Part shown: one piece after another, positions 1 to 37,481 of the stretch | Numbering within the stretch: position 1 is the first letter of the stretch | Layout: each line of letters opens with the position of its first letter | From: Deltaproteobacteria bacterium PRO3 | GTDB taxonomy: Bacteria > UBA10199 > DSSB01 | Direction: 5' to 3' | DNA: 37,481 nt | Assembly: GCA_030263375.1 (NCBI GenBank) | Contig: SZOV01000037.1 | Location: 1-37,481 of the forward strand | Made by a program: the position numbers and the translations under genes | Notes under the pieces: generated by a model | Databases searched by the model: none | What the model was told of the DNA's origin: nothing | The model's input: the letters and a program-made list of their open reading frames with translations, nothing else

Positions 1-15
1 GAGGCTCTTGATCAT
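1..15 (-). CDS. pgk: Start of probable phosphoglycerate kinase, cut by window edge
   Basis: An ATG on the minus strand at 13-15 opens the reading frame M-I-K-S-L and then leaves the window. It lies 10 bases after the stop codon of gap. The start MIKS(I/L) followed by a conserved sugar-phosphate-binding region is common in bacterial phosphoglycerate kinases, and gap-pgk is a very common operon order. Only five codons are visible and there is no clear Shine-Dalgarno sequence, so the call rests mainly on context. Confidence 0.45.
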
Positions 16-25
16 GGAAACCGGC

Positions 26-1030
26 TTAAAGTTTGGAACCGACGTACTTCGAAAGATCGATCATCCGCTGGCTGAAGCCGCTCTCGTTGTCGTACCAGGC
101 GAATACCTTCACCATCGTGCCGTCCATCACCTTGGTGGAAAGGGCGTCGACGACCGAGGAATACCGCGAACCGTTGTAGTCGGTGCTCACCAGGGGTTCC
201 GCGGAATAGCCCAAGATCCCCTTCAAGGCGCCGCCGGCCGCTTCTTTCAAAAAGCCGTTTACCTGCTCGACGGTGGTCGCGGTCTCGACGTCCGCCACGA
301 AGTCGACCAGCGAGACGTTGGGCGTGGGCACGCGGATCGCCAGACCGTCCAGCTTGCCCTTCAGGCGGGGCAGCACCAGGCCGATGGCCTTGGCCCCGCC
401 GGTGCTGGTCGGAATCATGTTGATGGCGCCGGCGCGGGCCCGGCGCAGGTCCTTGTGCCCGCCGTCGACGATGCGCTGATCGTTGGTGTAGCTGTGCACC
501 GTCGTCATGAAGCCGCGCTTCACCTTCAATTTTTCGTCGAGCACCTTCACGACCGGCGCGAGGCAGTTGGTGGTGCAGGAGGCGTTGGAGATCACCTCGT
601 GCTTGGCGGGATCGTAGCCGTCGTGGTTGACGCCGAAGACGACCGTGTAGTCGCAGTCGTCGGAGGGGGCGCTGATGATGACCTTCTTGGCCCCGCCCTT
701 GAGGTGGTGGATGCAATCCTTCTTGCCATCCAAGCGGCCGGTGCACTCCAACACGATGTCGACCGGCGTGTCGCTCCAGTTGATCTTGGTGATGTCGGGG
801 ATCTTGGAGACGAGGACCTTCCTGCCGTCGACCACGAGGGCGTTCTCTTGGGTCTCGACCGTGCCTTTGAAATTGCCGTGAACCGAATCGTATTTCAGCA
901 GGTGGGCCAGCTCCGTCATGGGGGCCATGTCGTTGATCTTGACCACCTCGAACTGAGGATCGCCCTGGGCGAGCCGGAAGATGGTGCGACCGATGCGGCC
1001 GAAGCCGTTGATGCCGATGCGTAGTGCCAT
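26..1030 (-). CDS. gap: Glyceraldehyde-3-phosphate dehydrogenase, type I
   Basis: This 334-residue protein is a cytoplasmic glycolytic enzyme. It oxidises glyceraldehyde 3-phosphate with NAD and phosphate to 1,3-bisphosphoglycerate. The N-terminus carries the Rossmann motif INGFGRIGR (residues 7-15). The catalytic centre SNASCTTNC places the nucleophile at Cys152. Asn33-Asp34, after the second beta strand, is the arrangement expected of an NAD-dependent rather than NADP-dependent enzyme. Length and ends match the family. It is followed after 10 bases by a probable pgk, giving the usual gap-pgk order. A TTGACA-like sequence lies upstream at 1103-1108 on the minus strand, but I found no good -10 element at proper spacing. 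It is separated by 113 bases from the lipid kinase upstream and may have its own promoter. Confidence 0.97.
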   Translation of the reverse strand: MALRIGINGFGRIGRTIFRLAQGDPQFEVVKINDMAPMTELAHLLKYDSVHGNFKGTVETQENALVVDGRKVLVSKIPDITKINWSDTPVDIVLECTGRLDGKKDCIHHLKGGAKKVIISAPSDDCDYTVVFGVNHDGYDPAKHEVISNASCTTNCLAPVVKVLDEKLKVKRGFMTTVHSYTNDQRIVDGGHKDLRRARAGAINMIPTSTGGAKAIGLVLPRLKGKLDGLAIRVPTPNVSLVDFVADVETATTVEQVNGFLKEAAGGALKGILGYSAEPLVSTDYNGSRYSSVVDALSTKVMDGTMVKVFAWYDNESGFSQRMIDLSKYVGSKL

Positions 1031-1143
1031 AATGCTTTAAAACTCCATAGGTTAGGTGGCCGATTTTAGAGCGGGCGAAGCTTAAACATAGCCCCTCCCC
1101 CCTGTCAAATTATTCGACATTAAGGCCCATCATACCCGGGGGC

Positions 1144-2079
1144 TTAGGCGGACGGAACCAGGATATCGAGGGCTTGGGGGCGGATTTCGAAGACGATCCT
1201 CGGGCTGTGGAGGTGCTCCCCGTCCAGGTCGATCGGCATTTCCCCGGAAAGGGACTCGATGGCGAGCCGGGTGCCCGCTTGGTAGTGGATCTGGGGGTGG
1301 CGCATGCGCTTTTTGCGGTAGATCTGCGGGAGCTGCCGCAACAGGGCGCCGTAAGGCAGGCGCTCGGCGACCATGCAGAAGAACAGGCCGTCGTCGAGCT
1401 CTGCCTCGGGCGCGATGCACATCCCGCCGCCGAAGTAGCGGCTGTTGGCGGCCATGGCGATGAGCAGGTTCAGCTCGCGCTCCCAAAGCCGGCCATCCGG
1501 AAGCGTCAGGGCGACCCGTACCCTCGGCGCGCGGTAGCTCCAGGCTGCGAGCAGGGTCGAGCGCAGGTACTCGAGCGAGCCCAAGATCTTGCGCGAGGCG
1601 CTCACCCGGCGCACCACCTCGCCGGCGATCCCGGCGTCGGCGATGTTCAGGAAGTAACGCTCGGTCTCGGCGGCGGGGCCCAGCCGCGCCAGGCCGACGT
1701 CGATGCGCCGGGGACGGGCCGCCAAGATCCAGGAAAAATCGCTGGGGTAGGGATAAAGCTCTTTCAAGTTCCGCGAAAAATCCCCGCCGGTTCCGGAGGA
1801 CAGGGTCCCCACCGCGGGCCGCGCCTCGGGCGGGAGGGTCAAGACCCCGTTGGCGACCTCGTTGAGCGTCCCGTCCCCGCCCACCGAGAAAAGGCGCCGG
1901 CAACCCCGCCCCGCCGCCTCTTGGGCCAGACGGCTCGCGTGGCCCGGCCCTTCGGTCGGCAGCCACTGCGCCTCGGGCAGCCGCTCGGCGGCGAAGGCGC
2001 GCAGCGCGGCGAGGAAGCCGCGGTTTTTCCCGCGGCGGGCGACGGGATTGACGATGAAGGCGACGTCGTTCACTTTCAC
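1144..2079 (-). CDS. Diacylglycerol kinase family lipid kinase (YegS/BmrU-like)
   Basis: This protein of 311 residues belongs to the DAGK-catalytic/NAD-kinase-like fold and probably phosphorylates a lipid alcohol such as diacylglycerol or a sphingoid-like base at the membrane. The nucleotide-binding signature SVGGDGTLNEVANGV lies around residues 65-79. The second signature is GTLSSGTGGDFSRNL, where the usual Asn of GTGND is Gly. I chose the GTG at 2077-2079, five bases after the stop of the iron-sulfur gene; a second GTG two codons later is possible. It is the last gene of a five-gene operon with an alkylglycerone-phosphate-synthase-like enzyme, which makes a lipid substrate plausible. The exact substrate cannot be read from the sequence. 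Confidence 0.88.
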   Translation of the reverse strand: MKVNDVAFIVNPVARRGKNRGFLAALRAFAAERLPEAQWLPTEGPGHASRLAQEAAGRGCRRLFSVGGDGTLNEVANGVLTLPPEARPAVGTLSSGTGGDFSRNLKELYPYPSDFSWILAARPRRIDVGLARLGPAAETERYFLNIADAGIAGEVVRRVSASRKILGSLEYLRSTLLAAWSYRAPRVRVALTLPDGRLWERELNLLIAMAANSRYFGGGMCIAPEAELDDGLFFCMVAERLPYGALLRQLPQIYRKKRMRHPQIHYQAGTRLAIESLSGEMPIDLDGEHLHSPRIVFEIRPQALDILVPSA

Positions 2080-2084
2080 GCGAT

Positions 2085-3230
2085 TCAACTCTCGGCGCCG
2101 CCGCGTTTCGGGGCCTCGGCCGGGAGAATGTGCTCGTTGAGAAACTCGTAGAAGTCCTGCACCTCGAAGCCCCGCGCCAGACGCCGGAAGGCCGCCTCCG
2201 CCCTCGCGTCGGCGGTGAGCAGCTTGCCGATGCCGCGCGCGGCGATCTCCTCCACGGTGCGCAGCGCGATCTTCTCGGCGAACTCGGGGAAAACCATGTC
2301 GTAGCTCCCCTCGGTGCCGGAGCTCAGGCTGTCCAGGCCCGACCAGGAGAGCTCGAGCGGCGGAAAACCGGTGAGCTCGCTTAAGATCCGCCGCGGCAGC
2401 TCGACCAAGCCCAGGTAGCGGCTCAAGTGCGAGGGGTCGTGATATGCCAGGCGCCCCTTGATCTTGCCGCGGCTGCGGTAGTTGGAGTGGCGCAGGTAGG
2501 GCTCGAGGAACTCCATGAGCGGGACGCTGCTCTTCTCGAGGGAAAATCCCTGGGCCGCGTACTTCTGCTTGAGGGTGACGCAGCACTCCGGACCGTCGCT
2601 GACCACCCACTTGTAGTCCTTCATCGAGTAGTACTGCACCTCGGCGACCTCTTGGAATTCGGAGCGAAAGCCGAGGGCGTCCAAGGGAGCGCCGCAGCAT
2701 TGGATGGGCGTCTCCACCACCGAGACCCCCTCGATGCCCAGCTTCTCGAAGAGCTCGAAGTACACCCCGAGCCGCTCGGGGAAGTAATGCATCGTGTGGC
2801 AGGAGGGCTGGAACAGGACCTCCTTCCCCTGCTTCGGCGCGGCCTGCGGCCAGTGCGCGCGCGCCCGCTCGTAGAGGTCGAGGCCGTAGGGATTGTTGGC
2901 GGCGGCGAAGCGCTCCTCGAGGGTGTAGACCGGCGCGGGGGCGGCGTAGTTCTCGACCGCCATCCGCCGAATCTCGGCCAGGGCGGAGGGCACGTCGTTG
3001 CCGTGCTCGCAGTATTGCTGGCAGTGCAGGCAATTCACGCATTGATAGACGGCGGCGACCATCGCCTCGCTGAGCGGCAGGGTCTTGTCGGTCAGCCAAC
3101 GCGCGATCTCCATCTTGCCCCAGGGCGTGTAGGTCTCGCTGGCCGTGGCCTCGGCGGTCGGGCAACTGAAGCGGCACATCTTGGGGCAATAGGTGCAGTA
3201 ATCCATCATCTTCTTGAGCTCGCTCCTCAT
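2085..3230 (-). CDS. GlcF/HdrD-like iron-sulfur protein with decayed second CCG domain
   Basis: This 381-residue protein resembles the iron-sulfur subunit of glycolate oxidase or glycerol-3-phosphate dehydrogenase C. It should pass electrons from a flavin subunit toward the quinone pool. Two N-terminal clusters are visible: Cys12, 15, 19 and 23 (the second gap is three residues rather than two) and Cys64, 67, 70 and 74. The first CCG domain keeps Cys144, Cys178-Cys179-Gly180 and Cys216-217. In the second CCG domain the usual cysteines are replaced: the HDPCH motif reads HDPSH (Ser267), the CCG reads SSG (303-305), and the last Cys pair is missing near residue 341. The start ATG at 3228-3230 has an AGGAGG ribosome site and overlaps the upstream stop by four bases. 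An open frame continues upstream, but that stretch belongs to the overlapping gene. Confidence 0.85.
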   Translation of the reverse strand: MRSELKKMMDYCTYCPKMCRFSCPTAEATASETYTPWGKMEIARWLTDKTLPLSEAMVAAVYQCVNCLHCQQYCEHGNDVPSALAEIRRMAVENYAAPAPVYTLEERFAAANNPYGLDLYERARAHWPQAAPKQGKEVLFQPSCHTMHYFPERLGVYFELFEKLGIEGVSVVETPIQCCGAPLDALGFRSEFQEVAEVQYYSMKDYKWVVSDGPECCVTLKQKYAAQGFSLEKSSVPLMEFLEPYLRHSNYRSRGKIKGRLAYHDPSHLSRYLGLVELPRRILSELTGFPPLELSWSGLDSLSSGTEGSYDMVFPEFAEKIALRTVEEIAARGIGKLLTADARAEAAFRRLARGFEVQDFYEFLNEHILPAEAPKRGGAES

Positions 3231-3991
3231 GCGCCCTCCTTGAGGAAAGAGGCCAAGGCACGGTGGCTTTCCGGCAGCTCCTGCCGCCGGCGCTCGGAGC
3301 GTTCCTCGGCTTGGGCGATTGCCGCGCGCCGCAGCAGCGCGTCGAGGTCCGCCTCGTCCCGCCCCGACTTGAAGCCCAGCGCACGGCCCTGCTTGCCCAA
3401 AGCCAGGTCTTCCAAGGCCTCGCCGTAGCTCCGCATCCACCCCTCGGGCCCCCACCACGAGAAGGCCGCCGCGCGGTCGAGCAGGGACATGCCCTCCAAG
3501 ACCTGCATGGCCTCCTCCGAGGCGAGGCGGGCGCGCAGCGGCAGCGGCCAGCGCAGCTTGAGCAGGGATTTCTCGAAGGCCTCGAGGTCGCGCTCCTGCG
3601 CGAAGGCGTAGGCGCGGCACTCGCGGTGGGCGGGCTTGGGAAAGATCCGCAGCGTCGCCTGGATGGGCAGGCCGAGCCACTCTCCCGAGCCGATCGCCAT
3701 CTTCTTCAAGCCGGGGCCGGCCGCGGAGCGCGGCGTCTTGACGTTGGCGTAGAGGGCCCCGCCCGCCTGCGCCAATTTAAGCTGGAGGCAGAGGTCCTCG
3801 ATGCCGCCGAAGGCCGCGGCGTAGAGGTTGGGGAGGCGGCGGCTCAGGGCCTCGGCCAGCAGGGCGCGGTTGTCGGGAAGGGCGAAGTAATTCAGGGTGT
3901 AGCCTTCCGCGCCGACCTTGTCTTCGAGGGCCGCGACGCTCAGATCGGTGTCCGCCGTGACCAAGAGCGAGATGGGGTCGATTTCAATCAT
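3227..3991 (-). CDS. Short GlcE-like FAD-binding-domain protein, probably cofactor-defective
   Basis: This 254-residue protein looks like a shortened FAD-linked oxidase subunit of the GlcE kind. The stretch VTADTDLSVAALEDKV (residues 11-26) matches the strand-helix after the FAD pyrophosphate loop in that family. Residues about 100-120, with GSGEWLGLPIQATLRI, match the GS-GTLG-ITEATLR motif. The N-terminal part with the glycine-rich pyrophosphate loop (PxGGGT) is absent and the middle is compressed, so normal FAD binding looks doubtful. It overlaps the flavoprotein gene upstream by eight bases and the iron-sulfur gene downstream by four, so the three are almost certainly translated together as one complex. 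The role as a scaffold subunit is inference. Confidence 0.75.
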   Translation of the reverse strand: MIEIDPISLLVTADTDLSVAALEDKVGAEGYTLNYFALPDNRALLAEALSRRLPNLYAAAFGGIEDLCLQLKLAQAGGALYANVKTPRSAAGPGLKKMAIGSGEWLGLPIQATLRIFPKPAHRECRAYAFAQERDLEAFEKSLLKLRWPLPLRARLASEEAMQVLEGMSLLDRAAAFSWWGPEGWMRSYGEALEDLALGKQGRALGFKSGRDEADLDALLRRAAIAQAEERSERRRQELPESHRALASFLKEGA

Positions 3992-5528
3992 GGGCGAGCC
4001 CCAGCTTTCCGGGATTGAGGATCCCCGCGGGGTCGAGCTTCCGCTTCATGCGATTCAACCAATCCATCGCCTGCCCCCACTCGTCCTTCATGAAGGCTGC
4101 CTTGAGGACGCCGACGCCGTGGTGGTGGGTGATCGTGCCACCCGCGGCGACGCAGGCCTTCAGCGCCTCGGCCCAGATGCGGTCGTAGAGCTCGCGACTC
4201 GCCTCGCCGCCGTCCCGGTAACCCAGGAAGGTGAAATAGATCGAGCAGCCCTCCGGATAGGCGTGGCTGAAATGCGCCATCACCAGGCCGTGCCGCGAGA
4301 TCGCCGCGCGCACTCGGTCGTAGAGGTTGCGCAGGTTGTTCCAGGTGGTCGCGACCTCCATGGTGTCGGCGAAGAGGCCGGCGTCGAAGAGCGGCGACAA
4401 TTTGTAGGAGACGCTGTAACGGTGCTTCAGCCAATAGCGGCCGGTGCCCTCGCCCAGGTCCTTCGCCTTGAGCTCGACGCAGAGCTCGCGGGCCCGGGCG
4501 ACCTGGGCCTGGGTCAATTCCGCCGCGCCTTGGAAGCCGAGGATCAGCATGCATGGGCCGGGCAGCAGCCGCATCGCCTGCCGCAGCAGGGCGGGCCGCT
4601 TGAGGGCCAGCTTCAGCGAGGCGTCCTTGGCCCAATGCAGGAGGGGATTGAGGGCCCGCGCGAGGCCGTCGAGGACCGAGGGCTCGGCGCCCTCCTGCTT
4701 GTAGGAGGAGAAGAGGACGGTGTCGAGCTCGTCGTAGAGCCGCACCACCGCGGGCTTTAAGCCGGCCTGCAGGATCTTGCGGATCGCGTCGAGGCCTTGG
4801 TCGAGCTGGGCGAAGGAGAAGCCCAAAAAGGTCTCGCTCTCCGGCAGAGGATGCACCCGCAGCGTCGCCTCGGTGACGACGCCCAGCGTCCCCTCCGAGC
4901 CGAGGAAGAGCTCTTTCAAGTCGAGCTCGCCCGGGCAGTCCGCGACGTCGGCCAGATCCGCGATGCGACCGTCCGCGAGGACGACCTGCATCCCCTCGAC
5001 CATGTCCTCGATCTTTCCGTAGAGGGAGGAAAACTGGCCGGCCGAGCGGCAGGCCAAATAGCCGCCGAGGGTCGCCACGTATATCGAGGAGGGAAAATGC
5101 CCCAGCGTGAGGTTGCGGCGCTTGAGCTCGCGCTCGAGCAACTCGCCGTTGATGCCGGCCTGGGCCCGCACCGTCATGCGCGCGCCGTCCACCTTGAGGA
5201 TTCGGTTGAGCCGCTTGAGGTCGAGGCTGATCCCGCCGCGCAGCGCCCAGGTCCCGCCGCAGACGCCGGAGCCGCCCCCGAAGGGCACCACGGGGATGCC
5301 GCGCTCGCTCGCGAAGGCGAGGACCTTGGCCACCTCGCGGGCGGATTCGGGCCAGACGACGGCCTCGGGCGGAAATTTCACCTGGTTGTCGCGGACCCAA
5401 AGGATGCCCTTGCTGCAGGAATCGCGGCCGTAGCTCAGCCGGTCGGGCGGCGAGGCGCTCACCTGGTCGGGCCGCAAGAGCCGGCCCAAATCGCGAAGCA
5501 GCTCGGGTTTGACCGTGGCGAGATCCAT
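3984..5528 (-). CDS. Alkylglycerone-phosphate-synthase-like FAD-dependent oxidase (GlcD position)
   Basis: This 514-residue protein belongs to the VAO/PCMH flavoprotein family. The FAD pyrophosphate loop PFGGGSG lies at residues 82-88, TLGGYLACRSAG at about 153-164, YGKIED at 170-175 and GSEGTLGVVTEATLR at about 210-224. The C-terminal half matches alkylglycerone-phosphate synthase (AGPS), the plasmalogen-pathway enzyme, more than glycolate oxidase. It keeps the triple histidine HHH (468-470) in GGTITHHHGVG, an Arg in VVRLYDE (263) and Tyr431 in CSIYFTF, all in regions known to matter in AGPS. It ends with the usual DPAGILNPGKL motif. Its neighbours are GlcE/GlcF-like redox proteins, which a redox-neutral AGPS would not need. 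It may instead be a dehydrogenase of a related lipid or 2-hydroxy acid. Fold and family are secure, the substrate is not. Confidence 0.87.
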   Translation of the reverse strand: MDLATVKPELLRDLGRLLRPDQVSASPPDRLSYGRDSCSKGILWVRDNQVKFPPEAVVWPESAREVAKVLAFASERGIPVVPFGGGSGVCGGTWALRGGISLDLKRLNRILKVDGARMTVRAQAGINGELLERELKRRNLTLGHFPSSIYVATLGGYLACRSAGQFSSLYGKIEDMVEGMQVVLADGRIADLADVADCPGELDLKELFLGSEGTLGVVTEATLRVHPLPESETFLGFSFAQLDQGLDAIRKILQAGLKPAVVRLYDELDTVLFSSYKQEGAEPSVLDGLARALNPLLHWAKDASLKLALKRPALLRQAMRLLPGPCMLILGFQGAAELTQAQVARARELCVELKAKDLGEGTGRYWLKHRYSVSYKLSPLFDAGLFADTMEVATTWNNLRNLYDRVRAAISRHGLVMAHFSHAYPEGCSIYFTFLGYRDGGEASRELYDRIWAEALKACVAAGGTITHHHGVGVLKAAFMKDEWGQAMDWLNRMKRKLDPAGILNPGKLGLAHD

Positions 5529-5591
5529 CGTGGAAACTTTTAAGGTTTTTCCCGGGCGGGAGCCAGGAAATTCTCCCGGAATACGTCCGGC

Positions 5592-6026
5592 TCAGGCCGC
5601 ACCGCGGGAGGTCTCGAGGGCCTTGGCCTCGATAAAGTCGAGGGCCTCCTTGACCGGGACACGATTGGGGCAGACGCTCTCGCAGTTGCGACAGCCCTCG
5701 CAGAGGCTCAAGTCCACGCCCGCCGCCCAAAAATCGCCGGTGGCCCGCGTCAGCGTGGTCACCAGGGCGCTGGGGCCCGGAAAGGACTCGCGCGGCAAGG
5801 TCTCGAGGGCGGGACAGGCCGCGTCGCAGAGCCCGCAGTTGAGGCATTGCGAAAAACGCAGCAGCCAGGTCTTGTCGACCTGACTTAAAGGGACGAGGCG
5901 ATCGGCGCGGTAGTGGTCCAAAAAGGCCCGGTAGCCGTTGTCTTGAAAGGGCCGCCTGAGGAAGTGCAGCACGAGGGCCCAGGCGAGATTGAGTTTGGCG
6001 AGGAGGGAACGCATCTGGACACCCAT
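5592..6026 (-). CDS. Two-cluster 4Fe-4S ferredoxin-like protein (HdrC-like)
   Basis: This small protein of 144 residues carries two classical 4Fe-4S motifs: Cys61, 64, 67 and 71 followed by Pro72, and Cys109, 112, 115 and 119 followed by Pro120. The N-terminal 50 residues contain a short hydrophobic helix, AWALVLHFL, and basic residues, which could lie on the membrane surface. The layout resembles HdrC and the ferredoxin half of fumarate reductase or GlpC-like proteins, so it probably wires electrons between the flavoprotein and another carrier. The start may be the ATG at 6024-6026 or the one at 6012-6014; neither has a strong ribosome site. It is the first gene of the operon and lies 63 bases before the flavoprotein gene. 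Confidence 0.85.
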   Translation of the reverse strand: MGVQMRSLLAKLNLAWALVLHFLRRPFQDNGYRAFLDHYRADRLVPLSQVDKTWLLRFSQCLNCGLCDAACPALETLPRESFPGPSALVTTLTRATGDFWAAGVDLSLCEGCRNCESVCPNRVPVKEALDFIEAKALETSRGAA

Positions 6027-6094
6027 GCTAAACCCGGGGCAAAATCCTTAAAAGTTAAAAATTTATCTGTAGTTACGCCGTGGCGCCAAAAGGA

Positions 6095-6124
6095 TTGACA
6101 TTGGATTTTTCGTATGGCTAGTAT
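6095..6124 (+). promoter_or_regulatory. Probable sigma-70 promoter of rplM-rpsI
   Basis: A perfect TTGACA (-35) at 6095-6100 is followed after 18 bases by TAGTAT (-10) at 6119-6124. It lies 53 bases before the rplM start and points into the ribosomal protein operon. The remaining leader contains a short AACGA/TCGTT inverted repeat, which is too weak to call as a regulatory RNA. Confidence 0.7.
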
Positions 6125-6177
6125 CCGGCCTCTTTTCGAGGAACGAGCCGTTCAATCAAAGAATCGTTAGGTTTTTT

Positions 6178-6630
6178 ATGGGTTTAACCAAGAGCTTCAC
6201 CAAAGAGAAATCCCCCCGCAACTGGGTCCTCGTCGACCTCCAGGGCCAAGTCCTGGGCCGCGCCGCCAGCCGCATCGCCATGATCCTGCGGGGTAAGACC
6301 AAGGGGCAATTCACCTCGCACGACGACGTCGGCGACTTCGTGGTCGCGATCAACGCGAAGGGCGTCCGCCTCACCGGCAACAAGATGCAAGAGAAGATGT
6401 ACTACCACCACTCCGAGTACATCGGCGGCTTAAAAGAGTTCACCGCCGAGAAGCTCCTCGAGCGCAAGCCCGAAGAGCTGATCCGCCGGGCGGTGAAGGG
6501 CATGCTGCCCAAGACCTTCCTGGGCAAGAAGCAGCTCAAGAAGCTGAAGATTTATCCCGGCGCGGACCATCCGCACCGCGCGCAAACCCCTGAAGTGGCG
6601 AGCCTCCCCAGCCGCCAGTACAAGAAGTAG
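6178..6630 (+). CDS. rplM: 50S ribosomal protein L13
   Basis: This 150-residue protein is a large-subunit ribosomal protein that binds 23S rRNA early in assembly. Family landmarks include [17 protein letters not shown] near residues 15-31, the [13 protein letters not shown] region, the [15 protein letters not shown] stretch, and the [10 protein letters not shown] motif followed by [11 protein letters not shown]. Its length is within a few residues of other bacterial L13 proteins, with a few extra residues at the N-terminus. It is followed after 15 bases by rpsI, the near-universal partner. It has a weak TTAGG ribosome site before the ATG and a good promoter at 6095-6124. Confidence 0.98.
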
Positions 6631-6645
6631 CAAAAGGACGATTCC

Positions 6646-7044
6646 ATGGCCTCGGTCAAAAAGTTCAACGGAACCGGAAAACGCAAAAGCGCCGCCGCGC
6701 GCGTGATTCTCTCGCCCGGCGACGGGCAGTTTACGATCAACGGCCGCGAAGGCCTCGACAACTACTTCGGCCGCGCGACCAGCCGCATGGTCATCCTCCA
6801 GCCCTTCGAAGTGACGGGCAACCTGGGCAAGTTCAACGTGCAGGCGACCCTCACCGGCGGCGGGCCCCAGGGCCAGGCCGGCGCCCTGCGCCACGGCATC
6901 TCGCGGGCCCTGCTCGCAATGAACCCCGACTATCGCAAGCCGCTGCGCAAGGCGGGCTTCCTCACCCGCGACGCCCGCGTCAAAGAGCGCAAGAAATACG
7001 GCCTGCGCGGCGCCCGCAAGGCGACGCAGTACTCGAAGCGTTAG
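6646..7044 (+). CDS. rpsI: 30S ribosomal protein S9
   Basis: This 132-residue small-subunit protein has a C-terminal tail that reaches the P-site tRNA in the ribosome. The family motifs are [12 protein letters not shown] (about residues 9-20), [22 protein letters not shown] and the basic end [14 protein letters not shown], with the conserved final Ser-Lys-Arg. An AAAGGA ribosome site lies just before the ATG. It is cotranscribed with rplM and followed by a strong intrinsic terminator 20 bases after the stop codon. Confidence 0.98.
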
Positions 7045-7064
7045 TTCGCGTATATTTTCTCTTC

Positions 7065-7093
7065 GAAAGAGGCGCCGGCGAGGCGCCTTTTTC
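7065..7093 (+). terminator. Intrinsic terminator after rpsI
   Basis: A 12-base-pair stem with one G-U pair forms between 7065-7076 and 7082-7093 around a five-base loop. The right arm runs into a T tract at 7088-7092. The core stem AGGCGCC/GGCGCCT is perfect. It lies 20 bases after the rpsI stop codon. Confidence 0.85.
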
Positions 7094-7141
7094 ATTTCGG
7101 GGCCATGATTGGAATTCCATCGCAAGCGATTCTGCAACGGC

Positions 7142-7193
7142 TGTAGGGGCCGTTCGCGCTTGTCCCCCGACTGAGGGGGAAACGGCCCCTACA
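7142..7193. repeat. Large inverted repeat (hairpin element) upstream of argC
   Basis: The 13-base arm TGTAGGGGCCGTT (7142-7154) is perfectly mirrored by AACGGCCCCTACA (7181-7193). Inside, TCCCCC (7163-7168) pairs with GGGGGA (7175-7180), so the element can fold into one long interrupted hairpin. There is no T tract after it. The outer TGTAGGGGC resembles the ends of the shorter palindromes at 24290 and 25584, which suggests a related dispersed family. Confidence 0.75.
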
Positions 7194-7259
7194 TGCCGCG
7201 CCAAAACGGCGCTTGTAATCGACCTTTACTATCCGCAAATTTTAGGATTTATTGACCCC

Positions 7260-8300
7260 ATGCCACTGAACATCGCTATCGTCGGGGCCACCGGTTACAC
7301 GGGCGCCGAGCTGGCGCGGCTCCTATTGCGCCATCCCCAGGTGGCGATCACCGCGCTCACCAGCGAGCGCTCCGCCGGCGAGCCCTTCGGCAAGGCCTTT
7401 CCCGCCTTCCAGGGCCGGCTCGACCTGGTCCTCGAGGCGCTGAACCCCGAGGCGATCGCGCAGAAGGCCGACTTGGTCTTCCTCTGCCTCCCGCACCACG
7501 AATCGATGCAGGCCGCGGCGGCCTTCCGCAAGCTGGGCCGCAAGGTCATCGACTTGAGCGCCGACTTCCGCTTGATCGATCCCAAGGTCTACGAGGCCTG
7601 GTACGGCCCGCACACGGCGAAGAACCTGCTCGAGGACGCCGTGTACGGTCTCCCCGAACTGCACCGCACCGCCGTCGCCCAGGCCGACTTGATCGCCAAT
7701 CCCGGCTGCTATCCGACCAGCTGCATTTTGGGCCTGGCGCCGCTGATCAAAGAAAAGCTCATCGACCTGGAGAGCATCGTCTGCGACTCGAAGTCAGGCG
7801 TCTCCGGCGCGGGCCGCGGCGCGAAAACGGACATCCTTTATTGCGAGGTCAACGAGAGCTTCAAGGCCTACGGCGTCGGCAAGCACCGCCACACCCCGGA
7901 GATCGAGCAAGAGCTCTCCCGGCTGGCCGGACAAAAGGTCGCGATCACCTTCACGCCCCACCTGGTGCCGATGGACCGCGGCATTCTCTCGACGCTCTAC
8001 GCCAAGGCGCGCGGCAAGGTACTGCCGAAGGCGCTGCACGACTTGTATCTGGAATTCTACGCGAAGGAGCCCTTCGTCCGGCTCCGTCCGCTCGGAGCCT
8101 TCCCCGCCACGCACGAGGTGCGCTTCAGCAACTACTGCGATCTGGGCGTCCACTTCGACGAGCGCACCGGCCGCCTCGTCGTGGTCAGCGCCATCGACAA
8201 CCTCACCAAGGGCGCCTCAGGCCAGGCCGTCCAAAACATGAACATCCGCATGGGCTGGGAAGAAACGCTCGGCCTGCTCGACACCGCGCCGGTGCCCTAA
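7260..8300 (+). CDS. argC: N-acetyl-gamma-glutamyl-phosphate reductase
   Basis: This 346-residue cytoplasmic enzyme catalyses the third step of arginine synthesis, the NADPH-dependent reduction of N-acetylglutamyl 5-phosphate to the semialdehyde. The Rossmann motif [12 protein letters not shown] lies at residues 7-18. The active-site cysteine is Cys150 in NPGCYPTS. The family stretches [13 protein letters not shown] and [13 protein letters not shown] are present. Length and ends match type 1 ArgC. No other arginine genes are nearby, so it stands alone here, as is common outside enterobacteria. An AGGA sequence lies upstream at a rather long distance from the ATG. It converges on the giant gene, with 21 bases between the two stop codons and no clear terminator. 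Confidence 0.96.
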
Positions 8301-8321
8301 GCCTACCCTTTCGATCCGGCC

Positions 8322-11300
8322 TCACTCCTGTGAATCCCGACGATGGTGCAGGAAGGTCAGGCTGTGCTCCCCAAGCCGATTTTCCCCCGGGAGAAAATCG
8401 CTGACGTTCATGCTGTCGCCGGGACGGATCTCCACGCGCTGGGAACCGCCCCGCGGCACCACCAACGGCGTCGGGTCCCAGTTCAAGTGGACGATCAAGG
8501 CCGTGGCGGGCGAGGTCAATTCGTAGCTCCAGGGCGCGCCGCCCGGGTGGATCCTCAGGGTCGCCTCCCGCAGGCCGCCGACCCGGCTGATCAAGTCCGA
8601 GCGGCCGGAATCGCGCAGCAAGGCGCCGAATGACCGGGGATTACCGAGGTCGATCTCCCGAAGCGCGTTCATCGCAAAGGTGAAGAGCGTCGGGCGGTTT
8701 TCCGGATAGGCCGGAGGGACGACGGGGCTCGGAGCTTCGGCTCCGGCGGTTTCCTCGCGAACGCCCGCCGTGCGCGCCCGTAGGTGTTCCAAGACCTCGT
8801 GCAGCTCAGCGGGGATCTCGCCGGAGACAAGGCGATAGTCGAATTGCCCGCGCATGGGGGAATCGCTCCGCCACGAGAGCTCGACGGCGACGCCGCCCTC
8901 GAAGGGGGTCTCGCTCAATTCATAACCCTCGGGACCACGCCCGAAATAGACGGTCACAATCGATTCATCGCTTCGACCGTCGGAAATCCCGCACAGGTGC
9001 GCATCCAGCAGGCGGCCGATGGGATGGATCAGGCGTCCCACCCCTCGATCTTGGATCATTTCGAGGGCATAAGGTTGCTCAGCCTGGAGGCGCGCCAGTC
9101 CTTCCCGATTTTCCGGCGAGAGTCGGTAGGCGATCAGGGCGGCCTGCTGGCGCTCGTTCAGGCCCTCGTGGGGCTCGGCGTGCAACAGGGTGCCGTCGCG
9201 GGCCACGACGACCTCGACCCGTTCCCCGCCCAAGGCCACTCCCGAGCGATAACGGGTCCCGCGGGGCGAGAGGAAGTCGGGGAGCCCGAGATTCGCGGCG
9301 AGGATTTCGCCGTTGGGGCCCAAAGTCAAATCTCCAACATAGATGCCGGCAGGGTCGGTGACCCAGCGCAAGCCGCCTCCCATCAGGGAGGTCATCGCAC
9401 CCTCGCGAAGGTTGTTCAGCAGGTGCCGCAGACCCACCCGCATCGAGGCGACGAAGGCGCCCGGCACGCCGGGCAGGACCTCGACGACCCCCTCTCCCGT
9501 CGCGGCGGCGAGCGCGGCGGGCGTCGCGGGGATGGTTTCCCGCGGGACGATGGCCTGGCCGTGCAAGCCGCGCAAGGCCTGGAGGACGCTCCACACGCGG
9601 GCGCCGTCCTCCGCCGACAGTCCCCAAGATCCCATCTCCCGCTGGAAGGCGTCGATCGAAGCCTCGTCGACGAGCGCGATCTCCGCGTGCACCGTATTGA
9701 ACTGCGCGACAAAGGGAGAGTCGCGGTGGGCGCGGCCCTGCGCCGCCTGAACCATCTGGTCGCGGACGCCGGCCTGCACCCGAGCCATGATGTCGGGCAA
9801 GAGTGCGTCTCCAAGCGCCGCAGCCCAGGTATCCGGGACGGCGAGCGCGGCGGTTTCCATCGCGGCTCCGGGAGGAACCGGCGGCGGGGTATTTTCGATC
9901 TCTTCCGGAGAAGCCAAGGGAACCGCCTCCGGCACCGCCGCGGCGCGCGGCTGGGAATCGGCCGCCACTTCCGTGGGAGGGACTGGGGCTTCCGCAGCCG
10001 CAGTTTCGGGCGTCGCTTCAGACGCCGTGCGGGGCGATCCCGAACCGTCCGGTCCCGTGGGCGGACTCGCGGGCTCCGGGGCCCGCACCGCGGGGTCGTA
10101 GCGCATGGCTACCAACACGACGTTGTCCGGAGAGACGTGGCCGATGCGCGCCCCGCCGGTCGCGGCGGGATAAACGTCGCCTTCGGCGTCGACGAAATGG
10201 CCTTGGAAGCGCCCAAAGGAAATCTGCAGGCGAGCCCCGTCGGCGGACGTGATCCCGCGGCTGATGCGGAAGACCTCGAGCCTCGCCTCGATCTCCCGCT
10301 GCAGGGCGTCGCGGATCTCTCCCGCCCCGCGCAGGCCTCGCATCACCTCGCCCATCTGCTCGCGAGTGAAGAGCTCGTGGACGCCGTCGCTCATCATGAG
10401 AAAGACATCGCCCGGCCTAGCCTGGAAGGGGCGGTGCGCCCCGCCCCCGTCCGGACGTTCGGGCAACGTCAAGGGGGCGTTGTAGATGCCTTGCGGGTGG
10501 AAATTTCCGGAGGGGGTCCGCGCCAAGGCCGTCGTCACCGTCATGTTGTGGCTGCCCAGGGCGCCGAAGACCCGGGATGCGCCGGGATGCGCGTTCATCT
10601 CCAGGGTATTCGCGATCTCGTGACCGCTGGCCCGGATCACGCCCGGGAGGTTGTGCGGAAAATAGGGACGGATCACTTCGTAGCCGCCGTCGCCGCGCGG
10701 GCGGGCCACGAGCAACTGGGTATCGCCGACCGTCGCCACCTCGACGTGCCCGCTGGGATGCACGCGGATGCCGGTGGCGACCGTGTAGCCGCCGTGCCCG
10801 TGTTGTTGGATCGTCTGGTGGGCCGCGAGGAAGGCCTCGCCCAAGGTGACCGGCGCAGGCAGCATGCGCGCCATGACCGTTTGGATGCCGAGGGAACTCG
10901 CCAGATCCCCCGCCCCGCTGCCGCCCGCGCCGTCGAAGGCCAGGGCCACCAACGACCCGTCCCCGAGGCGAAGCAGGCCGTAGGCGTCCTCGTTGCGCGG
11001 CGGGATCTGCTTGCTGACGCCTTCGTGGGTGAAGGCCGCGACCTCGCCCAAGCCCGGGGCCGCCAGGAAATGCTCGCCCCGCCGCGTGAGGACCTCGTTG
11101 CCCTCGATGACCATCAAAGGAAGGCCCGGCTCCAAGACGCCCTCCGCCGGAGGCAGAGGCGTCAAGGGCTCGGCGGGCATCGCGGGCACGCCGCGCGGCG
11201 GCGTCTGGGCGGCCTCGTCGACATCGCCCGCCGCGGCCGGTCGCGGCGGCAAGGCGGAATCCTGTGCCTCGGCGGCCGGCGCCGAGGGATCCGCCGCCTG

Positions 11301-14003
11301 GGGATCTAAAATCGCGTTCCTCCGCTGGCGGACGTCCGGGGAATTCCCGCCGGCGTCCGGCGCTTCCGCGGAGACCGGGGACGCACGCCTCACCATCAGC
11401 AGGCGACGCTGCCGGCCCGCTCCGGAGATCCTGGGCTCGTAATGCTCGAACATGGCGTCGTTGAAGGATTCCAGGCTGCCGGGCGCGTGGGCCTCGTGCA
11501 GGCCGATCTGCCGCAAGAGGAAGGGACGGTCCCCCGCCAGGGAGGGATTGGCCTGGATCATGCGGTCAGCCACCACACCCGTCCGCAGGGCGCGATGCTC
11601 GCCCAAGACAGAAGGGTTGCGCAGCAGCGGAAGACGATTCCAGATCCGCGCAAAACGGCCGGCCTCAGGCAGGTACAGCTCCGCATTCAGCCCCGCCGAG
11701 CGGCGCAGACCGCGCAGGCCCGCCGCGCCGGTTTCCCAGAGCAGCATGGTAGCGAAATTCTCCGCGACCTCGTCCCAAGAGGTCTCCCATCTTCCGTTCT
11801 GCAGGCGCCTCGCAACAATGCCAAGACCCATACCCATAAAGGTCCCGAAGACCGCGTTGCCGCCGTGCAGGGCCAGGCCGCGGGCGAAGCCCATCTCGCC
11901 GATCGCCACGCCGTTCGCGGCGTTCGGGCTCAAGAGGCGGTTCCAGCCGCGCGCGAACAGCAGCGTCGATCCGAAGGTCAAGCCGTTGATGACGCCGCTC
12001 GTGCCGAAGTCCCGCCAGAAATGCGTCCGCAGCCCCAGGCCGTGCCGATGCAGGCTGTGCAAGCCCGTGCCCAGCGCGGCCATGCCGACGCCGCTGCCGA
12101 GGCCGGTCAAAAAGGTCCCGCGGCGGCTCAGCGTCCCCGCCCGCACCAAGTCGCCTATCAGCGGCGCGGCGAGGCGGCCCGAGGCGCCCGCGCGGGCGAT
12201 CAGGAGGGCCGGCGTCAGCTCGGTCGCGAGGATGCCCAGCCCCAAGGTGGCCAAGCGCTGCGGCGCGACCAGGTGGCGCAACACGCGGTAGCCGCGATAT
12301 CCCATCCCCTCCATGCGCTGCGCCAGCGAGCGCGCCTGGTTGGCGACCGCGGGGCTCAGCGTGCGTTCCGGCGCGATCTCACCGCTCTGGGCGACGCTTT
12401 GGAACAGGGCCTGCGCCATCGCCTCCTCGTGGTCTTCGTGGGAACCCAGGTCCTCCTGCAAAACCTCCAACAAACGCTCGGCGAAGGCGTTGGCCGGGAC
12501 ATTCGCCCCTTCCGCCGGCTCGAGCAGGCGCAATAAGCGGCTGTAGGAGACGTCGGGATGGGCCTCGGCAAAGGCGCGCACCTGGCGCAGCCCTTCCTCG
12601 CCGCGACGCAAGAGCTCCAGCGCGTTGTTCATGCGCGAAGGCCCGGGGCCGCCGTCGGCCTCCAGGCCCAAGGCGACCAAGAGGCCCGGATGCCGGGCCA
12701 GCTCCTCGGCCAAACGGGCTACCGGGTGCTGCGCCTCGCTGCCCGACAGGACGGCTTCCAAGGCCCTGCGCCCCGGGCCCACGCGTAAGGATTCCACGTG
12801 GGCGGCCGCGTCGCCGGCGCGCCGCCACAAGTCCTCCAACGATTCCTCGCCCGCCACCTCGCGCAGGTAGGTCGCGACCTCCGGGGAAGCCGCCGCGATC
12901 CTAAGCAAGGCCGCGCGGTGGTCCTCGGCGGAGGGACCGTCCCGCAGCATCGCCAGAAGCGAGCGCAGGGTCGCCGCTGGATACGCAAGGGCCAGCACCG
13001 TCGTCACCGCCGAGAGCGCCTGATAGCGCGAACGGATCGTCGCCTCGGAATCCTCATTGACCTGGTCGAGGGTCCCCGCCGCGGTCGCCAGCCATTGCAG
13101 GGCAACGCCGTTGAGGATACCGCCCTCCTGCTCGGCCTGAGAAGGACCGTCGAGCTGACCGATCAGGTTGAGGAAATCGGGATCGGCCCCCAGCTCGCGG
13201 CCGGCCGCGTGGTAGAAGCGCAGGCTCTCCGGATTGGCCTCGTTCTCCTCCAGCGGGGGATGCTCGCGGTAGAAGGCGGCCAGCTCGCGGGCGCGCAGCC
13301 GCGCCCGATCGCGTTCGCCTTGCAGGACAAATTGGCGCATCTCAATCTGCAGGCGAATGCCCTGCAGCGCAAGGTTCCCCGGCTCGGCGCGCTGCGCCTC
13401 GCCCACGTAGCCCTCCAAGGTGACGTGAAAGCGCTGCAACAGTCCCCGCAGCGCGGCGATCTCGCCCGCGAATTCGGGCGTCGAGCCCGCCTCGGCGTCG
13501 CCCAGCCGCCCCAGGAAAAGCCGCGCCACGCGGGCGGCGGCAAACAAATAAGTGAGGCGCTGCAGCGGCGAGTATTCGGGACGCTCCGCGATGTGGCGTG
13601 CATACTCTTCGGCGATGTCGGAGAAGAGGCGCGCGAGTCGCGGGATCTCGGCGCGCGCCCCGGCGTCGCCCATCTGCCGGTGCAGCAAGACATAGCAGCC
13701 GCGCATCGCGTCGAGGTAGCCGAGGCGGTTGCCCTGCCGCCCGGAGTCCCAAAGGGCGCGGACGGCGGCCTCCATGTCGGCGGGCGTCCTCGGCCCCTCC
13801 GCCGTCGGACCCAGACGCGGATAGCCCAAGGTCAGCAGGCGGCGCAGGGCCTCGTCCTGACGGAACAAGCCGGCGTTGCGCGAGGCCACGGGCACCTCCA
13901 GTGCGGGGCGCAGGCGCGCCAAAGAACGCGGGACCTCGGGAAAATCGAAGGGGCTTCCGCCGCTGCTTGTGAAGAAATTTCTGCGGGAACCAGGGGGCGT
14001 CAT
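8322..14003 (-). CDS. Giant multidomain protein with central PP2C-type phosphatase domain
   Basis: This is a protein of about 1,893 residues. Residues 1-570 are mostly helical and rich in Ala, Leu, Arg and Glu, with no motif I recognise. Residues about 580-770 are glycine-rich and hydrophobic and could insert in or lie on membranes. A Pro/Ala linker follows (about 880-980). Residues about 990-1300 form a PP2C-like serine/threonine phosphatase domain with RNEDA (Arg1003-Asp1006), DGAGGSG (Asp1024), SDGVHE (Asp1206) and the closing DN pair (1293-1294), so the metal-binding residues appear complete. A second Pro/Ala linker (about 1303-1385) leads to about 500 unassigned residues. There is no signal peptide. 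I prefer the ATG at 14001-14003, which has AAAGGA upstream; an ATG at 14016-14018 is the alternative. Function beyond phosphatase is unknown. Confidence 0.85.
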   Translation of the reverse strand: MTPPGSRRNFFTSSGGSPFDFPEVPRSLARLRPALEVPVASRNAGLFRQDEALRRLLTLGYPRLGPTAEGPRTPADMEAAVRALWDSGRQGNRLGYLDAMRGCYVLLHRQMGDAGARAEIPRLARLFSDIAEEYARHIAERPEYSPLQRLTYLFAAARVARLFLGRLGDAEAGSTPEFAGEIAALRGLLQRFHVTLEGYVGEAQRAEPGNLALQGIRLQIEMRQFVLQGERDRARLRARELAAFYREHPPLEENEANPESLRFYHAAGRELGADPDFLNLIGQLDGPSQAEQEGGILNGVALQWLATAAGTLDQVNEDSEATIRSRYQALSAVTTVLALAYPAATLRSLLAMLRDGPSAEDHRAALLRIAAASPEVATYLREVAGEESLEDLWRRAGDAAAHVESLRVGPGRRALEAVLSGSEAQHPVARLAEELARHPGLLVALGLEADGGPGPSRMNNALELLRRGEEGLRQVRAFAEAHPDVSYSRLLRLLEPAEGANVPANAFAERLLEVLQEDLGSHEDHEEAMAQALFQSVAQSGEIAPERTLSPAVANQARSLAQRMEGMGYRGYRVLRHLVAPQRLATLGLGILATELTPALLIARAGASGRLAAPLIGDLVRAGTLSRRGTFLTGLGSGVGMAALGTGLHSLHRHGLGLRTHFWRDFGTSGVINGLTFGSTLLFARGWNRLLSPNAANGVAIGEMGFARGLALHGGNAVFGTFMGMGLGIVARRLQNGRWETSWDEVAENFATMLLWETGAAGLRGLRRSAGLNAELYLPEAGRFARIWNRLPLLRNPSVLGEHRALRTGVVADRMIQANPSLAGDRPFLLRQIGLHEAHAPGSLESFNDAMFEHYEPRISGAGRQRRLLMVRRASPVSAEAPDAGGNSPDVRQRRNAILDPQAADPSAPAAEAQDSALPPRPAAAGDVDEAAQTPPRGVPAMPAEPLTPLPPAEGVLEPGLPLMVIEGNEVLTRRGEHFLAAPGLGEVAAFTHEGVSKQIPPRNEDAYGLLRLGDGSLVALAFDGAGGSGAGDLASSLGIQTVMARMLPAPVTLGEAFLAAHQTIQQHGHGGYTVATGIRVHPSGHVEVATVGDTQLLVARPRGDGGYEVIRPYFPHNLPGVIRASGHEIANTLEMNAHPGASRVFGALGSHNMTVTTALARTPSGNFHPQGIYNAPLTLPERPDGGGAHRPFQARPGDVFLMMSDGVHELFTREQMGEVMRGLRGAGEIRDALQREIEARLEVFRISRGITSADGARLQISFGRFQGHFVDAEGDVYPAATGGARIGHVSPDNVVLVAMRYDPAVRAPEPASPPTGPDGSGSPRTASEATPETAAAEAPVPPTEVAADSQPRAAAVPEAVPLASPEEIENTPPPVPPGAAMETAALAVPDTWAAALGDALLPDIMARVQAGVRDQMVQAAQGRAHRDSPFVAQFNTVHAEIALVDEASIDAFQREMGSWGLSAEDGARVWSVLQALRGLHGQAIVPRETIPATPAALAAATGEGVVEVLPGVPGAFVASMRVGLRHLLNNLREGAMTSLMGGGLRWVTDPAGIYVGDLTLGPNGEILAANLGLPDFLSPRGTRYRSGVALGGERVEVVVARDGTLLHAEPHEGLNERQQAALIAYRLSPENREGLARLQAEQPYALEMIQDRGVGRLIHPIGRLLDAHLCGISDGRSDESIVTVYFGRGPEGYELSETPFEGGVAVELSWRSDSPMRGQFDYRLVSGEIPAELHEVLEHLRARTAGVREETAGAEAPSPVVPPAYPENRPTLFTFAMNALREIDLGNPRSFGALLRDSGRSDLISRVGGLREATLRIHPGGAPWSYELTSPATALIVHLNWDPTPLVVPRGGSQRVEIRPGDSMNVSDFLPGENRLGEHSLTFLHHRRDSQE

Positions 14004-14019
14004 GCAAATCCTTTGCATG
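14001..14019 (-). repeat. Hairpin over the ribosome site and start codon of the giant gene
   Basis: Eight-base arms, CATGCAAA (14001-14008) and TTTGCATG (14012-14019), surround a three-base loop. On the mRNA the loop is GGA, the core of the AAAGGA ribosome site, and the preferred AUG lies in the downstream arm. The fold could limit translation initiation. This is visible in the sequence; its effect is inference. Confidence 0.55.
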
Positions 14020-14101
14020 TGCCCCCGGAGAAAAATGTGGATTCGGTAACCTATCGGTGAATTAGGCCAATAGTTGCCTGCCCCATGCCCTTACCCCTGA
14101 T

Positions 14102-14110
14102 TTATCCACA
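14102..14110 (+). promoter_or_regulatory. Single perfect DnaA box upstream of pyrG
   Basis: TTATCCACA at 14102-14110 matches the strict DnaA-box consensus. It lies 30 bases before the -35 element of the pyrG promoter, in the divergent spacer between pyrG and the giant gene. No second box or AT-rich unwinding element is seen, so it is not an origin. A regulatory role or chance are both possible. Confidence 0.35.
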
Positions 14111-14139
14111 AGTTTTTTGCCCCAGCGGCGGTTTTGCTT

Positions 14140-15889
<1,750 letters not shown>

Positions 15890-15914
15890 AAAACGGCCCA
15901 AAGCTTGCATCGCC

Positions 15915-15944
15915 TTGACAATCCTTTCGCCAGCCTTCTATGAT
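15915..15944 (+). promoter_or_regulatory. Probable sigma-70 promoter of rpoN
   Basis: A perfect TTGACA at 15915-15920 is followed after 18 bases by TATGAT at 15939-15944, close to the consensus. A six-base inverted repeat, CTATGA/TCATAG (15938-15952), covers the -10 element and could be an operator. The rpoN start lies 29 bases downstream of the -10. Confidence 0.75.
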
Positions 15945-15973
15945 TTTCATAGAAAAAAGGGAGCGAACGATTC

Positions 15974-17440
15974 ATGGCTTTGGAAATCCGACAGAACCTC
16001 AAGCTGACGCAATCGCTCGTCATTACCCCGCAACTTCAGCAGGCCATCAAGCTGCTCCAGCTCTCGCAGATGGAGCTGGTCGAGATGGTGCAAAACGAGA
16101 TGCTCGAGAACCCCCTCTTGGAGGAAGGCCAGGACACGGAAGAAGCCACCCACCAAGACCCGCCCGAGATCGTCGCCGAGCGCGAGGGCCTGGAGGGACA
16201 GGCCGAGGACAAGCCGATGGAAAGCCAGGAGGTCGGCGGCAAGGAGGGCGACTTCAAGGAAGAGGCCCCCGATTTCGACTGGGACAACTACCTCAATACC
16301 TACAACGCCCCCGAGAACGTCCAAAGCCACATCGAAGAGCTGCCCTCCTACGAAAACACCCTGGCCAGCAAGACCAGCCTCTTCGACCACCTGATGTGGC
16401 AGCTGCAGCTCTCCAACTTCGGCGAGCGCGAAAACAGGATCGGCACCTTCATCCTGGGCTGCATCAACGACGACGGCTACCTGCAGGACCCCCTCGAGGA
16501 CGTCGCCGCCAAGTGCGAGGCGAGCGTCGAAGAGGTCGAGGGGGTGCTGAAGAAGATCCAAGAGTTCGACCCGCCGGGCGTCGGCGCCCGCGACCTCAAA
16601 GAATGCCTGATGATCCAGCTCAAGCACCTGGGCCCCGAGCGCGAGATCCTGGCCAAGATGATCGACAACCACCTGCCCCAGCTCGAGCGCAAAGATTACC
16701 TGCGCATCGCGAAAGACCTCAAAATATCGCTGGAGCGGGTCCAAGAGCTCGCCAAGATGATCCACGAGCTCGAGCCCAAGCCAGGCCGCGAGTACAGCAG
16801 CAGCGAGCCCCAGTACATCACCCCCGACGTCTACGTGAACAAGATCGGCAACGAGTGGGTCGTGGTGCTCAACGAGGACGGTCTGCCCAAGCTCAAGGTG
16901 AGTCACCTCTATAAAAACGCGATGGAGGGCAACGGCGCCGCGGCGGCCACCAAAGAATACGTCCAAAACAAGCTGCGCTCCGCGATCTGGCTGATCCGCA
17001 GCATCCACCAGCGCCAACGCACCCTGTACCGCACGGCCAAGACCATCGTGAAATTTCAGCAAGAATTCTTCGAGAAGGGCATCAATTACCTCAAGCCGAT
17101 GATCCTGCGCGACGTCGCCAACGAGATCGAGATGCACGAGTCCACGGTCTCGCGCGTCACGACCAACAAGTACATGCACACGCCCCACGGGATCTTCGAG
17201 TTGAAATACTTCTTCAACAGCGGGATCGCGACCTCCGACGGCGATTCGGTCGCCAGCGAGACGATCAAGACCAAGATCAAGGGGCTCATCGCCCAAGAAA
17301 ATCCCAAAAAGCCCCTCTCCGACCAAGAGATCGTCAAGCTGTTGAAGGACGGCAACATCGACATCGCCCGCCGCACGGTGGCGAAATACCGCGAGATGAT
17401 GGGCATCCAGCCCTCGTCGAAGCGACGACAACTTTACTAA
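15974..17440 (+). CDS. rpoN: RNA polymerase sigma-54 factor
   Basis: This 488-residue sigma factor directs RNA polymerase to -24/-12 promoters that need AAA+ activators. Region I is the glutamine- and leucine-rich start (LTQSLVITPQLQQAIKLLQ, about residues 12-30), followed by an acidic region II (about 50-110). The core-binding and helix-turn-helix regions follow, including LKPMILRDVANEIEMHESTV and NKYMHTPHGIFELKYFF. The diagnostic RpoN box ARRTVAKYRE lies at residues 465-474. Length is normal. It starts the rpoN-hpf-ptsN-hprK-rapZ-PTS block, a classic arrangement in which PTS phosphorylation feeds into nitrogen and carbon control. A strong promoter stands just upstream. Confidence 0.98.
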   Translation: MALEIRQNLKLTQSLVITPQLQQAIKLLQLSQMELVEMVQNEMLENPLLEEGQDTEEATHQDPPEIVAEREGLEGQAEDKPMESQEVGGKEGDFKEEAPDFDWDNYLNTYNAPENVQSHIEELPSYENTLASKTSLFDHLMWQLQLSNFGERENRIGTFILGCINDDGYLQDPLEDVAAKCEASVEEVEGVLKKIQEFDPPGVGARDLKECLMIQLKHLGPEREILAKMIDNHLPQLERKDYLRIAKDLKISLERVQELAKMIHELEPKPGREYSSSEPQYITPDVYVNKIGNEWVVVLNEDGLPKLKVSHLYKNAMEGNGAAAATKEYVQNKLRSAIWLIRSIHQRQRTLYRTAKTIVKFQQEFFEKGINYLKPMILRDVANEIEMHESTVSRVTTNKYMHTPHGIFELKYFFNSGIATSDGDSVASETIKTKIKGLIAQENPKKPLSDQEIVKLLKDGNIDIARRTVAKYREMMGIQPSSKRRQLY

Positions 17441-17533
17441 AACCGTCCGTCCCCTTCGGTCGTGTTTTAGGTTGGACCTCATGACCCAAGTCCTGAAATC
17501 GTTTCATCCTCAAACCTTGAAAGGAGCCTCCGC

Positions 17534-17872
17534 ATGAAAACAACGGTGACCTTTCGTCACATGCCCGCTTCCAACGCCCTGCGAACCCACGCCGAGGAGA
17601 AGGTTCAAAAATTTTTGAAATACCTCCACGAACCTGTCGACATCCACGTCATCCTGATGGTCGAGAAGATCCGGCAGATCGCCGAAATCAACGTCCAGTC
17701 CAAAAATTTCACCGCGCATGGCGTGGAAGAATCGCAAGACATGTATACCTCGATCGACAAGGTCACCTCGAAGGTCGAGGCCCAACTGCGCAAGCACAAG
17801 GAGAAGGTGAAGGCCCACAAGAGCGAGACCAAGGCCTACCAGGCCCTCGAGGCGACGCTCCCGCTCGAGTAG
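17534..17872 (+). CDS. hpf: Short ribosome hibernation factor (HPF/RaiA family)
   Basis: This 112-residue protein of the S30AE family binds the 30S decoding centre and inactivates ribosomes when growth stops. The sequence shows the beta-alpha-beta-beta-beta-alpha pattern of the family: FRHMPASNALRTHAEEKVQKF, then three strands, then a basic helix with VTSKVEAQLRKHKEKVKAHK. It lacks the C-terminal dimerisation domain of long HPF, so it is the short type found in many proteobacteria. An AAGGAG site lies seven bases before the ATG. It follows rpoN by 93 bases, the usual neighbour, and is closed by a strong terminator. Confidence 0.94.
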   Translation: MKTTVTFRHMPASNALRTHAEEKVQKFLKYLHEPVDIHVILMVEKIRQIAEINVQSKNFTAHGVEESQDMYTSIDKVTSKVEAQLRKHKEKVKAHKSETKAYQALEATLPLE

Positions 17873-17880
17873 TGCTGTCG

Positions 17881-17900
17881 GGGCGACCTCGTGTTCGCCC
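17881..17900. repeat. Short palindromic repeat, GGGCGA...TCGCCC
   Basis: GGGCGA (17881-17886) and TCGCCC (17895-17900) flank an eight-base loop ending CTCGTGT. The 20-base unit differs by about one missing base from the element at 24290-24310, so it belongs to the same family. It lies eight bases after the hpf stop codon. Confidence 0.65.
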
Positions 17901-17926
17901 TCCCCATGCTTAGCGAATTTTATTCC

Positions 17927-17990
17927 AAGCCCCGGAGCGTGCCGGTTTTAGGTCCAAAAGACCTCAATCCATCCCGCTCCGGGGCTTTTT
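17927..17990 (+). terminator. Intrinsic terminator after hpf with nested hairpin
   Basis: A perfect 13-base-pair stem joins 17927-17939 (AAGCCCCGGAGCG) to 17975-17987, followed by a T tract (17986-17990). The 35-base apical region holds a second small hairpin, AGGTC (17950-17954) with GACCT (17960-17964). The large structured loop is unusual for a simple terminator. Confidence 0.8.
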
Positions 17991-18068
17991 ATTGCCTTAA
18001 ATTTTGCCACGATTTCGCTTCAAGCCTGCAAAATTTCATTGTAATTTAAAGGGGTCTATCTTAAAGGC

Positions 18069-18109
18069 GCATGCCAAAGGGGCTTGGCTTTCGTGGGCCG
18101 GCGGCATGC
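18069..18109. repeat. Inverted repeat in the ptsN leader
   Basis: GCATGCC (18069-18075) and GGCATGC (18103-18109) are perfect inverted copies 27 bases apart, 38 bases before the ptsN start. They could form a leader hairpin or a protein-binding site. The surrounding 17991-18146 spacer is AT-rich, but I found no convincing promoter in it. Confidence 0.4.
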
Positions 18110-18146
18110 CCGCTCGTTGGTAAATCCGCTGGTTCAGGTATTTGCT

Positions 18147-18608
18147 ATGAAAATTACCAACATCCTGCGCGTCGAATCGATCATCCCCGAGCTGAAATCC
18201 CAAGATAAAAACGGGGTTATCAAAGAGTTGGCCGAGGCGGTCGTCCGCTCCGAGCCCTCCCTCTCCCCCGACCGGCTCTACGAGGTCCTGCTCGAGCGCG
18301 AAAAGCTGGGCTCCACCGGGATCGGCAGCGGGGTCGCCATCCCGCACGGCAAACTGCCCAACCTCGAGCGCATCGTGGCCGCCTTCGGACGCTCCCACCC
18401 CGGGGTCGATTTCGACTCCCAGGACGGCGAGCCCGCCCACCTCTTCTTCGTCCTGGTCGCCCCCGAGAACACCGCCGGCCTGCACCTCAAGGCCCTGGCC
18501 AAGCTCTCCCGCCTCCTGAAAGACGCCCAATTTCGGCAAAAGCTCATGGAGGTCCCCGACGCGGCCGCCCTCTTCCGGGCCATCGAGATCGAGGACGACA
18601 AGGCTTAA
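18147..18608 (+). CDS. ptsN: PTS EIIA component, nitrogen-regulatory type
   Basis: This 153-residue protein is an EIIA of the fructose/nitrogen family. It takes a phosphoryl group from HPr and acts as a regulator rather than a sugar importer. The phosphorylation site is His67 in GSGVAIPHGKLPNL, preceded by LLEREKLGSTGIG. I chose the ATG at 18147-18149 because the family starts near this point (KITNILR); the longer open frame from 18084 adds residues that do not look like EIIA. The ribosome site is weak. It lies after a terminator, so it needs its own promoter, and it is followed by hprK after 54 bases. Confidence 0.93.
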   Translation: MKITNILRVESIIPELKSQDKNGVIKELAEAVVRSEPSLSPDRLYEVLLEREKLGSTGIGSGVAIPHGKLPNLERIVAAFGRSHPGVDFDSQDGEPAHLFFVLVAPENTAGLHLKALAKLSRLLKDAQFRQKLMEVPDAAALFRAIEIEDDKA

Positions 18609-18662
18609 GCCCCGGCTCAGCAAAGGCTTGGAGAATCCCGAAAATCCTGTTATTTTTCCCTC

Positions 18663-19631
18663 ATGATCTCGATCCAGGTCGCGGAACTGATCAAGGACAG
18701 CGAATACCACCTCAACCTCGAACTGGTCGCGGGCAAGCAGGGCTTGCTCAAGAAGATCACCATCCCCCGCATCCAAAAGCCGGGCCTGGCCTTGACCGGA
18801 GACACCTCCAACCTCCACTCGGGCCGGCTTCAAGTCCTGGGCAAGTCCGAGATCAGCTACCTGAACGGACTCCCCGAGAAGAAACTCCGCTCGGTGGTCG
18901 AGAAGATCTGCAAAATCGACCTCTCCGCCATGGTCATCACCCGCGGCAACCCGGTGCCGGACATCCTGGTCGAGGAGGCCGAGAAGAATTCCATCCCGCT
19001 GTTTTCGACGAACCTCCTCACCAGCACCTTCATCAACCGGATCACGAAATTCCTCGAGGACAAGCTCACCGCCTCGACCAACGTCCACGGCGTCCTGATG
19101 GACGTCTTCGGCGTCGGCATCATGATCATCGGCAAGAGCGGTATCGGCAAGAGCGAGGCCGCCTTGGACCTCATCCTGCGCGGCCACCGCCTGGTCGCCG
19201 ACGACGTGGTCGAGATCAAGAAAAAGCCGCCCTCCACCCTCTCCGGCATGTCGAGCGAGATCATCAAGTACCACATGGAGATTCGCGGCCTAGGTATCAT
19301 TAATATTGAAGATTTGTTCGGCGTCGCGGCGATCCGCGACCGCAAGGTCATCGACATCGTGGTCGAGCTGGTCGACTGGGACCCCAAGGCGGAATACGAC
19401 CGCCTGGGCATGGAAGAGCAGACCTATCCCATCCTCGACGTCCGAGTGCCCTATCTCAAGATCCCCGTGCGGCCGGGCCGCAACGTCACGACCATCATCG
19501 AGGTGGCGGCGCGCAACCACCTGCTCAAGCAACGCGGGCACTTCAGCGCCCAGGAGTTCGACGAGAAGCTCTCCCAGGACCTGCAGGCCCGCGACAAGCT
19601 CAACAAGACCCTCTGGAACTCCCTCGAGTGA
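18663..19631 (+). CDS. hprK: HPr kinase/phosphorylase
   Basis: This 322-residue bifunctional enzyme phosphorylates HPr on its regulatory serine using ATP and removes that phosphate by phosphorolysis. The Walker A motif GKSGIGKS lies at residues 157-164. The conserved VHG histidine precedes it at 142. The HPrK signature MEIRGLGIINI follows downstream, and the C-terminal region VPYLKIPVRPGRN is typical. Length matches the family. The partner HPr (21.0 kb) carries Ser47 in the right context, so the pair is complete. Its stop codon overlaps the GTG start of rapZ, so the two are translationally coupled. Confidence 0.97.
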   Translation: MISIQVAELIKDSEYHLNLELVAGKQGLLKKITIPRIQKPGLALTGDTSNLHSGRLQVLGKSEISYLNGLPEKKLRSVVEKICKIDLSAMVITRGNPVPDILVEEAEKNSIPLFSTNLLTSTFINRITKFLEDKLTASTNVHGVLMDVFGVGIMIIGKSGIGKSEAALDLILRGHRLVADDVVEIKKKPPSTLSGMSSEIIKYHMEIRGLGIINIEDLFGVAAIRDRKVIDIVVELVDWDPKAEYDRLGMEEQTYPILDVRVPYLKIPVRPGRNVTTIIEVAARNHLLKQRGHFSAQEFDEKLSQDLQARDKLNKTLWNSLE

Positions 19632-20509
19632 AATCCAAAAAAAGCCATCGACCGCGTTGGATCCTGGTCACCGGGCTCTCGGGCGCGGGCAAGACCACCG
19701 CCCTCAAGGTCCTCGAGGACGAGGGCTATTTCAGCATCGACAACCTGCCCCTGGCCCTCCTGCCCCAGCTCTTGGCCATGCTGAAGAAGTCCCCCCGCCA
19801 CTTCCCCAAGGTGGTCCTGGGCATGGACGCGCGCGAGCGGGGCTTCCTCGACTCCTACGCCGAGGTGCTCAACGCCCTGCGCGAGGCTGGGATCAAGCCG
19901 GAGATCCTGTTCTTCGAAAGCCGCCCCGAGGCCCTGGTGCGGCGCTACTCCGAGAGCCGCCGGCCGCACCCCCTGGGGAGGCGGGGTTCGCTGACCAAGG
20001 CCATCGCCGAGGAGCGGCGACGCCTGGCGCCCCTGCGCGAGATCGCCACCAAGGTCTTCGACACCAGCGAGTCGAACATCCACAGCCTCAAGCTGGCCCT
20101 GCGCCGCTACCTGCACGGCTCGCTGCGCAAGGCCCGGTTTTCGGTGCAGCTGCTCTCCTTCGGCTTCAAAAACGGCATCCCCCCCGAGGCCGACCTGGTC
20201 TTCGACGTCCGCTGCTTCCAAAACCCCTATTTCGTCCCGGCCCTGAAGAGGCTTGACGGTCGCTCCCGCCCCGTTCAAAAATTCGTGCTTGAACAAAGGG
20301 CGGCGAAGGTGTTCTTGAACCACACGCTTCGTTTGTTGAAATTCTTGTTCCCCTTGTACCAGAAGGAGGGCAAGGCCCAGCTCACCGTCGCCGTTGGCTG
20401 CACGGGAGGTCGGCACCGCTCGGTAAGCGTCGTGGAGGCCCTCGAAAAGAAATTGAAAGACCGCCGCTGGGACCTGCACAAGTCCCACCGCGACGTCGCT
20501 CAAGGTTAG
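19628..20509 (+). CDS. rapZ: RapZ-family RNase adapter / nucleotide-binding protein
   Basis: This 293-residue protein belongs to the RapZ (YvcJ) family. In Escherichia coli RapZ delivers the small RNA GlmZ to RNase E to control glucosamine-6-phosphate synthesis. The Walker A motif GLSGAGKTT lies at about residues 17-25. The C-terminal domain has FKNGIPPEADLVFDVR and the CTGGRHRSV motif that binds the sugar-phosphate ligand in E. coli. The start is a GTG whose last two bases share the hprK stop codon. The N-terminal KSKKSHRPR is short and basic. Linkage to hprK and the PTS genes is conserved in many bacteria. Whether a GlmZ-like RNA exists here cannot be seen. Confidence 0.94.
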   Translation: MKSKKSHRPRWILVTGLSGAGKTTALKVLEDEGYFSIDNLPLALLPQLLAMLKKSPRHFPKVVLGMDARERGFLDSYAEVLNALREAGIKPEILFFESRPEALVRRYSESRRPHPLGRRGSLTKAIAEERRRLAPLREIATKVFDTSESNIHSLKLALRRYLHGSLRKARFSVQLLSFGFKNGIPPEADLVFDVRCFQNPYFVPALKRLDGRSRPVQKFVLEQRAAKVFLNHTLRLLKFLFPLYQKEGKAQLTVAVGCTGGRHRSVSVVEALEKKLKDRRWDLHKSHRDVAQG

Positions 20510-20511
20510 TC

Positions 20512-20895
20512 ATGCTCGGATACGTCATCGTCACCCATGTCGGCATCGGCCGCGAGATGCTTCGCGCCGTCGAGGAGATCTTGAAAGAGAAGGTCCCGAT
20601 GGCCGTGGTCGAGGTCGAGTCGCAGCGCCCGCCCGCCGAGGCCCACGACCGCATCGCGGCGGCCGTCGCCGGCTTCCGCGACAAGGACGGGGTGCTGATC
20701 CTGACCGACATCTTCGGCGCGACGCCGACCAACCTCTGCCGCGACCTGCTGGCCCAGGGCCGGGTGGCGGTGGTGACCGGGGTCAACCTGCCGATGGTGC
20801 TGAAGGCAGCCACGGCGGGGCTCGACAAAAGCGCCGCCGAGGCCGCCGACTTTTTGAAGAATTACGGGTGCGACAACATACGCACCTATCCTTAA
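20512..20895 (+). CDS. PTS EIIA component, mannose family
   Basis: This 127-residue protein is a stand-alone EIIA of the mannose type. It accepts phosphate from HPr on His9, in the strand VIVTHVGIG. Other family marks are LILTDIFGATPTN (about residues 63-75) and VVTGVNLPMVL. No mannose-type EIIB, EIIC or EIID is in the window, so it probably acts as a regulator. An AAGG ribosome site overlaps the end of rapZ, and the ATG begins two bases after its stop, so it belongs to the same transcript. Confidence 0.92.
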   Translation: MLGYVIVTHVGIGREMLRAVEEILKEKVPMAVVEVESQRPPAEAHDRIAAAVAGFRDKDGVLILTDIFGATPTNLCRDLLAQGRVAVVTGVNLPMVLKAATAGLDKSAAEAADFLKNYGCDNIRTYP

Positions 20896-20917
20896 ACACC
20901 CGGGAAGACAACATCGC

Positions 20918-21190
20918 ATGGTCGCCGAAAAAGATCTGTTGATCAAAAACAAACTAGGACTCCACGCCCGCGCCGCCGCCCAGCTGGTCAAGACCGCCAA
21001 CCGCTTCTCCAGCGAGGTCAAGGTCGAGAAGGACCGCAACACGGTCAACGGCAAGAGCATCATGGGCGTCCTCACGCTGGCCGCGACCTGCGGCAGCACG
21101 GTCAAGGTGAAGTGCGAGGGCTCCGACGCCGTCGAGGCCCTCGCGGCCATCGAACAATTGATCGACGCCAAATTCAACGAGGCCGAATAG
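20918..21190 (+). CDS. ptsH: Phosphocarrier protein HPr
   Basis: This 90-residue protein is the phosphocarrier between enzyme I and the EIIA proteins. His16 in KNKLGLHARAA is the catalytic phosphorylation site. Ser47 in NGKSIMGVLTLAA is the regulatory site used by HPr kinase, which is encoded 1.3 kb upstream. Length and spacing of the two sites match canonical HPr. It lies 22 bases after the mannose-type EIIA gene and 14 bases before ptsI. Confidence 0.97.
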   Translation: MVAEKDLLIKNKLGLHARAAAQLVKTANRFSSEVKVEKDRNTVNGKSIMGVLTLAATCGSTVKVKCEGSDAVEALAAIEQLIDAKFNEAE

Positions 21191-21204
21191 GCCGTGAAAG
21201 GCGC

Positions 21205-23007
21205 ATGAAAACCGACCGCAAAAAGCCGAAAAAGCCCGCACAGGGCCTGGAACTGGCGGGCATCGTCGCCTCGCCGGGCATCTGCATCGGCGAGGCCTTC
21301 GTCCTCGAGAAGACCAGCCTCAACCTGCCGCGCTACTGGGTCAACAACAAGGAAATCCAGCCCGAGATCGACCGCTTCCATAAGGCCCTGGCCAAGGCCA
21401 AGGTCGAGATGGAGCGCATCAAGGACAAGCTCTGCAAGTTCGACGGGAAAGAGCAGATCCACATCCTCGAGGCCTACAGCATGATCCTCCAGGACGAGAT
21501 GCTCACCCAAAACACCGTCCAGTCGATCAAGAACGAGCACATCAACGCCGAGTGGGCCCTCTACAAGAACCTCGAGAAGGTGAAGACGGTCTTCCAGGAC
21601 GTCGCCGAGGGCCACTTCCGCGAGCGCACCAGCGACCTCGACTACATTGGCGAGCGCATTCTGAGCCACTTGGCCGGCAAGTCCGAGGACCTGTTCAAAA
21701 ACATCCCCCCGGCTTCGATCATCGTGGCCCACGACCTCTCGCCCGCCGAGGCCGCGCAGCTCATCAAGTTCAAGATCAAGGGCATCGTCACCGAGATCGG
21801 CGGCAAGACCAGCCACACCGCGATCATCTCGCGGGCCCTCGAGATCCCGGCGGTGGTCGGCTGCGCCGGCGTCACCCAGCGCGCCCACAGCGGTGATAAA
21901 ATGATCGTCGACGGCGGCAACGGCATCGTCATCCTCAACCCCAGCCCCAAGCAGGAAAAGGAATTCGAGGCCAACCGCCTGCACGAAAACGCCCTGCAGA
22001 AGGTCCTGCTGAAAGACATCCACCTGCCGGCCGAGACCCGCGACGGCTACCGGGTGCGCTTGGCCGCCAACATGGAGCTCACCGAGGAGATCCATTCGAT
22101 CAAAGAGCACGGCGCCGAGGGCGTCGGCCTCTATCGCACCGAATTCCTCTTCCTCAACCGCAAGCAGCCCCCGACCGAGGAGGAGCACTTCGAAAACTAC
22201 AAGAAGGTGCTCAAGTCGATCTACCCACACTACACGACCATCCGTACCCTGGACATCGGCGGCGACAAGATCCCGACCAACCACAACTACGAGACCGAGA
22301 CCAATCCCGCGCTAGGCTTGCGCGCGATCCGCTTCTGCTTCAAGGAAAAACAGATCTTCAAGACCCAGCTGCGGGCCATGCTTCGGGCCAGCGTCTACGG
22401 CAAGCTCAAGATCCTCCTGCCGATGATCACCGACCTCGAGGAGCTTAGGAAGGCGAAGAACATCCTCGAGGAGGTGAAGCACGACCTGGAGCGCGACAAG
22501 GTCGACTACGACCCGCGGGTCAAGGTTGGCATCATGATCGAGGTGCCCTCGGCGGTGATGGTCGCCGACGAGCTGGCGCGGGAGGTGGACTTCTTCAGCA
22601 TCGGCACCAATGACCTCATCCAGTACACGCTGGCGATCGACCGGGGCAACGAGAACGTCGCCTACCTCTACCGCCCCCTGCACCCCGCCGTCCTGCGCAT
22701 GCTGCGCATGGCGATCGACGCCGCCCACCGCGAGCAGATCGAGGTCAGCGTCTGCGGCGAGATGGCCGGCGAGCCCCTTTTCATCCTGATCCTGCTCGGC
22801 TTCGGCTTAAACGAGCTCTCGATGAACGCCCTCTCCATCCCCAAGGCCAAAAAGATCATCCGCTCGGTCGATTACACCGCCGCCCGGGCCCTTTTGGAAA
22901 AAACCCTCCTGATGCGCACGGCCACCGAGATGGCCAGCTTCGTCAAACGCGAGCTGCACCAGCTACTGGGCGAAAATTTCAAGGAATATTCCCTCCAATC
23001 GCCTTGA
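21205..23007 (+). CDS. ptsI: PTS enzyme I (phosphoenolpyruvate-protein phosphotransferase)
   Basis: This 600-residue enzyme transfers phosphate from phosphoenolpyruvate to HPr. The swivelling domain has the active histidine His204 in [13 protein letters not shown]. The C-terminal PEP-binding barrel has [46 protein letters not shown] and the cysteine of [11 protein letters not shown]. It begins with a short basic tail ([12 protein letters not shown]) before the usual enzyme I start. There is no N-terminal GAF domain, so it is PtsI-like rather than the PtsP type normally paired with PTS-Ntr. I chose the ATG at 21205-21207, with AAAGG upstream, over an in-frame start inside ptsH. With no sugar permease nearby it probably powers a signalling PTS. 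Confidence 0.96.
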
Positions 23008-23031
23008 CAATTCCGCCGTTTTGACTAGTTT
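23004..23031 (+). promoter_or_regulatory. Probable promoter of metK, overlapping the ptsI stop codon
   Basis: TTGACA at 23004-23009 contains the ptsI TGA. TAGTTT at 23026-23031 follows after 16 bases. The -35 is perfect and the -10 is moderate. It would give metK its own transcript with a leader of about 75 bases. Confidence 0.5.
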
Positions 23032-23113
23032 CGGCCCCGATTTGGGCAAAATCTCTCAAATCCTCAAGCAATGGTTCGGCCCCCGGGCCGCCGCAGTCGA
23101 AAAAGGCGAATTC
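23032..23113 (+). other. Structured leader of metK, unclassified
   Basis: CGGCCC occurs twice, at 23032-23037 and 23077-23082, and both copies can pair with GGGCCG at 23085-23090. In addition, GATTTG (23039-23044) can pair with CAAATC (23057-23062). The alternatives are mutually exclusive, as in attenuators and riboswitches. It does not match any S-adenosylmethionine riboswitch class I can recall. An AAGG ribosome site follows. Confidence 0.35.
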
Positions 23114-24283
23114 ATGAATAATTCCAAATACTTGTTTTCTTCCGAATCCGTGACCGAGGGCCACCCCGACAAGATCGCCGATCAGATCTCCGACGCCGTG
23201 CTCGACGCCATCCTGGCCAAGGACACCAAGGCCCGCGTCGCCTGCGAGACCTTGGTGAAGACCGGCTTCGCGATGGTCGCCGGCGAGATCACCACCACCG
23301 CCACCGTCGACTTCTCCGAGATCGTCCGCAAGACGATCAAAGAGATCGGCTACGACGACAGCCGCAAGGGCTTCGACTACGAGACCTGCGGCGTCCTGGT
23401 CGCCATCGACAAGCAGTCGCCGGACATCTCCCAAGGCGTCACCGAGGGCGAAGGGCTCTTCAAAGAGCAGGGCGCGGGCGACCAGGGCTTGATGTTCGGC
23501 TACGCGACCGACGAGACGCCCGAGTTCATGCCGGCGCCGATCGACTTCGCGCACCGCCTCACGCTAAAATTGGCCGAGCTGCGCAAAAACGGTACCCTGC
23601 CCTGGCTGCGCCCCGACGGCAAATCCCAGGTCACCATCGAGTACGACGGCGACAAGGTGGTCCGGATCGACACGGTGGTCTTGAGCACTCAGCACAGCCC
23701 CGAGGTCGAGCACAAGACGATCCAGGAGGCCCTGATCGAGCAGGTCGCCAAGAAGTGCCTGCCCGCGGAGCTTTTGGACAAGAACACGCGCTTCCTGATC
23801 AACCCCACCGGGCGTTTTGTCATCGGCGGGCCGCAGGGCGACTGCGGTCTGACGGGCCGCAAGATCATCGTCGACACCTACGGCGGCATGGGCCACCACG
23901 GCGGCGGCGCCTTCAGCGGCAAGGACCCCTCCAAGGTCGACCGCTCGGCCTGCTATATGGCGCGCTACATCGCCAAGAACATCGTCGCCGCCAAGCTGGC
24001 CAAACGGGCCGAGGTGCAGATCGCCTACGCGATTGGTTTCCCCGATCCGGTCAGCGTGATGGTCAACACCTACGGCACCAGCGAGATCCCGGGCGACAAA
24101 CTTACCCAGGCGGTGCGCGAGGTGTTTCAGCTGAAGCCCGCGGGCCTGATCCGCGAGTTGAACCTGCTGCGGCCCATCTACCAAAAGACCGCCGCCTACG
24201 GGCATTTCGGCCGCAACGATCCCGACTTCCACTGGGAGAAGACGGACAAGGTCGCGGCCTTGAAGAAAGTTTTAAATTTCTAA
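23114..24283 (+). CDS. metK: S-adenosylmethionine synthetase
   Basis: This 389-residue enzyme makes S-adenosylmethionine from methionine and ATP. The N-terminal motif [20 protein letters not shown] contains the conserved His and Asp. The signature hexapeptide GAGDQG precedes [12 protein letters not shown]. The glycine-rich loop [16 protein letters not shown] and [13 protein letters not shown] follow. Length is typical. I chose the ATG at 23114-23116 because the family begins near this point; the frame stays open upstream into the leader without family similarity. It stands before ahcY, so synthesis of the methyl donor and removal of its by-product are encoded together. Confidence 0.98.
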
Positions 24284-24289
24284 ATGTAA

Positions 24290-24310
24290 GGGCGAACCTC
24301 GTGTTCGCCC
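24290..24310. repeat. Short palindromic repeat, GGGCGAAC...GTTCGCCC
   Basis: Perfect eight-base arms, GGGCGAAC (24290-24297) and GTTCGCCC (24303-24310), surround the loop CTCGT. It lies six bases after the metK stop and before the ahcY ribosome site. There is no T tract, so it is not a typical terminator. It is the clearest member of a family also seen at 17881 and 25584. Confidence 0.8.
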
Positions 24311-24329
24311 CCGACAAAGGACCTCCCGC

Positions 24330-25586
24330 ATGAACTCCGACATCCGCGACAAAAGCTTAAGCAACAAAGGCAAGCTCCGCATGGAATGGGCCGAGCGCGA
24401 CATGCCCGTCCTGCGCCAGATCAAGCAGCGCTTTCACAACGAGAAGCCCCTGAAGGGCCTCAAGATCGCCGCCTGCCTCCACGTCACGACCGAGACGGGC
24501 AATCTGATGGTCACGCTTAAAGAGGGCGGCGCCGACGTCACGCTCTGCGCCAGCAACCCGCTTTCGACGCAAGACGATCTGGCCGCGGCCCTGGTCGTCG
24601 AGTACGGTATTCCCGTCTTCGCGATCAAGGGCGAGGACAAAGAGACCTACTACAAGCACATCACCCAGGCCCTCGAGTTCGGCCCCCACATGACGATGGA
24701 CGACGGCGCCGACCTGGTCAGCTACATCCACACCGAGGGCGTCGCCCTGCTGCCCAATATCCTCGGCGGCACGGAAGAGACCACCACCGGCGTCATCCGC
24801 CTGAAGAGCATGGCCCGCGACAAGGCCCTCAAATACCCGATCATCGCGGTCAACAACGCCGACACCAAGCATTTCTTCGACAACCGCTACGGAACCGGCC
24901 AATCCACGCTGGACGGCATTTTGCGGGCGACCAACCGGCTCTTCGCCGGCTCCTCCTTCGTCGTCGCGGGCTACGGCTACTGCGGCCGCGGCCTGGCCGA
25001 GCGCGCCCGCGGCATGGGCGCCAAGGTGATCGTCACCGAGGTCAACCCGCTGCGCGCCCTCGAGGCGGTGATGGACGGCTACCAGGTGATGCCCATGGAG
25101 CAGGCCGCCGCGCTGGGCGACTTCTTCGTCACCGTCACCGGCAACAAGGGCGTGATCCGCAAGGAGCACTTCGAGGTCATGAAGGACGGGGCGGTGGTGG
25201 CCAACAGCGGCCACTTCAACGTCGAGATCGACATCCCGGCCCTGGAAGAGCTGGCCAAGGGCAAGCGCGAGATCCGCGACTTCGTCGATGAGTACAGCCT
25301 GCCGGGCAACCGCAAGGTCTACCTCTTGGGCGAAGGCCGACTGATCAACCTGGCCAGCGCCGAGGGACACCCCAGCCAGGTCATGGACATGAGCTTCGCC
25401 AACCAGGCCCTCTGCGCCGAGTACATGGCGAAGAACCACAAGACCCTCGAGAAGCAGGTCTACGACGTGCCCAAGCCGATCGACACCGAGATCTCCCGGC
25501 TGAAGCTGAAGGCCCTGGGGGTCAAGATCGACGTGTTGAGCCCCGAGCAGGAGCGGTATCTCGCCAGCTGGCAAGAAGGAACATAG
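24330..25586 (+). CDS. ahcY: Adenosylhomocysteinase
   Basis: This 418-residue NAD-dependent enzyme splits S-adenosylhomocysteine into adenosine and homocysteine, which relieves product inhibition of methyltransferases. The substrate domain contains [10 protein letters not shown] and [11 protein letters not shown]. The catalytic stretch reads [19 protein letters not shown]. The NAD domain has [15 protein letters not shown]. Its shortness, the [11 protein letters not shown] wording and the lack of the C-terminal Lys-Pro-x-x-Tyr-Arg-Tyr tail make it look like the Thermotoga/archaeal type rather than the longer proteobacterial type. An AAAGGA site lies eight bases before the ATG. It follows metK by 46 bases, with a palindromic repeat between them. 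Confidence 0.97.
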
Positions 25587-25610
25587 GGGCGAACCTTGTG
25601 TTCCCCCCTA
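25584..25610. repeat. Palindromic repeat overlapping the ahcY stop codon
   Basis: TAGGGGCGAAC (25584-25594) and GTTCCCCCCTA (25600-25610) are inverted copies with one mismatch around the loop CTTGT. The left arm includes the TAG stop of ahcY. The core GGGCGAAC is shared with the repeat at 24290, and the TAGGGGC end resembles the hairpin at 7142. Confidence 0.75.
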
Positions 25611-25673
25611 CATTCATCTTTACCTCCCGCGCAAAACGCCTCATAATTTAATGGCCTTAACGCGGAGGTTTTC

Positions 25674-26549
25674 TTGATCCAGCTGCACCGCAAGCTCTTC
25701 ATCGCCGCCCTGATCGCCGGCATCGGGCTTTTGCACTATTCCTGCCAGCTCTACCTGGTCCAGCACACCAAGCTGCACAACGTCTTCCTGACCTTCCTCT
25801 ACGTCCCGATCCTCCTCTCCGCCTTCTGGTGGGGCCTGCGCGGGGGCGGGCTCGTCGGCCTGGTCTGCGCCGCGATCAACTTGATCGAATTGGCCCGCTG
25901 GTGGAACCCCAACGACGACTACCACTACAACCGCCTCGCCCAACCCATCCTCTTCGTCTTCCTGGGCCTATTGCTCGGCGCCCTGGTCGACCGCGAGCGC
26001 CGCGCCAAGCATGAAAAGCGCCTCGCCGAGGAGCGGGCCCAGCAAGAATTCCAAAAGGCCATACAAGACCCGCTGACCCTAGCCTACAACCGCCGCCACC
26101 TCGACAAGACCCTGGGCGAGTTTTGGAACATGGCCCGCGAGGGCGGCGCGCCCTTCTCGCTGCTGATGATCGACTTGAACAATTTCAAGACGATCAACGA
26201 CCGCTTCGGCCACGCGGTGGGCGACCGGGTGCTGCAATCGACCGTCCACAACGTCTTCAACAACACCCGCAAGACCGACATGGTCTTCCGCTATGGCGGC
26301 GACGAATTTCTCCTCCTGCTGCCCATGACCCGGGGCGAATTCGCCCTCAACCTGGCCAACCGCCTGCGCGAGGAGTTCTCCAAGCTCACCTTCCGCGGCC
26401 CGGACCGCGAGACCCTGAAGGCGGACTTCAGCATTGGGGTGATCGAGTACAAACCCGAGCTCCAAAGTCTCCAAGAAATGTTCCAGAAACTGGACGAGGC
26501 CTTGTACCGGGCCAAAAAAGAAATCTCTCGAATTTCGCTGGCCAGCTGA
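25674..26549 (+). CDS. Membrane-bound diguanylate cyclase (GGDEF domain)
   Basis: This 291-residue protein probably makes the second messenger c-di-GMP. The first 110 residues hold about four hydrophobic segments, with FLYVPILLSAFWWGLRGG resembling small membrane sensor domains. A charged, coiled-coil-like linker follows (about 110-140). The GGDEF domain starts with DPLTLAYNRRHL and LLMIDLNNFKTINDRFGH. The active-site GGDEF is at residues 208-212. The product-inhibition site RxxD is intact as Arg199-Lys-Thr-Asp202, five residues before it. The start is a TTG at 25674-25676 with a strong GGAGG site five bases upstream. The signal it senses is unknown. It precedes a surface-glycan-like locus on the same strand. 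Confidence 0.93.
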   Translation: MIQLHRKLFIAALIAGIGLLHYSCQLYLVQHTKLHNVFLTFLYVPILLSAFWWGLRGGGLVGLVCAAINLIELARWWNPNDDYHYNRLAQPILFVFLGLLLGALVDRERRAKHEKRLAEERAQQEFQKAIQDPLTLAYNRRHLDKTLGEFWNMAREGGAPFSLLMIDLNNFKTINDRFGHAVGDRVLQSTVHNVFNNTRKTDMVFRYGGDEFLLLLPMTRGEFALNLANRLREEFSKLTFRGPDRETLKADFSIGVIEYKPELQSLQEMFQKLDEALYRAKKEISRISLAS

Positions 26550-26577
26550 ACTCTCCGCGCGTAAATCTGAAATTCCC

Positions 26578-28551
26578 ATGATCCCTATCTGGTATCGATG
26601 CTTGGGCTTACTGCCGTTTTTCAGCTTGGCGTGGATCTTTCTTTCTAACATGGATACTTTCCGCTCCGCCTGGCGACGGCTCCCGGCATCACTTACCTTG
26701 GGAACCGCATTTCTAATCGGATTCACAGCCCTTTCCGGAGAATTCACCCGTCATTTGGCGACCTCATATTGGTTAGGATCGGGAGCGGCCCTGTCGGGAA
26801 TCGCCTTCTTAACGCTCTACCGTCGCAAATTCACTTCGGCGGAATGGAAAATTGCATGGGATCCCTGGCTGACCGCGATCTTTTTCGCGATTTTATGTAT
26901 TACCATCACTGTCACCCGCATTGCGTGGCGATTTGCCTTCCATGACCAAATGTGGATCCAAGCACATCCACCACTTGTGGAATCCTTGCTTAGGGACAAT
27001 TTCCCCCCGGACCTTATGGCTTTTCCTGGGATCCCCCTCAAATACCATTGGGGAGCGGATCTCTTCGGCGCCCTGATGAGTTATTGCCTGGGATTGGCCG
27101 GCTACCAGGCCATTGACGTCACAATGGCCTTCGGAATCCTACTTTGGCAGTGGAATATTTATCTGTTCTGCAGGCTATTGGGATTAAGCCGTGCCTTCTC
27201 TTTAGTCGGATTGCTATGGGTAGTCCTTGGAGCAGGATGGGGATATTTGCTTCAACCTTGGTTGCAAACTCAAGGAGGAGTTTCCATACTCTGGCCGGGC
27301 AGCCAAATAGTATTCGGTAGGCATCTCAGCCCCGGCAATCTTTACAATTTTTTTATGACACCCTACAGCCTCGGCATGGGATTCTTCTTCGGGCTTCTTT
27401 CCATCGCCCTGGAAGGGTTTCGATCCAAAAACATCGCAGCATGGACGGCGTTTTCCTGGCTGCTAGGGGTTGTCTCTTTCATCCAGGTGTCGTTTTTTCC
27501 CACTCTCCTGTGTGGAATTCTTGCGGCTATCGTCCTGGAAGTGCTTTTCAGACAATCCTCGTGGAAACAGGCCTTGCTACGGGTATCTCTGGTAACAATA
27601 ATTTCCCTAGGCCTTGCCTATTCCCTGGGGGGATTTTTTACACAGTCCAACAACTATGAGAAAGGCCTGCTCCTCTTCACCTGGCCTCCCGGCTACCTTT
27701 CCAATGCGACGGTCGGTGGACATCTCCCGATCGATTTTAAACAGGCTTCTCTTTGGTATTTGGCGAGCATGGGATCGGTACTTATCCTTATCTTTCCATG
27801 TTCGGTTTACTTGGCAAAGGACTCTTGGAAAAAACGAGAACCGATCATGTTCTTGTTATTGGTCGTCCTGCTCCAATCCATGTTGATTCCTCAATTCTTT
27901 CGTTACAAATTGTCCTGGGATATCATTAAATGGTTCATCAGCCTTCAAATCGTTGCCCAAACCCTAATCGTAATTACCTGGAGTAAATTGGCGGGACGCA
28001 TCCGTATACTTGGAGCTGTGTTCATTATTTTCTTGCTCTTGGATTGCATTCCTACCGTTCGGTTCGCCTACACGCTTGCTTTTGCCACCCCTCAACAGGC
28101 GGGAACAGGTTACAAAGCATGGTGGAGTCGCATGATTACCGCCCCTTCACCTGGATTGACGCAATTAATTTCGCTCCTCAAATCCGGGTCTTCGAAAGAG
28201 CTGCTCATCGGACACTACGAGCTGGTGCAAGCCCTAACGCTTCATTCCGGCCAAGCCACCGCCTGGTTCGATCAAAACACCTATATGTTTGGAGTCAAAC
28301 AAAGCATCCTCGATGCTAGAAAGGCCTTGACCACACCCGGAAAGGACGATCCTCCATTGGAAGAATGGCGACGTTTTGGAATTTCTTGGTGGATCTTCCC
28401 CTGTAAAGAATCCGGAAACTGGTCCGATACAGCCAAGACTAAGTTGGCCAAATGGATTGCCAACGCCGAAGTCAAAAAATACATGATCCAAGAAGGCAGG
28501 ATATGCTGGGAGGCCTACCGAAGCAAACCCCTGAATTTTAATGAAAAATAA
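26578..28551 (+). CDS. Multi-spanning membrane protein, putative GT-C-type glycosyltransferase (paralog A)
   Basis: This 657-residue protein has roughly ten to twelve hydrophobic segments and a soluble C-terminal stretch. The first large loop reads HDQMWIQAHPPLVES and then FPPDLMAFPGIPLKYHWG, a style typical of GT-C membrane glycosyltransferases that use lipid-linked sugars. It is clearly paralogous to the protein at 32509-34500. They share AHxPxVESxLRxNFPP, the LGGFF region, a WPPxYL motif and RYxxSWDIIKW. The usual acidic pair of the first loop is His-Asp-Gln here but Tyr-Asp-Glu in the paralog. Base composition is lower in GC than the surrounding genes (28 of 60 bases at 27541-27600). No clear ribosome site is seen. 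The sugar and acceptor are unknown. Confidence 0.72.
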   Translation: MIPIWYRCLGLLPFFSLAWIFLSNMDTFRSAWRRLPASLTLGTAFLIGFTALSGEFTRHLATSYWLGSGAALSGIAFLTLYRRKFTSAEWKIAWDPWLTAIFFAILCITITVTRIAWRFAFHDQMWIQAHPPLVESLLRDNFPPDLMAFPGIPLKYHWGADLFGALMSYCLGLAGYQAIDVTMAFGILLWQWNIYLFCRLLGLSRAFSLVGLLWVVLGAGWGYLLQPWLQTQGGVSILWPGSQIVFGRHLSPGNLYNFFMTPYSLGMGFFFGLLSIALEGFRSKNIAAWTAFSWLLGVVSFIQVSFFPTLLCGILAAIVLEVLFRQSSWKQALLRVSLVTIISLGLAYSLGGFFTQSNNYEKGLLLFTWPPGYLSNATVGGHLPIDFKQASLWYLASMGSVLILIFPCSVYLAKDSWKKREPIMFLLLVVLLQSMLIPQFFRYKLSWDIIKWFISLQIVAQTLIVITWSKLAGRIRILGAVFIIFLLLDCIPTVRFAYTLAFATPQQAGTGYKAWWSRMITAPSPGLTQLISLLKSGSSKELLIGHYELVQALTLHSGQATAWFDQNTYMFGVKQSILDARKALTTPGKDDPPLEEWRRFGISWWIFPCKESGNWSDTAKTKLAKWIANAEVKKYMIQEGRICWEAYRSKPLNFNEK

Positions 28552-28626
28552 TGACGTTTTTATAGCAACTCTTTGTAAAAATATCCGAATTTTAATTCCA
28601 GGTAAGGAAAAGATTGGAATAACTCC

Positions 28627-30687
28627 ATGTCACCTCCGCATCTCCGAACCACCTCCCTCGAACCTAAACCATCTCAAACTCTTGGCCGGGAAACTGATGT
28701 TCGTGATTATGGCACCCGTGATGTCGAGACCTCACGGGATCGATTCACCCAAGAATTTCGGGAGTCCCTCCTGAGAGATGCCTTCAGCGACGCCCCCAGA
28801 CAAAGACCAGGTATATTCGACGAATCTCCATGGAGATATTCCCTATTGGCATTACCGGGAATTCTGAGCGGGTGTAGCAACCACCCACCCTTGATTGGGG
28901 AAGGATCTCCGAGCTCGGACGGAGGCGGTCCATCGGATTCTGGCCGTCCTCCTCGCGATGCAGGCACTCCCGACGTAGACATCCCCGATGCCGGGGGAGA
29001 CGCGGATGCCGAGCCTCCGCCGACTTGCCAGGTACGCTTGCCGATGGCGGTACTATTTTACGATTGCGTTGATATGGCGGGTGAAGGCGAGGGACCTACC
29101 CGGGTGTGCCTGTCTGAACAAAAGTTCGGCGGCGACATCGCCGCGACTCACAGTTTCATCGAGGCGGGGATGGCATCGCTTCGTCACTTATACTCTTCGG
29201 GATGTTCGCCCTTTGCCCTAGACCCCGTCATTTTCTATCCGGAACGTACCTTAAACGCGCGACTTGGTTCTCCGGAATTGGAATTCAGAGTAACGGCCTT
29301 TGGTACGGACGGAACCCCTTTGTATAATTACACCCACTTGCCGAACAGACTGCGTGACGATATCTCGGCCTTGGGAGATGACCCGTCACGATTCGGCATT
29401 TACACTGTCTTCAACGGCTGGAGCAACGCCATCCTGCCTTCCGCCCAGCCGGGTACATACTATCTGCATACCCAACCGACTCCTCCATACGCCGTCACCA
29501 GCCTCAACCTCCACGAAGGCACGATGCCAGACGTTCCGGCAACCCTCAAATGGACCATGCGGCACGAGGGATTTCATGGCGCCCAAGCGGTCGCCCTGCG
29601 TCACGGTTTCACGAGACCGCTGCAGGTCCATGATCGAGCTCCGATTTGCGAGGGTGGGGGCGACAGCTCATGGTTGTGCATGTCCGAATACGATACGGAC
29701 GGAGTCCCCATGCATGTGGAGGATTGGCAAGAAGCCCTGGGGCCGTTGGGGGTCCCGCTTGCTTGCGACGATCCCAGTTGGCAAGCTCAATGCGCGGAGA
29801 CCTCTGCTGTCATGTGTGGCGGCATCGAATGCCCCACCCTTCCTTCGTTCTCCGCATTATGCAACCCTCAAAGTTTTTGCGAATACCACCCCACCGCGGT
29901 TGCGGCACCCTGGCAAAACTATAATTCCTATATCTACGTACCGCCCGGGTCTACATTCAACATGGGCACAAATCCGGATGACCCCGGCCACCAAGCCAAT
30001 GAAGCCCCGGTAGTGGCGATAAACTTCAGCCGTGGTTATTTCATCGGTCAATACGAGGCCACCATCGAGGCCTATGAGGCCTGTCGCGCGGCCGGAGCTT
30101 GCCTGGCTCGAGACTACGAGACATGGGACGCAAACGGATGGGGTATGAATCATTCCGCTTCGCGGCCGCTGCACCCCGTCAACTCCTTGAACGGAAATTC
30201 CGCCTTCGCGCTATGCGAATATCTCATCCCCGGGGGGCGCCTGCCCATCAGGCCCGAGTGGGAATTCGCCGCCAGAGGACCGGCATCCTATCTATACCCC
30301 CACGGAAACACGGAGCCAACCTGCGTAGATCAGCAAGCTGGCTTCAACATGCTTGGAACCCCTGCGGGCTATGGATGCGGCACGGGAGGTACCCATCCTG
30401 TCAACGCCATGCCCAACGGCGTCTCCCCCATAGGAGCCTGGAACATGTCCGGGAATGTTTGGGAATGGACCGCCGGCTGTTGGAACGACGACTATTCCTC
30501 CTTCCCTGCCAGCGGCTATTCGAGCCCGGAATGCCCAAGCAAATACTTCGCGGATTTAGCCGGCGGGGGCTTCAACGATTCGGCATTACGCGTGAGACCG
30601 GCCTCGAGACATAGGGCATATATATACCTTGCCAATTCGAACGTGGGGGTCCGTTGCGCCGCCTCGGCTTCCTGGGTCTACGAATAA
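28627..30687 (+). CDS. Predicted lipoprotein with HExxH domain and FGE/SUMF1-like domain
   Basis: This 686-residue protein has an odd order. About 69 polar residues come first, then a short hydrophobic run ending in the lipobox-like LSGC (Cys83). An Asp/Gly/Pro-rich linker (about 90-132) follows, of the kind common in myxobacterial lipoproteins. The middle domain has HEGFH (residues 313-317), an HExxH zinc-peptidase motif, and Glu342 in CEGGG, spaced like the third ligand of gluzincins. The C-terminal region (about 435-683) is an FGE-sulfatase (SUMF1-like) domain, with YVPPGSTFNMGT, LPIRPEWEFAARG and GNVWEWTAGCW. The catalytic cysteines of true FGE near the end are absent (GGGFNDSALRVRP), so formylglycine formation is unlikely. 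The function is unknown. Confidence 0.78.
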   Translation: MSPPHLRTTSLEPKPSQTLGRETDVRDYGTRDVETSRDRFTQEFRESLLRDAFSDAPRQRPGIFDESPWRYSLLALPGILSGCSNHPPLIGEGSPSSDGGGPSDSGRPPRDAGTPDVDIPDAGGDADAEPPPTCQVRLPMAVLFYDCVDMAGEGEGPTRVCLSEQKFGGDIAATHSFIEAGMASLRHLYSSGCSPFALDPVIFYPERTLNARLGSPELEFRVTAFGTDGTPLYNYTHLPNRLRDDISALGDDPSRFGIYTVFNGWSNAILPSAQPGTYYLHTQPTPPYAVTSLNLHEGTMPDVPATLKWTMRHEGFHGAQAVALRHGFTRPLQVHDRAPICEGGGDSSWLCMSEYDTDGVPMHVEDWQEALGPLGVPLACDDPSWQAQCAETSAVMCGGIECPTLPSFSALCNPQSFCEYHPTAVAAPWQNYNSYIYVPPGSTFNMGTNPDDPGHQANEAPVVAINFSRGYFIGQYEATIEAYEACRAAGACLARDYETWDANGWGMNHSASRPLHPVNSLNGNSAFALCEYLIPGGRLPIRPEWEFAARGPASYLYPHGNTEPTCVDQQAGFNMLGTPAGYGCGTGGTHPVNAMPNGVSPIGAWNMSGNVWEWTAGCWNDDYSSFPASGYSSPECPSKYFADLAGGGFNDSALRVRPASRHRAYIYLANSNVGVRCAASASWVYE

Positions 30688-30701
30688 TCCTGTTTTTGCG
30701 C

Positions 30702-31520
30702 TTATTTGGTCAACACGATGACGGTATTCCAACAAAAATACCGCAAAGGCGGGAATACTTTTAGGAAGAGTTTATCCAGCGCGTTGAGAAAGGCGAAGGT
30801 TCGGCTAAACTTCGGGGCGTCCTTGATCACTTTCTTCCAATACCGCTCTTTGGCGGGATTGGCTCGCTCGATCAGGTAAAAATAAATAAAAATCCACAGA
30901 GTGAAGAACCAGAACTCCCGATGGGTTCCAGTGCTAAAATAGGGATACATCTCTTTCAAGTCCTTGAACCGGAATGGGCGTTCGTCCGGGGTACGCACGG
31001 TCCGGGCGATATGCCGATAGATGTTGATAATCGGATTATAGGAAAGTGGCTCGATGAAAACCGCTTTTCCACCTGGTTTGAGTACACGTGCGGCCTCTTG
31101 AACGGCCTTTCGGAAATCCACATGATGCAACACCCCGTTGCCGTAGACGAAGTCGAATGATCCGTCGGCATAGTCTATTTTTTCGGCGGTCATGCGATGG
31201 GCATCGACCTTGACTCCGTACTTTTCGGCGACTCTGCTGACGACCTCAACCATGCCGTTGGAGATGTCGGTAGCTACCACCTCCGCCCCCTGCAAAGCGA
31301 AATAAACCGAACCCTCCCCCGCCCCACAGCCCAACTCTAAAATCCGCCTTCCCTTCATCTCGCCCATCTGCTCGAGGGCATATTGGTTCTCGAGGGCGGT
31401 GGAGGCCTCGAAGCTCTCCCGGACCAATATTTCGTTTAAATCCATCGACTTGGCCCACTCGTCGTGGAATGCCTCCTCGCTGATCTGTCTTTCAGTCTGT
31501 TGCGCCTGGCTCTCTGTCAT
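30702..31520 (-). CDS. Class I SAM-dependent methyltransferase
   Basis: This 272-residue protein has the methyltransferase motif I, ILELGCGAGEGS (residues 60-71), then VVATDIS with the ribose-binding Asp and FDFVYGNGVLHHV for motif IV. It belongs to the UbiE/Methyltransf_11 group. The C-terminal third is hydrophobic and aromatic (FWFFTLWIFIYFYL), which suggests membrane contact and a lipid or lipid-linked substrate. Its ATG overlaps the stop of the glycosyltransferase gene upstream by four bases, so the two are translated together. It is the last gene of the minus-strand operon and converges on the FGE-like gene, with 14 bases between the stop codons. The methyl acceptor is unknown. Confidence 0.88.
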   Translation of the reverse strand: MTESQAQQTERQISEEAFHDEWAKSMDLNEILVRESFEASTALENQYALEQMGEMKGRRILELGCGAGEGSVYFALQGAEVVATDISNGMVEVVSRVAEKYGVKVDAHRMTAEKIDYADGSFDFVYGNGVLHHVDFRKAVQEAARVLKPGGKAVFIEPLSYNPIINIYRHIARTVRTPDERPFRFKDLKEMYPYFSTGTHREFWFFTLWIFIYFYLIERANPAKERYWKKVIKDAPKFSRTFAFLNALDKLFLKVFPPLRYFCWNTVIVLTK

Positions 31521-32458
31521 GGCTCCAATCCTTCCTGCTCATCGACGATATAGATCGGGCGCTGTTTCACCTCGTCGCTGATCCTACCGATGTACTCGCC
31601 CACTACGCCCAGAGTGATCAACTGAACGCCTCCAAAGAAGAAAATCGCGGTCATGGTAGAAGCCCATCCGATAATAGGCTTGTCGGTGAATATCTTCATT
31701 CCCAAGATGTAAAGTATATATAAGAGGGAAATCCCGCTGATCCAAAAGCCCATGTGGCCGGCAATCTGCAAGGGCACATTGGAGAAAGAGGTAATCCCGT
31801 CCAGGGCTAATTTGAACATCTTGCCAAGACTGTACTTCGTCTCGCCGGAATGCCGGGGGTCTCTCACATATTCGACTCCGATCTGCCGAAACCCCAACCA
31901 GCTCACCATCCCCCGGACATAACGGTGTCGCTCCCGCAGTTTATTGAAGACGATCACGGCCTTGCGGCTCATTAAGCGAAAATCCCCCACATCAACAGGG
32001 ATCGAAAATCCCGTCAAATAGCGAAGCAAGCGATAAAACACCTTCGCCGTGGCCTTCTTGAAAAAGCCTTCCCCCTGACGCCGGCTGCGCACGGCATAGA
32101 CGACTTCGTATCCTTCGCGAAATTTTTGATAAAGGCTTGGAATGATCTCGGGAGGATCCTGCAAATCGGCATCGATGATGACGACCGCCTCTCCGGAGGA
32201 AGCATCCAATCCCGCCGTCACAGCGATTTGGTGACCGAAATTTCGGGAAAATGACAGATATTTGACCTCCGGATCCTTCTCACGCAGAGCTTTCACCTTG
32301 GCAAGCGTGGTATCCGAGCTTCCGTCGTTGATGAAGAGATATTCCGCGGGGCCGAGGGAGGAAAGCGCGGCCTTGAGCCTTTGATAGAGAAGGTCGATGT
32401 TGCTCGCCTCGTTGTATACCGGGATGACCACCGAAATATTTGGCCTAGAAGCGGACAT
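31517..32458 (-). CDS. Family 2 glycosyltransferase, GtrB/dolichol-phosphate-mannosyltransferase type
   Basis: This 313-residue enzyme probably transfers a sugar from a nucleotide sugar to polyprenyl phosphate at the inner membrane. The GT-A domain begins ISVVIPVYNEASNID, with FINDGSSDTT and the metal-binding DADLQDPPE. Two C-terminal membrane helices follow (around HMGFWISGISLLYILYILG and AIFFFGGVQLITLGVVG), ending in GEYIGRISDE, the typical end of GtrB-like enzymes. It stands between the gene for a GT-C-like membrane protein and a methyltransferase gene. The likely logic is that it makes the lipid-linked donor used by the GT-C-like protein. Its GC content is lower than that of nadC and valS. 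Confidence 0.92.
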   Translation of the reverse strand: MSASRPNISVVIPVYNEASNIDLLYQRLKAALSSLGPAEYLFINDGSSDTTLAKVKALREKDPEVKYLSFSRNFGHQIAVTAGLDASSGEAVVIIDADLQDPPEIIPSLYQKFREGYEVVYAVRSRRQGEGFFKKATAKVFYRLLRYLTGFSIPVDVGDFRLMSRKAVIVFNKLRERHRYVRGMVSWLGFRQIGVEYVRDPRHSGETKYSLGKMFKLALDGITSFSNVPLQIAGHMGFWISGISLLYILYILGMKIFTDKPIIGWASTMTAIFFFGGVQLITLGVVGEYIGRISDEVKQRPIYIVDEQEGLEP

Positions 32459-32508
32459 GGCCTCGAATTATACCCGGCGACTGAGTGATTACCAAGCGAA
32501 TGATAGTG

Positions 32509-34500
32509 TCAAAAATCAGGTATATTGACGGACCTCCGGCGCTCCTCTACGGAATCCCACATACGGAAAGCCCGGATACAGCCCCGACGTCCGACGTCCA
32601 CCGATATATCTTGGACCTCAGGACGTTCCTTCATCTCTTCCAAAAAGGCCTGCCACTCCGCGGCGCGAGATTTAACCTCCCCACAGGTAAAAGCCACCCA
32701 CTTCACCCGAAGCGAGCGGAGGGTCTCCCAATCGGGAGCCTTGTCCAAACGTTTCAACCATTCCTCTCGAATCCGGATCTTTTCTCGGCTGACCGGCATT
32801 GCATAGGTGTTTTGGTCCATTTGCAGGGTGGGGAGACCGGTAAAAAGTGCAATCTTAAGACTCGTATCCGGGCTGCTCCAGACCATTCCCCACGGATCCG
32901 GATCGGAGAGGATGCGTTCGACGAGGGACTTCAAGGGACCCTCCAAACGGGGTTGGCCGTAAGCGGCGATCCTCAGTTCCGCGCGCGTAAAACTACGGGG
33001 ATGCTTAAGCGCAAGATCCGTCAAGAATTTTACGGGGGTAACCATGCTGAACCCGATTAGGCCCGTGACGCAAAGGTATCGCGTCCAAGAACGAAGGGCC
33101 CAGGGCACAACCAGCGAGGCCATCAGTAATTTTCCGGAGAATTCGAAACCAAAATACCATTTAATGATGTCCCAACTGTAGGAATAGCGAAAAAATAGGG
33201 GAACCAAGAAGCACAGGACGGAAAATGCGGCTAGCAGAGAATACGTCGCCTGTCTTTTTCGGATGGCGGCGACCCAGAGGATGGGGATGAGGAATAAAAT
33301 GAGCCCGAATCCGCTCAGATACCAAGTCAGGGCTTGAGTCCAGTTCAAAGGAAACCGAGATCCCCAATATTCGTAGCGCAAGTAACTGGGAGGCCAAGAA
33401 AAAAGGATAGGTTGATTCTCTAAATTACTCGAAAACTGGAAAAAACCTCCCAATGCAAAGGCTCCAAACAAGGCCAGACCCCCAACCAAAACGCCCACAA
33501 ACAGGGCCTGCAGCCTATTTTGCGAACCGCAAACCAGGTAATAAGCGAATACAAGGCCCAATGCCGCCAACAAAGTCAGAAACAGCATGACTTGAGCCAG
33601 ACTTAGCGCCGCCAATATCGCGACACCAACAGCCAAAGCCCAGGGGTTTTTCCTCTCGAACCATGTCTTGAACAGCAGGATCGCCCCGAGAAACAACCCA
33701 ATGCCTAAGCCCATCGGATGCTGGAAGAAGTACATCATGAAGTGAGGATGCACCCCTCGACGCAAGACGAACATCTGCTGCCAATGAGGTATCTGGAATA
33801 AATCACCCATGCCTGGGTCGTTTTTCGAGAGGAACCAGCTCAGACCTCCCGTCAAGGTCACCAGGGCCAAAGCCATTGTCCAGCCTACGCGAGGAACCAC
33901 GAGCTGCTTGAGAAAAAACAAGAACACGCCGACAAACGAAACCCAACTGAATAAAGTTGCAAGGTCGACCCCGAGATACCCCGGAAGCCCGAAGGCCAAT
34001 GAGAAATATGCTGCGATTAAATTGAAACCGTAATGATACCGGTAAGGAATTTCGGGAAACGCCGTAAAAGACGGAGGAAAATTGCCGCGGAGAATCGATT
34101 CGACGACGGGAAGATGGGCTTGAAGACGCACCTCGTCGTAGATGGAATATTTCAATGAAACCGTCGCTACTAGGCCTGTGATAAGAACTACGAGCAATAT
34201 CCACGGTAGATCGCGAAGGCTAACCTCGAGTCGAAAGCGAAGTGGCTGCCGATGCCTTCTCGAGCCGAGGAAGGCCACTGCAGCGATTCCGGCGCTCAGG
34301 AGACTGCCCCAAAAAACACCATGCGGAAAGTCTCGAATAACCCGGCCTATCAATCCCACAAACAAGAGGATACATCCGGAGGACAAGACCGGGACGATCG
34401 CCAAAGTTTCCCAAAAGGACTCTGTTCGAAAGGCTCTCCTGGCGAGCACAAAGGCCAGTACCACGAATGGAATCAAGCTGCAGATCGCGAGGATGTTCAT
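32509..34500 (-). CDS. Multi-spanning membrane protein, putative GT-C-type glycosyltransferase (paralog B)
   Basis: This 663-residue protein has about ten to twelve hydrophobic segments and is a paralog of the protein at 26578-28551. The first loop reads IYDEVRLQAHLPVVES and then FPEIPYRYHYG. The Tyr-Asp-Glu provides the acidic residues expected of a GT-C catalytic loop. Other shared marks are LGGFF, SWPPSYLRY, RYSYSWDIIKW and, in the soluble C-terminal part, a QNTY motif. Its ATG overlaps the nadC stop by four bases, so it is read from the valS-nadC transcript. The GtrB-like enzyme follows after 50 bases. A role in surface polysaccharide, glycolipid or protein glycosylation is inference. Confidence 0.72.
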   Translation of the reverse strand: MNILAICSLIPFVVLAFVLARRAFRTESFWETLAIVPVLSSGCILLFVGLIGRVIRDFPHGVFWGSLLSAGIAAVAFLGSRRHRQPLRFRLEVSLRDLPWILLVVLITGLVATVSLKYSIYDEVRLQAHLPVVESILRGNFPPSFTAFPEIPYRYHYGFNLIAAYFSLAFGLPGYLGVDLATLFSWVSFVGVFLFFLKQLVVPRVGWTMALALVTLTGGLSWFLSKNDPGMGDLFQIPHWQQMFVLRRGVHPHFMMYFFQHPMGLGIGLFLGAILLFKTWFERKNPWALAVGVAILAALSLAQVMLFLTLLAALGLVFAYYLVCGSQNRLQALFVGVLVGGLALFGAFALGGFFQFSSNLENQPILFSWPPSYLRYEYWGSRFPLNWTQALTWYLSGFGLILFLIPILWVAAIRKRQATYSLLAAFSVLCFLVPLFFRYSYSWDIIKWYFGFEFSGKLLMASLVVPWALRSWTRYLCVTGLIGFSMVTPVKFLTDLALKHPRSFTRAELRIAAYGQPRLEGPLKSLVERILSDPDPWGMVWSSPDTSLKIALFTGLPTLQMDQNTYAMPVSREKIRIREEWLKRLDKAPDWETLRSLRVKWVAFTCGEVKSRAAEWQAFLEEMKERPEVQDISVDVGRRGCIRAFRMWDSVEERRRSVNIPDF

Positions 34501-35348
34501 GACTTGGGGGAGTTCATATCGAGCTCCAAACTAATATCCGCGGCGGGCGCGGAGTGCGTCAAGGCCCCTACCGAAACGAAATCGACGCCCGTGGCCGCGA
34601 TCGAGCGGACGTTCTTCAGGCTGACGCCGCCCGAGGCCTCGAGGACGGCGCGTCCCGCGGTCCGCCGGACCGCCTCGGCCAGTCGCGTGACCGGCATGTT
34701 GTCGAGCAGGATGCGGCGGGCTCCGGCGTCGAGCGCCTCGGCCAATTCCCGCAGGTTCTTTACCTCGACGATGATTTGGCGCTTGCCCTTCAACCCGGCC
34801 AACCGGGCCAGGGCCTCGCGCACCGAGCCCGCCACGACCAGGTGATTATCCTTCGCCATCGCCGCCGAGCGCAAATCAAAACGGTGGTTGACCCCGCCGC
34901 CGGCGGCCACCGCGTAGCGCTCCAGCAGGCGCAGGCCCGGCGTGGTCTTGCGGGTGTCGAGGATCTTCGCCCGCGTGCCGCGGACCGCGGCGACGAAGCG
35001 CCGGGTCAGGGTAGCGATGCCGCAGAGCCGTTGGAGGAAATTGAGGGCGACGCGCTCGCCCGAGAGCAGGGCGCGGGCGGGGCCGGAGAGCTCGGCCAGG
35101 ACGGCGCCTTTTTTCAAGGGGGCGCCTTCTTGGAATTTCGCGCGGATCTTGATTTTTGGATCCAGCAGGCGGAAGGTCGCGGCGACGAGGGGCAGGCCGC
35201 AGAGGACCATGTCTTGCTTGGCGAGCAGGACGGCCTTGGCCTTGAGATTCTTGGGGACGATGGCGCGGGTGGTGATGTCGTCGAAGGCCGCGTCCTCGCG
35301 GAGGGCGTTGAGGCAGAGGCGCTGGATTTCGGGGGCGGGTAGTTTCAT
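34497..35348 (-). CDS. nadC: Quinolinate phosphoribosyltransferase (decarboxylating)
   Basis: This 283-residue enzyme of NAD synthesis joins quinolinate with phosphoribosyl pyrophosphate to give nicotinate mononucleotide. The N-terminal region has REDAAFDDITTRAIVP. The barrel contains the signature ILDTRKTTPGLRLLERYAV, then GGGVNHRFDL with the substrate-binding residues, MAKDNH, ILLDNMP and EASGGVSLKN. Length is typical. An AGGGGG ribosome site precedes the ATG. It lies nine bases after valS and its stop overlaps the start of the membrane protein gene. No nadA or nadB is seen in the window. Confidence 0.97.
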   Translation of the reverse strand: MKLPAPEIQRLCLNALREDAAFDDITTRAIVPKNLKAKAVLLAKQDMVLCGLPLVAATFRLLDPKIKIRAKFQEGAPLKKGAVLAELSGPARALLSGERVALNFLQRLCGIATLTRRFVAAVRGTRAKILDTRKTTPGLRLLERYAVAAGGGVNHRFDLRSAAMAKDNHLVVAGSVREALARLAGLKGKRQIIVEVKNLRELAEALDAGARRILLDNMPVTRLAEAVRRTAGRAVLEASGGVSLKNVRSIAATGVDFVSVGALTHSAPAADISLELDMNSPKS

Positions 35349-35357
35349 CGGTTCCCC

Positions 35358-37481
35358 CTATAACAACTCGAGGGCCTCGTGGATCTCTTGGATCTTCTTG
35401 CGGTACATCGCCTCTTTCTCGCGGTTCTCCTCGAGAAGCTCCGCCGGGGCCTTCGAGAGGAACTCGGCGTTGCCCAGCATCTTCAGCGTCGCCGCCAGGC
35501 CATTGTTGAGCTTGGCCAACTCCTTCTCTTGCCGCAGGCGTTCTTTTTGCAGATCCACCACGCTCTTCAGGTCGACCCAGACGACAATATCCTTATATCG
35601 TGTCACGCCTCGAGCAACACCTTTCTCCTCCCGTATTCGAGAATCGTTGAGCGAAAATTGCTTTAAACGCGTTAGATTCCCGGCTGAAAAGGCAATATCC
35701 TCAAATTGATCAGCGACGGCTGGATCCGAAGTAAAGACAACAGCCCTGTTTAACACGCTAGCATCCTGCACCCCCGTCTCCTTCCGGATCTGCCGGATCT
35801 TCTCGACGATGGCGGTAAGGGCCTCGATGCGCTCTTCCGCGGCGCGGAACTCGGCCCGGCGCGGCGCCGGCAGCGCCTGGGGGAATTTAGCCGTCGCCAG
35901 CAGGGCTGTGCCGCGCGGCGCCAGCTTCTGCCAGAGCTCCTCGCTTAAGAAGGGCATGAAGGGGTGCAGCAGGCGCAGGCTTTGGTCCAGCACCAGGGCC
36001 GCGACCGTCGCCAGCTCGCGGCGCACCTCGGCGTCCTCGGACTTGAGCCCCGGCTTGATCAGCTCGAGAAACCAATCGCAATAAGTCCCCCAGAAGAAAT
36101 GGTAGGTCGCCATCGCCGCGTCGTTGAAGCGATACTCCGCGATTCCCCGGCGCACGCCCTCGACCGCCTCCGAGAGCTTCGCCAGGATCCACCGGCCGAT
36201 GTCGTGCTTGGCCTCGAAGCGCGCCGGATCGAAGTCGATCTGGGCCAAGGCCCCCAAATCCGCGTGCGGCAGGGCCATCGTCTGCACGAAGCGCGCCGCG
36301 TTCCAGATCTTGTTGCAGAAATTGCGGTAGCCCAGGATGCGCTCTTCCGAGAGCTTGATGTCGCGGCCCTGGGCCGCGAAGGCCGCCAGGGTGAAGCGGA
36401 AGGCGTCGGTGCCGAATTTTTCCATCACCTCCAGCGGGTCGATGACGTTGCCCTTGCTCTTGCTCATCTTCTGCCCCTGCGCGTCGCGGATCAGGGCGTG
36501 GATGTAGACGTCGCGGAAGGGCACCTCGCCCGTGAAGTGGATCCCCATCATCATCATCCGGGCGACCCAGAAGAAGATGATGTCGAAGCCGGTCACCAGG
36601 CAGGAGGTCGGGTAATAGGCCTTGAGCCGCGGGGTCTTCTCGGGCCAGCCCAGGGTCGAGAAGGGCCAGAGGGCCGAAGAGAACCAGGTATCGAGGACGT
36701 CGCTCTCCTGGCGCAGGTCGTCGTGTCCGCAGTGCGGACAGACCTTGAGATCGCTGCGCGAGACGATGACGCCGTCGCTGGGGTGCTCGTTTTCGGCGCA
36801 ACGCCCGCAATACCAGGCCGGGATGCGGTGCCCCCACCAGATCTGGCGGCTGACGCACCAATCGCGGATGTTCTCCATCCAGTGAAAATAAGTGTTTTCC
36901 CAATGTTGCGGAACGATGCGGGTCTTGCCGCTGCGCACCGCCTGGATGGCGGGCTTGGCGAGCGGCTCGGTCTTCACGAACCACTGCATCGAGAGATAGG
37001 GCTCGACGACCGTCTTGCAGCGGTAGCAGTGCCCCACCGAGGCCTTGTGCTCGTCGACCTTGAGCAAGAGCCCCCGCTCTTCCAGCTCTTTGACGATCCG
37101 GGCGCGGGCCTCGAAGCGGTCGAGGCCCTCGAAGGGCCCCGCCTGGTCGTTCATCCGGGCGTCGGGCGTGAAGACGTTGACGCGCTCGAGGCCGTGGCGG
37201 TTGCCGACCTCGAAGTCGTTGAAGTCGTGGGCGGGCGTGACCTTCACGGCCCCGCTGCCGAAGCTTGCGTCGACCATCGCGTCGGCCACGATGGGGATGA
37301 GGCGTTTGACGAAGGGCAACTCGACCCGCTTGCCCACCAAATGCTTGTAGCGCGCGTCGTCGGGGTGCACCGCGACGGCGGTGTCGCCCAAGAGCGTCTC
37401 GGGCCGGGTGGTGGCGACGGTCACGCAGTCCTGCGGGTCGGCCTCCAGCGGGTAGCGGATGTGCCAAAGATGCGAGTTAAC
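35358..37481 (-). CDS. valS: Valyl-tRNA synthetase, N-terminus outside window
   Basis: The last 707 residues of a class I aminoacyl-tRNA synthetase are visible; roughly 200 N-terminal residues with the HIGH motif lie beyond the window edge. The visible part opens in or near the CP1 editing domain (WHIRYPL, then TTRPETLLGDTAVAVHP). It continues with the zinc-type Cys pairs around HCYRCKT, WYCGRCAE and VCPHCGHD, then DVLDTWFSSALWPFSTLGWP and the KMSKSKGNVIDPLEV signature. The anticodon-binding domain and a C-terminal coiled coil (about the last 65 residues) follow. A patch at about 35575-35772 is strongly AT-rich although the frame is intact. It heads the operon with nadC. Confidence 0.97.
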   Translation of the reverse strand, partial: VNSHLWHIRYPLEADPQDCVTVATTRPETLLGDTAVAVHPDDARYKHLVGKRVELPFVKRLIPIVADAMVDASFGSGAVKVTPAHDFNDFEVGNRHGLERVNVFTPDARMNDQAGPFEGLDRFEARARIVKELEERGLLLKVDEHKASVGHCYRCKTVVEPYLSMQWFVKTEPLAKPAIQAVRSGKTRIVPQHWENTYFHWMENIRDWCVSRQIWWGHRIPAWYCGRCAENEHPSDGVIVSRSDLKVCPHCGHDDLRQESDVLDTWFSSALWPFSTLGWPEKTPRLKAYYPTSCLVTGFDIIFFWVARMMMMGIHFTGEVPFRDVYIHALIRDAQGQKMSKSKGNVIDPLEVMEKFGTDAFRFTLAAFAAQGRDIKLSEERILGYRNFCNKIWNAARFVQTMALPHADLGALAQIDFDPARFEAKHDIGRWILAKLSEAVEGVRRGIAEYRFNDAAMATYHFFWGTYCDWFLELIKPGLKSEDAEVRRELATVAALVLDQSLRLLHPFMPFLSEELWQKLAPRGTALLATAKFPQALPAPRRAEFRAAEERIEALTAIVEKIRQIRKETGVQDASVLNRAVVFTSDPAVADQFEDIAFSAGNLTRLKQFSLNDSRIREEKGVARGVTRYKDIVVWVDLKSVVDLQKERLRQEKELAKLNNGLAATLKMLGNAEFLSKAPAELLEENREKEAMYRKKIQEIHEALELL

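Follow-up and report, generated by a model that had tools for sequence, protein, structure and literature searches.

An operon in the genome of Deltaproteobacteria bacterium PRO3 may encode an iron–sulfur-wired dehydrogenase that acts on the backbone of glycerol phosphates or glycerolipid phosphates. Its flavoprotein belongs to an alkylglycerone-phosphate synthase (AGPS)-like branch, and its electron carriers would be shared with GlpA-GlpB, the anaerobic glycerol-3-phosphate (G3P) dehydrogenase. This reading is a tentative one; it suggests an undescribed route by which electrons are drained from lipid glycerol backbones. The window, that is, the whole stretch of DNA analysed, comprises 37,481 nucleotides (contig SZOV01000037.1), and the operon consists of five genes:

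5592-6026, minus strand: ferredoxin-like protein, 144 aa, with two 4Fe-4S motifs
3984-5528, minus strand: AGPS-like VAO-fold flavoprotein, 514 aa, with FAD_binding_4 and FAD-oxidase_C (Pfam)
3227-3991, minus strand: GlcE-like protein, 254 aa, matching NCBIfam GlcE only at E 2e-4 and E. coli GlcE by profile alignment
2085-3230, minus strand: GlcF/GlpC-like Fe-S protein, 381 aa, with Fer4_8 and CCG (Pfam)
1144-2079, minus strand: YegS/Rv2252/BmrU-type lipid kinase, with DAGK_cat and YegS_C (Pfam)

An earlier note on this DNA had described five minus-strand genes with overlaps or short gaps at 1144-6026, and the coordinates and Pfam domains agree with that description. The flavoprotein and GlcE-like genes overlap by 8 bp and the GlcE-like and GlcF-like genes by 4 bp (ATGA), while gaps of about 5 bp and 63 bp separate the GlcF-like gene from the kinase and the ferredoxin from the flavoprotein, respectively. 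The genes form one tight operon, with overlaps and gaps typical of a single transcript. It is flanked downstream by GAPDH (window 26-1030) and upstream by a divergent rplM-rpsI-argC cluster (window 6178-8300), a flank also present in families f2 and f13.

As judged from its sequence, the flavoprotein is AGPS-like and not GlcD-like. Its best solved relatives are the AGPS of Dictyostelium (full-length match, 230 bits) and guinea pig (186 bits), followed by D-lactate dehydrogenase (149 bits). In the alignment with guinea-pig AGPS, Arg263 corresponds to Arg419, Tyr431 to Tyr578 and HHH468-470 to HHH615-617. The AGPS active-site residues are therefore all kept, as the earlier note had proposed from these same positions, and the catalytic residues are under strong constraint. 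GlcD and lactate dehydrogenase (LDH) proteins present a Glu at the position of Arg263 and Gly-Glu-His (GEHG) where the window flavoprotein reads HHHG. One further AGPS position differs: Arg515, presumably important for catalysis in the guinea-pig enzyme, is L377 here. The arginine is found in all six AGPS rows of the alignment and in the Dictyostelium enzyme (DdADPS), and the position is occupied by L, M, A, Q, S or I in nearly the whole operon clade. Two members of this clade, L053 (G027) and L139 (an Archangium sp. MAG), have degraded active sites with the operon still present; the Arg419 equivalent is His, the Tyr578 equivalent is Ser or Asp, and L053 reads HQH. Literature searches on the AGPS active site and on how bacteria break down alkylglycerols yielded nothing usable.

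A tree of 69 proteins, calculated by quick search with SH-aLRT support and no bootstrap and leaving out PA3026 and Rv2251, separates the AGPS-like side, including the window flavoprotein, from GlcD/LDH with a support of 100, in line with the assignment made earlier. True AGPS and the Dictyostelium enzyme form a clade (support 97), which groups with AGPS-like proteins of Actinobacteria at 100. The 41 operon proteins, the window's included, form a clade of their own (support 91) with the class members inside at 98, and the window flavoprotein lies outside the clade of characterised AGPS. Flavoproteins from Jordarchaeia and Nitrospirota fall outside the 41-protein clade. A third AGPS-like subfamily of approximately 560 aa, represented by L060, L061 and L028 in the class families f21 and f10, keeps Arg515.

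The operon resembles GlcDEF glycolate dehydrogenase in that a GlcD-fold flavoprotein has a GlcE-like and a GlcF-like partner and the three genes are ordered alike. These partners would be explained by an ordinary GlcDEF-type dehydrogenase of glycolate, D-lactate or a 2-hydroxy fatty acid, and the AlphaFold model of the flavoprotein (pLDDT 84) matches AGPS and LDHD structures equally well, the fold comparison giving no separation of the two. Such an enzyme is nevertheless improbable given the split in the tree, the replacement of that clade's Glu by R263 and of GEHG by HHHG, and a TIGR00387 score of 190 bits against a cut-off of 568; the same four observations ruled out the flavoprotein as GlcD. 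A lipid-derived hydroxy acid, one of the two substrates suggested in the earlier note, is likewise disfavored since the GEHG motif and the Glu of D-2-hydroxyacid dehydrogenases are absent.

The same genome carries a separate AGPS. A protein of 628 aa encoded at G000:C26 (~27.5-29.4 kb) matches guinea-pig AGPS with 585 bits and is directly followed by an 896-aa protein resembling a FAR1-GNPAT fusion and then by a 365-aa NAD-dependent epimerase-like protein, both assigned by eye. In M. xanthus, the operon MXAN_1676-1674 has this layout too (PMC9131029), which suggests, by analogy, that the organism analysed here may be able to make ether lipids; the whole AGPS operon occupies ~27.5-33 kb of the contig (L055 7474-13158). 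With its FAR-GNPAT-like neighbour, the 585-bit protein rules out the window flavoprotein as the AGPS of this genome. In the search of relatives, about half of the operon-bearing class genomes had no AGPS homologue. Thus, the operon is neither the cell's AGPS nor dependent on one.

Compared to AGPS (4bby, 2uuu and M. xanthus MXAN_1676), the window flavoprotein has the same fold, full-length similarity and the equivalents of R419, Y578 and HHH615-617, but it lies outside the AGPS clade, has lost Arg515, is shorter by ~100 aa at the N terminus and is linked to Fe-S proteins and a kinase instead of FAR/GNPAT. The other substrate suggested in the earlier note, an ether-lipid precursor, is not specifically supported: a real AGPS with its FAR-GNPAT-like and epimerase-like partners is encoded elsewhere, no AGPS homologue was found in roughly half of the class genomes that carry the operon, and Arg515 is lost.

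The ferredoxin-like protein presents its 4Fe-4S motifs, CLNCGLCDAACP and CEGCRNCESVCP, behind a hydrophobic N-terminal segment, and its best NCBIfam match is GlpC (subunit C of anaerobic G3P dehydrogenase), far under the cut-off. The GlcE-like protein has no Pfam match; in a profile comparison with the flavoprotein family (hhalign 99.8%, E 4e-30) it covers residues ~110-391, and its match to E. coli GlcE is weaker. The first half of the FAD-binding domain, GGGSG FAD loop included, is missing, as is the HHH cap; the structure predicted for the protein (pLDDT 90) corresponds to a part of AGPS. A Myxococcota counterpart, L069, has a complete FAD loop, VVPYGGGSNLVGG, and the loops of other counterparts are eroded, so the GlcE-like protein looks like a flavoprotein becoming a structural subunit. 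It is probably a structural subunit without flavin.

For the GlcF-like protein, the alignment with E. coli GlcF reaches 99.0%; both 4Fe-4S motifs are present and the first CCG motif (CCGAPL) is kept. The second is degraded (SLSSGTEG) in the window's family and intact (CCGAGG) in sister families. Together with the AGPS-like flavoprotein, the missing FAD loop and the additional kinase and ferredoxin, the degraded motif sets the window operon apart from GlcDEF. The kinase has DAGK_cat and YegS_C domains over their Pfam cut-offs and an intact GGDGT motif; its TIGR00147 score of 115.8 bits falls just below the cut-off of 118.65.

That an AGPS-type flavoprotein is packaged with electron carriers, as had been noted from this single locus, is reinforced by the conservation of the neighbours. 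At a flavoprotein threshold of E < 1e-80, 21 of 60 relatives (window excluded) carry the flavoprotein together with its neighbours, 20 within the window's class and one outside it (G059), and the gene order recurs in 13 of the 21 sampled families of the class. Wherever the contig is long enough, the GlcE-like, GlcF-like and kinase genes follow the same order in these 21 relatives except in L053, in whose operon the neighbour search found no kinase, and L046/G059, in which it found no GlcE-like gene. The ferredoxin is found in 14 of the 21 related operons; no upstream homologue was found in L042, L047, L048, L049 and L050, and the search gave none for about one third of the class copies. In L046 (9177-10100), which belongs to the sole operon-bearing relative outside the class, an in-frame stop separates the two halves of the kinase; sequencing error or decay could account for it.

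A scan of the genomes of ~85,000 species recovered at least 80 loci, although L062 and L068 repeat genomes already counted. Most are from Myxococcota, with others in Wallbacteria, Planctomycetota, Hydrogenedentota, Nitrospirota and two Jordarchaeia archaea, and the versions in Myxococcota, Wallbacteria and other phyla are looser. Among the matches listed, the common layout is FAD-GlcE-GlcF-kinase, or FAD-GlcF-kinase without GlcE, and in some FAD and GlcE are fused (~990 aa). The GlcF-like gene adjoins the flavoprotein in 44 of 80 of these matches and the kinase lies within 8 kb in ~25 of 80, many contigs being short. Could the neighbours be adjacent by accident and unrelated in function? The window copy sits among housekeeping genes (GAPDH, rplM-rpsI), and its surroundings alone therefore give no pointer to a common function. 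Chance adjacency is very unlikely, however, as the reading frames overlap and 20 further genomes of the class, as well as other phyla whose flanks differ, keep the order.

The strongest context did not feature in the earlier note, namely that in other genomes GlpA-GlpB adjoins the operon. When the neighbours of ~100 loci were clustered, two recurrent extra families emerged, and these are GlpA and GlpB. The pair is directly upstream in five class genomes from four families (L040, L043, L045, L053 and L054) and in L065, L072, L110, L111 and L112, giving ten loci from several phyla. In all ten, the operon's ferredoxin or GlcF-like gene comes next, at the place of GlpC; the order is GlpA-GlpB-Fer-FAD-GlcE-GlcF in the five class genomes, and Jordarchaeia have GlpA-GlpB-GlcF-FAD. 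Six more loci have GlpA/GlpD alone in the vicinity. Most operons, the window's among them, do not adjoin GlpAB. In the window genome, GlpB is encoded at C32 next to a GlpA C-terminal domain, and GlpC is not found near them; the only other CCG protein found in this genome is large, has a membrane domain and is unlike GlpC by eye.

Co-occurrence was assessed in 45 genomes of the class, 21 with the operon and 24 without. The GlpA/GlpD C-terminal domain is present in 20 of the 21 (one weakly) versus 3 of the 24 (Fisher p 1e-8) and a strong GlpB match in 12 of 21 versus 0 of 24, though the p-values are too strong since the 45 genomes share kinship. The COX1 control does not follow the operon (17/21 versus 16/24, p 0.33), which makes aerobic respiration less likely as the cause of the correlation between GlpA and the operon and weakens that explanation. 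Several genomes have the operon without GlpB.

A dehydrogenase of a glycerol-phosphate-type alcohol is the simplest way to account for four features: an AGPS-type pocket and electron carriers that are both conserved, an absent Arg515 and the link to GlpAB. For its substrate, direction, assembly into a complex and electron acceptor, we infer the following scheme. The flavoprotein would act on a substrate of this type, most likely a lyso- or monoalkyl/acyl-glycerol phosphate, and oxidize its C2 hydroxyl to give the corresponding dihydroxyacetone phosphate (DHAP). The truncated GlcE-like subunit would tie the flavoprotein to the GlcF-like protein; the latter and the ferredoxin would hand the electrons on, probably to quinone, a plausible final acceptor. 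The same Fe-S carriers may also serve GlpA-GlpB where it is present without a GlpC of its own, and the kinase may make or recycle the phosphorylated lipid substrate.

The flavoprotein might instead retain redox-neutral AGPS-type chemistry, performing exchange or hydrolysis on acyl- or alkyl-DHAP via a flavin N5 adduct, with the Fe-S proteins serving GlpAB, which makes DHAP from G3P, and keeping the flavin oxidized. The conserved equivalents of R419, Y578 and HHH and the proximity of GlpA/GlpD fit this alternative, as does a route proposed for a related cluster. In P. aeruginosa, GliR activates PA3026 (FAD oxidoreductase), PA3025 (G3P dehydrogenase) and PA3024 (carbohydrate kinase), along with PA3023 (lipid kinase) and a phospholipase; deletion of the operon gave no growth phenotype, and Kotecka et al. 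suggest alkylglycerone-phosphate synthesis for PA3026-PA3024 (PMC8151288). Redox-neutral chemistry is nonetheless judged unlikely for the window operon: Arg515 is replaced in nearly all of the clade, the operon has no acyltransferase or fatty-acyl reductase, and the genome has its separate AGPS with a FAR-GNPAT-like neighbour. In addition, many FAD-GlcE-GlcF operons have no GlpAB nearby, and the Fe-S partners thus seem to belong to the flavoprotein.

Similar clusters are found elsewhere. In M. tuberculosis/BCG, Rv2249c-Rv2252 are listed together as glpD1, a regulator, a flavoprotein and a diacylglycerol kinase (PMC4564863). In Streptomyces and Tsukamurella, the neighbours of an AGPS-like gene are GlpD and a lipid kinase, and in Microbacterium GlpK-GlpD is close to such a gene. 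The PA3026-PA3023 and Rv2249c-Rv2252-type clusters likewise combine an AGPS-like oxidoreductase, a G3P dehydrogenase and a YegS-type kinase. Unlike the window operon, the Pseudomonas and Actinobacterial clusters have neither Fe-S partner genes nor a GlcE-like subunit and feature GlpD instead of GlpAB, and the Actinobacterial flavoproteins group with AGPS, with Arg515 retained. Shinella and Mesorhizobium have AGPS-like genes in the company of xylulokinase and ABC transporters, a hint that this branch may oxidize polyols.

The gene orders in the five class genomes and in Jordarchaeia, and the finding of no GlpC in the window genome, could also mean that all of these genes together encode a single, unusual G3P dehydrogenase of the GlpABC type. 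An electron-transfer or structural role would then fall to the AGPS-like and GlcE-like proteins, or they would handle the other enantiomer, sn-glycerol-1-phosphate. The ferredoxin and GlcF-like proteins do resemble GlpC weakly, but in the window genome GlpA-GlpB is at another locus, and the AGPS-like flavoprotein is an insertion relative to GlpABC. This alternative is quite unlikely considering the strong constraint on the flavoprotein catalytic residues, which a mere electron relay would not be expected to show, the operon genomes without GlpB, and the kinase, which is left unexplained.

Bacterial AGPS homologues are in use for predicting ether-lipid producers from genomes; a Black Sea study counted as AGPS any protein at least 30% identical to M. 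xanthus AGPS with E < 1e-30 (PMC11868695). An AGPS-like protein can have HHH and Tyr motifs that are intact and still be part of a different, redox-wired system, as the operon clade demonstrates. Such predictions therefore need checks of Arg515 and of the gene neighbourhood.

If the dehydrogenase reading is true, electrons from lipid glycerol backbones have a further respiratory route, and the ether-lipid synthase has a plausible sister state. A more far-reaching and less probable form of this reading is that the operon represents a widespread undescribed respiratory module in which an AGPS-sister dehydrogenase would convert lysophospholipid or alkylglycerol-phosphate backbones to (acyl/alkyl)-DHAP with Fe-S carriers shared with GlpAB. 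AGPS would then be a redox-neutral offshoot of glycerol-backbone dehydrogenases, with related versions of the module in Bacteria and Jordarchaeia.

Elsewhere in the window, a 1898-aa open reading frame (8322-14018, minus strand) has no Pfam match at E 1e-5, and a 686-aa protein (28627-30687, plus strand) carries a C-terminal FGE-sulfatase (sulfatase-modifying factor) domain.
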